NCBI GenBank assembly: GCA_000783305.1
Contig: JROE01000013.1
Span: forward strand, 140,789 to 204,788
DNA from: Sphingobacteriaceae bacterium DW12
Lineage (GTDB): Bacteria; Bacteroidota; Bacteroidia; Sphingobacteriales; Sphingobacteriaceae
Direction of reading: 5' to 3'
Length of the DNA: 64,000 nucleotides
The notes under the pieces are model-generated. The model did not search any database. It was given only the letters and a program-made list of their open reading frames with translations, and had not been told where the DNA came from. Positions 1-64,000 of the stretch are shown here, piece after piece. How positions within the stretch are numbered: the stretch's first letter is position 1; the number at the start of each line of letters is the position of its first letter. A program made the position numbers and the translations under genes.

Positions 1-1
1 T

Positions 2-775
2 ATTATAGCAGCGAAAGACCTAACTGCAGCTGATGGAGCCGCTGCAACAATTGAGGTCGCTGCTGGTGGTGTTAAATCAGTTTTAGTCGAAACGAGTTTA
101 CGTGTAAAAGCAGAGTCTATTACAACATCACAAATTAAAGACGGTACTATTGCCCCGGTTGATATTGCTGATGCAGGTGCGAACCAAGTTTTAGTAACCG
201 GAGCTGACAATAAACCAACCTGGATAAATCAATCAGCATTAGGTAATACGGTTACGGCAAATAACGGTTTGACAAAAGTAGTGAACAACGTGAAATTGGG
301 AGGTAAGCTTGAAGAAGTTACAAAGATTGAGACTGATGCTACAAATACTTTAGCAGTTACAGGGCTTCAAAAAGGGGATTTAAAGACAGATAAATATGTA
401 GTAATGGATGCTGCTGGAGTATTAAAGCAACTAAAAGCGGCAATGCCTAAATATTTCTATGCGCCTTCTGTCCCTATTCCAACACATGATGCGAATGCAA
501 ATGTATTGACTGGAGTACAAACAATAGAATTGCATACTATCTATAAACAACAATTTGGGTACACAGCTGGGGCCAATCAGGTAAGAAGTAATGGTAGTGC
601 CACCTTACCAACATTAGACGCAGGCGAACTGGATTACTTTGTAACCTATTTTGATGATGCTGTATTTACATCAGTAAGTATAGACGCCAATGGCCAACTA
701 AAATACGCTGTAAAACCCGGGGCCATCGTTACAAATAAAACATTTATGAACATTGTATTTGCTGTTAAAGATTAA
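2..775 (+). CDS. 3' part of a repetitive cell-surface protein (5' end outside window)
   Basis: The reading frame is open from base 2 with no in-frame start that looks genuine, so this is the C-terminal part (about 257 residues) of a longer protein. The visible N-terminal stretch is rich in Ala, Thr, Val and Asp. It contains a segment (ITTSQIKDGTIAPVDIADAG, then QVLVTGADNKPTW) typical of repeat units in long Bacteroidota surface proteins and tail-fibre-like proteins. The C-terminal about 110 residues (from MPKYFYAPSVPIP) look like a separate globular domain. It is followed after 4 bases by a small exported protein and lies in the same direction as the T9SS cargo module. A surface or adhesin role is inferred from context only; the full-length domain architecture cannot be seen. 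Confidence 0.7.
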   Translation: MIAAKDLTAADGAAATIEVAAGGVKSVLVETSLRVKAESITTSQIKDGTIAPVDIADAGANQVLVTGADNKPTWINQSALGNTVTANNGLTKVVNNVKLGGKLEEVTKIETDATNTLAVTGLQKGDLKTDKYVVMDAAGVLKQLKAAMPKYFYAPSVPIPTHDANANVLTGVQTIELHTIYKQQFGYTAGANQVRSNGSATLPTLDAGELDYFVTYFDDAVFTSVSIDANGQLKYAVKPGAIVTNKTFMNIVFAVKD

Positions 776-779
776 GACT

Positions 780-1286
780 ATGAAAAGTTTGAGATGTTTT
801 GTAATTGGGATGTTTATATTCTCAATGACGTTGTTACAGGCACAAGAGGTGAAGGTATCATCCGTCGAACAGGTGATGAAAAATATGAATCCAGAAGGTC
901 AAGCAGACTTAAACAATCTCCTAAATGGAGCGATATCAAAGCTGATACTTTCAAACGATAATGCTCCTATGTATGTCTGGAAAGAAGAAGGCGCAACCAA
1001 AGTTGTAAAGATAGAAGAAGGCTCCAAACTTGAACTTTTGAATGATAATGATTTAACACTTCCGCTTGCAACGGCGGAAGTGTTCATCTTCACATGGGAT
1101 AAAGAGAATGCCATGTCGCCGACTAGTGAGCAATTGACTCGATTTAAAAAATTGAAATATATACTTATCAATAGTTACGACGAGCTTAACGAGACCATCC
1201 TAAGAGATATTTTGAAAGATGTATTGTCCTTTTTAGGAGAAGCAAAAGTTCAGGTATTATTTGAAAAATTGGAGCAACCGAGTTAA
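780..1286 (+). CDS. small exported protein of unknown function
   Basis: 168 residues. The start at 780 gives a clean signal peptide (MKSLRCFVIGMFIFSMTLLQAQ), whereas an upstream in-frame start at 753 would overlap the previous gene and bury it. The mature part is mixed charged and hydrophobic, has no cysteine and no motif I recognise. The gene begins 4 bases after the preceding stop and ends 34 bases before the DUF11-like surface protein, so it is probably in the same transcript. It may be a periplasmic or surface accessory to the neighbouring secreted proteins, but nothing in the sequence proves that. Confidence 0.7.
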   Translation: MKSLRCFVIGMFIFSMTLLQAQEVKVSSVEQVMKNMNPEGQADLNNLLNGAISKLILSNDNAPMYVWKEEGATKVVKIEEGSKLELLNDNDLTLPLATAEVFIFTWDKENAMSPTSEQLTRFKKLKYILINSYDELNETILRDILKDVLSFLGEAKVQVLFEKLEQPS

Positions 1287-1320
1287 GTTATAGAACATGA
1301 ACAATGAAAATCATTATAAA

Positions 1321-3579
1321 ATGAAAAATTTTCTAAAAAGCATTTTGATTTTTACATCTTGTTTAGTGATAGGTGTTGAGACTTTTGCTCAGTCAGTAGT
1401 AGTACCGTTTACGGCGAGAACTTCGACTAAAGCTCCGGCTCCCTACCAAGGGAAGACCATCTATAATGTGCAAGGGGATTTCATTATGCTTGGTAATACC
1501 AATTTAACCCGTGTAGAATATAGTAATACAGGCTCCAATAATGCTGAGATGAAGTATGTGGACGTGGATAATGATGCTACTACTCTAAATTCCTCTTCTG
1601 CAACACTGAAATTAGGCGAAGCAGACCCCAAATGTTCCGAAATATTATTTGCAGGATTATATTGGACAGGTAGAGCACATGATTTGGATGCTTTTGGTGT
1701 TTCTAGCAGTCCAAATACATTTTCTGTGACCAAGGGAGGAGTGACCAAGCAATTTAATAAGCAAAAGGTTAGATTGAAGAAAACTGGGGGGACCTATCAG
1801 GAAATCACAGCAGGAGCCAACGACATCTATTATCCGACGACTACAAGAGGAGCGATGTATTCGGCCTATGCCGATGTCACGGATTATGTGCGTACGAATG
1901 GAGTTGGGGAGTATACTGTAGCAGATATTGCCATTCGGGAAGGGTCAGGCGGTGCCACTGGATTTTACGGTGGATGGAGCATGGTAGTCATCTACAAGAA
2001 TCCGACAATGAAATGGCGCGATATCTCCGTATTTGATGGCCATGGCTATATGACTGCAAACGGAGGAAATGTTGAATTACCTATTTCTGGATTTAGAACG
2101 GCACAGAGTGGTGATATTAATGTAAAGCTAGGGGTGACGGCAGGTGAGGGTGACGTGGGCGTTACGGGAGATTATTTTGAGATAAGAAATGCAGCAAACA
2201 ATGATTGGGTTCGTCTTAATCATACCAATAACGCTCCTTCGGGTAATACTCCAAACTTCTTTAATTCCTCTATCTTTACCGGGGGCAATGCTAGAAATCC
2301 AAATCTACAGAATAATACAGGATTGGATGTAGCGATGTTCAACCTCAATAATGCAAATAATACGCTAATCGGTAATGATGCAACTTCTACGAAATTTAGA
2401 TATGGGACGAGTGGTGATACCTACATCATCTTTAATATTGTCTTAGCAGTAGATGCTTATGTACCACAAGTTGTTGTCGAGAATAAGCCTACAGATACCA
2501 ATATTGCTAATGGAGGTACGGTAAATGCGGGAAGTGTTATCGAATTCACCACTACGATTAAAAATAGAGGTACCGAAGCGGTCAACAATGGGGTGATTAC
2601 CATTGATCTTCCTTCAAATGTTTATTATGAAGGTCCTACTACTCCTGGAGGCTTGCCTACAGGAACAACCATCACATGGACAGCACCTGCAGGTGCACCA
2701 GTTGGTGCAACTCAACAGACAACCCCAGGCGGGACGCTGAAGTGGAGCGTAGGCACAGTACCATTATCGGCAAATCCGGAAACCATATGGAAGACCTTGA
2801 AGTACAAAGTACGTGTGACAAATGATTGTATCCTGCTGAATACTGGAGGAGCATGTGCGCTTGAATTGGACGTTGACGGTCAATTTACAGGAACTGGAGC
2901 CATTTCAAATTCGGACGCTAAAGCTGGCTTAGTAAGCGGTTACAATGCTGATTGTGGAAATACACCGATTTACGGCGCCTTCAAGAGCACGATTGATATT
3001 ACTGGTGTCAGCTGTCCAGAGGAGAATATTACACAAGATGGATTTAAAAGATTCATAGCCTTATGTGAGGGAAACGTTATCCCCAGAGCGGAGGTTACGG
3101 CTAAATATCCTCCAGGAACAGTGTTTTATACCGGCATTCCAGGAGCAACAGGAAGTTCGGTTGTGACTGGTGATTTTTCGTTGAATACAGCAGGAAACAG
3201 TGCGACCAAGTTTTACGCAAAGGTACCAGGAATGGCTGATGGTTGTTATCTGAAATTGGAGACATACTTAGATAAGGTTACTACTCAGCCTACGGTGACG
3301 AATCAAAGAGGATGTTCGGATTCGCCAATCACTATAGGCGGAATCTCCGTCTCTTCGACAGGTGCGGCAGCAGGAAATAAATTGTATTACTTTACGAATT
3401 CAACAGGAGGAACAGGGACAACGACAGCGCCAATACCTACAGGAGAAGGTACATTTACTTATTATGCTGCAGAAGGTAATGACAAAGGATGTTTTGGTCC
3501 AAGAGTGCCCTTCTCCGTGACTATTGTGAGGTGTAATGTGATTTCGAATCCTGCTCTTCCAAGTAAGGCAAGAAGATAA
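1321..3579 (+). CDS. secreted DUF11-like repeat surface protein
   Basis: 752 residues from the ATG at 1321, which directly precedes a good signal peptide (MKNFLKSILIFTSCLVIGVETFAQS); an ATG at 1297 adds 8 polar residues and is less likely. The N-terminal half (about residues 30-370) resembles the large extracellular domain often found before DUF11 repeats in Bacteroidota and includes an isolated LFAGLYWTGR motif. A DUF11-type beta-sandwich follows (VIEFTTTIKNRGTEAVNNGV, about residues 395-510). The C-terminal 200 residues are Cys-, Gly- and Thr-rich. I see no canonical T9SS C-terminal signal; the end is basic (SKARR). Secretion is supported by the signal peptide; the adhesin role is inferred from family and neighbours. 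Confidence 0.7.
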   Translation: MKNFLKSILIFTSCLVIGVETFAQSVVVPFTARTSTKAPAPYQGKTIYNVQGDFIMLGNTNLTRVEYSNTGSNNAEMKYVDVDNDATTLNSSSATLKLGEADPKCSEILFAGLYWTGRAHDLDAFGVSSSPNTFSVTKGGVTKQFNKQKVRLKKTGGTYQEITAGANDIYYPTTTRGAMYSAYADVTDYVRTNGVGEYTVADIAIREGSGGATGFYGGWSMVVIYKNPTMKWRDISVFDGHGYMTANGGNVELPISGFRTAQSGDINVKLGVTAGEGDVGVTGDYFEIRNAANNDWVRLNHTNNAPSGNTPNFFNSSIFTGGNARNPNLQNNTGLDVAMFNLNNANNTLIGNDATSTKFRYGTSGDTYIIFNIVLAVDAYVPQVVVENKPTDTNIANGGTVNAGSVIEFTTTIKNRGTEAVNNGVITIDLPSNVYYEGPTTPGGLPTGTTITWTAPAGAPVGATQQTTPGGTLKWSVGTVPLSANPETIWKTLKYKVRVTNDCILLNTGGACALELDVDGQFTGTGAISNSDAKAGLVSGYNADCGNTPIYGAFKSTIDITGVSCPEENITQDGFKRFIALCEGNVIPRAEVTAKYPPGTVFYTGIPGATGSSVVTGDFSLNTAGNSATKFYAKVPGMADGCYLKLETYLDKVTTQPTVTNQRGCSDSPITIGGISVSSTGAAAGNKLYYFTNSTGGTGTTTAPIPTGEGTFTYYAAEGNDKGCFGPRVPFSVTIVRCNVISNPALPSKARR

Positions 3580-3620
3580 GAATCTTATTGTATATAGAAG
3601 ACATTATTCAATTTTGATAT

Positions 3621-5216
3621 ATGAATATTAAGACAAGTATAAAAGCGATATTCTTGTTCCTACTGGTAGCAGTAGGAACAAGAGTCTCTGCTCAAGACGG
3701 TAAGGGAAGCCTGTTTTCGGACAATGGTCAGATGATCCTTGCCGAAGGTACCTCGGATGTCATCTATTCCGAAAAGCTGTTCCTAGGGCCTAATACAGAT
3801 TGGCAGATCAATGGCGATTTGTACGTCTACAGTAAAAATATCTGGATTGCACCGACAGCCAAGATTACAGGTTCTGGAAAACTGATATTAAAAGATCCAG
3901 GAGCTAATCCATATTATGAAGGTTGGGGCACTCAGCCGACCGTTATCGATGGGAACAACGGTGCATTCATCGGCGTGAATATCGTCATCGACAATGCCAG
4001 CAATATCAAATTGGCAGATATCACCGATCCAGGATATGATTTAAAAGAAAATGCAGACGGAATTGCGGCACTTAAAGTTGCGTCCAATATTGATTTCAAC
4101 GTACAAGGAGGAGATATTTTACTCAATGGCTTTGAGTTGGTACTTGGCCCCGACGCCACACTCTTAAATGCTGGAAGTATAGCCGGGCCTAATCAAAATA
4201 TTAAAGGCTATGTCGTCACTGGTAATATTCCAAAGAGCTTGTTGATCAAAAGCCTCAAAGCTGGCGAGCAGTTCTTATTCCCGGTTGGAATCAGTGAAAG
4301 CAGCTATACACCAGCCATCTTAACGCCTCAAGGAGAGACCAGACTGTATGTCAGTGTAGTGGATTACGAAGCTGCAGGAGCATTTGTACAGCTGGACGAC
4401 AAGGAAATCGGAATGGATCGTGTATGGCACATCTTTGCAGACAAAGATATGTTGTCGGATTATACTCTTATTCATCAGTCGATTACTAACGGTAAGATGT
4501 TTGTCGATAACAATGCCGAGGTGATGCAATACTCAGGTAGTGGCAACTGGATAGGTGATGTGACTAAACTCGGAGCAGCAGGAGTCCATACTCGTGCAGA
4601 TGTTGAGAGTTATGCTATACGTACCAAGGAAGGTACATGGATGACTAAATTTAGTTTCACTGGGCCTATTGCCAATGATGATACCTATGAACTGCCTTAT
4701 GAGGACAATTACACAGACGGAAAGAATAGGTTTGATATCTTAGTTAATGACAACGCTGGGTCAAGTCCAATCGACCGTAGTAAGGTGACAATTGTGACAC
4801 AACCAATACACGGTACGGTAGTCGTCAATGTAGATGGTACGGTCACCTATACACCGGATCCAGGATATGTTGGACAAGATGTATTCGAATATACCATTAC
4901 GGATGAGAATGGTTTGTCAGATACGGCCAAAGTAACCATCAATATCACAGGTCGTAAACTTCATATCCCGAATGTATTCACACCAAATGGAGATGGATTC
5001 AACGATAAGTTTGTCATCATTGGTCATGAGAATTATGACCGAATCAATATTACCATTGTAAATAGATGGGGCAATGAAGTATATCGCAGTACAGACTACG
5101 ATAACTCATGGGCAGGAGATGGCTTGAATGCTGGAACGTATTTCTATATCATTGAAGCAATCAAAGGCAGCCAAACTACGCTCTACAAAGGTGATGTCTT
5201 GATTAAGAGAAATTAA
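3621..5216 (+). CDS. T9SS type-B sorting-domain cargo with cadherin-like (tandem-95) domain
   Basis: 531 residues. A signal peptide (residues 1-24, ending VSAQ) is followed by a beta-rich region. A cadherin/tandem-95-like Ig domain at about residues 350-445 carries ANDDTYELP, GTVTYTPDPGYVGQDVFEYT and NGLSDTAKVTI. The last 84 residues (448-531) are a gliding-motility-associated C-terminal domain: HIPNVFTPNGDGFNDKF, then VNRWGNEVY, GTYFYIIEA and a basic end. That domain is the type-B signal for secretion by T9SS. Type-B cargos such as SprB need a PorP/SprF-like partner, and such a gene follows 137 bases downstream. Its job on the surface (structural or adhesive) is not visible. Confidence 0.9.
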   Translation: MNIKTSIKAIFLFLLVAVGTRVSAQDGKGSLFSDNGQMILAEGTSDVIYSEKLFLGPNTDWQINGDLYVYSKNIWIAPTAKITGSGKLILKDPGANPYYEGWGTQPTVIDGNNGAFIGVNIVIDNASNIKLADITDPGYDLKENADGIAALKVASNIDFNVQGGDILLNGFELVLGPDATLLNAGSIAGPNQNIKGYVVTGNIPKSLLIKSLKAGEQFLFPVGISESSYTPAILTPQGETRLYVSVVDYEAAGAFVQLDDKEIGMDRVWHIFADKDMLSDYTLIHQSITNGKMFVDNNAEVMQYSGSGNWIGDVTKLGAAGVHTRADVESYAIRTKEGTWMTKFSFTGPIANDDTYELPYEDNYTDGKNRFDILVNDNAGSSPIDRSKVTIVTQPIHGTVVVNVDGTVTYTPDPGYVGQDVFEYTITDENGLSDTAKVTINITGRKLHIPNVFTPNGDGFNDKFVIIGHENYDRINITIVNRWGNEVYRSTDYDNSWAGDGLNAGTYFYIIEAIKGSQTTLYKGDVLIKRN

Positions 5217-5353
5217 GTAAGAGATAAGCAGAGCCATTAACTTGAAAAAGGTCAAAAGACCTCCGCCAAAAGTCAACCATTGTAAAGATGGAGACAGGCA
5301 GAAGGTTCTTTTGACCATAATAAAGCAGATGCTAAAAATAGACCATATATAAG

Positions 5354-6367
5354 ATGAGATACGGAAAATATGCGACCGCATTGGTCATTGGATTATTGGG
5401 ACTGACAAAAGTTGGTGCTCAACAAAGTATCCAGTTTACGCAGTATATATTCAACTCGATGAGTGTCAATCCGGCTTATGCGGGATACAAAGAAGAGTGG
5501 TTTGCCCAAGTTGGCTTGCGTAGTCAATGGACCGGGTGGGATGGGGCTCCTAAAACCGGTACAGTATCGCTTGACGGTGTCCTGGATCCAGTTGCCAAGA
5601 GGCACGGTGTAGGACTTAATGTAACTGCCGATAAACTTGGTGCCCAATCTGCAACTTCAATCTATGCCAACTATGCATTTAGATTACAGTTAGATGCTGA
5701 AGATACTCAGCGATTGAGCTTAGGTATCGCCGGTGGCGTGTCCCAATACAGTCTTGATGGAAATAGATTGGACCCCAATGATTATGGCGATCAGATTATT
5801 CCAAATGGTAAAATCTCAGATTGGGCTCCGGATATTCGCTTAGGGGTGTATTACTACAATCCTAAATGGTATGCTGGTGTATCTGTTCAAGATCTTTTTA
5901 ACGGGACCAATTCGGGGTCGGATTACCGATTCAATCAGAATACAACCGAAAATCTCTACCGTACCATCAGTGGATATTTTATTGCCGGAGCATTGTTCGA
6001 ATTGGATAGAGGTGTGCACCTTAGGCCTAGCATGTTGATAAAGGAAGATTTTAAGGGACCTACTTCTTTGGACGTCAATGCCATGTTTGTCTTTAATGGT
6101 AAGTTTTGGGTTGGTGCCGGCTATAGGACTAGAGCCAAGATATTCAATAGAGAATACCAGGACCGTACTGTTGACAAGTTGAGCTCTTCAAATGCTATCA
6201 CTGGGATTGCACAATTCTACGCTACAGAAAGACTACGTATTGGTTATTCGTATGATGCCATGATCAATAAGATGAGCGGACTACAGAATGGTTCTCACGA
6301 GATTACGCTTGGATTTACATTTGGACGCCGTGCTGCTAGCCAATACTTAAGTCCAAGGTTCTTTTAG
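5354..6367 (+). CDS. PorP/SprF family T9SS outer-membrane protein
   Basis: 337 residues with a signal peptide (ends KVGAQQ). The hallmark N-terminal motif of the family, QFTQYIFNSMSVNPAYAGYKE, is at about residues 26-46, and the rest is a run of alternating beta strands ending in an aromatic residue (SQYLSPRFF), as expected for an outer-membrane beta barrel. SprF-type proteins are needed for export or surface attachment of type-B cargos; the cargo immediately upstream carries that signal. The gene order cargo, PorP/SprF, OmpA-like protein recurs in Bacteroidota. The cargo-partner assignment is by adjacency. Confidence 0.9.
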   Translation: MRYGKYATALVIGLLGLTKVGAQQSIQFTQYIFNSMSVNPAYAGYKEEWFAQVGLRSQWTGWDGAPKTGTVSLDGVLDPVAKRHGVGLNVTADKLGAQSATSIYANYAFRLQLDAEDTQRLSLGIAGGVSQYSLDGNRLDPNDYGDQIIPNGKISDWAPDIRLGVYYYNPKWYAGVSVQDLFNGTNSGSDYRFNQNTTENLYRTISGYFIAGALFELDRGVHLRPSMLIKEDFKGPTSLDVNAMFVFNGKFWVGAGYRTRAKIFNREYQDRTVDKLSSSNAITGIAQFYATERLRIGYSYDAMINKMSGLQNGSHEITLGFTFGRRAASQYLSPRFF

Positions 6368-6504
6368 TAAAGAGAAAAAAGTGAATGAATGACGAGTGAT
6401 GGAGTGACACGGGAATAAGATAGGATATCAAGAAAAAGGACAAAAGATGTAAGAGCGAGGATTAACGAATAGAGATAAAAGACATCGCAATTCGTGCTAC
6501 GCAT

Positions 6505-6539
6505 ATCTAAATGCCAACATCTAAATACTAATATCTACT
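6505..6539. repeat. degenerate heptanucleotide tandem repeat (5 units)
   Basis: Five 7-bp units in register: atctaaa, tgccaac, atctaaa, tactaat, atctact. Consensus is roughly (a/t)(t/a)CTAAn. Nineteen bases (6519-6537) are identical to 63743-63761, where a similar array abuts a broken four-helix-bundle gene. The array lies in the 192-base gap between the PorP/SprF and OmpA-like genes. Origin unknown. Confidence 0.7.
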
Positions 6540-6559
6540 AACAAGATAACAATACAGAA

Positions 6560-8512
6560 ATGGGTGTGTACAATATATATAGACTAATCATTGCAGGGTT
6601 TTTGCTAATCGGCAGCGGTGTACCTGTGATGGCACAAGAGCAGGTCAGTTTGAGGACAACAGCAGACAAGCTGTATCAACAGTATGAGTATCATACTGCT
6701 GCGGGAATTTATCAAAAGCTGGTGGATAAAAAGAAACCCAAACCCCAAGATATGGAGCGCTTAGCCGAATGCTACTATCGTATTAATGACTATTCCTTGG
6801 CGGAGAACTGGTATGCTAGAGTCATCAATAGTGTTGAATTCAGCGAACAGGCTCAGTTGAATTATGCCGACGTGCTCAAGAAAATGGGTAAGTATGCCGA
6901 AGCCAAGAAACAATTCGAGGCCTATGCACAACGTACCGGCAAGCAAGATGATGTGCGCCTTGCCATTCAAGGAGCAGACTCTGCGGTGGTGTGGATGGCC
7001 AATCCGACGGTGCACAAGTTAAAGAATGAAGACTTGATTAATACCCGTTACAGCCAATTCGGTACATTTCCGCTACAAGGAAGCGTGTTGTATACAGGCG
7101 AACCGGATAATTGGAATGGTGACGTCTCTGGAATGACAGGTCGGACGTTTTTGCGTATATATTCCAGTACCAAGGAAGCAGAGGGTATTACTTTGCAATA
7201 TCCCAATGTCCTTCAAGATGTCTTTAATGAAAGCGCCTATCACGTTGGCCCTGTGATTGCTAACAAGGATGAAAATATATTATATATTACGCGTACTTAC
7301 CCGGGAAAGGATACCGAGAAGAATAAATCGGGTAGGTATACTTTTAAAAAGCACAATCTAGAATTGATGATCTATACCAAAGATGGCGATGGATGGAAAG
7401 AAAATGCTTTTCCGTATAATGATGTGAAGCGCTATTCAGTGGGCCATGCAGCTTTGAGCGACGATGAGCAAGTGCTGTATTTTGCGTCCGATATGCCAGG
7501 AGGAAATGGTGGGGTGGACATCTGGTATAGCGAGCGTAATGCAGATGGGACTTGGGGCGCACCGCAGAATGCAGGAACGGAAATCAATTCCACAGGAGAT
7601 GAAATGTTTCCTTCTGTTGTTGGTAATAAACTCTATTATTCCAGTAACGGCTTTGCAGGAATGGGTGGTTTGGATATTTTTAGCGCAGACGGAAGCAAGG
7701 CATCCTTTAAGAACCGGACCAACTTACGTTTTCCCGTCAATTCAGCGTCCGATGATTTTGGTTATATCGTCATGGCCGATGGTAAAGATGCCCGCTACGG
7801 GTACCTTTCGTCGGATCGTATTGGCGGAAAAGGGCTAGACGATATCTATTCGTTCTCCTTTGCTAAACCTAAGATTACAATTCTATTGAACGGTCTTACG
7901 TATAATAAAAAGACAGATGCATTATTAGATGATGTTCAACTAAGTCTATTAGATGGCAACGGTCAGACAGTATCTAGAAGGTTGAGCGACGTCAAAGGAG
8001 CGTTTACATTTCCTATAGAAGCAGGATTGGAATATCGGGTTGTCGGAGAGAAGGTGAAGTTCCATGGCGATTCGGTTAATATTGCCGCTATCTACCCGAC
8101 CAAGGATACAACTATTAGCCTGACATTACGATTGGAACCCATTTTTGAAAAAGGGGCAACCTTTGTATTAGAAAACATCTATTATAACTTTGATAAATAT
8201 GACATCCGAGCAGATGCGCGCCCTATTTTGAATCAGTTGGTAGCGACTATGCGTGACAATCCAACACTTAAAATCGAACTATCGAGCCACACCGATAGCC
8301 GTGGTTCCAATAAATATAATATGACCCTTTCACAAAAACGTGCCGAATCAGCGGTTGAATATATCATTAGCCGTGGCATAGCACGTGATCGTATCGTAGC
8401 TAGGGGCTATGGCGAGACCAAGCTTGTCAACCATTGCGCTGATGGCGTGTCCTGCACGATACAGCAGCACCAAGCTAATCGCCGTACGGAAGTGAAAGTG
8501 CTTGATTATTAG
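6560..8512 (+). CDS. PorE-like OmpA family protein (TPR, beta-propeller, CRD, OmpA)
   Basis: 650 residues with a signal peptide (cleavage near VMAQEQ). In order: TPR repeats (about 30-130), WD40/PD40-type beta-propeller repeats (about 150-425, with LYFASDMPGGNGGVDIWYS and LYYSSNGFAGMGGLDIF), a carboxypeptidase-regulatory-like beta domain (about 430-525), and a C-terminal OmpA peptidoglycan-binding domain (about 538-650, with HTDSRGSNKYNMTLSQKRA). This is the domain order known for PorE of Porphyromonas gingivalis, an envelope anchor of T9SS. It follows the PorP/SprF gene by 192 bases, is read in the same direction, and ends at a strong terminator. It probably links the secretion or attachment complex to the cell wall; PorE identity itself is not proven. 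Confidence 0.85.
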   Translation: MGVYNIYRLIIAGFLLIGSGVPVMAQEQVSLRTTADKLYQQYEYHTAAGIYQKLVDKKKPKPQDMERLAECYYRINDYSLAENWYARVINSVEFSEQAQLNYADVLKKMGKYAEAKKQFEAYAQRTGKQDDVRLAIQGADSAVVWMANPTVHKLKNEDLINTRYSQFGTFPLQGSVLYTGEPDNWNGDVSGMTGRTFLRIYSSTKEAEGITLQYPNVLQDVFNESAYHVGPVIANKDENILYITRTYPGKDTEKNKSGRYTFKKHNLELMIYTKDGDGWKENAFPYNDVKRYSVGHAALSDDEQVLYFASDMPGGNGGVDIWYSERNADGTWGAPQNAGTEINSTGDEMFPSVVGNKLYYSSNGFAGMGGLDIFSADGSKASFKNRTNLRFPVNSASDDFGYIVMADGKDARYGYLSSDRIGGKGLDDIYSFSFAKPKITILLNGLTYNKKTDALLDDVQLSLLDGNGQTVSRRLSDVKGAFTFPIEAGLEYRVVGEKVKFHGDSVNIAAIYPTKDTTISLTLRLEPIFEKGATFVLENIYYNFDKYDIRADARPILNQLVATMRDNPTLKIELSSHTDSRGSNKYNMTLSQKRAESAVEYIISRGIARDRIVARGYGETKLVNHCADGVSCTIQQHQANRRTEVKVLDY

Positions 8513-8526
8513 TTGATAATGGTCAT

Positions 8527-8574
8527 TTGAATAAAAAAAGGCTCGCTAAATTTAGCGAGCCTTTTTTTATTCAA
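8527..8574. terminator. strong intrinsic terminator after the T9SS cargo block
   Basis: A perfect 48-bp inverted repeat with core GGCTCGCTAAA / TTTAGCGAGCC, preceded by an A-run and followed by a T-run, 14 bases after the OmpA-like stop codon. It can terminate in both directions. Confidence 0.95.
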
Positions 8575-8967
8575 TCTCTATTGAGTTCTAGCAAAGTATA
8601 TTGATTATGCGATTCCTGCTAGTTAAGAAGTCTATAAATTAATTATCAGGTTTCATTTTAGAGGGGAAGGGATTACCAGTGTATGTGATTTGTTAAGAGA
8701 GATGATTGCTACTTAATTACGGTGGGATATTGTAAAGCGTGGCTCGACACATGTTGCCTATGCAATAGTAATAAGAATCTTACTTGTGAAGTAGAGCCGT
8801 AATAATTTTATGTCAATATTTTGTTAAATGTTCCGTCTATTTGTATGTCATTTGTATGAAATTTTGTTTTTTATTATATATGCAAAATTATATTCGTTTC
8901 ATTATTTATATCTTTTAAGTATAAACAATATAAATAATGAATTTTCTTCGTGTAAATGTTAAAATAC

Positions 8968-8998
8968 TTGCAATAACAATAAGTCATTTCTATATTTG
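8968..8998 (+). promoter_or_regulatory. SusC distal promoter P1 (TTG-N20-TATATTTG)
   Basis: TTG at 8968-8970, 20-nt spacer, TATATTTG at 8991-8998: a full match to the Bacteroidota housekeeping consensus (TTG, 19-21 nt, TAnnTTTG). The start would fall near 9002-9005, about 390 bases before the SusC ATG. Confidence 0.65.
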
Positions 8999-9098
8999 CC
9001 CTCGGTTTAACAAAAATTAACACTTCGAATGAAGAATATTATTTTGTTACTCGCAACTCGCAAGAGGCGGTGACATATTGTTAAAGTCAAAATGGGTT

Positions 9099-9131
9099 GT
9101 TACAAATGCTTTGTAACCACTTGTTTTTTTT
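9099..9131 (+). terminator. terminator-like hairpin inside the SusC leader
   Basis: GTTACAAA (9099-9106), loop TGC, TTTGTAAC (9110-9117), six bases, then eight T (9124-9131). It would end a transcript from P1 after about 125 nt and lies upstream of P2. It may be an attenuator or define a short leader RNA. Confidence 0.5.
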
Positions 9132-9229
9132 AAGTATTTATTATGCTAGCATTTTAATTTTAGGTAGTTAATAATCAGGCTTTTAGGTTTTTAGGGTTCG
9201 GATTCCGCAAATAGTATCTTATGCAATCG

Positions 9230-9260
9230 TTTGTTTTTCTTGGATTAACTATTATTTTTG
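9230..9260 (+). promoter_or_regulatory. SusC proximal promoter P2 (TTTG-N19-TATTTTTG)
   Basis: TTTG at 9230-9233, 19-nt spacer, TATTTTTG at 9253-9260, a full consensus match. The predicted start near 9264-9267 leaves a leader of about 130 nt before the SusC ATG at 9397. Confidence 0.65.
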
Positions 9261-9396
9261 TTTTAACATTTTTTAACATTAATGTTTTTGCAGCTGATAC
9301 TAACCGTGGGGTGAAACTCATAATTTGCTATACCAATCACTACTATTGCTTACTCACGTCTCTTTCGGGGGACACTTTATTAATAAACATAAACAT

Positions 9397-12300
9397 ATGA
9401 AACAAAAATTACTCAGTTTTTTTCTTGTGTGTACACTCTTGGTTGGAGTTGCGTATGCGCAGAATCGTCAGGTGAGTGGTAAAGTTACTTCAGCTTCTGA
9501 TGGTACACCTGTACAAGGCGTATCTGTGGCAGTTCAAGGAACTTCTTCAGCCACACAAACCGATGGTTCCGGAAATTATTCCATTAATGTAGCGGGCAAC
9601 GCTACGTTAGTATTCTCGTATGTAGGGTATCAACGCCAAACAGTAGCTGTTGGTGAGCGCTCTACAGTGAATGTTCAATTGATCAGTGATGAGACATCCT
9701 TAGATGAAGTCGTGGTTACAGCATTGGGGATTCAGCGACAATCCAAATCTCTTACATACGCGACGAGTAAAGTGGACCCGGATGATTTATTACAGAATTC
9801 TGAGCCTGACATGTTAAAATCACTCCAAGGTAAAGTAGCAGGAGTAGATATAAGAACATCACAAGGGACACCAGGCGCAGCGACTCGATTTCAAATGCGT
9901 GGAAACTCATCATTCGGCGGGGATAATCAGCCTCTTATTGTTGTAGATGGAGTTCCTTATGATAATTCTAGCGTCGTTACTAGTTCGCAAACATCTGGAG
10001 GAGCGGCTTATTCTTCAGGAATCGCGAACCTTGATCCCAATGATATTGCTTCAATGAACATTTTGAAAGGATCTGCTGCAGCCGCTTTATATGGTTCTCG
10101 TGCTTCCAATGGAGTCGTGATTATCACGACCAAATCAGGTAGTGCTAAGCTAGACGCTCCAACTGCAATTACACTAAAAAGTTCAGTGTCCATGGAGAAT
10201 ATTGCCAATCTTCCAGAATATCAAAATAGTTTTGGTGCCGGATCCCAGTTTAATTATTCGAATTCAAACGGATCATGGGGACCTAATTTTAATAACCTGG
10301 ATAGTATACCTATGTGGCCTGACTATATTGCTGCGTTTCCTGAAAGGTGGCCTGTTGGATCAAAAGCACCGTATCAAGCATATCCTAATAATGTGAAGGA
10401 TCTGTTTAATACCGGAGTTGTTTGGGAAAATTCTATTGGAATTAGTGGTGGTGCTGCAACTTCTGGATTCAATATTACCGCTTCTCAGATGGATCATCAA
10501 GGTTATGTCCCTAACTCTCATTTTAAAAGATATAACTTATCTGCAGGAGGTAAGCTTAAAATTTCGGAAAAATTTAATGCTCGAGCTAACGTTTCATTTG
10601 CTAACTCAAATCAACGCGGAGGATATTTTGGAGAGAACCAAGTTGACGGTGCGGCGTCGCAGTTTGCTCGTTCCTTATTCTTAGGGCGTAACTGGGACGG
10701 ATCTCTTCCTTGGGAAAAAGAAGATGGAAGTAACCTTAACTGGTTAGGCGGTGGTCAATTTGATCATCCGATGTGGTCCGCTTATAATAATTATGCAAAT
10801 ACTGTTGAAAATCGCGTCATAGGTACATTTGGTTTAGATTACACTATTAACGATTGGTGGAGACTGGATTATAATTTAGGTACCAATATCAGCTTCTTGG
10901 ATAGAAAGGAGATTTACGAAATCAGTTCTAGAGCATATGAAGGGCTGGGAGGTCTAGTCACAGATGCACGTACTCATAAAGAATTAGAATCTACTTTCAT
11001 GAGTACATTTACACCTAAGATTAATGATGATTTTTCGATGATAGGATCTGTGGGATTCAACTATAATCAACGAATCATTGATAGAGATATAAATGAGGGG
11101 AAAAGATTCATTACACCAGGAATTTACTCCTTAACAAATACGGCACAACAGATTTTCGATACCGATGAGACTTTTAAAAGAAGAATCATGGGTGCTTTTG
11201 TTGATGTTAACTTTGGATTTAGAGAGTACTTATTTTTGCAGTTGACGGGTAGAAATGATTGGTCTTCAACACTTCCTAAAAACTCTAGATCGTACTTCTA
11301 CCCAGCAGTATCCACATCTTTTGTTTTTACCGATGCATTTGACTTAAAAAGTAACTTCTTAAGTTACGGTAAATTACGTGCAGCTTGGGCGAAAGTGGGT
11401 AGAGATACAGACCCTTACAATCTTTTAAATACCTATTCGATTGACAAGAACTTCTTAGGACAACCAAGTGGTAGTGTAAGAGTACGGTCCTTCAATCCTA
11501 ATTTAACACCAGAATTTACTAAAGAGGTTGAATTAGGTGCAGAAATAGCACTGTTACAGAGCCGAGTGAACTTAGATTTTACTTGGTACAATAAAATTTC
11601 GACAGATTTATTGTTCCCAATTTCGACACCGACCTCGTCGGGTTATGACGAATATTTTACCAATTTTGGTAAAATCAAAAATACAGGGGTTGAAATAGCT
11701 TTGCGCGTTAAACCACTGTCATCAACAAGTCCTGTTAAATGGGAAGTTTCGGGAGTGTTTACAAAGAATAAAAACACTGTTCTTGAATTGATGGAAGGAA
11801 CTGAAAGAATCGCGCTTAGAGGTGTATTATCGGGCACGATTTCTCCCTACTTAGAGAAAGATTTGCCATATGGATACCTACGAGGAACGAAGAATTATAG
11901 AGATGAAGACGGAAATCTTTTGATTAATCCAGCAACAGGAGCTTTAATCAAAAATCCTGAGGAAACAATGGTGGGGGATCCGAATCCTGATTTTAAATTG
12001 GGGATTAACAATGTTGTTTCCTACAAAGGCTTCACTTTTGCAGCTTTATTCGATATGACAAAAGGAGGAGATATGTACTCGGTGACGAATTCGTCTTTGT
12101 TAGGAAGAGGGGTTACTAAAGATACCGAAAATAGAGAATATAATGTTATTATACCTGGAGTCTATGGTGATCCTGCAACAGGTAAAGCAATTGTAGATGC
12201 CTCTGGTAATAAAATACAAAACCAAACGAGATTGACAGTCAATGATTTGTATTTCTCTCCGGATCCAAATGTAGGTCAAACTTTTGCAGTGAATTCAGCT

Positions 12301-12576
12301 ACAGAATGGAACGTTTATGATGCAACAGTTTATCGGTTGAGAGAAGTGTCTATTGGATATGAGTTACCGACAAAATTGTTTAGTAATTCCTTTATTAAAG
12401 GAGTCAATGTAAGTGTGACTGGACGGAACCTTTGGTTTTTAGCACCTAATTTTCCAAAGTATTCAAACTTTGATCCGGAAGTTAATAGTTTCGGATCTTC
12501 GACAACTCAAGGTATTGAATTGTCTGCGGCTCCTACAACCAGGAGATATGGTTTTAACTTGATCGCGAGATTTTAA
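9397..12576 (+). CDS. SusC/RagA family TonB-linked outer-membrane transporter
   Basis: 1059 residues from the ATG at 9397, which starts a signal peptide (MKQKLLSFFLVCTLLVGVAYAQ). An N-terminal carboxypeptidase-regulatory-like domain (about 23-105: VSGKVTSASDGTPVQGVSV, then FSYVGYQRQTV) precedes the SusC signature DEVVVTALGIQRQ and a TonB plug (about 125-240, with GVDIRTSQGTPG, PLIVVDGVPYD, GSRASNGVVIITTK). The rest is a TonB-dependent beta barrel ending in RYGFNLIARF. It forms the energised outer-membrane channel beneath a SusD lid, encoded 13 bases downstream. The substrate is not identifiable: no glycoside hydrolase or sulfatase lies next to it, so it could serve oligosaccharides, peptides or another ligand. 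Confidence 0.95.
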   Translation: MKQKLLSFFLVCTLLVGVAYAQNRQVSGKVTSASDGTPVQGVSVAVQGTSSATQTDGSGNYSINVAGNATLVFSYVGYQRQTVAVGERSTVNVQLISDETSLDEVVVTALGIQRQSKSLTYATSKVDPDDLLQNSEPDMLKSLQGKVAGVDIRTSQGTPGAATRFQMRGNSSFGGDNQPLIVVDGVPYDNSSVVTSSQTSGGAAYSSGIANLDPNDIASMNILKGSAAAALYGSRASNGVVIITTKSGSAKLDAPTAITLKSSVSMENIANLPEYQNSFGAGSQFNYSNSNGSWGPNFNNLDSIPMWPDYIAAFPERWPVGSKAPYQAYPNNVKDLFNTGVVWENSIGISGGAATSGFNITASQMDHQGYVPNSHFKRYNLSAGGKLKISEKFNARANVSFANSNQRGGYFGENQVDGAASQFARSLFLGRNWDGSLPWEKEDGSNLNWLGGGQFDHPMWSAYNNYANTVENRVIGTFGLDYTINDWWRLDYNLGTNISFLDRKEIYEISSRAYEGLGGLVTDARTHKELESTFMSTFTPKINDDFSMIGSVGFNYNQRIIDRDINEGKRFITPGIYSLTNTAQQIFDTDETFKRRIMGAFVDVNFGFREYLFLQLTGRNDWSSTLPKNSRSYFYPAVSTSFVFTDAFDLKSNFLSYGKLRAAWAKVGRDTDPYNLLNTYSIDKNFLGQPSGSVRVRSFNPNLTPEFTKEVELGAEIALLQSRVNLDFTWYNKISTDLLFPISTPTSSGYDEYFTNFGKIKNTGVEIALRVKPLSSTSPVKWEVSGVFTKNKNTVLELMEGTERIALRGVLSGTISPYLEKDLPYGYLRGTKNYRDEDGNLLINPATGALIKNPEETMVGDPNPDFKLGINNVVSYKGFTFAALFDMTKGGDMYSVTNSSLLGRGVTKDTENREYNVIIPGVYGDPATGKAIVDASGNKIQNQTRLTVNDLYFSPDPNVGQTFAVNSATEWNVYDATVYRLREVSIGYELPTKLFSNSFIKGVNVSVTGRNLWFLAPNFPKYSNFDPEVNSFGSSTTQGIELSAAPTTRRYGFNLIARF

Positions 12577-12589
12577 ATTAGATAGAACA

Positions 12590-14248
12590 ATGAAAAAGAT
12601 AAAAAATATATTATATATAGCGTTGGCGATTCTAGCTAGTTCATGTTCGAAACAGTTAGATATCAATGAGGACCCGAATAATCCGACAGCATTGTCCGAA
12701 GCAGTTTTATTGCCACGAGTGGAGAAATATGTTGGACAGTCCTTGGCTATGGGTACAGGTTTTGGTAACAATCTTTCTGCTTATACTCACCAGATGGTGC
12801 ATTACGGTGATGCTGATCAATACGGCTCAGATGGGACTGACTTTTATTGGAATCAGGGATGGGACTATTCATATAGAGAAGTCTTGACTAACGTTGATAT
12901 TATTATTACAAAAGGCACGGAAAATGATAATATGAAATATGTAGGGATTGCCAAGATCCTGAAAGCATATATGAGTAGTGTCCTGGTCGATTTATTCGGA
13001 GATGTTCCATTTTCAGAAGCAAATCAACTTGTGTCGGGTATTTTATACCCGAAATACGATAAAGACTCGGAAATTTATCCACAACTTATTTCATTATTAG
13101 ATCAAGGGATTGCTGATTTGCAAAATCAGAACGCGAAAAATTTGATTGTTCCCGGGACGGATGATGTTGTATATAAGGGCAAAATTGATAGTTGGATAAA
13201 AGCGGCTAATACAATCAAATTCAAACTATTGGTCCAACAACGCAAGGTAAAGGATGTAAGCGCTGATGTTAATGCACTGATTGCGGGGGATAAACTCATC
13301 AGCGCCACAGCGGAATCTTTTGTCATTCCTTATGGGCCTAACGGCGCTACTGATGATCGAAATCCTGGTTTTGGTGAGTACTTTGCATCACAAAGGACTA
13401 TGCATGTAAGCCCTTGGTTGTACGAGATTATGAAGGGATACAATACTAATATTCTTACGGGAATAGAAGACCCGAGAATACCTTACTATTTCTACAACCA
13501 AATGAAGAAGACTGACGATCCAAATCCTGATGTAGAGTATCGTGATGGTGCATTTGTATCCAAGTATTTTGGTAGTCAGGGGGGCAATAGAGGAAAGAAC
13601 GTGCAAAATCAACTGACTCTGTTTGGAATATACCCTGTAGGGGGGCGGTTTGATGATGGTGCGGGAGGTACGGCCTCGGCATCTAGTGGCACCGGGGCAG
13701 CACCTTATCGACTTATCACCTTTGCTGACGTCTTATTTTTACAAGCGGAGTTGATTAATGAAGGTGTTATCTCAGGAAATGCTGCAGATAAACTTAAGGC
13801 TGCTATTACTGAATCCTTTAATACAATTGATTTTGTAGTGAAAGGAGCAGGTACATCGCAAACAGTTCCACCAATTGCAGGATCTGCTGATGCCACAACT
13901 TATTTAGACAAAGTTATGACCAAATTCAATGCGGCTTCAACTAGTAAGAAGTTGGAATACATCATGACGGAGAAATGGTTATCTACAGTTGGGGCTTGGG
14001 TGGATCAATATACAGATTATAGAAGAACTGGATATCCAGTGCTATTCGACCCTAATACTGTACCGGGAAAGCTTGTGACACCACCAGCAGGTGGTAATGG
14101 AGGAGATAATCTGCCTGCAGTACCCGTCATCCTGAATCGGCCATTTCCAAATTCGCTACCATATGTAAATAGTGAATTGAATATGAATATGAATGCTCCT
14201 GCGCAAAAGGCTAATTTAGCCACTGCTAAGATATTTTGGATGCCATAA
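12590..14248 (+). CDS. SusD/RagB-type (SusD-like_2) surface lipoprotein
   Basis: 552 residues with a lipoprotein signal: LAILASSC with the lipid-acceptor Cys at residue 19, followed by SKQLDINEDPNNPT, the classic start of the SusD-like_2 family. The middle is helix-rich, as in SusD TPR-like folds (VGIAKILKAYMSSVLVDLFGDVPFSEA is the typical conserved core), and the C-terminal part has NRPFPNSLPYVNSELNMN, which is common in this family. It caps the SusC channel and binds substrate at the outer surface. It sits between SusC (13 bases) and a companion lipoprotein (14 bases), clearly one operon. Confidence 0.93.
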   Translation: MKKIKNILYIALAILASSCSKQLDINEDPNNPTALSEAVLLPRVEKYVGQSLAMGTGFGNNLSAYTHQMVHYGDADQYGSDGTDFYWNQGWDYSYREVLTNVDIIITKGTENDNMKYVGIAKILKAYMSSVLVDLFGDVPFSEANQLVSGILYPKYDKDSEIYPQLISLLDQGIADLQNQNAKNLIVPGTDDVVYKGKIDSWIKAANTIKFKLLVQQRKVKDVSADVNALIAGDKLISATAESFVIPYGPNGATDDRNPGFGEYFASQRTMHVSPWLYEIMKGYNTNILTGIEDPRIPYYFYNQMKKTDDPNPDVEYRDGAFVSKYFGSQGGNRGKNVQNQLTLFGIYPVGGRFDDGAGGTASASSGTGAAPYRLITFADVLFLQAELINEGVISGNAADKLKAAITESFNTIDFVVKGAGTSQTVPPIAGSADATTYLDKVMTKFNAASTSKKLEYIMTEKWLSTVGAWVDQYTDYRRTGYPVLFDPNTVPGKLVTPPAGGNGGDNLPAVPVILNRPFPNSLPYVNSELNMNMNAPAQKANLATAKIFWMP

Positions 14249-14262
14249 TTAATTTTTGATAA

Positions 14263-15132
14263 ATGAAAAGAATTTTATATATATTAATGATGATATCAAC
14301 GGTGGTTGTTTCATCATGTCGGAAGAGTGATATTGGTTCAATGCCAGATGGTATTGTTTACTTAAATCAACCTCAGATTGTTAAAGATGCATCAACCGAC
14401 CCAGCTATTTTGGATACAGACCCATTGGCTTTTAAGGCAAAGGTTTCAGTGGATATATACTTTAAAAACTCGGAAAAGCCAAAAAAATACGACCTTGTCG
14501 TAATGAAAAATGGTGACCCAAAAAGTGTTAAGACGTTGAAGGCTGACATTACTAGTTTCCCGACTATAGTAGATGTGTCGGGACAGCAACTTACTGATTT
14601 ATTTTCTACGGGTATTGTTGCAGGTGATAGTTTTGACATCGGTGCGAATATTACTATGCCCAATGGTAAAACTTATCTGGCTTATCCTGAGGTTGGTATT
14701 GGTTATGGTCCCGGTCTAGCTGGACAACCAGGAGCAAGCCCTGCAGTTCGGTATACTGCTATATGCGGTTATGTAGCTTCTGAAGCTGTTGGAGATTACA
14801 ATGTTGAAGTGGACGGATGGGAAGATTTTGGCGTGGGTTCTACTGCTAAAGTCAAAGCCGGCGCTACTGAAGATGAATTGTTGATTGAATATCCAATACC
14901 TGGATTTGCGCCTATTAAATTGAAGATTGACCCTCGGGACAACACGCTGACTGTTGCGAAGCAAACGGTTGGCGCTTATGGCGGGTCATGGCAATACGGT
15001 GTATTCTCTGTAAACTCTGTTCCTGGAAATGATAATTTTATTAATCCTTGTGATGGAACAATCAGCGTGAGATTATCTTACACGGTAAGTGCTGGTGGAT
15101 TTGGTGATTTTGTACTTAAGATAAAGAAATAA
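14263..15132 (+). CDS. SusCD-associated lipoprotein of unknown function
   Basis: 289 residues, lipoprotein signal with a Cys at residue 19 (VVVSSCRKSD). The mature protein is beta-rich with Gly/Ala/Val content and no catalytic motif that I recognise. The central part (DLVVMKNGDPKSVKTLKADITSF) looks like an Ig-like or DUF1735-like N-terminal domain, and the C-terminal part (about residues 165-289) resembles a lipocalin- or BACON-type beta domain, but both are guesses. As the third gene of the SusC-SusD operon it probably sits on the cell surface as a SusE/F-like ligand-binding accessory. The operon closes with a terminator at 15163. Confidence 0.75.
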   Translation: MKRILYILMMISTVVVSSCRKSDIGSMPDGIVYLNQPQIVKDASTDPAILDTDPLAFKAKVSVDIYFKNSEKPKKYDLVVMKNGDPKSVKTLKADITSFPTIVDVSGQQLTDLFSTGIVAGDSFDIGANITMPNGKTYLAYPEVGIGYGPGLAGQPGASPAVRYTAICGYVASEAVGDYNVEVDGWEDFGVGSTAKVKAGATEDELLIEYPIPGFAPIKLKIDPRDNTLTVAKQTVGAYGGSWQYGVFSVNSVPGNDNFINPCDGTISVRLSYTVSAGGFGDFVLKIKK

Positions 15133-15162
15133 TATTCTCGGTTTTTGTATTTAATCCTATGA

Positions 15163-15200
15163 AAGAGGGTTGTAGATTTATCTACAACCCTCTTCTTTTT
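15163..15200 (+). terminator. intrinsic terminator of the SusCD operon
   Basis: Stem AAGAGGGTTGTAGA (15163-15176), loop TTTA, TCTACAACCCTCTT (15181-15194), then CTTTTT. It is 30 bases after the stop codon of the companion lipoprotein. Confidence 0.9.
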
Positions 15201-15532
15201 AGGTAGATTTCCTTAACCAACCCGAGCCCCAAACATGGATTTCTTTTTCGAAGGGAGGAATTGTAACTGCTCTATACCGGTGCTGTTCTTGCAGATCTGC
15301 TATGCTGATACAAGGATAGATTTTGCAAAGCTAAAATGGGAGCCAAATTTTAATCAAATTAAATATTAGGTTAGCCTTAAGATAGGGTTAGTATAGCCTT
15401 TACATAGCCTTACTATAGCCAATATCTATATAAAGGCTATAGTAAGGCTAATTAAAAAACATCTTAAGGTCGAAATTGTTATCAATGAAGGATTAACTTA
15501 CTGAGACTCAAAAAAACTAATGTTTTAAAGCT
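15201..15532. other. intergenic stretch with TAGCC repeats before the DUF6266-like gene
   Basis: No gene seen. The second half carries the TAGCCTTA direct and inverted repeats described separately. The first half has nothing I can name. Confidence 0.5.
15405..15450. repeat. 16-bp perfect inverted repeat with flanking direct TAGCCTTA copies
   Basis: TAGCCTTACTATAGCC (15405-15420), 14-nt loop, GGCTATAGTAAGGCTA (15435-15450). Additional TAGCCTTA/TAGCCTTT copies occur at about 15373 and 15394. No T-run follows, so this is not a classical terminator. It ends 83 bases before the DUF6266-like start and could be a transcript-end hairpin, an operator or a scattered repeat. Confidence 0.75.
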
Positions 15533-16171
15533 ATGGCAATTCTAAATGACGGCCCCAATGGGCCTCTTCGGGGTAAATTCGGTAGTGCATACGCGTATGT
15601 ACTAAACGGACAAAATATTGTGCGTGGGCGTCGCAGGCCTACTACCCATCCTCCAAGCGAGGCTGTGCAATTGAATCGTAAGATTACAAAAGTGACCAAT
15701 GATTTTCTACGATATCTATTCCCCGTCGTCAAGTACGGATATAAGAGTCTACTTGTCGATCATCCTACAAAAAATGCTGCTAATTTAGCTCAGTCCCATG
15801 TCCGGAAGGAATGTATTGCTCTTGATGAAAATCAAGAGCCTTATGTGCGCCCCGAATTATTCAAACCTTTTAGAGGGAAATTGTTTATGCCTGAGAATGC
15901 GCAAATGGAAGTAGTAGGGGATGCTTTACACATTACCTGGACGCCTAGTGCAGACCATTGGCAGGATTGGATCAAGCTCAACGTGGTATTGGTCGATGTG
16001 GAGAAGCAAGCCGATGTGAAGGCTGCAATTGTACCTGCAAATACTGGCCATTATCAGGTACAGTCAGCCTTACTTGCCCACCGACATCAGGGAGTGCATG
16101 TATATATCGGCTTCGTAGACAACTTTAGGGACGAGCTGTCAGACGCAGTATATCTGGGAAAGTTGGGTTGA
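15533..16171 (+). CDS. DUF6266-like protein
   Basis: 212 residues, no signal peptide or membrane segment. The N-terminus (MAILNDGPNGPLRGKFGSAYAYVLNGQNIVRGRR...PPSEAVQLNR) matches my memory of DUF6266 proteins, which are common in Sphingobacteriaceae, begin with a GxxGxxSGKxGxxVGYxxxGQ-type segment and have unknown function. The C-terminal half (LHITWTPSADHWQDWIKLNVVLVD...VHVYIGFVDNFRDELSDAVYLG) suggests a fibronectin-like beta domain. Alternative annotation: conserved hypothetical. It stands alone, convergent with the SIMPL lipoprotein 13 bases away. Confidence 0.75.
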   Translation: MAILNDGPNGPLRGKFGSAYAYVLNGQNIVRGRRRPTTHPPSEAVQLNRKITKVTNDFLRYLFPVVKYGYKSLLVDHPTKNAANLAQSHVRKECIALDENQEPYVRPELFKPFRGKLFMPENAQMEVVGDALHITWTPSADHWQDWIKLNVVLVDVEKQADVKAAIVPANTGHYQVQSALLAHRHQGVHVYIGFVDNFRDELSDAVYLGKLG

Positions 16172-16184
16172 GGAAATCGGGATT

Positions 16185-16907
16185 TTAGTCAATCTCAAAT
16201 TCGGCGTGGATATTCCGTGTGAATTCGAGCACTTCGGGAGCAATCTTAAATCCCGCACCACCGTAAGCCTTATTAAAGGTCTCTAGCTGGATGCCGGGTT
16301 GATACCCTGCAGATGCGTTGAATACACTTCCGTCATTGGCGATATATAGCAATTTGCCAATTTTGACATCGGCTCTTTTAGCTAGTTTTTGAGCAGATTT
16401 GAGGGCATCGTCATACGCAATCAAATCCGCTTCGCGCAAGATGCTATCTGCTTTAGAGTGGTTGAATTGGACGGAAGAGATACTACTGATTTTTGTTTCC
16501 AGCAATTTGCCGGTCAACTCTGTGAATTTGGACAAATCATGCAAGACAAAATCGATAGTCTGCTGAGCTTGATACCCCACGAATTTTGTAGTATTCCCAA
16601 TATATTGATAATCCTTATTGGCGGATACACTACTTGTCTTGATATCTTCTTTGTTACTGCCGTATCGTTGTAAGATAGAAATCACACTATCTACGGTAGC
16701 TTGGGTTTCGCGTACGGCATCCACCATCCTGGGTTTGGTAAATGCAGCATTTATGGTCAACGTCACCTGGTCGGGCATCACCCTTATCTTTCCTTCTCCA
16801 CTTACTCGGATTCTATTTTGATTTTCTGTGGATACAGAATTGCAGGAAGCGAACAGTAGAATACTACCGGTCGTCAATACAACTGTTAATCTAGAGAGGA
16901 TGTGCAT
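16185..16907 (-). CDS. SIMPL domain (DUF541) lipoprotein
   Basis: 240 residues. Lipoprotein signal (LLFASC, Cys at residue 22), then the SIMPL fold from about residue 32: RIRVSGEGKIRVMPDQVTLT, VSANKDYQY, GYQAQQTIDFVLHDL, SIQFNHSK-like segment and AQKLAKRADVKIGKLLYI. SIMPL proteins are periplasmic or outer-membrane proteins of unclear function; some relatives relate to envelope stress or oxidative protection. It is a monocistronic-looking minus-strand gene, 47 bases downstream of an unknown protein on the same strand. Confidence 0.85.
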   Translation of the reverse strand: MHILSRLTVVLTTGSILLFASCNSVSTENQNRIRVSGEGKIRVMPDQVTLTINAAFTKPRMVDAVRETQATVDSVISILQRYGSNKEDIKTSSVSANKDYQYIGNTTKFVGYQAQQTIDFVLHDLSKFTELTGKLLETKISSISSVQFNHSKADSILREADLIAYDDALKSAQKLAKRADVKIGKLLYIANDGSVFNASAGYQPGIQLETFNKAYGGAGFKIAPEVLEFTRNIHAEFEID

Positions 16908-16954
16908 AGTGTTCGTCGTTTATCGTTAGTGAACTAAAGATAGTAAATGTTTTC

Positions 16955-17350
16955 TTACTTTAATCCTCTTATCTTCTGAGTCAATTGATTCATATAATCT
17001 CTATAGGTTTGATTTTCCAATAACGATTCGTTGGGTGTTTCGGCAAAATGGGAGTGAGCATAGAACTCAAACATCTTGATTAAGGATTTGAAACTAATAA
17101 AGCGTGCGGTCACGTTCTTGTTCTCGTAATTATCAGAATCCATAAACGATTGTATCAGTGCATGGTTGAATTCCAGAACTGGGATGCTATTTGTCTTCTC
17201 CGCTTCATAATAGAAGATGGGCAGAGGTAAGTCATTGACAAAGAATCCAATACCCAAGTCTACATGGCGGGAATAATATGACCTTATGGAAAATTTATAA
17301 TTGCCGACAGTCCTCTGATATACATTATATATGATATCGATGCTTTCCAT
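16955..17350 (-). CDS. conserved-looking hypothetical cytoplasmic protein
   Basis: 131 residues from the ATG at 17350 (MESIDIIYNVYQRTVG). An ATG at 17404 would add 18 residues, but a TAACTTTA element (17413-17406 on the minus strand) sits right against it, so the shorter start is somewhat preferred. There is no signal peptide or membrane helix. The sequence is Phe/Tyr-rich, with many charged residues toward the C-terminus. I do not recognise a family. It is followed 47 bases later by the SIMPL lipoprotein on the same strand, possibly co-transcribed. Confidence 0.55.
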   Translation of the reverse strand: MESIDIIYNVYQRTVGNYKFSIRSYYSRHVDLGIGFFVNDLPLPIFYYEAEKTNSIPVLEFNHALIQSFMDSDNYENKNVTARFISFKSLIKMFEFYAHSHFAETPNESLLENQTYRDYMNQLTQKIRGLK

Positions 17351-17511
17351 ACATTTAATTCTTATAATAGGTAGTGTCTGCAATAACCGGATTGCTGATT
17401 TCATTTAAAGTTAAACATTATTTTAGTATTAAACTAGAATTGTGTTAAAAAGTGAGATTCGCGGTCTTGGCGGGAAACATTCGATCATGTGGCTAGAGTT
17501 AGTTATGCAAA

Positions 17512-17555
17512 AAAGACACCATCATGCCGGGCTTGTCCCGGTAGGATGGTGTCTT
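17512..17555 (-). terminator. intrinsic terminator of mrp
   Basis: AAAGACACCATC (17512-17523) and GATGGTGTCTTT (17544-17555) form a long stem with an inner CCGGG/CCCGG pair. The A-run before 17512 is the T-run on the minus strand. It lies 14 bases past the mrp stop. Confidence 0.85.
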
Positions 17556-17568
17556 TCGACTAAATATT

Positions 17569-18630
17569 TTATTTTGTAGCCTGTACGATAGACAGCTGCT
17601 GTGCTGTACGACCGGCTATATCGGCAAAGGTTTGTTGCAATGGGCTTTCCTCGTCCAACAAGATTGGAAAGCCATTATCACCAGCATCGGAAATGCTTTT
17701 GACTAAAGGAATTTCTCCCAAGAAAGCGGTGTGATTCTCTTCAGCAAGTCGTTTTCCACCATCTTTCCCAAAGATGTAATACTTGTTTTCTGGGAGTTCG
17801 GCTGGCGTGAAGTAAGACATATTTTCGACAATACCCAGTATCGGGATATTGATTCCCTCCATCATGAACATGCCTATTCCTTTAATGGTATCGGCAAGGG
17901 CAACCTGTTGAGGAGTGGTCACGATTACCGCTCCAGCGATAGGATAGCTTTGCGCTACGGTGATATGTATATCACCTGTACCCGGAGGCATATCGACGAC
18001 TAAGTAATCCAGCTCGCCCCAATCGGCATCATTGAAAAGTTGTTTTATGGCTGAAGTAGCCATAGGCCCTCTCCAAGGAATGGGTTGATTAGGGTCTGTA
18101 AAAAAGCCAATCGAAAGTAATTTAATTCCGAATTTCTCGAGGGGTAGTATCTTTGTTTTGCCATCGACAGTCTGGGTAGACTGTGGTTTGGCACCTTCAA
18201 GTCCAAACATAATGGGCAGTGATGGACCATATATATCCGCATCGAGCAAGCCTATCTTAGCTCCAGTATCGGCAAGAGCCAGCGCTAGGTTGGCAGCTAC
18301 GGTCGATTTACCGACACCTCCTTTGCCAGAGGCCACTAGTATAATATTTTTGATGCCGGACAATTGATGTCCCTCACGACTAGTGACTTTAGCGGTCATA
18401 TTGATATCGACCACCAATTGTTTATCGATAAAGAGCGCGATAGCGTTGCGACATGCATGCTCAATGTGTCCCTTCAATGGGCAAGCGGGCGTAGTCAGTA
18501 CTACATCAAACTTGATTTTGTCGGGAAGTATTTCTATATTCTGAATCATGTGCAGTGTGACCAAATCCTTTTTTAGGTCAGGCTCTTCTACATGGCTCAG
18601 GGCATTTAAAATCTGTTCTTTAGTAACCAT
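17569..18630 (-). CDS. mrp: Mrp/NBP35 (ApbC) family ATP-binding protein
   Basis: 353 residues from the ATG at 18630 (MVTKEQILNALSHVEEPDL). The ATG at 18651 lies inside a TAGATTTG promoter element and is rejected. An N-terminal MIP18/DUF59 domain (about 1-85) is followed by a deviant Walker A, SGKGGVGKST (about residues 101-110), LLDADIYGPSLP, YLVVDMPPGTGD and VTTPQQVALAD. The family is a P-loop scaffold or carrier for iron-sulfur clusters. The CPxC motif often used to bind a bridging cluster is absent; the equivalent stretch reads GIVENMSYFTPAELPENKYY, which I believe is common in Bacteroidota Mrp proteins. It probably acts in Fe-S protein maturation in the cytoplasm. Confidence 0.92.
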   Translation of the reverse strand: MVTKEQILNALSHVEEPDLKKDLVTLHMIQNIEILPDKIKFDVVLTTPACPLKGHIEHACRNAIALFIDKQLVVDINMTAKVTSREGHQLSGIKNIILVASGKGGVGKSTVAANLALALADTGAKIGLLDADIYGPSLPIMFGLEGAKPQSTQTVDGKTKILPLEKFGIKLLSIGFFTDPNQPIPWRGPMATSAIKQLFNDADWGELDYLVVDMPPGTGDIHITVAQSYPIAGAVIVTTPQQVALADTIKGIGMFMMEGINIPILGIVENMSYFTPAELPENKYYIFGKDGGKRLAEENHTAFLGEIPLVKSISDAGDNGFPILLDEESPLQQTFADIAGRTAQQLSIVQATK

Positions 18631-18648
18631 TGCTTCAATATGAAAACA

Positions 18649-18656
18649 CAAATCTA
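18649..18656 (-). promoter_or_regulatory. mrp promoter -7 element TAGATTTG
   Basis: TAGATTTG on the minus strand matches TAnnTTTG. A start near 18644 leaves a leader of about 14 nt before the ATG at 18630. No good TTG at the -33 distance. Confidence 0.5.
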
Positions 18657-18897
18657 ATGAATGCGCAACAGAATCCTGTCATTTGGATGTTTTTTAAAAC
18701 GAAGAACAGGTGCTGGAAAGCAATCACAAATTTTAAATAAGCTCTTAAACCAACCTGGCTTTATTTTAATTATACTTGCAGGGTGAAATGTGATGACAGC
18801 ATCATCTATGGTTTAGGATTATACAGGGTCTCTTATCGGGATAGAAGGCTTTGTCAATAGTGAGCAAATAAGAAAAGAAGCCGTCAAGCGTTTAGAT

Positions 18898-20985
18898 ATG
18901 GATATGCTCAAAAAATTCTATAATAAAATCACCATCAAGCAAAAACGATGGATCATCGGCATAATTGCGGTGGTGGTATTGATATGCGGGATAGGCTTGC
19001 TTTATGGGCTAAGCAAGAGGGATGCCATCTTACAGGGAGCTATTGCTTCTGCCAAACAGAAAGCCGAGAGTCAGTATAATGTAGACCTTAAGATCCAATA
19101 CTACGGCTTCAGAGGGCTTTCGACTGTTGTCTTTAAGAATGTGTTCGTCACGCCCAAGGGAAAAGACCAGCTGGCGCAGATAGATGATTTTGCCGTGTCG
19201 GTACGATTATGGCCGCTGCTTTTCGGGGATGTTAAAATTGGGCTCATCGAGATGGAAAATGCTCGATTCACGCTCGTAAAACGAGATAGTGTGGTCAATA
19301 ATTATGACTTTCTGTTCAAGAAAAGTAAACAAGATTCTATCCCTACCCCTAAGGCCGAAAAAAATCTCGCTGCCCTAGCTGATGGTTTGCTAAAGAAGGT
19401 CTTTTTCAAGATTCCGCGCAACATGGATGTGCGCAATTTCGAAATTTCTTTCAAGGATGATAGTACTTATCAACAATTGAAGGTGCCACGTGCCGAGATT
19501 GCAGGGGGGGATATTGATGCCGCATTATACCTCAACGGTGATGAGGGCCGCTGGCATGTGATGGGCCATGTCAACCCAGATGCTCAGGAACTCAATCTCA
19601 AGCTTGCTTCCGAAAAAAAGAATACAGAATTCCCCTTTCTACGTAGTAAATTCGGTATACGGATGAGCTTTGATGAAATCGAATTCGACCTACAGAAGGT
19701 AAATCGTAAAGGCAAAGAACTCTTGACGCTTAAAGGTGACTGGCACTTTAAGAATTTGAATGTCCATCACTGGCGTCTTTCCGATCAAGATATCAATATT
19801 CCTGAAGCCACGTTGGAGGGAGGGGTGGATATAGGTGCGCAGTCCATTGAATTGGTAAAAGAGAGCAAGGTGAAGGTGAAAGATTTTGAATTTAGCCCAC
19901 AAGCCAAATATGTACATAAGCCAGAGAAAATTGTCGCACTGTCCATTCATACGGGCAGGTTCGAGGCGCAGAAGCTTTTCGATGCTATACCTAAGGGATT
20001 ATTTGAATCCTTGGAAGGCGTTCAAGTTCAGGGTAATATCCAGTATGATCTTGATTTTGAAGTCAACCTTAAGAAACCAGATCAATTGAAGTTTGTATCA
20101 AAGATAGACGACCAAGAGCTCAAGGTCCAGAAATGGGGTAAGGCTGATATCAATAAGCTAAACGGGCCATTTGTCTATACCGCTTATGAAGGCGATAAGG
20201 TCATGCGGGAAATCACAGTAGGGCCGCAAAATCCTAATTTTGCACCCTATGATCGGATTTCGAATTATATGCGTACGACACTGCTCAATACCGAAGACCC
20301 GTTCTTTTTTAAGCACAATGGTTTTCAAGAGGAAGCTTTCAAGCTGTCCATTGTCACAAATATTAAAGAACGCAAATTCAAAAGAGGGGCAAGTACAATA
20401 TCCATGCAGTTGGTTAAGAACGTTTTTTTGAATCGGAATAAGACCTTGGTCCGTAAACTAGAAGAAATCATGCTCGTGTGGTTGATGGAGTCATCTAAGC
20501 AGGTGAGTAAGCAACGAATGTATGAAGTATATCTCAATGTTATCGAGTGGGGGAATAACGTCTATGGAATTACGGAAGCTGCTCGTTACTATTTCGGGAA
20601 GACACCGGCGGAGATTACATTAGGCGAGAGCCTATTTCTATCTAGCATCGTCCCTAAGCCCAAAAAAGGGCTGTATTCTTTCGACTATACCGGTCACTTG
20701 AAGGAGAATGTCTATCGATATTTCAATACCTATGGCAATATAATGGTGAAAACCGGCCAACTGGCGCGTGATACCACAGTCGCTAATTATGGATTCTATA
20801 CGGTGAGTCTACAGCCTAATCTCCGTCCTCATAGACCTGCGGGGCTGGAGGTGGATAGCCTGCAGGGGATAGATGTGGATATTGATGCTGAGCAGGAGGA
20901 CAAAATTCGAGAATTAGAGCTACAGGAAAAGGAAAAAAGAGGTCTTTTTGATAAGATTTTCGATAAAAAACCTCCTGTAGAATGA
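18898..20985 (+). CDS. AsmA-like membrane protein fused to a GT51 peptidoglycan transglycosylase
   Basis: 695 residues. One N-terminal membrane helix (about 18-37) is followed by a long AsmA/DUF748-like beta region (about 45-430). A monofunctional glycosyltransferase 51 domain follows (about 445-610): the catalytic-site motif EDPFFFKHNGF begins with Glu466, then RGASTISMQLVKN and YLNVIEWGNNVYGITEAARYYFGK. There is no transpeptidase domain. It would polymerise lipid II glycan strands in the periplasm. The C-terminus is charged (LELQEKEKRG...PPVE). Both halves are intact in one frame, so this is a natural fusion rather than an error. An ATG at 18904 is an alternative start. It stands apart from other cell-wall genes. 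Confidence 0.85.
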   Translation: MDMLKKFYNKITIKQKRWIIGIIAVVVLICGIGLLYGLSKRDAILQGAIASAKQKAESQYNVDLKIQYYGFRGLSTVVFKNVFVTPKGKDQLAQIDDFAVSVRLWPLLFGDVKIGLIEMENARFTLVKRDSVVNNYDFLFKKSKQDSIPTPKAEKNLAALADGLLKKVFFKIPRNMDVRNFEISFKDDSTYQQLKVPRAEIAGGDIDAALYLNGDEGRWHVMGHVNPDAQELNLKLASEKKNTEFPFLRSKFGIRMSFDEIEFDLQKVNRKGKELLTLKGDWHFKNLNVHHWRLSDQDINIPEATLEGGVDIGAQSIELVKESKVKVKDFEFSPQAKYVHKPEKIVALSIHTGRFEAQKLFDAIPKGLFESLEGVQVQGNIQYDLDFEVNLKKPDQLKFVSKIDDQELKVQKWGKADINKLNGPFVYTAYEGDKVMREITVGPQNPNFAPYDRISNYMRTTLLNTEDPFFFKHNGFQEEAFKLSIVTNIKERKFKRGASTISMQLVKNVFLNRNKTLVRKLEEIMLVWLMESSKQVSKQRMYEVYLNVIEWGNNVYGITEAARYYFGKTPAEITLGESLFLSSIVPKPKKGLYSFDYTGHLKENVYRYFNTYGNIMVKTGQLARDTTVANYGFYTVSLQPNLRPHRPAGLEVDSLQGIDVDIDAEQEDKIRELELQEKEKRGLFDKIFDKKPPVE

Positions 20986-21076
20986 TAATAATAGGTTTCT
21001 TTAAGAATAGAATGAACGAAGTATCCACGTATTCAGCTGATTAGGGACCCTTCGATAAAAGAAAAACAAATAGAGC

Positions 21077-21622
21077 ATGAAGAGTCTGACGATAGATAAT
21101 TTGGATTTTGAGTTGATGATCGATCACGATCAGATACAAAAGCGTATACGGTTAATTGGTATTGATTTGAATATGAGGTACCAAGATAAGCATCCCGTAT
21201 TTATTGGTGTACTCAATGGGTGCTTTATGTTCATGTCAGACCTTATGAAGCAGGTGGTGATACCCTCCGAACTTTCGTTTGTCAAGCTCGCATCTTATAG
21301 CGGTACGGAGCAGGGGAGGCTTTCCGAACTGATCGGGGTAGGGATGGATCTAAAAGGAAGAGATATCATTATCGTCGAAGATATTATTGATTCCGGGCAT
21401 TCGCTCAAATATACAATGGATGCTTTGGAACGGTTGGAAGTTGCGAGTATTTCCGTGTGCGCATTGTTGATGAAACCGGCCAATCTTCAAGTGACCTTTG
21501 ACAACATCATGTACATTGGGTTTGAGATTGATGAAGAGTTCGTCGTCGGATATGGCTTGGATTACAATGGACAATGCCGAAATCTCCCAAACATTTATCA
21601 GCACGTACCTTCAGGATCTTAA
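21077..21622 (+). CDS. hpt: hypoxanthine phosphoribosyltransferase
   Basis: 181 residues, the usual length. The PRPP-binding loop VEDIIDSGHSL is at about residues 100-110, preceded by FIGVLNGCFMFMSDL (about 42-56) and VKLASYSGTEQG (about 69-80), and followed by the purine-binding FVVGYGLDYNGQCRNLP. It converts hypoxanthine (and guanine) plus PRPP to IMP or GMP in purine salvage. Its stop codon overlaps that of the convergent tag gene within TTAA at 21619-21622, and both 3' ends are part of a hairpin (see separate entry). Confidence 0.95.
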   Translation: MKSLTIDNLDFELMIDHDQIQKRIRLIGIDLNMRYQDKHPVFIGVLNGCFMFMSDLMKQVVIPSELSFVKLASYSGTEQGRLSELIGVGMDLKGRDIIIVEDIIDSGHSLKYTMDALERLEVASISVCALLMKPANLQVTFDNIMYIGFEIDEEFVVGYGLDYNGQCRNLPNIYQHVPSGS

Positions 21623-21638
21623 CGATCCCGGAAGGTAC
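21605..21638. terminator. hairpin spanning both stop codons of hpt and tag
   Basis: GTACCTTC (21605-21612), unpaired A, GGATC (21614-21618), loop TTAAC, GATCC (21624-21628), CG bulge, GAAGGTAC (21631-21638). It encodes the last residues of both proteins, and the overlapping stop codons occupy the loop. No T-run, so it is a 3'-end stabiliser or weak bidirectional terminator candidate. Confidence 0.6.
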
Positions 21639-22188
21639 AATCTACTAGGTGGTCGTTGACCATGCCTACCGCTTGCATATAGGCATAGCATATCGTTGTG
21701 CCAAAAAACTTGATTCCTCGTTTTTTGAGATCTTTTGCGATAGCATCAGATTCAGGAGTGCTGACAGGGGCATCTTTAAGGCTTTTTAGTTGGTTGATGA
21801 TAGGAGCCTCATGGGGTAAGAACGAATAAAGATACCGGTAGAAGCTGCCAAATTCTTCTTGTATTCGAATGAATATCTTTGCATTCTCAATCGTACTCTT
21901 TACTTTTAGTCTATTCCGAATGATGCCCGGGTCTAAGAGCAAGCGTTCGACATCATCAGCTGTGAATTGGGCTACCTTGTGGTAGTCAAAGTCTGCGAAT
22001 AGTCTTCGATAGTGCTCGCGTTTTCTCAAAATCGTAATCCAGCTCAATCCGGCTTGTGCGGATTCGAGTACCAAAAATTCGAATAAAATCTGCTCGTCCG
22101 TAACCTGCTTGCCCCATTCTTCATCATGATAGCGCATATAGAGTTCGTCGGTCCCGCACCATGGACATCTAGTGATTGAATTTTGCAT
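21619..22188 (-). CDS. tag: DNA-3-methyladenine glycosylase I
   Basis: 189 residues from the ATG at 22188 (MQNSITRCPWCGTDELYMRYHDEEWG); an ATG at 22200 is an alternative adding 4 residues. The N-terminal Cys and His and the C-terminal NDHLVDC match the zinc-binding ligands of Tag. The core includes FEFLVLESAQAGLSWITIL, with the catalytic-pocket Glu, and LLLDPGIIRNRLKVKSTIENA. The enzyme removes 3-methyladenine from alkylated DNA in base-excision repair. It converges on hpt with a 4-base overlap. Confidence 0.93.
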   Translation of the reverse strand: MQNSITRCPWCGTDELYMRYHDEEWGKQVTDEQILFEFLVLESAQAGLSWITILRKREHYRRLFADFDYHKVAQFTADDVERLLLDPGIIRNRLKVKSTIENAKIFIRIQEEFGSFYRYLYSFLPHEAPIINQLKSLKDAPVSTPESDAIAKDLKKRGIKFFGTTICYAYMQAVGMVNDHLVDCTFRDR

Positions 22189-22319
22189 ATTGGGTGTCAT
22201 TAAAGTATTTGTATGAAAGTGTCTGTCTTATACTTTGCCATCAAGAATTTTCATGCTTGTCTGTGATTCTATGGAATCATGAAAGTTTTGTTTTAACTTT
22301 ACCGTTCGAATCAAGAAAT

Positions 22320-23375
22320 ATGTCCATACCAGTCAGGAGTTTGTTTTTTTTATGTTTGACCAGCTTACTTACGTCATTTTGGCCCTCGGTATCGTTAGCA
22401 AACTTAGATAAAAAAGCGCTTGTACACAATCACAGCTTTTTATCGGTTTCTTTGCTGTCGTTGGCATCTTCTTCCATCAAAAATACAAACATACAAAACG
22501 ATTCTCTAGGAGCGGCCATCACACTCCCTGCTCATGATGTTGCCTTGGATACAATGCATGTCGCTCCATCACGTCCGTTATATCTCAAGCCAGACCCAAA
22601 TGGAGCGTTGGTCGTACCACAATATATAAAAGATCAAGTGATCGTGACCAATGGCGATTTCCTGAAATGGATGAAATTTGCCGATACGCTGAAGAGACAG
22701 TCGACAGATATGGTCAAAAGTGGGGATATAAAAACTACTCGGCCGCTGTGGATCATGGCCACTATATTGATCTTGATGTTCGCTGTTGCTATGGTCAGGC
22801 GGTATTTTCCATTAGATTTCTATGTGATCATAGAAGCATATTTTAAGGACAGACTACTTCAACAGGTGAGTAAGGAGGATAATATGGCAACTTCCTGGCC
22901 TTATATTTTTCTATACCTTATTTTTAGTTTTACGCTAGGGCTTTTCCTGCTGATGTTTGACGCCTACCTCAGCCAAAGCCAGCGATGGCTGACCCTCGAA
23001 AACTTTTTTAAAGTGTCCCTTATTGTGGGGGTTCTCTTCATCGTGAAAATTTTGATCATCCGATTTATTTCCTATATTTTCGAATTGAATAAATTGGTAC
23101 GTGAATATATTGCTGTTTTGTATTTAGTTTATTTTAACAGTATGTTAATTCTAATGCCAGCAGTGCTGATTTTGAGTTTGTTGCCCACTGCATATTTTAC
23201 AATAGTAATATCTTTATCACTAATTTTAATATTTATATTGTTCATTTACAGGTTTTTGCGCACTGCTTTTCATTTGTTTAGCAATCTTAGGTTTCCTATT
23301 TTTTATTTAATTGTGTACCTTTGCTGCCTAGAAATTGCACCGATATTGATATTAGTGCGGACGTTGAGCAAATAA
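22320..23375 (+). CDS. DUF4271 membrane protein
   Basis: 351 residues from the ATG at 22320; the frame is open upstream to 22176 but that part overlaps the start of tag and has no signal-like character. The N-terminus looks like a signal peptide (MSIPVRSLFFLCLTSLLTSFWPSVSLA), followed by an extracytoplasmic stretch of about 120 residues and then six or so membrane helices (about residues 145-350), which correspond to DUF4271. In Bacteroidota this family typically sits directly before a uroporphyrinogen-III synthase gene, as here: the ATG of the next gene begins on the base after this stop codon. The function is unknown; translational coupling with hemD is likely. Confidence 0.8.
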   Translation: MSIPVRSLFFLCLTSLLTSFWPSVSLANLDKKALVHNHSFLSVSLLSLASSSIKNTNIQNDSLGAAITLPAHDVALDTMHVAPSRPLYLKPDPNGALVVPQYIKDQVIVTNGDFLKWMKFADTLKRQSTDMVKSGDIKTTRPLWIMATILILMFAVAMVRRYFPLDFYVIIEAYFKDRLLQQVSKEDNMATSWPYIFLYLIFSFTLGLFLLMFDAYLSQSQRWLTLENFFKVSLIVGVLFIVKILIIRFISYIFELNKLVREYIAVLYLVYFNSMLILMPAVLILSLLPTAYFTIVISLSLILIFILFIYRFLRTAFHLFSNLRFPIFYLIVYLCCLEIAPILILVRTLSK

Positions 23376-24155
23376 ATGAAAGATATGCAAACTTCTGATG
23401 TTGAAAGAGCTAAGAAAGTTAAGAGTATTCTAGTAACTATTCCCAAACCCGAAAATGATAAATCCCCGTATTTCAATTTAGCTGAAAAATATAACCTTAA
23501 GTTAGATTTTAGAGGCTTTATTCATGTGGAAGGAGTACCTGCTAAAGAGGTGCGAAAAGATAAGGTCAATTTATCTGAGCATACAGCGGTCATTTTTACC
23601 AGCAAGAATGCCGTAGATCATTTTTTTCGAGTATGCGAAGAAATGAGATTTGAAGTGTCAGCTGAAATGAAGTATTTCTGCATCACGGAGGCTATTGCTC
23701 TCTATTTACAAAAGTATATTCAGTATCGCAAACGGAAGATATTCTTTGGTAAGCAGACCGCGAAGGACTTGGAAGATGTGCTGAAGAAACATAGCAAGGA
23801 AAAATTCCTTTTCCCCTGCTCGGATGTCGCTAATGAGGAGACGTCAAATTGGCTGCAGGAGAATGGATATAATTTTACCCCAGCAGTATTGTTTCGCACG
23901 GTAATCAGTGACTTGTCCGATCTTAAGGATGTTTTTTACGACGTAATCGTGTTTTTTAGCCCATCGAGTGTACAGTCTCTGTATGATAATTTTCCAGACT
24001 TCAAGCAGAACAATACCCGTATCGCAGCATTTGGAACAACTACACAGCAAGCGTTGTTAGATCATGGACTTATTCTTGATATTCCTGCGCCTACACCAGC
24101 TGCACCAAGTATGACGATGGCCGTAGAGCAATATATTAAGTTGGTCAACAAATAG
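23376..24155 (+). CDS. hemD: uroporphyrinogen-III synthase
   Basis: 259 residues. Two-lobed Rossmann-like fold typical of HemD with low sequence conservation: VKSILVTIPKPENDKSPYFNLAEKY at the start, HTAVIFTSKNAVDHFF (about 69-84), AFGTTTQQAL (about 218-227) near the end, and FFSPSSVQSLYDNFP in the second lobe. The enzyme closes and inverts ring D of hydroxymethylbilane in heme and siroheme synthesis. It starts immediately after the stop of the DUF4271 gene and ends 26 bases before a terminator, so the two genes form one transcript. No other heme gene is visible in the window. Confidence 0.85.
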   Translation: MKDMQTSDVERAKKVKSILVTIPKPENDKSPYFNLAEKYNLKLDFRGFIHVEGVPAKEVRKDKVNLSEHTAVIFTSKNAVDHFFRVCEEMRFEVSAEMKYFCITEAIALYLQKYIQYRKRKIFFGKQTAKDLEDVLKKHSKEKFLFPCSDVANEETSNWLQENGYNFTPAVLFRTVISDLSDLKDVFYDVIVFFSPSSVQSLYDNFPDFKQNNTRIAAFGTTTQQALLDHGLILDIPAPTPAAPSMTMAVEQYIKLVNK

Positions 24156-24181
24156 GAATAGACCGAATAAAAGAAATAGAG

Positions 24182-24212
24182 AAAGGGCATTTGATTCAAA
24201 TGCCCTTTTTTT
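24182..24212 (+). terminator. intrinsic terminator after hemD
   Basis: AAAGGGCATTTGA (24182-24194) pairs with TCAAATGCCCTTT (24196-24208), followed by more T. 26 bases after the hemD stop. Confidence 0.9.
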
Positions 24213-24478
24213 GACTAAAGTTATGATACGACAAGGTCGATTCCGACTGGTCGGAGAGCTCTCGCTAGCCATCGAGAAAAGTAAAAAAGCGAAAACAAAA
24301 GAAGGATGCACCTGTTAGATGTTGTAGGCCTATCCTTACAGAAAAAAAAATTTTCAATTAGGAGGGGCATATTATTAATTAAACGTTGTATTTTTACAAA
24401 ATAGCTGTCTATTGAGAATGGGCTATATATTATAAAGCATAGAAAAGAAATCTACTTATTTGATCAAATTCATAAAAA
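24213..24478. other. gap between hemD and gldK
   Basis: No gene seen. Near 24390 there is TATTTTTA, one base from the TAnnTTTG -7 consensus, with no convincing -33 element; it may be the gldK promoter, giving a leader of about 80 nt. Confidence 0.35.
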
Positions 24479-25771
24479 ATGAATTGTAATTTTTTAAAGG
24501 CTCTTACACTCTTCGCTATAGTGTCCATTGGGATGGCTAGTTGTAAAGGTCCAGGTAATAATGGTGAATTAGTTGGGGTAAGGCTTGATAAACTAAAGGC
24601 AAATAAAACACCGTTTGGGATGGTGTTGATTCCGGGAGGTACATTTATAATGGGACAGTCGGATGAAGACATCACATTTTCCCAAGTCTCCCAGAATAGA
24701 CAGGTGACCATTGCTCCCTTCTATATGGATGATACAGAGATTTCCAACAGTGAGTATCGCCAATTTGTCAATTGGGTAAGAGATTCTATATTAATAACCA
24801 ATTTTTTGGGCGACGATAGTTATTTTATCCAAAGTGAGAATGCGGGTGGTGAGCGACATATTGATTGGAATAAGGTAAACGCAAATTCGCCATGGAAAAC
24901 GAAGGATGCCAACCAACGCGAACGTGTTGGGAGCATGTATTATCAAGGTGAAGACCGGATTTTTGGTAAGAATGAAATCGATGTGAGGTTGTTAAAATAC
25001 CACTATGAGTGGTATGATCTAAGAAGAGCCATTGATGCCAAAAATGACCCTTCGAGAAGCCGTTCTGAATTTATTATGCGAGATACTTTGTTGGTGTATC
25101 CAGATACCACGGTATGGTTGAGCGACTTTAGTTATGCGCAGAATGAGCCTATGGTGGAGGGGTATTTCTCACATCCATCATTCGACGAATATCCAGTAGT
25201 GGGGGTGACTTGGAAACAAGCACAGGCTTTCAATACATGGCGAACACGCCTTTTTAACAATGCCGCATCCAAAAATCGCGAAACAGAACGTATGCCTTAT
25301 CAGCTTCCTTCAGAAGCCGAATGGGAGTATGCGGCCCGCTCCGGCAAGACAGGTATGCAGTATCCGTGGGGAGGTCCATCCGCCCGAAATGCAAAAGGCT
25401 GTTTGATGGCTAATTTTAAACCGGGAAGAGGTAACTATATAGATGATGGGGCCGCTTACACGGCGCCAGTTTATTCTTACTGGCCCAATGACTTTGGCTT
25501 ATATAATATGGCCGGGAATGTGGCCGAATGGACACAGTCTAGTTATGATGAGTCCGCTTACTCATTTGTACATGATATGAATCCTACGTATTCGCATAGT
25601 GCTAAATCTTCGGATCCCAACGCAATGAAGCGTAAAGTCGTGCGAGGAGGATCTTGGAAAGACGTAGGGTACTTTCTTCAAAATTCAACGAGACAATATG
25701 AATATCAAGATACCGCAAAGTCATATATAGGATTTAGATCCGTGACGCGTTACACAGGAGTATCTTATTAA
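24479..25771 (+). CDS. gldK: GldK, type IX secretion ring lipoprotein
   Basis: 430 residues, lipoprotein signal (IGMASC, Cys about residue 22). A formylglycine-generating-enzyme/SUMF1-type fold spans about residues 45-425: MVLIPGGTFIMGQSDEDI, VGVTWKQAQAFNTWRT, QLPSEAEWEYAARSG, YPWGG, NMAGNVAEWT, VVRGGSWKD and IGFRSV. The fold is used here structurally, not as an enzyme. GldK (PorK) with GldN (PorN) forms the large periplasmic ring at the outer membrane of T9SS. The order gldK-gldL-gldM-gldN is preserved with short gaps, typical of the core T9SS operon. Gliding needs further genes that are not in this window. Confidence 0.95.
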   Translation: MNCNFLKALTLFAIVSIGMASCKGPGNNGELVGVRLDKLKANKTPFGMVLIPGGTFIMGQSDEDITFSQVSQNRQVTIAPFYMDDTEISNSEYRQFVNWVRDSILITNFLGDDSYFIQSENAGGERHIDWNKVNANSPWKTKDANQRERVGSMYYQGEDRIFGKNEIDVRLLKYHYEWYDLRRAIDAKNDPSRSRSEFIMRDTLLVYPDTTVWLSDFSYAQNEPMVEGYFSHPSFDEYPVVGVTWKQAQAFNTWRTRLFNNAASKNRETERMPYQLPSEAEWEYAARSGKTGMQYPWGGPSARNAKGCLMANFKPGRGNYIDDGAAYTAPVYSYWPNDFGLYNMAGNVAEWTQSSYDESAYSFVHDMNPTYSHSAKSSDPNAMKRKVVRGGSWKDVGYFLQNSTRQYEYQDTAKSYIGFRSVTRYTGVSY

Positions 25772-25818
25772 TACATACTAACTAATCGAAGCTAAAACTA
25801 TTAAATCAAGAGAGCAAA

Positions 25819-26463
25819 ATGGCAACTAAGCGTAAGTTTAAATTTGGGATCAATACACTCATCAACTGGGGAGCGACAGTCGTAATCATAGGATTGATGT
25901 TTAAAATATTGCATTTTAAAGGGGGTGAATGGATGATTGGTATTGGATTGGCGGTAGAAGCGGTATTGTTTTTTATTATGGGATTCTTGGCAAGCGAGCC
26001 CGAGTTAGACTGGGCACGTGTCTATCCAGAGTTGGACGAAGACTATAAAGGAGAATTACCTAAAGCAGGTGCTCGCCCTGTCGCAGCACAGCCTGCTGTA
26101 GCGCTAGGAAATACTGCTGCATTGGATAAATTGTTGCAAGATGCCAAAATCGACGAGAACCTGATTGGGAATTTAGGTGATGGACTACGTACTTTCAGCG
26201 ACAAAGTAGCAGCCATCTCAAAGGTAGCTGATACGGCTACTGCAACAAATCAATTTGCAGACAAATTGAATGCGGCATCCACAGGAGCGGCTCAATTAAG
26301 TCATGCTTTTGATAGAGCGGCGGCTGATTTGCAGACGTTCAATGAGTCTGCTGCAGATATGCATCAGTTCAAAGAACAAGTAAGTACATTTAATAAAAAC
26401 TTAGCGTCATTAAATGCCATTTATGGGAATATGCTTTCTGCTATGAATACCAATAGATCATAG
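25819..26463 (+). CDS. gldL: GldL, type IX secretion motor protein
   Basis: 214 residues. Two membrane helices at the N-terminus (about 12-28 and 38-57: TLINWGATVVIIGLMFKILH and MIGIGLAVEAVLFFIMGFLA), with a conserved Glu in the second (VEAV) that GldL motors use for proton-driven torque. GELPKAGA-type linker and a long helical cytoplasmic tail (about 90-214) follow. With GldM it forms the proton-powered inner-membrane motor of T9SS. It lies between gldK (47 bases) and gldM (43 bases). Confidence 0.95.
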   Translation: MATKRKFKFGINTLINWGATVVIIGLMFKILHFKGGEWMIGIGLAVEAVLFFIMGFLASEPELDWARVYPELDEDYKGELPKAGARPVAAQPAVALGNTAALDKLLQDAKIDENLIGNLGDGLRTFSDKVAAISKVADTATATNQFADKLNAASTGAAQLSHAFDRAAADLQTFNESAADMHQFKEQVSTFNKNLASLNAIYGNMLSAMNTNRS

Positions 26464-26506
26464 GTAATATTTTAATAATCATCCTTTATTAATTAAAATT
26501 TACATT

Positions 26507-28030
26507 ATGGCAGGTCGTAGAGAAACACCAAGACAGAAGATGATCGGAATCCTATATTTGGTGCTACTGGGGTTAGTAGCGCTCAATGTAAGTGATTCCA
26601 TATTAGATGCATTTAAAAATTTAGCAAATAGCTTAAGCACGTCTACCCAGAATACGCAATCAGGGATAGACAATATGTTTTTGTCTTTTAGAGAGACAAA
26701 AATGAAGGAAAATCCAGAGCGTGCCAAACCTATCTTGGAACGCGCGGAGAAAGCACAACAGTTGACCAGCAATTTGACTTCGTACGTAGAAGAATTGAAG
26801 ACGTTATTGGCGCAAGAAGGTGGTGGGGAAGATGATGAGACTGGAGATTTGAGAAAAAGAAACAATACAGATATTGCATATCGATTGATGATTACCGAGA
26901 AAAGAGGTAAGGAATTGAGAGAAAAGATAAATGCAACGAAAGCTGAGTTGGAGAAATTGACAAATAAAGAAGTCAACTTCAGTTTATTTGCACAAGATCC
27001 TCCGGCAAGGGCAGGTATCAAGAAAAGTTGGGAAGATTCTAACTTTGGAGATGGTATCCCATTGACTGCGGCAATCACTGCATTGGAAAAAATAAAGGCA
27101 GATGCCAAGAATGCCGAATCTGCAGCTGTCAAACATATTTTTGGAAAGATGGACCAGGCTGTCGTCAATTTGGATAGGTTTTCAGCAGTGGCTGTAGCAC
27201 CCACTTCGTACTTGATTCAAGGTCAACCGTATACTGCTAAGGTCTTTTTGACTGCTTATGATTCGAAGTCCAATCCGCAGATTTCTGTAAATGGTGGTGC
27301 ATTGAACGTGACCGATGGACAGGGACTATATTCGGTGAATACATCGTCTGTAGGAGAGTTTAAATGGCAAGGTAAGATTATGGTGCAGCAGACAGACGGT
27401 ACAATGAAAGAGTACATGACGGAGCCCATGACCTATCAGGTGGCGAAGCCTTCGGCAGTCGTATCTCCTGATGCTATGAATGTCTTGTATATTGGTGTGT
27501 CAAATCCAATTTCGGTATCTGCCCCTGGTATACCTATGAGCAGTATCGATGTGAGTGGCTCAGGTGTTAGCGTTTCAGGGTCGGGAGGTAAGTATGCTGC
27601 TAAAGTATCCACTCCAGGCAAGGCAACTATTAGTGTATCTGCAAAGATTGATGGTAAAGTGCAGCAACTCGGTACGACAGAATTTCGGGTGAAGCGCATC
27701 CCGAAACCTGCAGCACGTGTAGCCGGTAAAACTGGTGGAGCAATTTCTGCCGCACAGCTGAGAGGACAAAATGTAGTGTCAGCAGCATTGGATAATTTTG
27801 AATTTGATGCTAAGTTTAGTATTACGAAATTTAACATGTATATCTTGAAGCCCAGAGTGGATCCTATAGGACCGTATCAATCCTCTGGATCAAGCTTCTC
27901 TGCACAGATGAAAACTGGTCTGGGAGCGATTACTCCTGGTACATTGGTAGCGATTTATAATATTGTAGGGGTTGGGCCAGACGGTGTGGCACAAAACTTG
28001 GACCCTATTTCATTCCAAGTCACAAATTAA
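26507..28030 (+). CDS. gldM: GldM, type IX secretion periplasmic shaft protein
   Basis: 507 residues. A short cytoplasmic N-terminus (MAGRRETPRQKMI) precedes one membrane helix (about 13-33), a helical coiled region (about 50-230), then beta-rich domains including the Gly/Ser-rich stretch VSGSGVSVSGSGGK (about 340-360) and the C-terminal domain (about 405-507: AQLRGQNVVSAALDNFEFDAKFSI and a basic-acidic tail). It projects from the GldL motor through the periplasm to the GldK/N ring, transmitting rotation to secretion. 43 bases after gldL, 103 bases before gldN. Confidence 0.95.
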   Translation: MAGRRETPRQKMIGILYLVLLGLVALNVSDSILDAFKNLANSLSTSTQNTQSGIDNMFLSFRETKMKENPERAKPILERAEKAQQLTSNLTSYVEELKTLLAQEGGGEDDETGDLRKRNNTDIAYRLMITEKRGKELREKINATKAELEKLTNKEVNFSLFAQDPPARAGIKKSWEDSNFGDGIPLTAAITALEKIKADAKNAESAAVKHIFGKMDQAVVNLDRFSAVAVAPTSYLIQGQPYTAKVFLTAYDSKSNPQISVNGGALNVTDGQGLYSVNTSSVGEFKWQGKIMVQQTDGTMKEYMTEPMTYQVAKPSAVVSPDAMNVLYIGVSNPISVSAPGIPMSSIDVSGSGVSVSGSGGKYAAKVSTPGKATISVSAKIDGKVQQLGTTEFRVKRIPKPAARVAGKTGGAISAAQLRGQNVVSAALDNFEFDAKFSITKFNMYILKPRVDPIGPYQSSGSSFSAQMKTGLGAITPGTLVAIYNIVGVGPDGVAQNLDPISFQVTN

Positions 28031-28133
28031 AATGGGAGAGGGAAGTCTTGAACTGTTAGTGAGGACTTCTTTTCCGTTAAATGAATAGAACGATTCCGAT
28101 AGTAATCGGAGGAGCTCATAAATAATTATTTCG

Positions 28134-29171
28134 ATGAAAAAGTTAGGTGCTTTATTGATTTTGATCTCGACTTGTTCTACGGCTGTCTTCGCACAGCAAG
28201 AGAATCTGTCCAATAGTACCAAGCCCGTTCAGGCTGAGGAGCCTCCTGTGGATGGTTATTTAGTAAAATCTGATATTGCAGAGCGTAAGGTAATTCCATA
28301 CGCAAACATTAGACAAACGGATATCGCTTACAGTAAGCGTGTATGGAGAGAGTTGGATTTGAGGGAAAAGATGAATAAGGCGTTCGCTTCGCCTAAATCA
28401 AGATTGATTGATATTATTGTAGATGCGATTATGAAAGGCGAATTGACGGCCTACGATCCAACACCGACGGATAATGATCCTAATGGCGATAGTTTCAAGA
28501 ACGTGCTTCCTGTTGATCAAGTCATGTCCCGCTTTGGTGGAGATAGTACATTGGTAGAGGAATACAACGAGAACAATGAAGTGGTGAGCTCACATTATGA
28601 ATCCAAAAAATTCAGTGGTGAGAATGTGGTTAAGTTTAGGATTAAGGAGGACTGGATTTTTGACAAACAACGGTCTGTATTTGAACCGCGTATCGTGGGT
28701 ATAGCCCCTTTAGTCACACCTAATATTGAAGGTTTGGCGACCAATCCTATACTTCCTGCTGGTACTAATGCGCCTGTCGAGGGAGGCAATCCTTTCGATC
28801 CTTTTGCCGTTCAACCAGAGACAGCTACAGCCCAACCTACGAATGAGGATGTTTCTTTAGCGCAGTTACCTACGGAGGAAGCGACATTTAGTCCTCAGAT
28901 AGATGCAACACCTGCTTTTTGGGTGTATTTTCCAGAAGCTCGACATGTATTCGTGAATAAAGAGGTCGTCAACAGAAATAATGATGCAACTGGATTAAGT
29001 TATGATGATGTATTCATCAAAAGAATGTTCTCGAGCTACATCGTCAAACAATCCAATCCCGAAGATTTAAGAATTAAAGATTATATTGGTGACGGATTGG
29101 AGCGATTGTACGAGTCTGAAAGAATCAAGAAAACATTGATGGACTATGAACAAGACCTATGGTCATATTAA
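28134..29171 (+). CDS. gldN: GldN, type IX secretion ring protein
   Basis: 345 residues with a signal peptide (VFAQQE). The N-terminal region contains VDGYLVKSDIAERKVIPYANIRQTDIAYSKRVWRELDLREKMN, the signature of the GldN/PorN family, followed by an acidic Pro/Thr-rich insert (about 195-250, repeats of PEEA/ATAQP type) and the conserved FWVYFPEARHVFVNKEV and KDYIGDGLERLYESERIKKTLMDYEQDLWSY tail. GldN pairs with GldK in the periplasmic ring. It ends the operon; a JmjC/cupin gene with its own promoter follows 165 bases on. Confidence 0.93.
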   Translation: MKKLGALLILISTCSTAVFAQQENLSNSTKPVQAEEPPVDGYLVKSDIAERKVIPYANIRQTDIAYSKRVWRELDLREKMNKAFASPKSRLIDIIVDAIMKGELTAYDPTPTDNDPNGDSFKNVLPVDQVMSRFGGDSTLVEEYNENNEVVSSHYESKKFSGENVVKFRIKEDWIFDKQRSVFEPRIVGIAPLVTPNIEGLATNPILPAGTNAPVEGGNPFDPFAVQPETATAQPTNEDVSLAQLPTEEATFSPQIDATPAFWVYFPEARHVFVNKEVVNRNNDATGLSYDDVFIKRMFSSYIVKQSNPEDLRIKDYIGDGLERLYESERIKKTLMDYEQDLWSY

Positions 29172-29298
29172 GATAATAAAAGTAAAGTAGACTTTGCTTA
29201 TTTAGAAATATTCTTATTAACTTGTCTTCCTGAAAGTAGTGATAATGACTCACAGAATTATATCACAAATTAGAAGGCTTAATAGGAATATTTTTTTT

Positions 29299-29306
29299 TA
29301 AGTTTG
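29299..29306 (+). promoter_or_regulatory. -7 element TAAGTTTG before the cupin gene
   Basis: TAAGTTTG matches TAnnTTTG. The transcript would begin near 29311, so a TTG start at 29304 cannot be used and the GTG at 29337 (about 26-nt leader) is favoured. No strong -33 TTG. Confidence 0.5.
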
Positions 29307-29336
29307 TATCAGAGGATAAATAATACAGTCAGTCTT

Positions 29337-30203
29337 GTGAAATTAAAACCAGTAGATAAAATTTCCGGAATAGCTCCGAATGATTTCATTAGAGATTATC
29401 TGAAAAAGGGCCAACCCGTGATTATAAAGGACTTTATCAGTCCTGAAAGTGCTTGTTGGAATAAATGGAGTTATGACTATTTCAAAGAAATAGCCGGAAG
29501 CGAGGTGATTTCTGTTTATGGAAAAGAAGAAGAATCTCAAGATAGAGCAGCCAGTGCGCCAGTTGGGAAGATGACTTTTGGCGAGTATTTGGATTTGATC
29601 CAAAGGGAACCCACCGAATTGAGACTTTTCTTATTTGATTTATTAAAGCTCCGTCCCGAATTAAAGAAGGATGTAATTTACAACGATGTAACGGGCGGAA
29701 AGGTCTTGCAGTGGTTGCCTTACATGTTTTTTGGAGGAGAGGGCTCAGCGACACGTAATCATTTTGATATTGATATGTCTCATGTTTTTATCTCCCAATT
29801 TCAAGGAGTCAAAAAAATATGGGTATTCCCCAATAGTCAATCGGATTTGATGTACAAATTGCCCTATAATTTCCATGGGATCGCTAATCTGAAAACCAGT
29901 AGTGTAGCCGAATATCCGGCACTGAAATTTTTGGACGGATATGAAGCGGAGATACACCCAGGGGAGACGTTGTACATGCCGGCAGGATGGTGGCATTATA
30001 TCCAATATGCTACCGAAGGGTATTCGATATCGGTGAGAGCATTGCCCTCATCATTCAGTGAAAAGCTAAAAGGAGCGCGAAATCTCTTTATAACACGATA
30101 TTTCGATGATACCATGCGCAAAATTTTCAAAGGCAGGTGGTTTGACTACAAAATTCAGATGGCAAAAGCCAGAGCAAATCGAGCAATCAAAAAATATAAA
30201 TAG
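29337..30203 (+). CDS. cupin-like (JmjC/Cupin_8) putative iron/2-oxoglutarate oxygenase
   Basis: 288 residues from the GTG at 29337 (VKLKPVDKISGI). No ATG is available near the start. The jelly-roll metal site is visible: RNHFDID (HxD, about residues 143-147) and GWWHYIQ (distal His, about 223-226). The family resembles FIH-like and JmjC hydroxylases (GKVLQWLPYMFFGGEGSATRNHFD; LYMPAGWWH). It probably hydroxylates a protein or small molecule; the substrate is unknown. It follows gldN in direction but has its own promoter element and a terminator. Confidence 0.8.
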   Translation: MKLKPVDKISGIAPNDFIRDYLKKGQPVIIKDFISPESACWNKWSYDYFKEIAGSEVISVYGKEEESQDRAASAPVGKMTFGEYLDLIQREPTELRLFLFDLLKLRPELKKDVIYNDVTGGKVLQWLPYMFFGGEGSATRNHFDIDMSHVFISQFQGVKKIWVFPNSQSDLMYKLPYNFHGIANLKTSSVAEYPALKFLDGYEAEIHPGETLYMPAGWWHYIQYATEGYSISVRALPSSFSEKLKGARNLFITRYFDDTMRKIFKGRWFDYKIQMAKARANRAIKKYK

Positions 30204-30206
30204 ACT

Positions 30207-30238
30207 AAAAAGGCACTTCGCGGAAGTGCCTTTTTTTA
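30207..30238. terminator. bidirectional terminator between the cupin gene and AddB
   Basis: AAAAAGGCACTTC (30207-30219), loop GCG, GAAGTGCCTTTTT (30223-30235). It serves the cupin gene and, in reverse, the AddB-like gene that ends at 30236. Confidence 0.9.
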
Positions 30239-33112
30239 TTCTTCATCTTCCACTATTGCATTTCGATAAAAAAGGGTGTATGGATCTGATTCATATACCT
30301 TACTGTCAGCATGATGTCTGAATGGTATGTCTTTATTGAAAATCTCCTCTAAGGTTGCTTTTAGAAAGGATACAAAGTGCTGTTTGACCTGTATGAGGTT
30401 TTCACCTGCTAACATTTCGGTTCTACTATTGAATAAGGTGCCATCTTCACGCATTTTGCGCGCAACATATAGATGGGGTTCTAGTGCTACTCGTCCTGTT
30501 ACTCGCTCAAATACATACGAATAGAAGAGTGTTTGTACCAAAGCCTTGTTCTCGGTGTTAGATGTCAACACTTTTTCTATATCTCTGAATACGACACTGT
30601 CTCCTCCGGTTTTGTAGTCTACAATCCTAGTCAACACCTGGCCCTCTTTAGTCACTACTTCGTCCACTCGATCGATGATGCCATACAGCCTGACCGTTTC
30701 TTCTTGACCTTCTATGTGAATAGGGAAATCTAAGATATAGTCCTCATCATTTTCAAGCTCAACGATTTTGAATGCCTTATAATGGTCGATATCATATTGT
30801 AGGTACATCTTGATGTATTCACTTGCTATTTTTTGCATGATTCGCTGCATGCTGTTGAGTTCTCCTATACTGTCGATTTCGATATAGTACTGATTTCCGA
30901 TTTCGCGTATCACCAGGCTATCTACATCCTCTATTTTAGCAATAAGACGCCGTGTGGATGTAAATTCTCCTAAACCTTTATAGGGTTTTAGTATCGTCTC
31001 CATCACATTGTGTACCACGGTGCCTAATCGATTCATCTCAAATTCGTAGGAAATGCTAGGTGGTTCTTTGATTTCGGCCACGTATTTCAAAAAGAACTGT
31101 AAAGGTGATTGCAGGTAAGTCGTTAATGCTGTGGCTGATATTTTTTTCTTTTTTTCGATGAAGGACTGCCACATATGTGACCAGATGGCTCCTTCTTTAG
31201 GGATTGTCAATTCACTACTTGGCTCTTGGAATTGAATCGTTTGTTGTTGTGTCTGTACCACAAAGCGAAAACTACTTTCAAACATAAGCTGCTTAATAAA
31301 TCGGCTCTCCTCACCTGTACTTATTTCGTCGACCAAACTGTTATAAAACAAGTGGATACCTTCGCTATATTGCAAATGTCGATAAAATAGGTAAGCAGAG
31401 AGCGCATCCTGATTTTCCAGAATTGGGAGGCCGTAGGCTCTCCTGAGATTATTGGGTAGGAATGTTGGTGAGCTAGATGTCTTTGGTAATACGCCCTCGT
31501 TAGCACCAAGGATATATATCTGGTCGAAATTTAGGCATCGGCTTTCCAAGAGCCCCATAATTTGTAATCCATTCAATGGATCTCCTTCTATTGCAGATGT
31601 AATGGGGGAGATGGCTTTTCGTATCAGACCTATCTGGAAAGATATGGAAGTAGGGGCAATCTTTTCAATCCCAAGGTGAAGTTGTTGTAAGACCTTCTTC
31701 GTTTCGACGATAAGATTGCTATCTATCTGGTTGATTTTGTCTTGTTCTGCTATCGATATCAGCAGGTTGTCCAATAGATGGATTAACGTGGTAATGAGGT
31801 CTTGGGGTGCTTTGAGCCTAGTGAAGAAATTAGGCAATACGCTACTTCTTATTTTAATCTCGCTGATATTCATCTCAAATAATTGCTTGTCTGAGATTTC
31901 TTTGAAAATGGCGAATCGCTCCTCTTGGTCCAATCTGCTTAAGGGATGGTTGATGAATGCTTCAACATATTGAAAGGGTACCTTCTCTTTTTTCAAGTGT
32001 GAGATTTCTGCCTGTACATCCATCCATAGGTCAACAAGTCCAAAGATTTGAGACTGGGTCAGTGGATATCCTGTCGTGATATTGGGCTTTACATCAGGTA
32101 AGCTTTGAAGCAAGGGGACGAGCAGGCTTTCATCTGCTAACAGAATGGCTGAGCTTTTGTCTGCGCGCTCATGCTGTTGTAAGATGTCATGCAATAGCTT
32201 GGTTTGACTAATCTTGCCCGAAGTTGCGTAGATATCTATCCTTTCCTGTCGATTTCCGATAATATTTGGGGCATCTCCCAAGGCATTTATTAATCCGCTG
32301 CTGTAGATATTGCGTCGTATGAATAAGCCTGCCTCCTGTATTTTATCATCTAAGTAATAAGCATCTGCATCAAAGTAGAATAGTGCCCTTTCTTCGTGTT
32401 GCCATTTTTGGAAGAGGTGGGTTTCGGCTCTGTTCAAGGCATTGAACCCTACAAATAATATCTTCTTGTATTTTTCGATAAACGTCGGATTATCAGCACT
32501 ACCATCTACGATGTTACGATATAAGGTTGGATAGTTGATATATCTTTCCTTTTTTAGTTTTTCTTTGAAAGCCCGATATAGCTTCGGAAGTCGCTTCCAG
32601 AGTTGTAAAAACCGTTGCTGGATACCTGTATGTCCATCGATGCTAAATGATTGCCAAAATTGCTTGATGAAATGTTGCTGTTCTGATGTGAAATGTTGGA
32701 ATGCGATATCTATTTTAGTGGTATCATGTAGTTCCATATAGATGTGGTCGATATCCACCAGCTCATAGTCCAATTGACCAAAGTCATTGAGTATAATCTC
32801 CGCTATTGGATAGAATTCTTCTAATGTCTCAGCAGCATGCCCCTCAGCAATCAAAAGGTCATTATGTAATTGGAAGAGATAGAAGAACTGGCTAAGGGAT
32901 GAAGCATCTGCAGCCTGTGACGATTGGCTGAAAAACTCTTGGATTGTGAAAAACTGTGGGGACCAAATCGCTTTACCATATACCTCAGACAAATGTTTTT
33001 TCAAATAGGTAATCGGACGCTTATTGTTGAATACTATTGCAACATCTGCGAGGTCATCTCCAAATCTATCCCTAATATCTTCTGCAACTACTTTTAAAAA
33101 GGGTTTACGCAT
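30236..33112 (-). CDS. AddB/RexB-like PD-(D/E)XK nuclease subunit
   Basis: 958 residues. The N-terminal part is an inactivated helicase-like region (RIDIYATSGKISQTKLLHDIL, then IQIMGLLESRCLNFDQIYILGANEGVLP, about residues 520-560). The C-terminal nuclease domain (about 660-940) includes ISATALTTYLQSPLQFFLKYV, NRLGTVVHNVME, and the catalytic VDYKTGGD preceded by DRVDEV. It pairs with the AddA-like helicase 75 bases upstream on the same strand to process double-strand breaks for recombination. In typical AddB proteins an iron-sulfur cluster is held by four Cys around the nuclease domain; here the expected CP in YLxCPLxFF reads SP, and only one Cys (SRCLNF) appears in the whole protein. Confidence 0.85.
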   Translation of the reverse strand: MRKPFLKVVAEDIRDRFGDDLADVAIVFNNKRPITYLKKHLSEVYGKAIWSPQFFTIQEFFSQSSQAADASSLSQFFYLFQLHNDLLIAEGHAAETLEEFYPIAEIILNDFGQLDYELVDIDHIYMELHDTTKIDIAFQHFTSEQQHFIKQFWQSFSIDGHTGIQQRFLQLWKRLPKLYRAFKEKLKKERYINYPTLYRNIVDGSADNPTFIEKYKKILFVGFNALNRAETHLFQKWQHEERALFYFDADAYYLDDKIQEAGLFIRRNIYSSGLINALGDAPNIIGNRQERIDIYATSGKISQTKLLHDILQQHERADKSSAILLADESLLVPLLQSLPDVKPNITTGYPLTQSQIFGLVDLWMDVQAEISHLKKEKVPFQYVEAFINHPLSRLDQEERFAIFKEISDKQLFEMNISEIKIRSSVLPNFFTRLKAPQDLITTLIHLLDNLLISIAEQDKINQIDSNLIVETKKVLQQLHLGIEKIAPTSISFQIGLIRKAISPITSAIEGDPLNGLQIMGLLESRCLNFDQIYILGANEGVLPKTSSSPTFLPNNLRRAYGLPILENQDALSAYLFYRHLQYSEGIHLFYNSLVDEISTGEESRFIKQLMFESSFRFVVQTQQQTIQFQEPSSELTIPKEGAIWSHMWQSFIEKKKKISATALTTYLQSPLQFFLKYVAEIKEPPSISYEFEMNRLGTVVHNVMETILKPYKGLGEFTSTRRLIAKIEDVDSLVIREIGNQYYIEIDSIGELNSMQRIMQKIASEYIKMYLQYDIDHYKAFKIVELENDEDYILDFPIHIEGQEETVRLYGIIDRVDEVVTKEGQVLTRIVDYKTGGDSVVFRDIEKVLTSNTENKALVQTLFYSYVFERVTGRVALEPHLYVARKMREDGTLFNSRTEMLAGENLIQVKQHFVSFLKATLEEIFNKDIPFRHHADSKVYESDPYTLFYRNAIVEDEE

Positions 33113-33187
33113 GTTTGTTTGATTAAGAATTCGAGACGAAAGATTACAGGTATACTGTGATTTTTGCTCTCCTTACTAAGTTCTAAT

Positions 33188-36100
33188 TTATTTTACTTCT
33201 ACCAGTTCGTTGCTTTTTGCATAATATAAAAAGCCTTTTACTTGTTGATATCCTAGATTCTCGAGTGCTTTTTTGTAGTTGTCGACCTGCCATTTGTGAT
33301 TTGCGCTGTCTCCCTTGGTAAATTTGAAATCCAGTACGATGGTTTCATGTTCGGCGGTAAATACTTTGTCCGGTCTAATGGTTTCGCCGGTTTCTAAAAT
33401 GATACTGGCTTCATTCCAAATTTTGTACTGACCATTCAACCATTTATTGATCTGCGGATGATGCCATATTTGGTGGATTTCCCGTAATATAAAGGGACGG
33501 TCTTCTGCAGTGAGTACACCATCTTCGATGTACTTGTCTACCCATCGGTCTATCTCTTTTTCCAAGCTTATTTCAGACATGATTTCATGGGCGAGTATAC
33601 CATATTGAGCAGCTTTTTCCATCATCATGATAGTGTTGATGGTGCGTTTTGTTGATTTGTCAAATGCCTTTTGTAGCTCCTGTGATATGGGGTATGCATC
33701 GAGTGCTATTGATTGGTGAGTTACTTTTCCACCTTGTTCAGCTACGGTTTTAGGCGACAAAGTAGGTTCCTCTTTCTGTAGCACCGTTTGTCCAATAACC
33801 AGCTCCCCATTTTCAAAGGTAAATGGAGCGTCGTCTTGGTCTAGCGCTTGGTATAAGAGGTCGCTGATGTATTCATTCTTAACTTCGTAACCTAGGATTT
33901 CTCCAGTTTTTTTATCAACAGTTTCTTTGAAAGAAGGGGCACAAATATAAAGGTGCTCCACGGCACGGGTAGTGGCCACATAAAAAGTGTTCAATGCATC
34001 CATATAGTTGAAGAGCATTTCTTCAAAATATTGCTTGTAGAAGATCGACCGCCCCACGCTGCTATTGTACTTGATTGGAATCTTGCCCAATTGGGCGAAG
34101 GGGCTATCTTGTACATCTATCCAAAAGTCTCCGTTGAGCTTGCCGTCTAGGTCCCAAGAGCAAAACGGTATCATGACCACATCATATGCCAGTCCTTTCG
34201 ACTTGTGTATCGTCGTCACTTCGATAGCATTGACTTTTCCACTTGAGGGCAGGGTCGCCCGATTTCCATCTTCTTCCCAGAATTCTAGGAATTGGGTAAT
34301 GCCGCGCTCGCCACTTTGTGAAAAATTGTTGATGATATCTTTAAACGCCAAGATGTATGGTAAGTGCTTGTTTTGTTTGGTCGTGAGGCCATAGATTTCA
34401 ATCAGTTTTTCGACCAAATGAATCAGTGGTGATTTCTGTAATTGATTCCATTCTTCTACCAATTGAGAGGGAAGAATTGGGCGTATATCTTGAATATTAT
34501 TGGATTTGAAAGCTAGCCAGTATGTGGTGTCGAAAGAGCTATTGTTACGGATGAGTTGATAGAGGTAAGCCATCTTTGCTCGATGTAGGGTGTGGCTCTC
34601 GGAATTATAGACCAGCGCTTTGAGCGTTTCCACCAAGAGTAGGATAGCGTCGTTGGATATCAGGGTAAGGGCATCGCCCGATATTACTTCCAATTCCAAG
34701 CCTACTGTATTTTTGTACTCCATCAGTTGTTGGATGACCTGCTTGGCTTGCGCATTGCTTCTTACCAAGATTCCGATTTGACGAGCTTTGTATCGACCAG
34801 ATGATAGCCAATCACCAATTTTTGTACAAAGGTGTGCTAAAGACTCTTCGATGACTTGATTGCGGCGCCATCGCCCATCTGTAACGGGGAGGTATTGTAT
34901 TTCAATAGAGCCAGTTCGTGTCAAGTCATCCCGTTTTTTTTCGGGGACGAGCTGGTTGCTGTTCTCATAGGCTTTGATCAACATGTTATTATTGCCAGAC
35001 TCCACCCACCAATGCCAGTCGCTTTCATCAAGCCCCTCTTTAACCTTCTCGTTGAGTACGTGTTGAAGTGCATGCGGTATCCGCTGGAATAAATAATTAT
35101 TTAAATCTATAATGTTGGGTAGGCTTCGGAAATTGGTGTCCAGCGAACCATTTTCGATAAATTGATGTTGCTGATTCGCTGGGAGGTGAAAGGTTTGCAC
35201 GATTTGTTGTTCAACCTGTTGTAATAATATGCGCCAATCGCCATTACGCCATCGGTATATACTTTGTTTTACATCACCTACGATTAGGTGTTCGCTTAGC
35301 TCTTGCTTAGCGTTACCTAATGCGTTAATTAGCAACGGGCTGTAATTTTTCCATTGAATGCGAGAAGTGTCTTGAAACTCGTCGAACAAGAAGTAGTTGT
35401 AGCGATTGCCGATTTTTTCCCATATAAAAGTGGGGTCGCTATTTTCATCCAATCCTAATTTGTTGAGCAGGATCTGTGAATCAGAGATGAGTTGCGCTCC
35501 GTTATTTTTACGCCATTGGCCTAGTAGATCACTCATTTCCTTGAGCAGGCGTAGGTAGTAAAGATTGCCTTGGACGGCATGATAAGCGATGAAGCTGGGG
35601 TAAAATCGGTAGAGATCGGCTATTTGCCGTAAGATTGGATATAGCGCTTGTTGTATGTCGTATCTAACGACTTTATCAGTCCCTGTATATGGGTCTTCAT
35701 TTTCGAGGAGCTCCAGGTATTTATCAAATAGTTTCTGTAGTTCGGAGGGAGATTGCTTGAAAATATTGGGGCTCACTTTACTAGTTGTAATGAGTTTATT
35801 CCGTGATTTACCTTTGAGGTCCTCCGCTGTGATATTAAAGCCCTTAAATGTAGTGGAAAACATTTCAATGGTGAGGCTAAGGGTCTCTAAAAATGCGCGG
35901 GTCTTGTCCTGGATTTCTTTGTTTAAGAGGTTGAATACTTCTTTGGTATCAGCCACAGTCAAGAAAGCATTGAATTCTTGAAAGTTTTCGGTAAAGATCA
36001 AGCTCGCCAACCCAGTCAGTTGTTGACGATAATTCCAGTTTTCATTATTGGCTATTTTTTTGTCTGCAAATTCGATAATCCAATCCAACAAATCGGGACG

Positions 36101-36577
36101 CTCATCCAGCAAGTGATTGAGCATGACGGTGAGGTCTTGTTTTACTTTATTGGTGTTCATCTCGATCTTGTATCCGGCATCGAGATTTAGTTCATAGGTG
36201 AAACTTCGGATTACTTTCTGCGAAAATCCATCTATGGTGCTGACGGTAAAATGACTGTAGTCGTGAAGGATTTTTCGAAATACTTGATAAGCTTTCTCCT
36301 GGATGGTCTGCGCATCCCAGTGCGGATGCTGGACCAATAAACGTGTACGAAAATCCGCTATCTTACTATTTTGGTCAGCCATGGCTAAACCAGAGAGCAC
36401 GGACAGGATGCGTTCTTTCATTTCAGCCGTAGCCTTGTTTGTGAACGTTACGGCAAGTATTTCTCTGTAATTATTTTCATCTGCCAGCAACAAAGAAATG
36501 TAATGTAGGGTAAGACTGAAGGTCTTTCCTGATCCAGCTGAGGCTTTGAGTATTTTTAAGGGTGCTATTTGAGACAT
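33188..36577 (-). CDS. AddA-like UvrD/REP helicase-nuclease (exonuclease V beta type)
   Basis: 1129 residues from the ATG at 36577 (MSQIAPLKILKASAGSGKTF); an ATG at 36586 adds only 3 residues. Superfamily 1 helicase motifs: Walker A ASAGSGKT (12-19), AVTFTNKATAEM, LFDEFQDTSRIQW (Walker B-like), VGDVKQSIYRWR, and the motif V/VI region TTIHKSKGLAYDVV and FYVATTRAVEHLYI. A C-terminal nuclease domain carries IVLDFKFTKGD. With AddB it resects DNA ends and loads RecA. The pair reads on the minus strand with AddA first, as usual for addAB. Confidence 0.9.
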   Translation of the reverse strand: MSQIAPLKILKASAGSGKTFSLTLHYISLLLADENNYREILAVTFTNKATAEMKERILSVLSGLAMADQNSKIADFRTRLLVQHPHWDAQTIQEKAYQVFRKILHDYSHFTVSTIDGFSQKVIRSFTYELNLDAGYKIEMNTNKVKQDLTVMLNHLLDERPDLLDWIIEFADKKIANNENWNYRQQLTGLASLIFTENFQEFNAFLTVADTKEVFNLLNKEIQDKTRAFLETLSLTIEMFSTTFKGFNITAEDLKGKSRNKLITTSKVSPNIFKQSPSELQKLFDKYLELLENEDPYTGTDKVVRYDIQQALYPILRQIADLYRFYPSFIAYHAVQGNLYYLRLLKEMSDLLGQWRKNNGAQLISDSQILLNKLGLDENSDPTFIWEKIGNRYNYFLFDEFQDTSRIQWKNYSPLLINALGNAKQELSEHLIVGDVKQSIYRWRNGDWRILLQQVEQQIVQTFHLPANQQHQFIENGSLDTNFRSLPNIIDLNNYLFQRIPHALQHVLNEKVKEGLDESDWHWWVESGNNNMLIKAYENSNQLVPEKKRDDLTRTGSIEIQYLPVTDGRWRRNQVIEESLAHLCTKIGDWLSSGRYKARQIGILVRSNAQAKQVIQQLMEYKNTVGLELEVISGDALTLISNDAILLLVETLKALVYNSESHTLHRAKMAYLYQLIRNNSSFDTTYWLAFKSNNIQDIRPILPSQLVEEWNQLQKSPLIHLVEKLIEIYGLTTKQNKHLPYILAFKDIINNFSQSGERGITQFLEFWEEDGNRATLPSSGKVNAIEVTTIHKSKGLAYDVVMIPFCSWDLDGKLNGDFWIDVQDSPFAQLGKIPIKYNSSVGRSIFYKQYFEEMLFNYMDALNTFYVATTRAVEHLYICAPSFKETVDKKTGEILGYEVKNEYISDLLYQALDQDDAPFTFENGELVIGQTVLQKEEPTLSPKTVAEQGGKVTHQSIALDAYPISQELQKAFDKSTKRTINTIMMMEKAAQYGILAHEIMSEISLEKEIDRWVDKYIEDGVLTAEDRPFILREIHQIWHHPQINKWLNGQYKIWNEASIILETGETIRPDKVFTAEHETIVLDFKFTKGDSANHKWQVDNYKKALENLGYQQVKGFLYYAKSNELVEVK

Positions 36578-36894
36578 GTTATACACGACTGATTTGGAAG
36601 GTTGAAGTTACAGAATATTTGTCTAATGGTAATTACAGTATTCACCGGCGAATAATCACATTTTTTGTAAAGGTCGATTTGCTGATGGTTCTGAGCCTTT
36701 TGGTCCAATTTGTCAAAGAGGGAGGTTTATTTTCCTAGTGGGAGGGGCTTATTACAGATTTTGGACCAGTAAAGAGTTGAGACAGAAAGAAGTAATTGTC
36801 GCAGGTTCGTTTTTTGAAAAAGAATTACTATCTTTGCGTCCCCTCTTGCAATAATGCTCGGGGGATATGTTGAATACATAAATTATAATCAAAC
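36578..36894. other. gap between addA and rpsP
   Basis: No gene seen. It contains the rpsP -7 element TATCTTTG (36829-36836), annotated separately. Otherwise AT-rich with nothing I can name. Confidence 0.4.
36829..36836 (+). promoter_or_regulatory. rpsP promoter -7 element TATCTTTG
   Basis: TATCTTTG matches TAnnTTTG. The transcript would start near 36841, leaving a leader of about 54 nt before the ATG at 36895. The only -33 candidate (TTCG near 36806) is weak. Confidence 0.55.
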
Positions 36895-37434
36895 ATGGCA
36901 ACTAAAATCAGATTGCAAAGACATGGTAAAAAAGGAAAACCTTTTTACCACGTAGTAGTAGCAGACTCACGTGCTCCACGTGATGGTAAGTTCATCGAAC
37001 GTATCGGTTCTTACAATCCTAACACAAATCCAGCGACTATCGTCTTGGATTTTGAAAAGGCTTTAGGATGGATCAACAATGGTGCACAACCTACTGATAC
37101 TGCTCGCGCTATCCTTTCTTACAAAGGTGTATTGTACAAAAAACACTTAGAAGGTGGTGTGAAAAAAGGTGCTTTTGATGAAGCTAAAGCTGAAGAACTA
37201 TTCACAAAATGGTCAGAAAGCAAAACTGCTCAAATCGAAGGTAAAAAAGTTGGTTTAGTATCTTCTAAAGAAGAAACTAAAAAAGCTGCTTTAGCTGCTG
37301 AAGCAAAGAAAAAAGCTGAAAAAGCTGCGGCTATTGCTGCGAAAAACACTCCAGCAGTAGAAGAAGTTGCTGAAGAAGTTGAAGCACCAGAAGCTACTGA
37401 AGGCGCTGATAGCACTGAAGAAACTGAAGGATAA
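36895..37434 (+). CDS. rpsP: 30S ribosomal protein bS16
   Basis: 179 residues. The core (about 1-80) begins [42 protein letters not shown] after Met1, diagnostic of bS16. A long Ala/Lys/Glu-rich extension (about 108-179, ending EETEG) is typical of Bacteroidota bS16, which are longer than the E. coli protein of about 82 residues. It assembles into the 30S body. It is followed 69 bases later by rimM; a hairpin terminator lies between them, so rimM may be independently expressed. Confidence 0.97.
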
Positions 37435-37460
37435 TTTTATATTACCAAGAAAAAGTTTTT

Positions 37461-37490
37461 AAGCCGGTTCTGTATAGGACCGGCTTTTTT
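37461..37490 (+). terminator. intrinsic terminator between rpsP and rimM
   Basis: AAGCCGGT (37461-37468), 10-nt loop, ACCGGCTT (37479-37486), followed by T-rich sequence. Confidence 0.85.
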
Positions 37491-37491
37491 G

Positions 37492-37499
37492 TAAATTTG
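37492..37499 (+). promoter_or_regulatory. rimM -7 element TAAATTTG adjacent to the ATG
   Basis: TAAATTTG matches TAnnTTTG and lies only 4 nt before the rimM ATG at 37504, so the transcript would begin at or within the start codon (leaderless). No good -33 element. Confidence 0.45.
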
Positions 37500-37503
37500 T
37501 ACC

Positions 37504-38028
37504 ATGACTTTAGAACAGAGCTTTTACATCGGTTATATCAGCAAAACAAGAGGATTGAAAGGCGAGCTACAGCTCTTTTTTGAATTTGAGGATTATCAAG
37601 ATTTAGATTTTGATACGCTTTTTGTCGAGGTCAATAAAAAGCTGGTGCCCTATTTTGTCGATCAAATAAAGTACCACACCAATAGTACCGCTTACCTTAA
37701 TCTTGAAGATGTGGATCATATCGATCAAGCTCAGCCGTTGGTACGGAAGAAGGTATACCTTTCCAATGATAAAATGCCCGAGCGCGACCCCGATGATTTT
37801 CGGATGAAGGACCTTGTCGGTTTTTTGGTGGTGGATGAAACGCATGGCGAATTGGGCGAAATTACCGAAGTGCAGGATTTACCTCAGCAATTCGTTGCGA
37901 CTGTCGATTATAATGGCAAAGAACTTATGTTTCCGTTGAATGACGATCTCATTCTTGGGATAGACCCCGAGGAGGAAATTATAGAAGTAGACCTCCCAGA
38001 TGGATTGGTAGACCTCTATCAAGAATAA
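37504..38028 (+). CDS. rimM: 16S rRNA processing protein RimM
   Basis: 174 residues. N-terminal RimM beta-barrel: FYIGYISKTRGLKGELQLFFEFED (about 6-29) and RDPDDFRMKDLVGFLVVDETHGELGEI, then a PRC-barrel domain (about 95-170) with the conserved GKELMFPLNDDLILGIDPEEEIIEVDLPDGLVDLY. It assists 30S maturation and binds uS19. The trmD and rplS genes that often follow rimM are absent; an unrelated lipoprotein follows instead. Confidence 0.96.
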   Translation: MTLEQSFYIGYISKTRGLKGELQLFFEFEDYQDLDFDTLFVEVNKKLVPYFVDQIKYHTNSTAYLNLEDVDHIDQAQPLVRKKVYLSNDKMPERDPDDFRMKDLVGFLVVDETHGELGEITEVQDLPQQFVATVDYNGKELMFPLNDDLILGIDPEEEIIEVDLPDGLVDLYQE

Positions 38029-38066
38029 TAGAAAAAGCTGCTCTTGTAAAGGCAGCTTTTTCTATT
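38027..38066 (+). terminator. intrinsic terminator of rimM
   Basis: AATAGAAAAAGCTGC (38027-38041) and GCAGCTTTTTCTATT (38052-38066), a 15-bp perfect stem with a T-run in the 3' arm. It overlaps the rimM stop codon by two bases. Confidence 0.9.
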
Positions 38067-38114
38067 TATATTACGACTAGTAAGCGAAGTATGTTTTATT
38101 ATCGGACCAATTGA

Positions 38115-38957
38115 ATGAAATACCTATCAATCCTCTTATTGGCGGTGCTCCTGAGTTCATGTAATGAATCGGTAAAGCTACCTCCGGGCAATTATCAGAT
38201 GACATGCGCTTATAAGGAAAATGAATATCTTAACGATAGTAAACATAATAAGGAGAGGGTAGGGTGTAATGTGGCATGTGACCATGAGATTTATCACCGA
38301 TCTTTTCTATCGTTAAAAGACAATCATTCATTTGTTCTCGGATTGGATGATATTTTATTACATGGAAGTTATGAAATCGACGGTCGTAAGATTAGACTAA
38401 AAGATGATAAGGGTGCCGAGCTCGTTTTGGAAACGAAGAAACAAGGACAAGACTGTATCCAATTTTTTGCTGTCTTTGATGAGATCTACAGTCAAGTAGT
38501 ACCCGCCAACGAGCGCCTGTATTTTAATTTTGTACGGGATGAAACTACACCAATCGAGAGCGAAAGTAAATTTTCCTATGCGCTTAATCAATGGAGAATA
38601 GCGCCTAGCGAGCAGGAGTCCAAAGCAGCCATCAAAGATCGGCTGTTGAACAACCTCGATTATGTATGTGCCTATGTACAACATGTACTTAATTCTGGTG
38701 TCTATCACGGATATAAGATGGATGGTATCCCAACACCACTTGTGTATCAGGAAAATGGAATAGTCCTTCGCGACTGGAAGGATGTACCCGATACTTGGAA
38801 AGCTATCTTTTATGATGAAGGGGATGCCCATCAAGCGTATCAAATGATGTATAAGACCTTTAAGGGTACCTCTGTGAATCGATACAAAAAGTCTGGTCTT
38901 TTGGTGGTATTCTATTATCTAAAAGATCTTCGAAATGCAATTGAACAACAGGAGTGA
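38115..38957 (+). CDS. lipoprotein of unknown function
   Basis: 280 residues, lipoprotein signal with Cys at residue 16 (LLSSCNESVK). Several further Cys lie near the N-terminus (MTCAY, VGCNVACDHE), suggesting disulfides or a metal site. The rest is mixed alpha/beta with aromatic patches (NFVRDE, VYHGYKMDG, WKAIFYDEGDAHQAYQMM). I do not recognise a family. It sits alone between rimM and the metF riboswitch, each side bounded by regulatory signals. Confidence 0.75.
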   Translation: MKYLSILLLAVLLSSCNESVKLPPGNYQMTCAYKENEYLNDSKHNKERVGCNVACDHEIYHRSFLSLKDNHSFVLGLDDILLHGSYEIDGRKIRLKDDKGAELVLETKKQGQDCIQFFAVFDEIYSQVVPANERLYFNFVRDETTPIESESKFSYALNQWRIAPSEQESKAAIKDRLLNNLDYVCAYVQHVLNSGVYHGYKMDGIPTPLVYQENGIVLRDWKDVPDTWKAIFYDEGDAHQAYQMMYKTFKGTSVNRYKKSGLLVVFYYLKDLRNAIEQQE

Positions 38958-38984
38958 TGAACATAATATCTTGTTTTGACGATT

Positions 38985-38992
38985 TAATTTTG
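38985..38992 (+). promoter_or_regulatory. -7 element TAATTTTG before the SAM riboswitch
   Basis: TAATTTTG matches TAnnTTTG. The transcript would start near 38997, about 27 bases before the riboswitch P1 helix. Confidence 0.45.
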
Positions 38993-39023
38993 AGTTGTCG
39001 CTTTGATTATCGATATTAGCTAC

Positions 39024-39126
39024 GCTTATGGAGAAAGGCAGAGGGAATAGACCCGATGAAGCCTTAGCAACCTGTCTGAAGACAAGGTGCTACATTCTAC
39101 CCCGCCAATCAACGGGAAAGATAAGC
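39024..39126 (+). ncRNA. SAM-I (S-box) riboswitch upstream of metF
   Basis: P1 closes with GCTTAT (39024-39029) and ATAAGC (39121-39126). Inside are the conserved S-box segments: AGAGGGA, GACCCGATGAAGCC, GCAACC, AAGGTGCTA and a short P4-like CCCGCC...CGGG. It is the only SAM-responsive element in the window and precedes metF by about 300 bases, so methionine/SAM level should control that gene. Very confident on class; expression-platform details are inferred. Confidence 0.95.
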
Positions 39127-39186
39127 CGAAAACACTGTTCCTTGGTGTCTTTCTCTCTGAGCTTTCATATGTTAATTTTTATTATT

Positions 39187-39220
39187 GCTATCACTATCTG
39201 CGGTGCATATAGCTGTTTTT
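39187..39220 (+). terminator. possible riboswitch-controlled terminator in the metF leader
   Basis: GCTAT (39187-39191)...CAC...GTG...ATAGC (39209-39213), followed by TGTTTTTT. A weak stem with a bulge, but placed where a SAM-riboswitch expression platform would be expected. Confidence 0.4.
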
Positions 39221-39327
39221 TAGTCTGATAGGTCAATGAGACAACTCACTCAGCAGGATTGAGAATGCCGTCTCCATATGAAAAGATAAGTAGGGTAGAG
39301 AATATATGTCTATAACTGCGTCACTGT

Positions 39328-39440
39328 TAAAGAAAAAATTATTAGATGAAAACCGAGAGATAAATAATGTTGGCGAATAGGACAATCATTATTTACTCGA
39401 GCTCTCATCAACAGATAAAGAAAAAATTATTAGATGAAAA
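39328..39440 (+). repeat. 25-bp direct repeat copying the metF start region
   Basis: The bases at 39328-39352 and 39416-39440 are identical (TAAAGAAAAAATTATTAGAT plus GAAAA) with 88-bp spacing. The second copy contains the metF ATG (39434); the first contains a decoy ATG (39346) followed by only four codons and a stop. Confidence 0.85.
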
Positions 39441-40390
39441 TCGTCGATCACATTAAAAACGCCAAAGGGAAAACGCTTTTTTCTTTCGAATTGTTGCCGC
39501 CAGCGAAGGGGCAGAGTATCCAGAGTATCTATAAGACAATGGACGAACTCATGGAATTCAAACCGCCTTTTATAGATGTGACCTACCATCGAGAAGATTA
39601 CTTGTATAAAGAGCATGCAGGTGGACTTTTGGAACGGGTGGCTTATCGCAAACGACCAGGTACAGTCGCCATATGTGCGGCCATCATGAATAAGTATAAA
39701 GTGGATGCCGTGCCACACCTAATTTGCGGAGGTTTTACCAAAGAGGAGACTGAAAATGCCTTGATAGATCTCAATTTCTTAGGTATCGACAACGTATTGG
39801 TTCTTCGTGGCGATGCTCGTAGAGGAGATGCTGATTTTATCCCGACAGATGGAGGACACACCTATGCCACAGACTTGCTCGAACAAGTCTTGGATATGAA
39901 TACCGGTAAATATCTGCATGAGGATATTGTCAATTCAGAAAAGACCGACTTCTGTATAGGCGTGGCAGGTTATCCTGAAAAACATTTTGAAAGTCCTAAT
40001 TTCAATACGGACTTCAAATTCTTGAAAAAGAAAGTGGAGATGGGAGCCGAGTTTATCGTGACTCAGATGTTTTTCAATGTAGAAAAATACAAAGAATTCG
40101 TGACGAAATGTCGCGAGCATGATATACATGTGCCGATTATCCCAGGACTGAAACCGATAACATCCAAAAAACAATTGGTAACATTACCTCGCGTTTTCCA
40201 TTTGGATATTCCGGAAGAATTGAGCGATGCAATTGCGGACTGTCATACCAATGCCGATGTCCGCCAAGTTGGTCAGGAATGGCTTGTTCAGCAATGTAAA
40301 GAGCTGATTGACTTTGGAGCACCGGTATTACATTTTTATACCATGAGTAATCCCGGTCCCACCAAGAAGATTGTGGAACAGTTATTTTAA
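39434..40390 (+). CDS. metF: 5,10-methylenetetrahydrofolate reductase
   Basis: 318 residues. TIM-barrel flavoprotein: KTLFSFELLPPAKGQSI (about 14-30), PPFIDVTYHREDYLYKEHAGGL, FLGIDNVLVLRGDARRGD (FAD-binding region), FCIGVAGYPEKH (about 174-185), GAEFIVTQMFFNVEKYKEFV and PIIPGLKPITSKKQL. It makes 5-methyl-THF for methionine synthesis. The SAM-I riboswitch upstream fits. It ends 112 bases before a terminator shared with glnS. Confidence 0.95.
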   Translation: MKIVDHIKNAKGKTLFSFELLPPAKGQSIQSIYKTMDELMEFKPPFIDVTYHREDYLYKEHAGGLLERVAYRKRPGTVAICAAIMNKYKVDAVPHLICGGFTKEETENALIDLNFLGIDNVLVLRGDARRGDADFIPTDGGHTYATDLLEQVLDMNTGKYLHEDIVNSEKTDFCIGVAGYPEKHFESPNFNTDFKFLKKKVEMGAEFIVTQMFFNVEKYKEFVTKCREHDIHVPIIPGLKPITSKKQLVTLPRVFHLDIPEELSDAIADCHTNADVRQVGQEWLVQQCKELIDFGAPVLHFYTMSNPGPTKKIVEQLF

Positions 40391-40502
40391 GGGAAAAGAG
40401 GTAGCTGCTTCATAAACCGACAAACGCTTTGCGTGCGCTTCGCGCTGCTATCGCCTGGTCTGATCAGGGTTCTTCATTCAAGGAGGAAGTGATTAATAGA
40501 AT

Positions 40503-40536
40503 AAAAGAAAAGCCTGTTGCAACAGGCTTTTCTTTT
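40503..40536. terminator. bidirectional terminator between metF and glnS
   Basis: A 34-bp perfect palindrome with centre GTTG/CAAC, AAAAGAAAAGCC on the left and GGCTTTTCTTTT on the right. Confidence 0.93.
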
Positions 40537-40545
40537 GACAAAATT

Positions 40546-42216
40546 TTATCCTTTTTTGATTTCCTTTGCCCAAGAGTCCTTGAGCGTCACGGTTCTATTA
40601 AAGACGAGATTTTCTGTAGTAGACTTGGTGTCTAAGGTAAAGTATCCCAATCGTATAAATTGGTAACCCTTTCCTGCTTCAGCTGTTGCCAAGTCTGGTT
40701 CCAAATAAGCATTGGAAATGACTTTCAGACTATCGGGGTTGATGGTCGATTTGAAATCCTCTTCCGCAGCTGGATTTTCGACATTGAACAAGCGCTCGTA
40801 CAACCGGACTTCAGCTTTTTTAGCATGTGGTACGGATACCCAATGAATTGTTCCCTTAACTTTGAGTCCACTGGTATCCTCTCCAGATTTCGAATTAGGG
40901 ATATAATTACAGTGGATTTCGGTCACATTGCCATTTTCATCCTTTACAAAATTGTGGCATTCTACAATATAGGCATTCTTTAATCTTACGGATAGCCCAG
41001 GACCAAGTCTGAAGAACTTTTTAGGAGGCTCTTCCATAAAATCATCGCGTTCTATCCAAAGCTCTTTGCTGAATGGAATCTTGCGAGAACCCTCGCCACC
41101 GTCTACTTCTGGATTGTTTTCGCCCTCCAATTCTTCTATCTGACCATCGGGATAATTGGTGATAATCATTTTAATAGGGTCCAATACGGCCATCCTACGC
41201 CAAGCAGTTTTATTGAGGTCTTCCCGTATGCAGAATTCCAATAATCCCATATCAATGATATTCTCCCGTTTGGCTACACCAATCCTATCGCAAAAGTCTA
41301 CTATACTCGCGGGTGTATACCCTCGACGGCGCAAACCACTTATTGTGGGCATACGCGGATCATCCCAACTTTCGACATGATGCTCATTGACCAATTGTAG
41401 TAGTTTACGCTTGCTCATCACTGTATAATTCAGATTAAGCCTCGCAAATTCATACTGTTTTGAGGGAAATATTTCTAGCTTCTCTATACACCAATCGTAT
41501 AGTGGACGATGTGGGATGAATTCCAGTGTACAAATCGAGTGTGTAATCTTCTCGATAGCATCACTTTGTCCATGTGCAAAGTCATACATCGGATAGATAG
41601 GCCAAGCATTTCCTGTGCGGTGATGGTTAGCATATTTAATGCGATACAATAATGGATCTCGCATATGCATGTTTGGACTGGACAAATCTATTTTGGCCCG
41701 CAACACCTTTTCTCCTTCTTGGTATTTCCCTAAACGCATTTCTTCGAATAGACGTATATTTTCATCTATCGAACGGTCTCGGTATGGTGTAGGGGTTCCC
41801 GGTTCTGTCGGGGTTCCCTTAGCAGCTGCAATTTCTTCAGCGGTGCTATCGTCTACATAGGCTAGGCCTTTTTTGATTAAGTCAACCGCAAAATCGTAAA
41901 GTTGCTGGAAGTAATCGGATGTATATAGTTCTTCGGCCCATTCGAAGCCTAACCATTTGATGTCTTTTTTGATGCTTTCTACATACTCTGTGTCCTCAGT
42001 CACAGGGTTCGTGTCGTCAAATCTGAGGTTGGTTTTACCTTTATATTTCTTTGCCAATCCAAAGTTAAGGCATATAGATTTGGCATGTCCAATATGAAGG
42101 TAACCATTAGGCTCAGGAGGGAAACGTGTCAGTACACGTCCATCGTGCTTCTCCATACGGAGATCCTGCTCAACGATTTCTTCGATAAAATTTAATGATT
42201 TCTCTTCATTTTCCAT
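40546..42216 (-). CDS. glnS: glutaminyl-tRNA synthetase
   Basis: 556 residues, close to E. coli GlnS. Class I signatures: [17 protein letters not shown] (about 32-48, HIGH motif), [15 protein letters not shown], and [13 protein letters not shown] (KMSKS variant). The C-terminal anticodon-binding beta barrels are present ([39 protein letters not shown]). It charges tRNA-Gln. The -7 element on the minus strand abuts the start codon (see separate entry). Confidence 0.97.
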
Positions 42217-42220
42217 ATTG

Positions 42221-42228
42221 CAAAGTTA
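42221..42228 (-). promoter_or_regulatory. glnS -7 element TAACTTTG adjacent to the ATG
   Basis: TAACTTTG on the minus strand matches TAnnTTTG and ends 4 nt before the glnS ATG (42216), so transcription would start at the codon itself (leaderless). Same layout as rimM. Confidence 0.5.
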
Positions 42229-42441
42229 ATTATTAACCCTGATATTTTTGCAGTACATTCGGCAGCTAATCATAGCCTTCTTCGATTGGTTTTACCCATT
42301 TATTTATATCTTTAACACGTTTGGTTGGCATGTGTCACCTGATGTAACTATCATTAGTATATCACTTGCATGTAAACTGAGCGTAATGAGCTCAAGATGT
42401 CAATAGAGCTCACAAGCATTATTCAAACACATTATACTCCG

Positions 42442-43710
42442 ATGAAAAATCACTATTTGTTATTGATTATAGTACTCTTTCCCTTGCTTGTCAAGGCGCA
42501 TAAGCCGAAAAAGCCAACACTCATCGTGTATGGACATGATATCGAGGCCTTTTCTGCGGCTATTCAGAGTGCCAAGTCGGGGGTGCCCACCCTGTGGGTA
42601 GTTGATAGCGAAAAGCTCGTCCCCGCTGTGACAGAAGTACGAACCGCGATTCGGATGAACGATAATCTGGATGCGGGCATTTGGCGAACTTTGCTATTGG
42701 CTTCTCATCCGGCAATGACTCCCAGCGATTCCACTGTCAAATCCATTCGAGTAGATATGAATCCTCAACTCATGAAAAATGCTGTAGATAGATTGATGGC
42801 ACAGGAACCTAATTTAAGTGTACAAAAGGGGCAAAAGATAATAGGGCTAAAGAATGGCGGAAATCGATGGCAGGTCACGCTTGCTAATAAGCAAAAGTAC
42901 GAGGTGGCTGTGCTTCTAGACTTCTCGAATACCGAAGAATTGAGTCAACTGATTGGGTTCAAGCCCTCCGCAACGACAGAAGTAAAACCTATCGAGCAGT
43001 ATACGACAGCGGAGCAACGACTATGGATGGCGAGTGGGATAGGTCCCAATCGAGTAATGGCTTTTGCGATGGATGCTTTTCTATCTGGTTATAAGGATAA
43101 TTACTTTAACGTACGACATTTAATCATATCGTTAGGCAATGAAACGGAGTATGTGCCCTTGAGAAGTAATATTGGGCAGGCACTAGGCGCCATTGGAGGG
43201 TACTGTGCATTCTTTAAAACTTCTGCTGATAAAATAGATGTCCGAAAGGCACAAGACGAACTTCTACAGTATGGTGCAAAATTGATTCCTTATCAAGATA
43301 TACCCGTAGACGACCCGTTTGCACTCGGCATCCAAAAATTTGGATTGACAAGTTTATGGCAGGAGCCTCTTTCGGATGGACAGTATCTCTTCCATAAGGA
43401 TGATCGAATCAGTTTTGAAAATGTCAAGCCGGTCTTCAATCAGCTCTATTCGCGCAGTCAGATTTGGTTTTTGGACAATACTGGGGATTATCTCAAATGG
43501 AAGGATGCGCTAAGCATGATTAAATATGTGAGTCAGCGTGGGGATGAATTGGATAAGCAAATTGAACAGGAGTGGGTCAAAAAATTGAGATTCGAAGGGA
43601 CTTTCGAGTTGGAACAATATATTTCCAAGTATCAGTTTGCCGTTATTGTGGATAGATATTGCAATCCTTTTGTTGTTCGGGTAAATGCAGAGGGCAAAAT
43701 AGTTCGATAA
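42442..43710 (+). CDS. degenerate FAD-dependent oxidoreductase-like exported protein
   Basis: 422 residues from the ATG at 42442, which begins a signal peptide (MKNHYLLLIIVLFPLLVKAHK). The N-terminal Rossmann region (PTLIVYGHDIEAFSAAIQSAKSGVPTLWVV) aligns with the FAD_oxidored family but lacks the GxGxxG glycines. A segment equivalent to the family's DATEhGD motif reads LLDFSNTEELSQLIGF, and the tail (GQALGAIGGYCAFFKT, then KAQDELLQYGAKLIPYQDIP) matches the family's C-terminal part. It may have lost flavin binding. It lies between glnS and carbonic anhydrase without an obvious pathway partner. Confidence 0.7.
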   Translation: MKNHYLLLIIVLFPLLVKAHKPKKPTLIVYGHDIEAFSAAIQSAKSGVPTLWVVDSEKLVPAVTEVRTAIRMNDNLDAGIWRTLLLASHPAMTPSDSTVKSIRVDMNPQLMKNAVDRLMAQEPNLSVQKGQKIIGLKNGGNRWQVTLANKQKYEVAVLLDFSNTEELSQLIGFKPSATTEVKPIEQYTTAEQRLWMASGIGPNRVMAFAMDAFLSGYKDNYFNVRHLIISLGNETEYVPLRSNIGQALGAIGGYCAFFKTSADKIDVRKAQDELLQYGAKLIPYQDIPVDDPFALGIQKFGLTSLWQEPLSDGQYLFHKDDRISFENVKPVFNQLYSRSQIWFLDNTGDYLKWKDALSMIKYVSQRGDELDKQIEQEWVKKLRFEGTFELEQYISKYQFAVIVDRYCNPFVVRVNAEGKIVR

Positions 43711-43793
43711 TAAAACTTCAATGACTCCTTTGCATCACCAACAGACCTAAAGGTTCTGGATGTCCATTGAGTACGAACATTTTCAGAAAAAAA

Positions 43794-43813
43794 GGGGATC
43801 CATTTGGATCCCC
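43794..43813 (-). terminator. intrinsic terminator of carbonic anhydrase
   Basis: GGGGATCC (43794-43801), loop ATTT, GGATCCCC (43806-43813). The A-run at 43787-43793 gives the T-run on the minus strand. Confidence 0.88.
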
Positions 43814-43822
43814 TCTCTTGTA

Positions 43823-44470
43823 TTAAGAAAAAGCAAACACTTTTCCGAGTGCTTCATTATTAGTGAAGGTCGTTTTTAAGTCAATTAGCTCACCTGAACC
43901 GATATTGATAACCATACCATGTACAGCAAGATCATCACGTTCTTTCCACGCATTTTGTACGATAGAGGTGGTGCAGAGGTTGAAGACCTGTTCTATGACA
44001 TTTAATTCTACCAATCTGTCTGTTTTCTTCTCTGTATCTTGTATCGAGTCGATCTCTTCTGCGTGTAGGCGGTATACATCCTTGATGTGGCATAACCAGT
44101 TGTCAATAACACCATATTGTTTGCGGCTTAAAGAAGCTGCGACCCCTCCACAGCCATAGTGACCGGCCACGATAACATGCTTTACTTTAAGTACGTTAAC
44201 AGCATAGTCAAGTACGCTGAGCATATTCATATCAGAGTGTACACATACATTTGCAATGTTGCGGTGTACAAATACCTCACCTGGTTTTGTTCCTGTCAGT
44301 TCATTTGCAGGGACACGGCTATCAGCACAGCCGATCCATAATATTTCGGGATTTTGTCCCTTAGAAAGTTGTTCAAAACGACCTGTATTGTCGCTTTTTA
44401 CAAAATCCATCCATTCTTTGTTTCCTGTTATAATTTTATCGAATCCTGCTTTTAAAACTTCGTTTTTCAT
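43823..44470 (-). CDS. can: beta-class carbonic anhydrase
   Basis: 215 residues. Zinc ligands and catalytic dyad are visible: Cys48-Ala-Asp50-Ser-Arg52 (CADSRVP) and His104...Cys107 (HYGCGG). It interconverts CO2 and bicarbonate in the cytoplasm. It lies downstream of a SulP transporter on the same strand with a 196-base gap that contains a hairpin (44528-44556); a bicarbonate-uptake pair is a common arrangement, and SulP-carbonic anhydrase fusions are known. Confidence 0.95.
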   Translation of the reverse strand: MKNEVLKAGFDKIITGNKEWMDFVKSDNTGRFEQLSKGQNPEILWIGCADSRVPANELTGTKPGEVFVHRNIANVCVHSDMNMLSVLDYAVNVLKVKHVIVAGHYGCGGVAASLSRKQYGVIDNWLCHIKDVYRLHAEEIDSIQDTEKKTDRLVELNVIEQVFNLCTTSIVQNAWKERDDLAVHGMVINIGSGELIDLKTTFTNNEALGKVFAFS

Positions 44471-44527
44471 TTGAATAAATTATTTTAAGAGAGTGTATGC
44501 CACTCGGTTTGTCTTTTTTTTAATGAT

Positions 44528-44556
44528 AAAGCCCTACCTGCAATAGGCAGGGCTTT
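44528..44556. other. hairpin between the SulP transporter and carbonic anhydrase
   Basis: AAAGCCCT...AGGGCTTT with an inner CCT/AGG pair. No T-run on the minus strand, so it may be an RNA-processing or stabilising hairpin within a shared transcript rather than a terminator. Confidence 0.5.
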
Positions 44557-44666
44557 GTAAATGTATATTTTATTGATGAGGTTACCTTTGATTGAAAGGA
44601 GCAACTCTCGGATATGCTGTTTGATATTATTTGTACTCTACATACAAATCTCGGCAATTAAATGTT

Positions 44667-46202
44667 TTATTTTTTATAAATAATATCCGTTAATTGGATG
44701 TCTCGACCTTTACTTATCGCATTCTGCTGAAAGTCTTTGATAACCTCAATTACATCCTTGTCGATAAACTTGCTTTTAGAGCCGTTTATCTCGATTTTTC
44801 CAATACTTTTTGGTAAGCTGTAGAGCTTTTGCTGTATAGGTGCTTTATTTAGGAATGTTACTTCTTCTGCCAAAGTAATGACGGCCGTTTCTTCATCCTG
44901 ATGTTTGACAATGTCGAATTTGAAAGCATTTTTCATATTAGCCTTTAAGATATAGAAGGTCGCAATTACGATCCCTACACCTACACCTGTTAATAGGTCA
45001 GTAAATACCACCGCTGCAATTGTCATTGCAAATGGAATAAATTGGTCCCAACCCTTTACATACATTTCTTTGAAGAGCGCGGGCTTAGCCAATTTGAAAC
45101 CTGTATGCAATAGAATTGCCGCTAAACAAGATAATGGAATGAGGTTAAGCACTGTCGGGATTGCCAACAATGCGAGGAACAACCATGTACCATGTAAGAT
45201 CGCTGATTGACGCGTGCGTCCACCTGCATTTACATTGGCAGATGAGCGGACGATGACAGAAGTCATCGGAAGTCCACCGAGCATACCACTGGTAATATTG
45301 CCGACACCTTGAGCAATCAACTCGCGGTTGGTTGGGGTATTACGTTTGAATGGATCGATCTTGTCTACTGCTTCTATACTGAGTAAGGTCTCTAGACTGG
45401 CAATGATAGCGATCGTCAGTGCAACTATCCACACATCTTTATTCAGGATTTGTGAAAAATCCGGTAGCGTAAAGAGGCCTGTAAATTCACTGAATGAACC
45501 TACGATAGGCACGGTGACCAGTTGTTCTGGACTCAACTGCAGTCCAGTGCCTTGGAAAGCCATTGCTAGGCCAAGGCCCACACCTACTACTAATAGTGGA
45601 GCTGGGAGTTTGTTCAGCTTAGGTATCTTGGGCCAAAAAATAAGGATCAATATGGACAGCGTACAGATGATTAAGGCGCCGTAACCAATTGAGGAAAAAA
45701 GTGTATTTGCAAATGCTGATATACCACCTCCATTGTCCATCTCAAAGGCATGGCTTTCGGTCAAGCCTAGTGCTAGTGGAATCTGTTTTAAGATAATCGT
45801 GATACCGATAGCGGCTAGCATGCCGATGATAACTGAAGATGGAAAATAGTTTCCAATCATTCCCGCCTTCAATATCCCTAAGATAAGCTGGACCACCCCA
45901 GCAATTACTACTGCAAGTAGAAAAGTCTCATACGCTCCTAGTTGTTGAATAGCGCCCAACACGATGACTGTAAGGCCGGCGGCTGGACCGCTTACGCTGA
46001 GTGGCGATTTACTAATGGAGGCTACTACAATACCTCCAATTACTCCTGTCAAGATGCCTGCAAAAAGAGGTGCTCCAGAAGCCATGGCAATGCCAAGACA
46101 TAATGGCAGAGCCACTAAAAATACGACAATACTTGCAGGGAAATCATATTTTAAGTCTCTTTTCGATAGTTTTAGAAAAGCAGACATACGTGTACCAAAC
46201 AT
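44667..46202 (-). CDS. SulP family anion (probable bicarbonate) transporter
   Basis: 511 residues. Ten or more membrane helices (about 20-400), including the SulP signature DFPASIVVFLVALPLCLGIAMASGAPL near residues 19-45 and GNITSGMLGGLPMTSVIVRSSANVNAGGRTRQSAI (about 298-332). A C-terminal STAS-like domain (about 435-511) ends the protein. The adjacency to carbonic anhydrase points to bicarbonate over sulfate, but the substrate is inferred. An alternative start at 46187 would drop 5 residues. Confidence 0.9.
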   Translation of the reverse strand: MFGTRMSAFLKLSKRDLKYDFPASIVVFLVALPLCLGIAMASGAPLFAGILTGVIGGIVVASISKSPLSVSGPAAGLTVIVLGAIQQLGAYETFLLAVVIAGVVQLILGILKAGMIGNYFPSSVIIGMLAAIGITIILKQIPLALGLTESHAFEMDNGGGISAFANTLFSSIGYGALIICTLSILILIFWPKIPKLNKLPAPLLVVGVGLGLAMAFQGTGLQLSPEQLVTVPIVGSFSEFTGLFTLPDFSQILNKDVWIVALTIAIIASLETLLSIEAVDKIDPFKRNTPTNRELIAQGVGNITSGMLGGLPMTSVIVRSSANVNAGGRTRQSAILHGTWLFLALLAIPTVLNLIPLSCLAAILLHTGFKLAKPALFKEMYVKGWDQFIPFAMTIAAVVFTDLLTGVGVGIVIATFYILKANMKNAFKFDIVKHQDEETAVITLAEEVTFLNKAPIQQKLYSLPKSIGKIEINGSKSKFIDKDVIEVIKDFQQNAISKGRDIQLTDIIYKK

Positions 46203-46291
46203 AAAAATTTTATTTACTGTAAAAAACTAATGATAACATACTTGAACGCGTCCAAAGGAAGGGTTCAATCCAATTCACATGTGTCAATAGC

Positions 46292-46633
46292 CTAACAGTT
46301 AGGAGGCGGGGTGGGTACAGAGGGATGGAAAGAACGAATATCTCGTTCATTTCTGTCAAAAAACGGGTTGCTGTCACAAATGACTTCCGGGTAGGCATAC
46401 AGATTAATCTCTGTTGAGCTTCCAAAATATTTGGTTCCCGAGTCTTGTAGGTCTTCACCTTGTTGTGCTTTACCCTTTGCGTTGTTCTCGATCTCTAGTT
46501 GCAAGACAACTTGGAGGATATGGTTTTTATCAACATCCGTCGAAAAAATGGGTGTAGCAGAAATCACCATCTTCGTGAAGAAGATGAAAAAGCAAATGAA
46601 TGCTGATATTTTTCTGTGATTTATACTAAACAT
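46292..46633 (-). CDS. small exported protein of unknown function
   Basis: 113 residues. A hydrophobic N-terminus (FICFFIFFTKMVISA) looks like a signal peptide or anchor; the mature part is polar and ends in a Pro-rich tail (PSVPTPPPNC). No family is recognised. A consensus-like promoter on the minus strand (TTTG, 18 nt, TATTTTTG; 46692-46663) lies 30 bases upstream, which supports a real gene. It precedes the SulP transporter by 89 bases on the same strand. Confidence 0.55.
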   Translation of the reverse strand: MFSINHRKISAFICFFIFFTKMVISATPIFSTDVDKNHILQVVLQLEIENNAKGKAQQGEDLQDSGTKYFGSSTEINLYAYPEVICDSNPFFDRNERDIRSFHPSVPTPPPNC

Positions 46634-46662
46634 TTTTCGTTAAATATTTCGGTTCAACGGTA

Positions 46663-46692
46663 CAAAAATAATGCAATATTGGAAAAATCAAA
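46663..46692 (-). promoter_or_regulatory. promoter of the small exported protein (TTTG-N18-TATTTTTG)
   Basis: On the minus strand TTTG (46692-46689), 18-nt spacer, TATTTTTG (46670-46663). Predicted start near 46658, about 25 nt before the ATG. Confidence 0.55.
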
Positions 46693-46848
46693 ATTAAAAA
46701 CTTAAATAAGACAATTTTATTACAAAAATTTTGTGAATGAGTCTTTTTTAAATACAAAATTCTATTTCATGCTTTTAGTATAATCTTTGATATAATAGCC
46801 AAAGTTGTGTTATATTCACATTATAATTGTCAATTCCAAGAATCAACT

Positions 46849-48405
46849 ATGGCAACAAAGGAACAGTTTATAGAAAAGATTACCCAATCGTATAGTCCAA
46901 AAGGAGCCTCTATCTTTTTAGGAGCCGGTATTTTTAATGGAGAGATAGTCGCAGGTGCCAAAGTCAACTTGGCTCTAAAGATGATGAATAGACATGGTCT
47001 TATTGCTGGAGCGACAGGGACAGGTAAGACGCGTACTTTACAATTGATTGCCGAGCAGCTTTCCAATGAACAAGTCCCTGTATTCATGTTGGATGTTAAG
47101 GGTGACTTATCTGGATTTGCCCAAGAGGGAAAGTCTAACCCCGCTTTGGAAGAGCGTGGACAATTAATTGATTATCCTTTCCAACCACAGAGTTTTCCCG
47201 TTGAATTGTATTCACTTAGTGGCAATAAGGGAATTCCTATGCGGATTACAGTTGATGATTTTGGACCCATATTGTTGTCTCGAATCTTGGATTTAAATGA
47301 GACACAAACGGGTGTTCTGTCTGCAATATTTAAGTATGCTGCAGATCAGCAGATGCCTTTGGTTGACCTCACTGATTTAAAAAAAATATTATCCTATCTG
47401 TCAGAAGGTCAGGGAGCAGCAGAAATAAATGATGACTACGGTAGGATCAGTACCGCCACTTCGGGTACGATACTAAGGAAAATTGTTGCAATAGAACAAC
47501 AGGGATTGGCACATATATTTGGCGAGCGGGAGTTTGATATCCAAGATCTCTTTGAGAAAATGGACGGTAAAGGCGTAATCAGTCTCTTGAACATCGCTGA
47601 CGTGCAAGATCAGCCACTTTTGTTTTCTACATTTTTATTGAGTCTTTTGGCGCAGTTGTTTAAAATGCTTCCCGAAGTGGGAGATTTAGACAAGCCGAAG
47701 CTGGTTTTCTTTTTCGATGAAGCACATTTGTTGTTTAATGGCGCTTCTAAAACATTCTTGTCTCAAGTTGAACAGATTATTCGGTTGATCCGTTCTAAAG
47801 GCGTAGGTGTTTTCTTCTGTACCCAAGCTGCTACAGATGTTCCGGAGACGGTCCTTGGTCAACTCGGCAATCGGGTACAACATGCTTTACGTGCTTTTAC
47901 TCCAAATGATGCAGAAGCATTGCGAAAGACAGTGAAAACCTATCCTCATTCTGAATTTTATGAAATCGATAAGATACTAACATCGCTCGGTACAGGCCAA
48001 GCTATTATCACAGTGCTGAATGATAAGGGTATACCTACTGAAGTAGTCGCTACACATATGATTGGTCCGCGCTCGGTGATGGGAGCAGCAGATCCACAGT
48101 TATATAATGATATTATAAATAGTTCTCCATTACTGCAAAAGTATAAGGAGACTATAAATAATCGTAGTGCTGAAGAAATCATCGAAGAAAAGAATACTGC
48201 TTATCGGGCTGAGGAAGAGCGTGCCAAAGCACAGAAAGAGGCTGAGAAAGCACAGGTTTCTACCGCTAGGAGCACTTCTAGAAGGCAGACACCGTTGGAA
48301 GCAGCCCAAAAGACGGCTACCACCACCCTTGCTAGAGAAGGTGTGAAGTTTCTCGGTAAATTGGCAAATGGACTTTTGACAGCATTTCTGAAGAAAAGAA
48401 AATAG
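46849..48405 (+). CDS. DUF853/HerA-like ATPase
   Basis: 518 residues from the ATG at 46849 (MATKEQFIEKITQSY). Walker A AGATGTGKT (about 53-61), Walker B region KLVFFFDEAHLLF, and HerA-like signatures FMLDVKGDLSGFAQEG, RIRSKGVGVFFCTQAATDVP-type stretch (RLIRSKGVGVFFCTQ) and LGNRVQHALRAFTPNDAEAL. The family (YjgR/DUF853) groups with DNA-translocating FtsK/HerA ATPases but its function is unknown. The charged C-terminal tail (about 455-518) is rich in Glu/Ala/Lys. It stands alone. Confidence 0.88.
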   Translation: MATKEQFIEKITQSYSPKGASIFLGAGIFNGEIVAGAKVNLALKMMNRHGLIAGATGTGKTRTLQLIAEQLSNEQVPVFMLDVKGDLSGFAQEGKSNPALEERGQLIDYPFQPQSFPVELYSLSGNKGIPMRITVDDFGPILLSRILDLNETQTGVLSAIFKYAADQQMPLVDLTDLKKILSYLSEGQGAAEINDDYGRISTATSGTILRKIVAIEQQGLAHIFGEREFDIQDLFEKMDGKGVISLLNIADVQDQPLLFSTFLLSLLAQLFKMLPEVGDLDKPKLVFFFDEAHLLFNGASKTFLSQVEQIIRLIRSKGVGVFFCTQAATDVPETVLGQLGNRVQHALRAFTPNDAEALRKTVKTYPHSEFYEIDKILTSLGTGQAIITVLNDKGIPTEVVATHMIGPRSVMGAADPQLYNDIINSSPLLQKYKETINNRSAEEIIEEKNTAYRAEEERAKAQKEAEKAQVSTARSTSRRQTPLEAAQKTATTTLAREGVKFLGKLANGLLTAFLKKRK

Positions 48406-48411
48406 AAATTG

Positions 48412-48419
48412 TATCTTTG
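48412..48419 (+). promoter_or_regulatory. -7 element TATCTTTG before the nucleotidyltransferase
   Basis: TATCTTTG matches TAnnTTTG, 51 bases before the ATG at 48471 and just after the DUF853 stop. Confidence 0.5.
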
Positions 48420-48470
48420 CCCCTTTAAGTAACACAGTTACTATCAACACGTAAACTATTATATTAAAAT

Positions 48471-49382
48471 ATGAGTAAACCAACTTTATTGATTTTAGCT
48501 GCAGGAATGGCTAGTCGCTACGGTTCTTTGAAACAAATTGATGGTTTTGGTCCACATGGTGAGACAATTATAGATTATTCAATTTATGATGCAATCAATG
48601 CTGGATTTGGAAAAGTGGTGTTTATTATCCGCGAAGAATTCGTCGACAAGATGCGTGAAGTTTTTGATGCGAAATTAGCAGGTAAAATAGAAGTGGATTA
48701 TGCTTTCCAAGATTTTGATTTAAAGAAATTTGGAATAGATAGAGAAATTGAAAGGTCTAAGCCATGGGGCACAGCCCATGCTGTATTGAGTGCATATGAT
48801 AAAGTCAAGGAACCTTTTTGTGTAATCAATGCCGATGATTTCTATGGTACCGATGCTTTCGAAAAAATGGCGAAGTTCTTGACTACGGAAGTTTCGGACT
48901 CACATATGGCGCTAATGGGTTTCAAAGTTGGTAATACGATGTCCGACTACGGATATGTCTCCAGAGGAGTCTGTGACGTGAATGCAGATGGTAATATGGC
49001 TGCGGTAACCGAACGTACGAATATCTATTACAAAGAAACGGAAAGCGGAAAAACAATCGTATATGAAGAGAATGGTGTAGAGACTGAATTGAATCCGGAG
49101 ACACGTGTTTCTATGAATTTCTGGGGTTTTACACCACGAATTTTCGATGTGGCCTTAGAGATGTTCGCTCCATTTGTTGAGGCAAATGCGGATAATCCAA
49201 AATCGGAATTCTTTATTCCGTCCGTTCCAGATCATATGGTCAAGAATAAAATGGCTGATTTTAAAGTTATACCGACATCATCCAAATGGTTTGGTGTTAC
49301 ATATAAAGAAGATAAACCTATTGTCCAAGAATCAATTTCTGCATTGGTAGCTTCGGGAGCTTATCCCGAAAAGTTATTCTAA
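48471..49382 (+). CDS. NTP-transferase family nucleotidyltransferase
   Basis: 303 residues. N-terminal Rossmann nucleotide-binding motif LILAAGMASRYGSLKQIDGF (about 7-26), then GETIIDYSIYDAINAGFGKVVFIIRE, PWGTAHAVLSAYDKV and FCVINADDFYG (metal/nucleotide Asp). This is the sugar-phosphate nucleotidyltransferase fold (NTP + sugar-1-phosphate to NDP-sugar). Which sugar is not visible. No neighbour indicates a polysaccharide cluster. Confidence 0.85.
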   Translation: MSKPTLLILAAGMASRYGSLKQIDGFGPHGETIIDYSIYDAINAGFGKVVFIIREEFVDKMREVFDAKLAGKIEVDYAFQDFDLKKFGIDREIERSKPWGTAHAVLSAYDKVKEPFCVINADDFYGTDAFEKMAKFLTTEVSDSHMALMGFKVGNTMSDYGYVSRGVCDVNADGNMAAVTERTNIYYKETESGKTIVYEENGVETELNPETRVSMNFWGFTPRIFDVALEMFAPFVEANADNPKSEFFIPSVPDHMVKNKMADFKVIPTSSKWFGVTYKEDKPIVQESISALVASGAYPEKLF

Positions 49383-49407
49383 GGGCAATCGATCGACCGA
49401 TATTTAT

Positions 49408-49444
49408 AATCCTGTACGTATTTATACTTGCAGGATTTTTTTTG
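49408..49444 (+). terminator. intrinsic terminator after the nucleotidyltransferase
   Basis: AATCCTG (49408-49414) and CAGGATT (49431-49437), then a T-run. The stem is short but the T-run is long. Confidence 0.7.
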
Positions 49445-49576
49445 GAATGAATACCTAATTGTCGGCAACTGGTTAATCTCTATTGTCGTGGATAAAGAGC
49501 GGGCGAATGCTTGCAGGCGTTATAAGCTGTCAAATTGATGTTGTGAATGCAGGGCATTTTATCTAAGTTTAGCGAT

Positions 49577-50275
49577 ATGATAAAGAAGATGCTGAAAATC
49601 TTATTAGTTGTATTGATTGCTATCATTGCATTCGCAATCCTTTATTTCTTGGCCGAACGCATCCTCTCTAGAATAGCTGCCAGGGTCGAACCGTCGAACC
49701 TGCCTCAATCAGTGGCGGTCTACATTATGTCTAACGGTGTGCACACCGACATTGTCCTACCTGTCAAAAATGAACTCAAAGACTGGTCTACTCTTTTTCC
49801 CTTTAACAATATTGTCAGCAAAGACACAGCCTATACTTATCTAGGGATAGGTTGGGGTGATAAGGGATTTTATCTTCATACCCCCGAATGGAAAGACCTA
49901 AAGGTGTCTACCGCTTTGGTTGCTGCGACGGGACTTGGTGAGACAGCGCTTCATGTCAGTTACTATAAACGAGTACAAGAAGACAATCTATGCTATAAGT
50001 GGATGATAGATACTTTACAATATAAAGCGTTAGTCGATTACATTGAGGCCTCATTGGATAAAGATAGTGGGGGTAACGCTATATATATCAATACTAATGC
50101 TCAATATACTGATGCAGATGCCTTTTATGAGGCTAAAGGAGCTTACAATCTGTTTTACTCGTGCAATACGTGGACCAATAATGCCCTCAGACGAGCTAAT
50201 ATGCCAGCAGGGATATGGGCGACCCTAGATAAAGGTATCTTAAGTCATTATAAACCAAAGAAGTCCGCTGACTGA
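49577..50275 (+). CDS. TIGR02117 family protein (DUF2459)
   Basis: 232 residues from the ATG at 49577, which begins a basic-hydrophobic anchor (MIKKMLKILLVVLIAIIAFAILYFLA); an ATG at 49547 adds 10 residues. The family's hallmark segments follow: VAVYIMSNGVHTDIVLPV, YTYLGIGWGDKGFYLHTPEW, and SCNTWTNNALRRANMPAGIW with the conserved Cys and Thr. It is a membrane-anchored or exported protein of unknown function. Confidence 0.85.
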   Translation: MIKKMLKILLVVLIAIIAFAILYFLAERILSRIAARVEPSNLPQSVAVYIMSNGVHTDIVLPVKNELKDWSTLFPFNNIVSKDTAYTYLGIGWGDKGFYLHTPEWKDLKVSTALVAATGLGETALHVSYYKRVQEDNLCYKWMIDTLQYKALVDYIEASLDKDSGGNAIYINTNAQYTDADAFYEAKGAYNLFYSCNTWTNNALRRANMPAGIWATLDKGILSHYKPKKSAD

Positions 50276-50400
50276 TTTTACATGTTTCCGTCGATTAATT
50301 GATTTGTTTCCTCCAATAAGGATGGTCGCTCGCAGCAGCTTCGTTGTGATTGTAACAAATATTTTAAGTGCTGTCGCATGTATGAATATGGATAAACCAT

Positions 50401-50408
50401 TACTTTTG
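50401..50408 (+). promoter_or_regulatory. -7 element TACTTTTG before the small membrane protein
   Basis: TACTTTTG matches TAnnTTTG, giving a start near 50413 and a leader of about 25 nt before the ATG at 50438. No good -33 element. Confidence 0.4.
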
Positions 50409-50437
50409 TTTGATATAGGCCTTTAAATCTATGTGTT

Positions 50438-50680
50438 ATGAAATTAAGTAGATTGTTATTCAAAGGATTTCGAATGGGTGCAGGGGTAGCCCTTCTGCTA
50501 TGGACTATTCTCTTCGTAGATAAGGAGTGCTGTCAAGGTCGCGTAAATGGCTTGCTCGAGCGGGTCAAATCGGAGATCATACTCGATCGATTGGAGGAAG
50601 AGTTGCGATTGAACGGCGAAATCAGCTATACGCAAGAAGACTCTACTTTTGTAGCGCTTCGTTTCAGATGGATTATATGA
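50438..50680 (+). CDS. small putative membrane-anchored protein
   Basis: 80 residues. A basic N-terminus (MKLSRLLFKGF) followed by a hydrophobic segment (about 14-27: GAGVALLLWTILFV) suggests a single anchor; the rest is charged (ERVKSEIILDRLEEELRLNGEI) and ends in aromatics. Support: the -7 element upstream and the terminator at 50697 shared with dnaK. Without comparative data it could still be a chance reading frame. Confidence 0.4.
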   Translation: MKLSRLLFKGFRMGAGVALLLWTILFVDKECCQGRVNGLLERVKSEIILDRLEEELRLNGEISYTQEDSTFVALRFRWII

Positions 50681-50696
50681 GAAATCCTAAAAGCAA

Positions 50697-50731
50697 AAAA
50701 GACCCCGAGGATTCTTTTCTCGGGGTCTTTT
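50697..50731. terminator. bidirectional terminator between the small protein and dnaK
   Basis: AAAAGACCCCGAG (50697-50709), loop, CTCGGGGTCTTTT (50719-50731): a 13-bp stem with A- and T-runs. On the minus strand it ends dnaK. Confidence 0.92.
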
Positions 50732-50752
50732 GTTTTATAATAAGGAGGATGC

Positions 50753-52660
50753 TTATTTAACCTCTTCGTAATCTACGTCAGTTACATCATCAGCACCACC
50801 ACTGTTTGCTCCATTTTGAGCTTGTCCAGCATCACCTTGTGGCTGAGCGCCGTTGTTTGAAGCAGCATACATTTCTTCTGAAGCAGCATTCCAAGCAGCC
50901 TCAAGCTCAGCTGAAGCCGTGTCGATGTCTGCAAAACTTTTCGCTGCGTAAGCAGTTTTTAGTTTTTCTAATCCAGCTTCGATTGCAGCTTTCTTGTCTG
51001 CAGAAATCTTATCACCGTACTCCTTTAGCTGTTTTTCAGTAGAGAAGATCAATGCATCAGCACCATTGATTTTATCGGCTTCTTCTTTTATTTTTTGATC
51101 CGCTTCTGCATTTGCTTCCGCTTCTTGCTTCATCTTTTGGATTTCTTCATCGGAAAGACCAGAGGAAGCTTCGATACGGATATTTTGCTCTTTACCTGTT
51201 GCTTTATCTTTAGCAGATACTTTGATGATACCATTAGCATCAATATCAAAAGTCACTTCAATTTGAGGAACCCCGCGAGGTGCAGGCGGAATATCATTCA
51301 AGTGGAAGCGACCGATTGTGCGGTTTTGAGCTGCCATTGGACGTTCACCTTGTAAGATATGGATTTCCACTGAAGGCTGGCTGTCTGATGCGGTTGAGAA
51401 CGTTTCCGATTTTTTAGTAGGAATCGTTGTGTTCGCCTCGATCAATTTTGTCATGACACCTCCCATAGTTTCGATACCTAATGACAAAGGAGTGACGTCT
51501 AATAATAATACATCTTTAACTTCACCAGTCAATACACCACCTTGGATAGCGGCACCTAACGCAACTACTTCATCAGGGTTAACACCTTTTGAAGGCTCTT
51601 TTCCAAAGAAGTTTTTAACTGCGTCAACGATAGCAGGAATACGAGTCGAACCACCTACTAGAATAATTTCGTCAATATCAGATTTGCTGTAACCAGCGTT
51701 TTTCAAAGCCGACTCACAAGGCTTGATTGTACGTTGGATCAAATCTGAGGCTAAAGACTCAAATTTAGCACGTGACAATGTACGTACCAAGTGTTTCGGT
51801 CCTGTCGCATCAGCGGTGATATATGGTAAATTTACTTCTGTAGAAGTCGTGCTTGATAACTCAATTTTAGCTTTTTCAGCAGCTTCTTTCAAACGTTGCA
51901 ATGCCATTGGGTCTTTTTTAAGATCAAAGCCATTGTTTTCGTTTTTGAACTCGTCATTCAACCAGTTGATGATTACGTTATCAAAGTCATCACCACCTAA
52001 GTGGGTATCACCATCAGTAGATTTTACTTCGAATACACCATCACCTAATTCTAAGACCGAAACGTCATGTGTACCACCACCACAGTCGAACACGACAATC
52101 TTCATGTCTTTATGGGCTTTGTCCAATCCGTAAGCCAAAGCTGCTGCAGTAGGCTCGTTGATAATACGTTTTACGGTTAGACCTGCAATTTCACCAGCTT
52201 CTTTTGTCGCTTGGCGTTGCGCATCATTAAAATAAGCAGGTACTGTGATGACAGCTTCAGTCACTTCTTGACCCAAGAAATCTTCAGCAGTTTTTTTCAT
52301 TTTCTGAAGAATCATTGCTGATATCTCCTGAGGCGTATATTTACGGTCATCAATCTCTACACGAGGAGTGTTGTTATCTCCCTTTACAACCTTGTACGGT
52401 ACATGAGTAAGCTCATTAGCAGACTCATCATATGACGTTCCCATGAAACGTTTGATGGAATAAACGGTTTTTGTTGGATTTGTAATCGCTTGACGTTTTG
52501 CAGGATCACCTACTTTGCGCTCTCCTCCATCAACAAATGCAACAATAGAAGGAGTAGTACGTTTACCTTCGTTGTTTGCAATAACTACTGGCTCGTTACC
52601 TTCCATTACAGCAACGCATGAGTTCGTAGTACCTAAGTCAATTCCTATAATTTTAGACAT
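50753..52660 (-). CDS. dnaK: molecular chaperone DnaK (Hsp70)
   Basis: 635 residues. N-terminal ATPase domain ([18 protein letters not shown], then [45 protein letters not shown] and [13 protein letters not shown]), substrate-binding beta domain ([20 protein letters not shown]) and a helical lid ending [11 protein letters not shown]. It folds and refolds proteins with GrpE and DnaJ, which are not in this window. A CIRCE heat-shock operator (TTAGCACTC-N9-GAGTGCTAA) was searched for upstream and not found; a sigma-54-like element is present instead (see separate entry). Confidence 0.97.
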
Positions 52661-52702
52661 ATCTTGTATTTTATTAATTTTTTAATTGTTTGCAATACTA
52701 TT

Positions 52703-52718
52703 ATCAACCCTTATGCCA
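52703..52718 (-). promoter_or_regulatory. sigma-54-like promoter element before dnaK
   Basis: On the minus strand TGGCATAAGGGTTGAT: a -24 TGGCA and a -12 TTGA spaced as in TGGCAC-N5-TTGC, with C to A at the last -12 base. It lies 42-57 bases before the dnaK start. A one-mismatch TAGTATTG (52700-52693) is an alternative housekeeping -7 element. Confidence 0.4.
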
Positions 52719-52812
52719 ATTGGAAAAAAATGGTAAAAATGCTGCAAAACGGTTAAAAGGATACTATTTGGGTGACAAACTGTCATATCATTGTTTTAAT
52801 ACACTGTCTATA

Positions 52813-52843
52813 TTGCTTTCGTTTATTTATTTTGTCACCTTTG
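52813..52843 (+). promoter_or_regulatory. promoter of the thioredoxin-fold gene (TTG-N20-CACCTTTG)
   Basis: TTG at 52813-52815, 20-nt spacer, CACCTTTG (one mismatch to TAnnTTTG) at 52836-52843. Predicted start near 52848, about 27 nt before the ATG. Confidence 0.5.
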
Positions 52844-52874
52844 CCCTCTCAAAAAATTTAAACACCCATTTATC

Positions 52875-53429
52875 ATGACATTTGAAGCCTATTTAACATA
52901 CTTTGAAGATGTGCTTGAAAATCCAACGATCCACAAGGGCTATGAGGACGAAGAATATTATCACTATACTAAGATGAATTGGAGCAGGATGGGCAGGTGG
53001 CTCAAGAAATTCCAACCCTCAGTTGAAACCAACGAATTCTTTGCTTCTATCACCGTACCACAAAAATGGATATTGATTACTGAGCCATGGTGTGGAGATG
53101 CTGCGCATTCAGTGCCCATGATTTACGAAATGGTCAAATCCAACCCATACATCGAATTGGATATCCAACTTCGTGATCAGGAACCATTTCTGATCGATCA
53201 ATACCTAACAAACGGAGGAAAGTCCATCCCTAAATTGGTTATCCGGAATCAACAAGATACAGAAGATATCGCTGTGTGGGGACCTAGACCGGCTGGATGT
53301 ACGCGTGTATTTGAAACGTTGAAAGCTAAGGAGGCCCCGTTCTCCGAAATTAAAGAAGAGATTCAAAAATGGTATAACCAAGATAAGGGCCACGAGATCC
53401 AACAAGAATTGATAGCGCTGCTCAAGTAA
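52875..53429 (+). CDS. thioredoxin-fold protein (Thioredoxin_9-like)
   Basis: 184 residues, no signal peptide. A thioredoxin-like core is seen at about 58-130: WILITEPWCGDAAHSVPMIYEMVKS with the active-site region WCGDA (a single Cys where classical thioredoxin has CxxC), and the cis-Pro strand KSIPKLVIRN. It resembles Thioredoxin_9-type proteins, which I recall commonly carrying WCGDA. Role in redox chemistry is uncertain. It converges on the ankyrin lipoprotein. Confidence 0.75.
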   Translation: MTFEAYLTYFEDVLENPTIHKGYEDEEYYHYTKMNWSRMGRWLKKFQPSVETNEFFASITVPQKWILITEPWCGDAAHSVPMIYEMVKSNPYIELDIQLRDQEPFLIDQYLTNGGKSIPKLVIRNQQDTEDIAVWGPRPAGCTRVFETLKAKEAPFSEIKEEIQKWYNQDKGHEIQQELIALLK

Positions 53430-53431
53430 AA

Positions 53432-53476
53432 AATAAAGGGGGCGGAAATTCTTTCTGGGCCTCTTTTTTATTTTTT
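53432..53476. terminator. imperfect bidirectional hairpin between the thioredoxin-fold and ankyrin genes
   Basis: An A-rich left arm with GGGGGC and a GCC-then-T-rich right arm (about 53440 to 53470) can fold imperfectly; the T-run supports termination on the plus strand and the A-run on the minus strand. Confidence 0.4.
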
Positions 53477-54142
53477 AGACGCTTTTTCTAAAATATTGAC
53501 TATCGACGTGTATCCCTTCGATTTTGCGTGTTGCAAAGGCGTTACCTTGTCATGGTCGGGGATATGGATATTGCAACCCGCATCTATCAGGGCTTGTACG
53601 ACATTCACAAACTTTTGACTCCCGTTGCCTAAGATTATTGCCTCCATCAATGCTGTCCAGCCTAATCTGTTGACATGGTCAATAGGAAACCCTTTGGTAC
53701 TGACCAAGATTTTGACCACTTCAAGATGTCCCCGTTCACAAGCAGGTATCAATGCGGTACCGTTGTATCTATTGAATACGTCGAATCGGGCCCCATTTAG
53801 TAAATAGAGTTGTACGAGTGCGGTGTGTCCAGCAGCGCCAGCATAGAGGAAAGGGCTATCTTGTATGCGGTCCTGTTGATTGACATCCGCTTTGTATGAT
53901 ACTAACAAGTTCGCCATTTCGATTGCGTTGGACTGCGTTGCGATTAGAAGCAATGATTTACCATCCTTATCCGTTGTATTGACATCGGAACCTTTCTTTA
54001 GCGCTTCAGAGACCACAGCGAGTTGATTCTTTTTTACAGCTTCGACTAAGGCCATTTGTTGAATGGGAGATGTATTCATGTCCGTATCTGCTTGGCAAGA
54101 GTTTAGAAAAAATAGAGAGAAAAATAAAACGATATAGTGCAT
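53468..54142 (-). CDS. ankyrin-repeat lipoprotein
   Basis: 224 residues. Lipoprotein signal (LFFLNSC, Cys about residue 16), then five or so ankyrin repeats: DVNTTDKDGKSLLLIATQSN, DVNQQDRIQDSPFLYAGAAGHTALVQLYLLNGA, FDVFNRYNGTALIPACERGHLEVVKILV, IDHVNRLGWTALMEAIILGN and CNIHIPDHDKVTPLQHAKSKGYTSIVNIL. It is a protein-protein interaction module, probably anchored in the envelope. Target unknown. Confidence 0.85.
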   Translation of the reverse strand: MHYIVLFFSLFFLNSCQADTDMNTSPIQQMALVEAVKKNQLAVVSEALKKGSDVNTTDKDGKSLLLIATQSNAIEMANLLVSYKADVNQQDRIQDSPFLYAGAAGHTALVQLYLLNGARFDVFNRYNGTALIPACERGHLEVVKILVSTKGFPIDHVNRLGWTALMEAIILGNGSQKFVNVVQALIDAGCNIHIPDHDKVTPLQHAKSKGYTSIVNILEKASKK

Positions 54143-54243
54143 AAGCTTCAGTATTTGGTGGATGCTAATTAATCATTTCTTCTACAAATTTAGTTATATA
54201 TCGCTCGTTCCGAATGCGATATTTATTCACAAACTTGTGAATA

Positions 54244-55092
54244 TTATAACTGCTCTCTAAATTGACGTGGTGATAAGCCAGTTTGACTCTTGAAAAAATT
54301 AGAAAAGTAAGCCAAATCATTGAATCCTAAATAATAGCCAATTTCCTTTATTGATTTTTCGGAAGCCTGTACCAATCGTTTAGCTTCCAATATCACCCTG
54401 TTCTGGATTAAATACAGTGCCGAAATGTTTAAATGCGTTTTGCAGAGTATATTCAGATAATTCGCAGAGATGTGCAACCTGTCCGCATAGTAGGTGACGG
54501 TCTTTTCGTCTCTAAAATGGGTGTCTATCAATGTGCGGTACTTCAATAAAATTGGATGGGCATGATACAGGGGCAGGTCGTCGAATTTTTCTTCGACCTC
54601 TCGTGTCACTAGCTGTGCAACGAGTTTACTTCTACTGTATACGATATCCCAATGGATCGGGATCCGCCCCAATTCCTGCTTGAGCGTATTGAATTCATAT
54701 AATAGGCTTCTGAATACATCCTTAGAGAGGTTAATCACAGAATGGTGTTGTGAAAACATAAAGGAGAAGCGTAGATTTGTCGAGAAGGTCTCAAATACTC
54801 GTTTACTGATCATCAGTTGGAAGCCTGAAGTTTGTTCTCCCAATTCCCACTTATGCACTTGGTCGGGGAACAAGATGTGAAGTTGATGGTCTGACACGGG
54901 GTGCTCAATAAAGTCAATAGTATGGGTGCCGCTACCCTTCTCTACAAGGAAGAGTAGGAAGAAGTCGTGTTTGTGAGGTTTTTCAATCCTGTTCTTCCCT
55001 TGGACACTATGATAAAGCAGGCTATAGTCCGATTCTAGGCTGAATTGAAATTCTTTTAATTCGAGTACAGGAAAGATTTCTTGAGTTCCCAT
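54244..55092 (-). CDS. AraC family transcriptional regulator
   Basis: 282 residues. An N-terminal AraC-type cupin (about 15-140: KPHKHDFFLLFLVEKGSGTHTIDF, HQLHILFPDQVHKWELG) senses an unknown ligand. The C-terminal AraC DNA-binding domain (about 185-282) carries YYADRLHISANYLNILCKTHL and IKEIGYYLGFNDLAYFSNFFKSQTGLSPRQFREQL, the classic two helix-turn-helix pattern. No obvious target gene lies beside it. Confidence 0.92.
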   Translation of the reverse strand: MGTQEIFPVLELKEFQFSLESDYSLLYHSVQGKNRIEKPHKHDFFLLFLVEKGSGTHTIDFIEHPVSDHQLHILFPDQVHKWELGEQTSGFQLMISKRVFETFSTNLRFSFMFSQHHSVINLSKDVFRSLLYEFNTLKQELGRIPIHWDIVYSRSKLVAQLVTREVEEKFDDLPLYHAHPILLKYRTLIDTHFRDEKTVTYYADRLHISANYLNILCKTHLNISALYLIQNRVILEAKRLVQASEKSIKEIGYYLGFNDLAYFSNFFKSQTGLSPRQFREQL

Positions 55093-55366
55093 GAAGGGAA
55101 AATACGAATAATTCTGTTTAGTTGCTGGGAATAAATGGTCAACTACTGGGTTTGAGGTTGATCATTTCATTTCTGTTTTTTGGGGGGAGCTGCCTGTGTG
55201 TGGAGGAGGTCCAAAAAATTACGTGAAAAGTTAGGAGAGATTGCCTAATTTTATATCGCCTTCAATAGATTTAATCGGATTGTCTGGGTATATGGATATT
55301 TGATTTGCCTGCTTGCATTTGAGATGCGTGCAAGGCTATAGAAGAGGGCTAAATAATTGACTATCT

Positions 55367-55738
55367 ATGAATATTGAGCAACTTCGTGATTATTGTATTA
55401 TTAAAAATGGAGTGACTGAAGAATTGCCTTTTGGTCCTGATACCTTAGTGTTTAAAGTCGCAGGTAAGGTTTTCCTGTTGGTTGGACTCAATCAAGTGGA
55501 CAAGCTGTCTTTTAACGTTAAATGTGACCCCGAGTATGCGGTGCAATTGAGGGAGCAGTATGAAGCGACAGTCACACCTGGTTATCACATGAACAAAAAG
55601 CACTGGAATACAGTATTTGCCAATAGAGAGCTGTCCGACGCTAAGCTTTTTGAGTTGGTTGACCAAAGTTATGACATGATTGTTAAAGCCCTTCCCAAGC
55701 GTATACGTGAAGAGATTACATCCAATCGCGATTTGTAG
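55367..55738 (+). CDS. MmcQ/YjbR family protein
   Basis: 123 residues, usual length. Starts MNIEQLRDYCIIKNGVTEELPFGPDTLVFKVAGKVFLL, then KLSFNVKCDPEYAVQLREQYEATVTPGYHMNKKHWNTV (about 44-81), as in YjbR, a double-wing fold that may bind DNA. Function unknown. Confidence 0.88.
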   Translation: MNIEQLRDYCIIKNGVTEELPFGPDTLVFKVAGKVFLLVGLNQVDKLSFNVKCDPEYAVQLREQYEATVTPGYHMNKKHWNTVFANRELSDAKLFELVDQSYDMIVKALPKRIREEITSNRDL

Positions 55739-55966
55739 CCTTTCCTTAATTGTAAATTGTTTGTGCTGTCCTACACTTCTGAGGGAAATAATACATATAT
55801 AAGAGGAGTTATACTATCTTTGCAAGCTTCTTCGGTAGGAATAGTAGATGTTGTTTCATCTATTTATTAATGTCAGAAACATTCTCCCACTGTATGTCGG
55901 CAAGTGAATGGCAATTGAAGAACAAATTGAGTGTAAGGAGCTCATGTAATAAATAATTACTTACTT
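55739..55966. promoter_or_regulatory. intergenic region with TATCTTTG before the PCMD gene
   Basis: TATCTTTG at 55815-55822 matches TAnnTTTG and would give a leader of about 140 nt for the PCMD gene. TAGATG...CATCTA around 55845-55863 could form a small hairpin in that leader. No gene seen. Confidence 0.45.
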
Positions 55967-57097
55967 ATGAAACGAAAAACTACAATACTATTTACCCTGT
56001 TAGTCATACTAGTGTTAAGTGGTTGCATCAAAGATGAACCGCTAAATATGGAAGCCGATATTGTTTCTGTTAATATCGAAGAAGGTACTTTTTTGACTGA
56101 TCCCCTGATTACCAACAGTACGGTTTTTATTTATGTAAAACCAGGGCTATACGATTTGAAGAAATATAAACTGGATATCGAGGTTACTCCTGGGGCAACT
56201 ATTACACCATTGTCGGGTTCTGAACAAGATTTTTCTGGTAAGGTAGAATATACTGTTACCTCCGAAGATGGTCAATTTCAAAAAAAGTATAAAGTATCTA
56301 TTATCGAGACATCCGATAGTTCTGTTCCTACTTTTTTCGATTTTGAGAACTTTGAAATAGAGGCAGACGATAAATATACATCCTTCTATGATTTGATTAA
56401 TGGTCATCAGGCGGAAAATTGGTCCTCGGGTAATCTGGGGTTCTCGCTGACGTTGTCAATTGATCCAAGTGCAACGAAGGCTCCCGAGGCATATCCTACT
56501 CTGTTTACCAAAGACAAACATAGTGGCGAGTATGCCGTGCTGATGGAAACCAAGTTAACAGGTGCCTTTGGTGCTGCCTTCAAAAAGCCGATTGCAGCAG
56601 GTAATCTTTTTCTTGGGTCTTTCGATACAGGACCATTATTAAGTGACCCGCTTAAAGCAACCCGATTTGGATTACCTTTCAATAAAGTGCCGGTAGCACT
56701 TGAAGGATATTATAAATACACAACAGGAGCTCAAGTGACAGATGAAAATCTTAACCCTGTAAACATGCCGGATTCATGTGATATATATGCTGTTTTTTAT
56801 GATAGAGAAGAGCTAATTGCCTCAACGAAGAAAGGTTACCTTGACGGTACAAATGTGCTTACCCATCCAAGTGTAGTTGCAATTGCAAGATTGGAAAATG
56901 GCAGCCCCACCAAAGAAGGCGAATTTGTTAAGTTTACCATACCATTTGATTATATAAAACAATTTAATGAGGAAGCTGTCGCTAATCTTGGGTATAATAT
57001 TGCCATTGTGATGTCTTCTAGTAAATATGGCGATATCTTCAAAGGGGCTGTCGGAAGTAAATTGATTGTTGATGATTTGAAAATAATAACGAAATAA
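55967..57097 (+). CDS. PCMD-family lipoprotein (putative carbohydrate metabolism domain)
   Basis: 376 residues. Lipoprotein signal (LVLSGC, Cys at about 20). An Ig-like DUF4988/BACON-type beta domain (about 25-115) is followed by the PCMD beta-sandwich (about 120-376, FFDFENFEIEADDKYTSFYDL, VALEGYYKYTTG, SCDIYAVFYDREELI, KLIVDDLKIITK). The family is thought to act in surface glycan handling. It is translationally coupled to the next gene: the stop TAA (57095-57097) shares its last A with that gene's ATG. Confidence 0.82.
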   Translation: MKRKTTILFTLLVILVLSGCIKDEPLNMEADIVSVNIEEGTFLTDPLITNSTVFIYVKPGLYDLKKYKLDIEVTPGATITPLSGSEQDFSGKVEYTVTSEDGQFQKKYKVSIIETSDSSVPTFFDFENFEIEADDKYTSFYDLINGHQAENWSSGNLGFSLTLSIDPSATKAPEAYPTLFTKDKHSGEYAVLMETKLTGAFGAAFKKPIAAGNLFLGSFDTGPLLSDPLKATRFGLPFNKVPVALEGYYKYTTGAQVTDENLNPVNMPDSCDIYAVFYDREELIASTKKGYLDGTNVLTHPSVVAIARLENGSPTKEGEFVKFTIPFDYIKQFNEEAVANLGYNIAIVMSSSKYGDIFKGAVGSKLIVDDLKIITK

Positions 57098-57861
57098 TGA
57101 AATTGAAATATTATATATCCGCCGTACTTCTTTTCGCAGTAACTTTTAGTTTAAAAGCGGAAAGGTCAACGCCTATCGACAGTATCCTCCATAAAATAAG
57201 TTTTACCGCAGCATTAGGAACCAAGATTGGTGGTTCTGCTCCTTTATCATTGCCTTCGGAGATTCGTAAGATAAATGGTTTTCAACCTGCTTATCCCTTT
57301 TTTGTTGGAGTAAAGGCCCATTATGCTATCGATGAAAAATGGGGAGCGTCTCTAGGGCTCACTTTTGAAGGTAAAGGAATGAATACAGAGGCGACTGTAA
57401 AGGGATACAAGACGACATTCAATGCTAATAATGATCCCTCTCAAAATATGAAAGGATACTTTACCGGGGACATTACTACCAAAGTACAGAATCTCTATCT
57501 TTCTATTCCAATACAGGCCACTTATCAGCTTTCCGAACGCTGGAATTTACAAGCGGGTCCTTATGTGGCATTTGCTGTTAAGAAGAGATTTTTTGGGGAG
57601 GCCACAAATGGGTACATGCGTAATATAGATCCCACTGGCGAAAAGATTAATGTCGACTTTGCTGAGTATGATTTTGCAAAGAGTGTTCGTACCATCGATG
57701 TTGGGATAAGTTTAGGGGGCAATTATAATTTCTCAAAGCGCTATTTTGCATTGGCGCAGTTTGACTACGGCTTTAATAATATTATGAAAACAGGTTTCGA
57801 GAGCATTAGCTTTGGACTTCACAATATCTTTATGAATGTAGGGGTAGGAATTAAGTTGTAA
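57097..57861 (+). CDS. PorT-like outer-membrane beta-barrel protein
   Basis: 254 residues, signal peptide ends LKAERS. Repeated amphipathic beta-strands (about 30-254, such as WGASLGLTFEGKGMN, YLSIPIQATYQLSERWNLQAGPYVAFAVKKRF, TIDVGISLGGNYNFSKRYFALAQFDYGFNNI) and a terminal aromatic-type strand (NVGVGIKL) fit the PorT/OMP_b-brl_2 family. It overlaps the PCMD lipoprotein by one base, so the two are likely co-translated and may form a surface complex. Confidence 0.85.
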   Translation: MKLKYYISAVLLFAVTFSLKAERSTPIDSILHKISFTAALGTKIGGSAPLSLPSEIRKINGFQPAYPFFVGVKAHYAIDEKWGASLGLTFEGKGMNTEATVKGYKTTFNANNDPSQNMKGYFTGDITTKVQNLYLSIPIQATYQLSERWNLQAGPYVAFAVKKRFFGEATNGYMRNIDPTGEKINVDFAEYDFAKSVRTIDVGISLGGNYNFSKRYFALAQFDYGFNNIMKTGFESISFGLHNIFMNVGVGIKL

Positions 57862-57875
57862 ATCCTATATGTTCA

Positions 57876-57922
57876 ATACCAAAGAAGCCCTATTGTATCG
57901 CACAATAGGGCTTCTTTGGTAT
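57876..57922. terminator. 21-bp hairpin between convergent PorT-like and oxygenase genes
   Basis: A 21-bp perfect stem (57876-57896 and 57902-57922) with core AAGCCCTATTGT/ACAATAGGGCTT and a 5-nt loop. Little T-run; a bidirectional 3' hairpin. Confidence 0.75.
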
Positions 57923-57937
57923 GGTATAAATAGACCA

Positions 57938-58900
57938 TTACATCTTCAATCCGATTTCTCTTAGCCTTTCATCCAAGTACTGCCCTGCGGTGTAGTCTGG
58001 ATAAGCTTTAGGATACTGTTCACTGATGCATGAATCCAAACAAGCCAGACTCATGGACGACTTCGGATGTAGGAAAAATGGGATTGAGAACCTCGATGTG
58101 CCCATCTTTTCGCGAGGAGGGTTTACGACACGATGCGTTGTAGATTTCAATTTGTTGTTCGTCAATCGTTGGAGCATATCCCCGACATTGATGACAATAT
58201 CTTCTCCTTTGGCTTTTATTGGGAACCATTCGCCATCTTTTGTCATCACTTCCAGACCGTCAGCGCTTGCCCCAATCAATAGTGTAATCAAGTTGATGTC
58301 TTCATGCGCCCCCGCACGTACTGCATCAGGAGCCAGTTCATCCGGATTTAGGATAGGGAAGTAATGGATTGCACGTAAGATAGAGTTGCCGTTGACGACA
58401 TATTGTTCGAAATAATGAACATCTAAATCTAGATAAGTCGCGATTGCTTTTAGTAATTCGCGGCCCGTATCTTCTAACTTTTTATATACTTCAGCAGTGA
58501 TTTCGTTAAAATGAGGCAATTCCATCACGGTTGGGTTGTCTGGAAAGTCGACTTTCGAATATTCTTCTCCCACGATTGTTTGTCCACGTTGCCAGAATTC
58601 CTTTAGATCTGGTGTTTTGGCATCCTTTGCCTTTTCGCGTCCTTTTGATGTATAGCCACGTTGTCCAGCTAACTCCGGGAACTCATACTTTAATTTAGTC
58701 TCTGTAGGTAGCGAAAAAAAAGCAGGAACGACCTCATAGAGCTCATCAATCAATTCTTTGGATAGACCATGATTTGCAATCGTGACAAATCCAGTTTCAT
58801 TGAAAGCTTTTCCGATATCTTGGATAAATTGTGCTCGCTGTTCTGCCGAACCACTGGTGTAGTTCAATAAGTCCAATCGAGGTATGTTTACTAATGCCAT
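57938..58900 (-). CDS. iron/2-oxoglutarate-dependent oxygenase (isopenicillin-N-synthase-like)
   Basis: 320 residues. DIOX_N (about 5-130: VNIPRLDL, GFVTIANHGLS) and a 2OG-Fe(II) jelly roll (about 165-290). Fe ligands are HEDINLITLLI (HxD) and STTHRVVNP (distal His); RFSIPFF holds the 2-oxoglutarate-binding Arg and Ser. It hydroxylates or oxidises an unknown small molecule. A TAACTTTG -7 element (58933-58926 on the minus strand) gives a leader of about 20 nt. No pathway gene lies beside it. Confidence 0.9.
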   Translation of the reverse strand: MALVNIPRLDLLNYTSGSAEQRAQFIQDIGKAFNETGFVTIANHGLSKELIDELYEVVPAFFSLPTETKLKYEFPELAGQRGYTSKGREKAKDAKTPDLKEFWQRGQTIVGEEYSKVDFPDNPTVMELPHFNEITAEVYKKLEDTGRELLKAIATYLDLDVHYFEQYVVNGNSILRAIHYFPILNPDELAPDAVRAGAHEDINLITLLIGASADGLEVMTKDGEWFPIKAKGEDIVINVGDMLQRLTNNKLKSTTHRVVNPPREKMGTSRFSIPFFLHPKSSMSLACLDSCISEQYPKAYPDYTAGQYLDERLREIGLKM

Positions 58901-58925
58901 ACTGTTTGTGTTTTAAAATCTAACA

Positions 58926-58933
58926 CAAAGTTA
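58926..58933 (-). promoter_or_regulatory. oxygenase promoter -7 element TAACTTTG
   Basis: TAACTTTG on the minus strand matches TAnnTTTG and lies about 25 bases before the oxygenase ATG at 58900. No clear -33 TTG. Confidence 0.45.
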
Positions 58934-59040
58934 ACCGAATTATTTTTGATTTATCTAATGTCTGTGTGAATAAGAGACCCCTATTGGGGCGTAAAGCTTT
59001 AGTGTCTAGTGTTTAAAAGTTTCCCACATGTTGTGTCTCC

Positions 59041-59691
59041 CTAATCTGCATCTTTAGCCTCTAGGCTATCTTTACTACCCGCTTGAGATGATTCCTTTAA
59101 TTCAGCTAAATAATAACGAAGATCCACTAGCATATCCTGATGAGGCTTGACGAATTTTTTGAAATAATAGGTATGGATAAAATAGAAGATGATTCCGATT
59201 ACAATCAGGTTGAAAAGAACAGTTCCGCTAAAGACTGAGGCAACGTTAAAAGATTGGATGTCATTTAATGAAAAGGCTATTACTAAAATGATGTATCTGA
59301 TAACAGCTGCTGACTTTCGAAATTTTAGATACGCTATAATAAGTGCCTGTATTCGGGTAAAGCGTTCGCTCAGTGGAAGGTCTGCTTCATAGTTCTGGCA
59401 AATACTCTTCCGAAGCTTGTACGTTGTGTACATGAGTTCAGCCTCCATTAAGAACCCAAAGAAGAGATAATAGGCAAAAAAGAGGTCATAGTTATATACT
59501 AAGATGCTGATGCCAATAAGAACGAATAGATACTGATATTGCATATTCCGCTTAAGATTCTCATCTATCCTATCGAGTAGACTTGTTGATTTCTGTTCGG
59601 TTATTTTTTTTACCACATCCCCAGATAGCATTGTAGAGGAAGAATCCCTATCATTTTGTCTGTTTTTGTATTTAAGATTGTCTAGTTCCAT
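59041..59691 (-). CDS. four-helix membrane protein partnered with an ECF sigma factor
   Basis: 216 residues. A charged N-terminal half-arm (about 1-50: KNRQNDRDSSSTMLSGDVVKKITEQKSTSL) is followed by four membrane helices (about 55-75, 77-95, 123-142, 147-170) and a cytoplasmic tail. No anti-sigma domain motif is recognised, but the gene starts 8 bases after the ECF sigma stop on the same strand, which suggests co-transcription and perhaps a membrane anti-sigma or sensor role. Confidence 0.65.
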   Translation of the reverse strand: MELDNLKYKNRQNDRDSSSTMLSGDVVKKITEQKSTSLLDRIDENLKRNMQYQYLFVLIGISILVYNYDLFFAYYLFFGFLMEAELMYTTYKLRKSICQNYEADLPLSERFTRIQALIIAYLKFRKSAAVIRYIILVIAFSLNDIQSFNVASVFSGTVLFNLIVIGIIFYFIHTYYFKKFVKPHQDMLVDLRYYLAELKESSQAGSKDSLEAKDAD

Positions 59692-59699
59692 GATGAGTG

Positions 59700-60179
59700 C
59701 TATTCTTTACTTAATGTTTTCAATTTTTCTTTTATTCTTGATATTTTCACGGCTACATGATTCGGTGTCATGCCCATCGTTTGTGCAATCTCTTTATAGC
59801 TATAGTCCTCAAGGTAGAGGGCCACAAGGGCCTTTTCGATTTTTGAAAGTTTCGCAATTGATTGATACATAGATAGGATAGCTTCATCCTCGTGATATTT
59901 GATTTCGCAGTAACTTTCTTGGCTGAAATTTAGCTCGGCATGTGTGTGCCTGCGGTCACGTTTGATATGGGTAATCGCAGTATTTAGTCCAACGCGGTAT
60001 AGCCAAGTCGGGAACTGGGAGTCTCCCCGAAAACTCTTGAAAGATTTCCATCCTTGTAGTACTATCTCTTGAAACAGATCCTCCCTATCGGTCTTGTTGT
60101 CCACATACATGCAGCATATGCGATGTATGATTGTTTGATTGGAAGTTATTAATCTTATGAATTCTTTTTCAATGTCCAT
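59700..60179 (-). CDS. ECF-type sigma-70 family RNA polymerase sigma factor
   Basis: 159 residues. Region 2 (about 15-80: ICCMYVDNKTDREDLFQEIVLQGWKSFKSFRGDSQFPTWLYRVGLNTAITHIKR) and region 4 (about 105-155: LSKIEKALVALYLEDYSYKEIAQTMGMTPNHVAVKISRIKEKLK) are clear; region 3 is missing, as in the ECF group. It probably redirects RNA polymerase under an unknown signal; the gene just downstream codes for a four-helix membrane protein. The 227-base gap to the divergent marR contains a palindrome. Confidence 0.9.
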   Translation of the reverse strand: MDIEKEFIRLITSNQTIIHRICCMYVDNKTDREDLFQEIVLQGWKSFKSFRGDSQFPTWLYRVGLNTAITHIKRDRRHTHAELNFSQESYCEIKYHEDEAILSMYQSIAKLSKIEKALVALYLEDYSYKEIAQTMGMTPNHVAVKISRIKEKLKTLSKE

Positions 60180-60281
60180 GCCTTCGTTTGGATGTCTTTA
60201 TTTAAATTGCTTTACTTGTTAGTCTTTAAAAAGATAAAAACATTACAGCGCAAATAGAAAAAAGCGAGAAATTTTGTTTTC

Positions 60282-60296
60282 GTTCAACTTTTGAAC
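60282..60296. promoter_or_regulatory. palindrome GTTCAA-N3-TTGAAC in the sigma/marR divergent gap
   Basis: GTTCAA (60282-60287), CTT, TTGAAC (60291-60296). A symmetric 15-bp site is a candidate operator for the MarR protein encoded at 60407; no binding evidence. Confidence 0.35.
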
Positions 60297-60406
60297 TATT
60301 CAAATCAGACAAAAATTATTGATAAATTAACATTTAGCATTTGGAATGTACAAATAAATCTATTAGATTTGTTATGCTTGCATAGTAAAATGTTTGCGTA
60401 TAAGTT

Positions 60407-60841
60407 ATGAGCCAAGATAATACAATTGATTACTTCATGAAAACAGGTTGGCAGACCGTTGCCAATAAATATAATACCATTGCTTCGCGACATGGTTTTA
60501 CCCAGGCTGCTGGTTATATTTTGATTAATATCCATAAGGAGGGTACGCCTGTTTCTCAGATTGCCAACCTTACAGGGGTCAAAACAACCAGCCTATCTCG
60601 AGTGTTGAATAATCTAGAGGCCCTTGGTTTTATTTATCGAGAGGCTAGTAGTGTGGACAAGCGGTCCGTAAATGTGTATCTAACAGAATTGGGACAAGAG
60701 AAACGGAGAATAGCGAAAGATGTAGTTCGTAATTTCAATCAGTACTTAGAGGCCAATTTGACAGGCCGAGAGCGAGCACAATTGATTAAGACCTTAGCTA
60801 AGGTCAATGAATTAGCTAAAGAATACAAAGGAGAGTTGTAA
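60407..60841 (+). CDS. MarR family transcriptional regulator
   Basis: 144 residues. Winged-helix DNA-binding core at about 30-100: GYILINIHKEGTPVSQIANLTGVKTTSLSRVLNNLEALGFIYREASSVDKRSVNVYLTELGQE, the standard MarR pattern with the D-x-R wing (VDKRSV). It lies 83 bases before a fadN-like gene in the same direction, so it is a likely repressor of that fatty-acid degradation operon. Confidence 0.9.
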   Translation: MSQDNTIDYFMKTGWQTVANKYNTIASRHGFTQAAGYILINIHKEGTPVSQIANLTGVKTTSLSRVLNNLEALGFIYREASSVDKRSVNVYLTELGQEKRRIAKDVVRNFNQYLEANLTGRERAQLIKTLAKVNELAKEYKGEL

Positions 60842-60924
60842 TTCCATTTTGTGATAATTGTCGCAATCTTATATCAACATCTGCTTTGCTGTAGGTGATT
60901 ATTTATAGAGAAAAATATAGAAGG

Positions 60925-63354
60925 ATGAATAACAGAAGTATTAAAAAAGTAGCAGTCTTGGGCTCTGGTGTTATGGGATCTAGGATTGCTTGCCACTTTG
61001 CCAATATTGGGGTAGAGGTATTGCTTTTGGACATTGTGCCTAAAGAACTACTTCCGGCGGAGTCGGCCAAAGGATTGACCTTGGATAACAAATTCGTTCG
61101 CAATCGTATCGTTAACCAGTCGTTGGAAACCGCTGTTAAATCTAATCCGTCACCGATTTACAGCAAATCATTCGTGAAAAGGATTAAGACGGGCAACTTT
61201 GACGACGATTTGAAAGATATTGCAAAAGTCGATTGGATTATCGAAGTTGTGGTCGAACGTTTGGATATCAAAAAATCTGTATTCGAACGAATTGAGCAAT
61301 TTCGTAAACCAGGGACATTGATTACATCCAATACTTCGGGTATACCCATTCATCTGATGACAGAGGGCAGGAGTGAAGATTTCAAAGACCATTTCTGTGG
61401 TACTCACTTTTTCAATCCCCCAAGGTATCTTCAATTGCTCGAAATCATCCCTACGCCGCACACGAATAAAGAGGTGGTAGATTTTTTGGTTCATTATGGA
61501 GACAAATTTTTAGGCAAGACAGTTGTATTATGTAAAGATACTCCCGCTTTTATAGGGAATAGGATTGGGGTATACTCCATGTTGGCATTGACTCATCTTG
61601 TCGAGCCATTGGGTCTGACCGTTGAAGAAGTTGACAAATACACCGGTCCGGCTATGGGACATCCCAAATCCGCCACCTTCCGCACTGCGGATGTGGTCGG
61701 GTTGGACACCTTAGTCAATGTTGCAAATGGTTTGGCCCAAAATGCCCCTGATGATGAAGCCAAAGGCGTCTTCCAACTCCCAGCCTTCATCACTACGATG
61801 GTGGAGAACAAGTGGTTAGGCGAGAAAACTAAAAAAGGATTCTACGAGAAGGTAAGAGATGACAAAGGCGGTTCGGAAATCTTATCACTCAATTTGAAAA
61901 CGCTAACATTTGGCCCGCAGGAGAAAGTTAAATCTCCCACCCTAGAGGCGACCAAACAAGTAGAAGATATCCGTAAGCGCATGAAAGTTTACGAACAGGG
62001 TAAGGACAAAGCAGCCGAATTATTTAGGGCTATGCATTATCCTCTTTTTGAATATGTATCCAATCGCGTCCCGGAGATTACGGATGATTTTTTCCGTATA
62101 GATGATGCCATGCGCGCAGGTTTCGGTTGGGAAATCGGTCCATTTGAAGTGTGGGACGCATTAGGTGTACGCGAATCCATTGAAAAAATCAAAGCAGAAG
62201 AAAAACGCCTGCCTGGGCAACGTGGTGAAGTTGCCAAATGGGTACACGATATGTTGGATGCAGGCTTCGATTCTTTCTATAAAGTAGAAAATGGTGTACG
62301 CCATTTCTATGATATTGCTTCTAAATCGTATAAACCTATTCCCGGTGCTCAAGAGCTGATTGTATTGGATCATATCCGTGATAGCAAGACTATCTGGAAA
62401 AATTCGGGTGTATCCATCATAGATCTCGGTGATGGTATCATTAATTGCGAATTCCATACCAAGATGAATACTATCGGCGGCGATGTGATTCAAGGATTGA
62501 ATAAAGCCATCGATTTGGCGGAAAAGGAATATCGCGGTCTGGTTATCTCCAATGATGGGAAGAATTTCTCAGCAGGAGCTAATATCGGAATGATCTTTAT
62601 GATGGCTGTTGAGCAAGATTATGAAGAGCTTAATATGGCTGTTCGCGCTTTTCAAAATACCTCTATGCGTATTCGATATTCTTCCATCCCTGTCGTTGCA
62701 GCGCCATTTCAACTGGCATTAGGTGGGGGCTGTGAATTCTCTATGCATGCGGATTTTGTACAATTACATGCCGAGACGTATATGGGCCTTGTTGAGTTTG
62801 GTGTTGGTGTGATTCCCGGTGGGGGTGGCTCGAAGGAATTTGCCTTGCGTGCATCCGATGAGTATAAGGATGATCAGATTGTGCAGAATACCTTAAAAGA
62901 TAGGTTTCTCACCATTGGACAAGCCAAAGTATCGACCTCAGCGGTAGAAGCGTATGAGCTTGGATACCTACAACAAGGCAAGTACGCCATTACTATGAAT
63001 CGTGCTCGACTACTGGCTGACGCCAAAGCCAAAGCGGTAGAACTTGCGGATGCGGGATACGTACAGCCGGCGCCTCGTCAAGATATCAAAGTTTTAGGTA
63101 ATGCGGGTTTAGGCATTGTATATGTCGGTGCTAGTTCTATGCGTGCTGGTAATTATATATCCGATCATGATAAGAAGATATCTGAGAAATTAGGCTGGGT
63201 GATGTGTGGTGGAGATTTATCGGCGCCGACAGAGGTATCTGAGCAATATCTGTTAGACCTCGAACGTAAAGCCTTCTTAGAGCTCTGTGCCGAACGCAAG
63301 ACATTGGAGCGCATACAGTTTATGCTAACGAAAGGAAAGGCCCTGCGAAATTAG
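60925..63354 (+). CDS. fadN: 3-hydroxyacyl-CoA dehydrogenase/enoyl-CoA hydratase (FadN-like)
   Basis: 809 residues from the ATG at 60925; the frame is open to a GTG at 60895, but AAGG sits just before 60925 and the NAD motif VAVLGSGVMGSRIACHFANIG lies at its start. N-terminal 3HCDH (about 1-190, GTHFFNPPRYLQLLEIIPT, CKDTPAFIGNRI) and C-terminal 3HCDH (about 195-450), then an enoyl-CoA hydratase domain (about 500-720: FSAGANIGMIF, LGGGCEFSMHADFVQ, EFGVGVIPGGGGSKEF). It acts in beta-oxidation. It follows the MarR gene; a broken four-helix-bundle gene and fadA come next. Confidence 0.93.
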   Translation: MNNRSIKKVAVLGSGVMGSRIACHFANIGVEVLLLDIVPKELLPAESAKGLTLDNKFVRNRIVNQSLETAVKSNPSPIYSKSFVKRIKTGNFDDDLKDIAKVDWIIEVVVERLDIKKSVFERIEQFRKPGTLITSNTSGIPIHLMTEGRSEDFKDHFCGTHFFNPPRYLQLLEIIPTPHTNKEVVDFLVHYGDKFLGKTVVLCKDTPAFIGNRIGVYSMLALTHLVEPLGLTVEEVDKYTGPAMGHPKSATFRTADVVGLDTLVNVANGLAQNAPDDEAKGVFQLPAFITTMVENKWLGEKTKKGFYEKVRDDKGGSEILSLNLKTLTFGPQEKVKSPTLEATKQVEDIRKRMKVYEQGKDKAAELFRAMHYPLFEYVSNRVPEITDDFFRIDDAMRAGFGWEIGPFEVWDALGVRESIEKIKAEEKRLPGQRGEVAKWVHDMLDAGFDSFYKVENGVRHFYDIASKSYKPIPGAQELIVLDHIRDSKTIWKNSGVSIIDLGDGIINCEFHTKMNTIGGDVIQGLNKAIDLAEKEYRGLVISNDGKNFSAGANIGMIFMMAVEQDYEELNMAVRAFQNTSMRIRYSSIPVVAAPFQLALGGGCEFSMHADFVQLHAETYMGLVEFGVGVIPGGGGSKEFALRASDEYKDDQIVQNTLKDRFLTIGQAKVSTSAVEAYELGYLQQGKYAITMNRARLLADAKAKAVELADAGYVQPAPRQDIKVLGNAGLGIVYVGASSMRAGNYISDHDKKISEKLGWVMCGGDLSAPTEVSEQYLLDLERKAFLELCAERKTLERIQFMLTKGKALRN

Positions 63355-63360
63355 ACGTCA

Positions 63361-63388
63361 ACTATTTAGTACCTAGTATTTAGATGTA
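63361..63388. repeat. heptad repeat array flanking the broken gene on the left
   Basis: On the minus strand it reads atctaaa, tactagg, tactaaa in 7-bp register, the same consensus as the right array at 63729. TAGTATTTAGAT (63374-63385) is the exact inverse of ATCTAAATACTA at 63743-63754. Confidence 0.75.
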
Positions 63389-63748
63389 TGCATCAGTATA
63401 AGGAGTTGAAAATATGGTAGAAAGCAATCGAAATAGTCTCTACTATTTACCGCACCACGATTGGTTTTCCGGAAAGCGAACGTTTTGGTTTGATTGCCCA
63501 GATAAATCGTGCTGCTGTTTCAATTCCATCAAATATCGTGGAAGCGGGCTGGAAGAAATTCGGATAAAGAATTTCTGTACTTCCTTTCTATTGCACATGC
63601 ATCAACTTACGAGGTAGAGACACAATTAATTATTTCAAATAATTTGGGTTACATATCAGTAGAGGATTTGACTAGCCGTTTAGAAAAGCTTGGTGAACTG
63701 CAGAAAATCAACTATGTATTTCAGCAAAATCTAGATACTAAAATCTAA
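63388..63748 (+). pseudogene. broken four-helix-bundle (23S rRNA IVS-type, bAvd-like) protein gene
   Basis: Reading from ATG at 63388: MHQYKELKIW, an in-frame TAG (63418-63420) where the family normally has Gln or Lys, then KAIEIVSTIYRTTIGFPESERFGLIAQINRAAVSIPSNIVE in the same frame. After 63543 an extra base (within GCGG, 63544-63547) shifts the frame; the +1 frame continues AGRNSDKEFLYFLSIAHASTYEVETQL...NLDTKI to the stop at 63746-63748. The joined protein is a typical four-helix bundle of about 119 residues. Two lesions in a short gene point to a pseudogene unless sequencing errors explain them. Its 3' end overlaps the right heptad array. Confidence 0.85.
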
Positions 63749-63777
63749 ATACTAATATCTAACACCTAACTACTAAA
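63729..63777. repeat. heptad repeat array (7 units) before fadA
   Basis: Seven 7-bp units in register: atctaga, tactaaa, atctaaa, tactaat, atctaac, acctaac, tactaaa. Consensus (a/t)(t/a)CTAA(n). The array overlaps the 3' codons of the broken gene and ends 5 bases before the fadA ATG. Confidence 0.85.
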
Positions 63778-63782
63778 AACAT

Positions 63783-64000
63783 ATGGAAGCTTACATTGTA
63801 GCAGGATACCGTACAGCAGTTGGCAAGGCCCCAAGAGGAGGGTTTCGATTTATGCGTGCGGATGATCTGGCGGCAGATGTCATTAAGCATTTGGTCGCCT
63901 CTGTACCCTCTTTAAACAAAGAGGAGATCGACGATGTCATCGTTGGCAATGCCATGCCTGAGGCAGAGCAGGGACTAAATGTCGGACGCTTGATTTCCCT
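63783..64000 (+). CDS. fadA: acetyl-CoA acyltransferase (thiolase), 5' part
   Basis: 72 complete codons are visible before the window ends: MEAYIVAGYRTAVGKAPRGG, then FRFMRADDLAADVIKHLVAS and IDDVIVGNAMPEAEQGLNVGR, the standard N-terminus of thiolase II (acetyl-CoA C-acyltransferase). The catalytic Cys and the rest lie outside. It would cleave 3-ketoacyl-CoA in the last step of beta-oxidation, in operon with fadN. The gene start is just after the heptad array. Confidence 0.9.
   Translation, partial: MEAYIVAGYRTAVGKAPRGGFRFMRADDLAADVIKHLVASVPSLNKEEIDDVIVGNAMPEAEQGLNVGRLIS

Follow-up and report, generated by a model that had tools for sequence, protein, structure and literature searches.

Promoters of the Bacteroidota carry, in the partial text of two sources, a -7 box of the pattern TAnnTTTG and a TTTG near -33 (PMC7366714, PMC9723704). 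In Flavobacterium psychrophilum, amino-acid operons are reported to be preceded by leader-peptide transcription attenuators (PMC9723704, partial text), and DonS-type cis-antisense RNAs are short RNAs found at susC genes (PMC7366714, partial text). In the SusC/RagA shufflon of B. fragilis (Region EE), alternative SusC/SusD pairs are placed behind one promoter region (PMC5729914, partial text), and the ragAB locus of P. gingivalis is allelic, with a conserved N-terminal part (PMC11817032, partial text).

The SusC leader examined here lies within the window, the whole 64,000-nucleotide stretch of DNA that was analysed. The SusC gene (9397–12576, + strand) encodes CarbopepD_reg, Plug and barrel domains scoring above the Pfam cut-offs and is accompanied by a SusD partner, which identifies the product as a SusC/RagA TonB-dependent transporter. 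The head of the protein extends to residue 102 and the TonB box DEVVVTALG is encoded at 9703–9729, followed by the plug and barrel. The partner (12590–14248, + strand) is SusD-like by Pfam and precedes the gene of a 289-residue protein (14263–15132, + strand) that accompanies the same SusC/SusD pair in genomes G034 and G039, with 50% identity by tblastn. The 5′ neighbours of the leader are CHU_C, PorP/SprF and OmpA genes, assigned by Pfam, and a strong terminator-like hairpin with 20 counted pairs is located directly 3′ of the OmpA gene at 8527–8574. An Rfam scan at the gathering score gave no match at the leader; the sole match in the window was a SAM riboswitch (RF00162, 70.7 bits, 39023–39127). 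A distant search of a plasmid collection with positions 8500–9500 gave no match, and a DNA search of the genome itself found no second copy of the leader, the next best match having an E value of 0.33.

Promoters and hairpin of the SusC leader

The leader contains two promoters on the + strand. P1 (8968–8998) has the form TTG-N20-TATATTTG, with the TTG at 8968–8970 and TATATTTG at 8991–8998, and is kept in the loci L039, L042 and L184. P2 (9230–9260) has the form TTTG-N19-TATTTTTG, with the TTTG at 9230–9233 (TTG from 9231) and TATTTTTG at 9253–9260, and is conserved in five other cassettes (G053c2, G058c1, G058c2, G081c2 and G081c3); leaders in these three genomes also contain P1. The probability of two or more TTG-N17-22-TAnnTTTG sites in a first-order random leader of equal size was 0.0165, so the pair is unlikely to be due to chance. 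The related pattern TTG-N18-21-TAnnTTTG was found within 480 nt in 97 of 165 related SusC leaders against a shuffle mean of 10.7, these leaders being a biased sample of one SusC subfamily because relatives were selected for resemblance to the DNA of the window leader and SusC start, or for the presence of the 20-base start. The spacing was 19 or 20 in 95 of the 97 promoter-bearing leaders, and two such promoters occurred in 3/165. The shuffles behind the promoter and hairpin chances, the alignment z scores, the box comparison and the counts among 97 leaders were all first-order resamples. The proposal of the first-pass annotation that P1 and P2 are Bacteroidota-type promoters is supported by the excess over shuffles and by their recurrence in relatives, each being conserved in different leaders. 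Spaced TTAACA repeats (TTTAACAAAAATTAACA-like) directly follow both promoters (9006–9025 and 9262–9280) and are also seen after promoters in other leaders, for example L055, L075 and L163.

A terminator-like hairpin on the + strand (9089–9127) with a tract of eight T (9124–9131) was located between the promoters, as the first-pass annotation had reported. Its core, GTTACAAA-TGC-TTTGTAAC, is at 9099–9117, and the predicted stem adds nine pairs across one mismatch to give a folding energy of -12.1 kcal/mol. The hairpin and U tract could end P1 transcripts near 9131 and give an RNA of about 125 nt. The 138 nt from 9003 to 9140 fold better than shuffles (z -2.66), and the probability of a hairpin of at least 8 pairs followed by a T run in a first-order random leader of equal size was 0.17, so the hairpin by itself is just mildly unusual. 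Under strict criteria (at least 8 pairs, at least 2 G-C pairs and seven T in eight) the window was alone among the 97 related promoter-mapped leaders in having a hairpin plus U tract between promoter and gene, with 0.7 expected from shuffles. Looser criteria, applied to 52 leaders, gave U-run hairpins 3′ of a promoter-like site and ahead of SusC in two leader types, one represented by L024 and L050 and the other by L028 and L038. In L024 and in L050 (reversed locus, gene at 4059) an ORF encoding MKSDSFRFL at about -130 to -105 overlaps the hairpin and T run; this element lies downstream of a P1-like promoter and makes a stronger case for attenuation than the window leader does.

Two smaller elements were also considered. 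An ORF of 14 codons, MKNIILLLATRKRR, is located in the P1 leader at 9029–9073 (+ strand); since it is no copy of the SusC start and G053 lacks its ATG, it is treated as probably a chance ORF and was rejected as a member of the leader-ORF class described below. A small hairpin 24 nt before the SusC ATG (9358–9373, + strand) is common to seven leaders, with 34 of 35 cells paired, and 254 of 2000 shuffles did as well, which makes it suggestive only.

Origin of the leader pieces

The genome G053 is of the same species as the window genome, G000, and shares the flanks of the locus, with protein identities of 95% for OmpA, 99% for PorP, 97% for CHU_C and 92% for DUF6266. Between these flanks G053 contains two tandem SusC/SusD cassettes and G000 one. 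A P1 block (8842–9048, + strand), consisting of the upstream region, P1 and the first 45 nt or so of leader, is homologous to the leader of the first G053 cassette, with 73.7% DNA identity to L039 13709–13503; positions 8862–9003 also match L042 1447–1589. A P2 block (9210–9730, + strand), consisting of P2, its leader and the SusC head, has 83.9% DNA identity to L039 8039–7506, and this homology to the second G053 cassette is continuous through the leader into the SusC head. The order is the same in the arrays of G053, G058 and G081: the leader of the first cassette is of the P1 type and those of later cassettes are of the P2 type. The junction of the two leaders in the window would lie at 9049–9096, since the homology to cassette 1 stops at 9048 and homology to P2-upstream DNA begins inside this interval.

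The DNA between the two blocks, 9049–9209, aligns to the regions upstream of P2 in G081c2 (z 4.1), G058c2 (4.0), G053c2 (3.3) and G058c1 (3.2). In this test, which covered 67 of the 165 leaders, z exceeded 3 for 4 of 28 non-self P2 upstreams and for none of the 38 regions that follow N20 promoters; the mean z was about 1.2 over the 28 (2.4 over 29 if the self-match of the window is counted). A weak match of 9059–9070 to the 3′ region of SusD had a P value of 0.05–0.10. The P2 upstream region contains a TTGTTACAA box at 9097–9105 (+ strand), which four other P2 leaders carry as TTGTTACA at -299 to -312, and a palindrome, ATGCTAGCAT, at 9143–9152 that forms a ATGCNNGCAT-like element. The box and this element are 46 nt apart in the window and 47–49 nt apart in G053c2, G058c1 and G081c2. 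In G058c2 the whole inverted repeat is colinear, without a T tail, and the region there comes after a SusD gene and a terminator-looking hairpin. Given the homologies of 9049–9209, the spacing of the box and the context in G058c2, the window hairpin is most likely part of the inter-cassette DNA that precedes P2.

The window leader is probably a composite that arose when an upstream SusC/SusD cassette was lost, with an orphan P1 fused to the leader of P2; the reading draws on the homologies observed, on the numbers of cassettes and on how rare the arrangement is. It is also favoured by a search of G000 for an ortholog of the first G053 SusD, which found none, the best match having 29–34% identity. 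The ancestral state would have been as in G053, with P1 leading the first SusC/SusD pair and P2 the second, and the first cassette would have been deleted in the window strain. With that cassette gone, P1 and about 45 nt of its leader would be followed directly by inter-cassette DNA, beyond which lies P2. The working promoter would be P2, its leader passing without a break into the SusC head, and P1 an orphan whose transcripts probably stop at the hairpin (9089–9131), which may insulate P2 from P1. Several observations count against cassette loss. No strain intermediate between the two-cassette and the fused arrangement was found, the SusD match at 9059–9070 that would place the junction is weak, the inter-cassette region of G053 is longer than its equivalent in the window, and G000 is a draft of 78 contigs, so an assembly error in a repeat array is possible. 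The hairpin is also stronger than its counterparts: its -12.1 kcal/mol compares with -7.6, -5.5, -3.7 and -3.6 in the colinear DNA of four other cassettes, which lack the T8 tail that follows the box in the window alone. This may mean selection rather than a pure relic, and is compatible with a terminator gained or retained to protect P2 from P1.

The difference in strength is the evidence for a reading that adds to cassette loss and does not exclude it, in which selection after the fusion strengthened the hairpin and so kept P1 transcription out of P2, with the leader RNA of about 125 nt as a by-product that is possibly functionless. As the comparison concerns a single genome, such an insulator is possible but doubtful. 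It is less probable again that the inverted repeat TTGTTACAA/TTTGTAAC is a putative DNA-binding dyad for a regulator of P2. The recurrence of TTGTTACA in the four other P2 leaders, the full dyad in G058c2 and the 46–49 nt spacing to the ATGCNNGCAT-like element kept in the window and three of the four leaders point in this direction, but G053c2, G058c1 and G081c2 lack the second arm, and the repeat sits about 150 nt upstream of P2, which is far for a bacterial operator.

The first-pass annotation had proposed an attenuation switch, or a short leader RNA for nutrient control of SusC/SusD. In such a switch P1 transcripts would stop at the hairpin unless an antiterminator formed, P2 would provide basal expression, and the level of SusC would respond to a nutrient. 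Both promoters are real, the hairpin has its U8 tract, the P1 leader is better folded than its shuffles and contains a 14-codon ORF, and the loci found with looser criteria extend the pattern beyond the window. The predicted terminator-like element does lie between promoter and gene, but it is not conserved in relatives: the P1 leader of G053 has no such hairpin and P1 there runs straight into its own SusC, the strict count of 1/97 is close to the 0.7 expected, and the ATG of the ORF is not kept in G053. The hairpin moreover lies in DNA resembling inter-cassette sequence, and there is no link between leader and transporter body, as described below. Neither an attenuation switch nor a leader RNA for nutrient control was borne out at the window leader, and we regard the switch as unlikely. 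Loss of a cassette remains the preferred reading, and its main value for the window is that a probable scar is not mistaken for a switch.

SusC heads and bodies and the 14-codon leader ORF

The window SusC and the second SusC of G053 share 94% identity over the first 110 residues and then 18–35% per block, whereas orthologs of the window SusC from S. olei, S. haloxyli, S. gobiense and S. phlebotomi have 68–73% identity over the first part and 63–86% after it. The change in identity between head and body falls at the TonB box. The relation was measured in 29 of 40 SusC proteins, after ten without the motif and one over-long ORF had been dropped. Identities of heads and bodies were uncorrelated (rho 0.07, P 0.19, 406 pairs), while the first 115 columns of the body correlated with the rest of the body in the same proteins (rho 0.64); the size of this effect is tied to the sample, the window and L039–L058, loci chosen for similarity of the head. 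Heads were at least 80% identical in only one of the 14 pairs with body identity of at least 70%, and bodies were below 45% in 16 of the 17 pairs with head identity of at least 80%. Judged from these alignments, SusC bodies appear to have been exchanged at the TonB box behind resident promoter-leader-heads. The DNA of the TonB box was rejected as a recombination site, since its third codon positions vary (31 of the 40 genes, nine without the motif having been dropped). Elsewhere the body of the window SusC is preceded by other leaders: a short one in S. olei, one carrying a 14-codon ORF in S. phlebotomi and S. gobiense, one of yet another type in S. haloxyli, and in G034 one that has a 14-codon ORF but is of a different kind. 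The leader is therefore not tied to the nutrient of the transporter.

The first 20 bases of the SusC genes, ATGAAACAAAAATTACTCAG (9397–9416 in the window), are nearly invariant in 52 of 53 leaders compared (L056 was dropped), including synonymous positions, whereas later codons of these genes vary at third positions; on this comparison the invariance is a nucleotide-level constraint. With one mismatch allowed, ATGAAACAAAAATTACTCAG was present in at least 87 of 93 genomes of the genus, with the reversed control in none, and in at least 77 of 301 genomes of the family, from 8 of 25 genera. Eleven copies of the start with up to three mismatches open a short ORF upstream of SusC, and all eleven ORFs are exactly 14 codons long; three further short ORFs in the same list sit at the fetched gene start and hence are not upstream ORFs. 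An ORF scan found this class in 24 of the 165 Sphingobacterium SusC leaders, 237–294 nt before SusC, chosen by the length of 14 and the start pattern, with L112 doubtful and L038 and L179 having the same peptide and near-identical leaders. Loci of the class include L028, L038, L047, L048, L050, L053, L065, L075, L083, L085, L096, L103, L111, L112, L119, L127, L130, L132, L133, L154, L176 and L179. The ORFs mostly copy the SusC start, as in MKQKLLSLFPLLRI and MKRNLLTNPLHFLC, and residues 8–14 differ between groups. Such an ORF was found upstream of none of ten genes with this start from other genera of the family.

The length is also unusual in an unselected count, where 27 of the 74 ATG ORFs with a start between -310 and -225 had 14 codons, compared to 13 of 262 nearer the gene. 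In three alignments of 8, 10 and 5 leaders no gap events fell inside the ORF, compared to 21, 25 and 16 in the RNA that follows, giving Poisson chances of 0.004, 0.005 and 0.04 for zero gaps. We infer that the constrained property is the translation of a leader ORF of fixed length. A long-range pairing seen by eye in these leaders was not backed by RNAalifold, which gave weak pairs only in two groups, with no double changes and no covariation, so no structured RNA is claimed. The window leader, by homology, falls outside this class.

These observations can be tentatively combined for Sphingobacterium, in a reading that we consider possible although somewhat short of even. SusC bodies would be exchanged at the TonB box, leaders would be distinct regulatory modules, the 14-codon ORF class would compete for, or report on, a factor that reads ATGAAACAAAAATTACTCAG, and the window leader would be a natural fusion of two modules. 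Since bodies would be exchanged behind resident modules, regulation would belong to the site and not to the transporter. If this is true, a nutrient receptor comes under the control of whichever site receives its body, a point relevant to the ways in which Bacteroidota vary the surface receptors that serve for nutrients and are used by phages. The class of 14-codon leader ORFs is a candidate control element that can be tested directly. The literature searched (titles and abstract openings, few subscription journals) contained no description of this class, of the window leader or of TonB-box exchange in Sphingobacterium.

Comparison with known systems

The window leader resembles the attenuators of F. 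psychrophilum in having a promoter, a short ORF and a terminator-like hairpin, but its ORF and hairpin are not conserved and the hairpin is predicted only (PMC9723704, partial text). As with the DonS-type RNAs, a short RNA would be found at the start of SusC, although any P1 RNA would be sense and not antisense (PMC7366714, partial text). No minus-strand TTG-N17-22-TAnnTTTG was present in the window below 13.9 kb, which includes the SusC start.

The SusC/SusD pairs of the B. fragilis shufflon share their start-codon DNA, and the placing of alternative pairs behind one promoter region resembles the alternative bodies described here (PMC5729914, partial text). The shufflon uses inverted repeats and an invertible promoter (PMC5729914, partial text), whereas the Sphingobacterium cassettes are tandem and in one orientation, with the TonB box as the point of exchange. 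Among the matches listed, neighbouring copies of the start sequence are in direct orientation and none form an adjacent inverted pair. The genes scanned at 1.3–21.6 kb of the window, five downstream genes among them, included no recombinase. Like ragAB of P. gingivalis, an allelic locus, the SusC genes have a highly conserved N-terminal part, comprising the signal peptide and CarbopepD_reg_2 before the TonB box (PMC11817032, partial text). A difference from ragAB, as far as that source text describes it, is that the Sphingobacterium arrays contain several cassettes with different bodies, which more than one species can share, and that heads and bodies are uncorrelated (PMC11817032).
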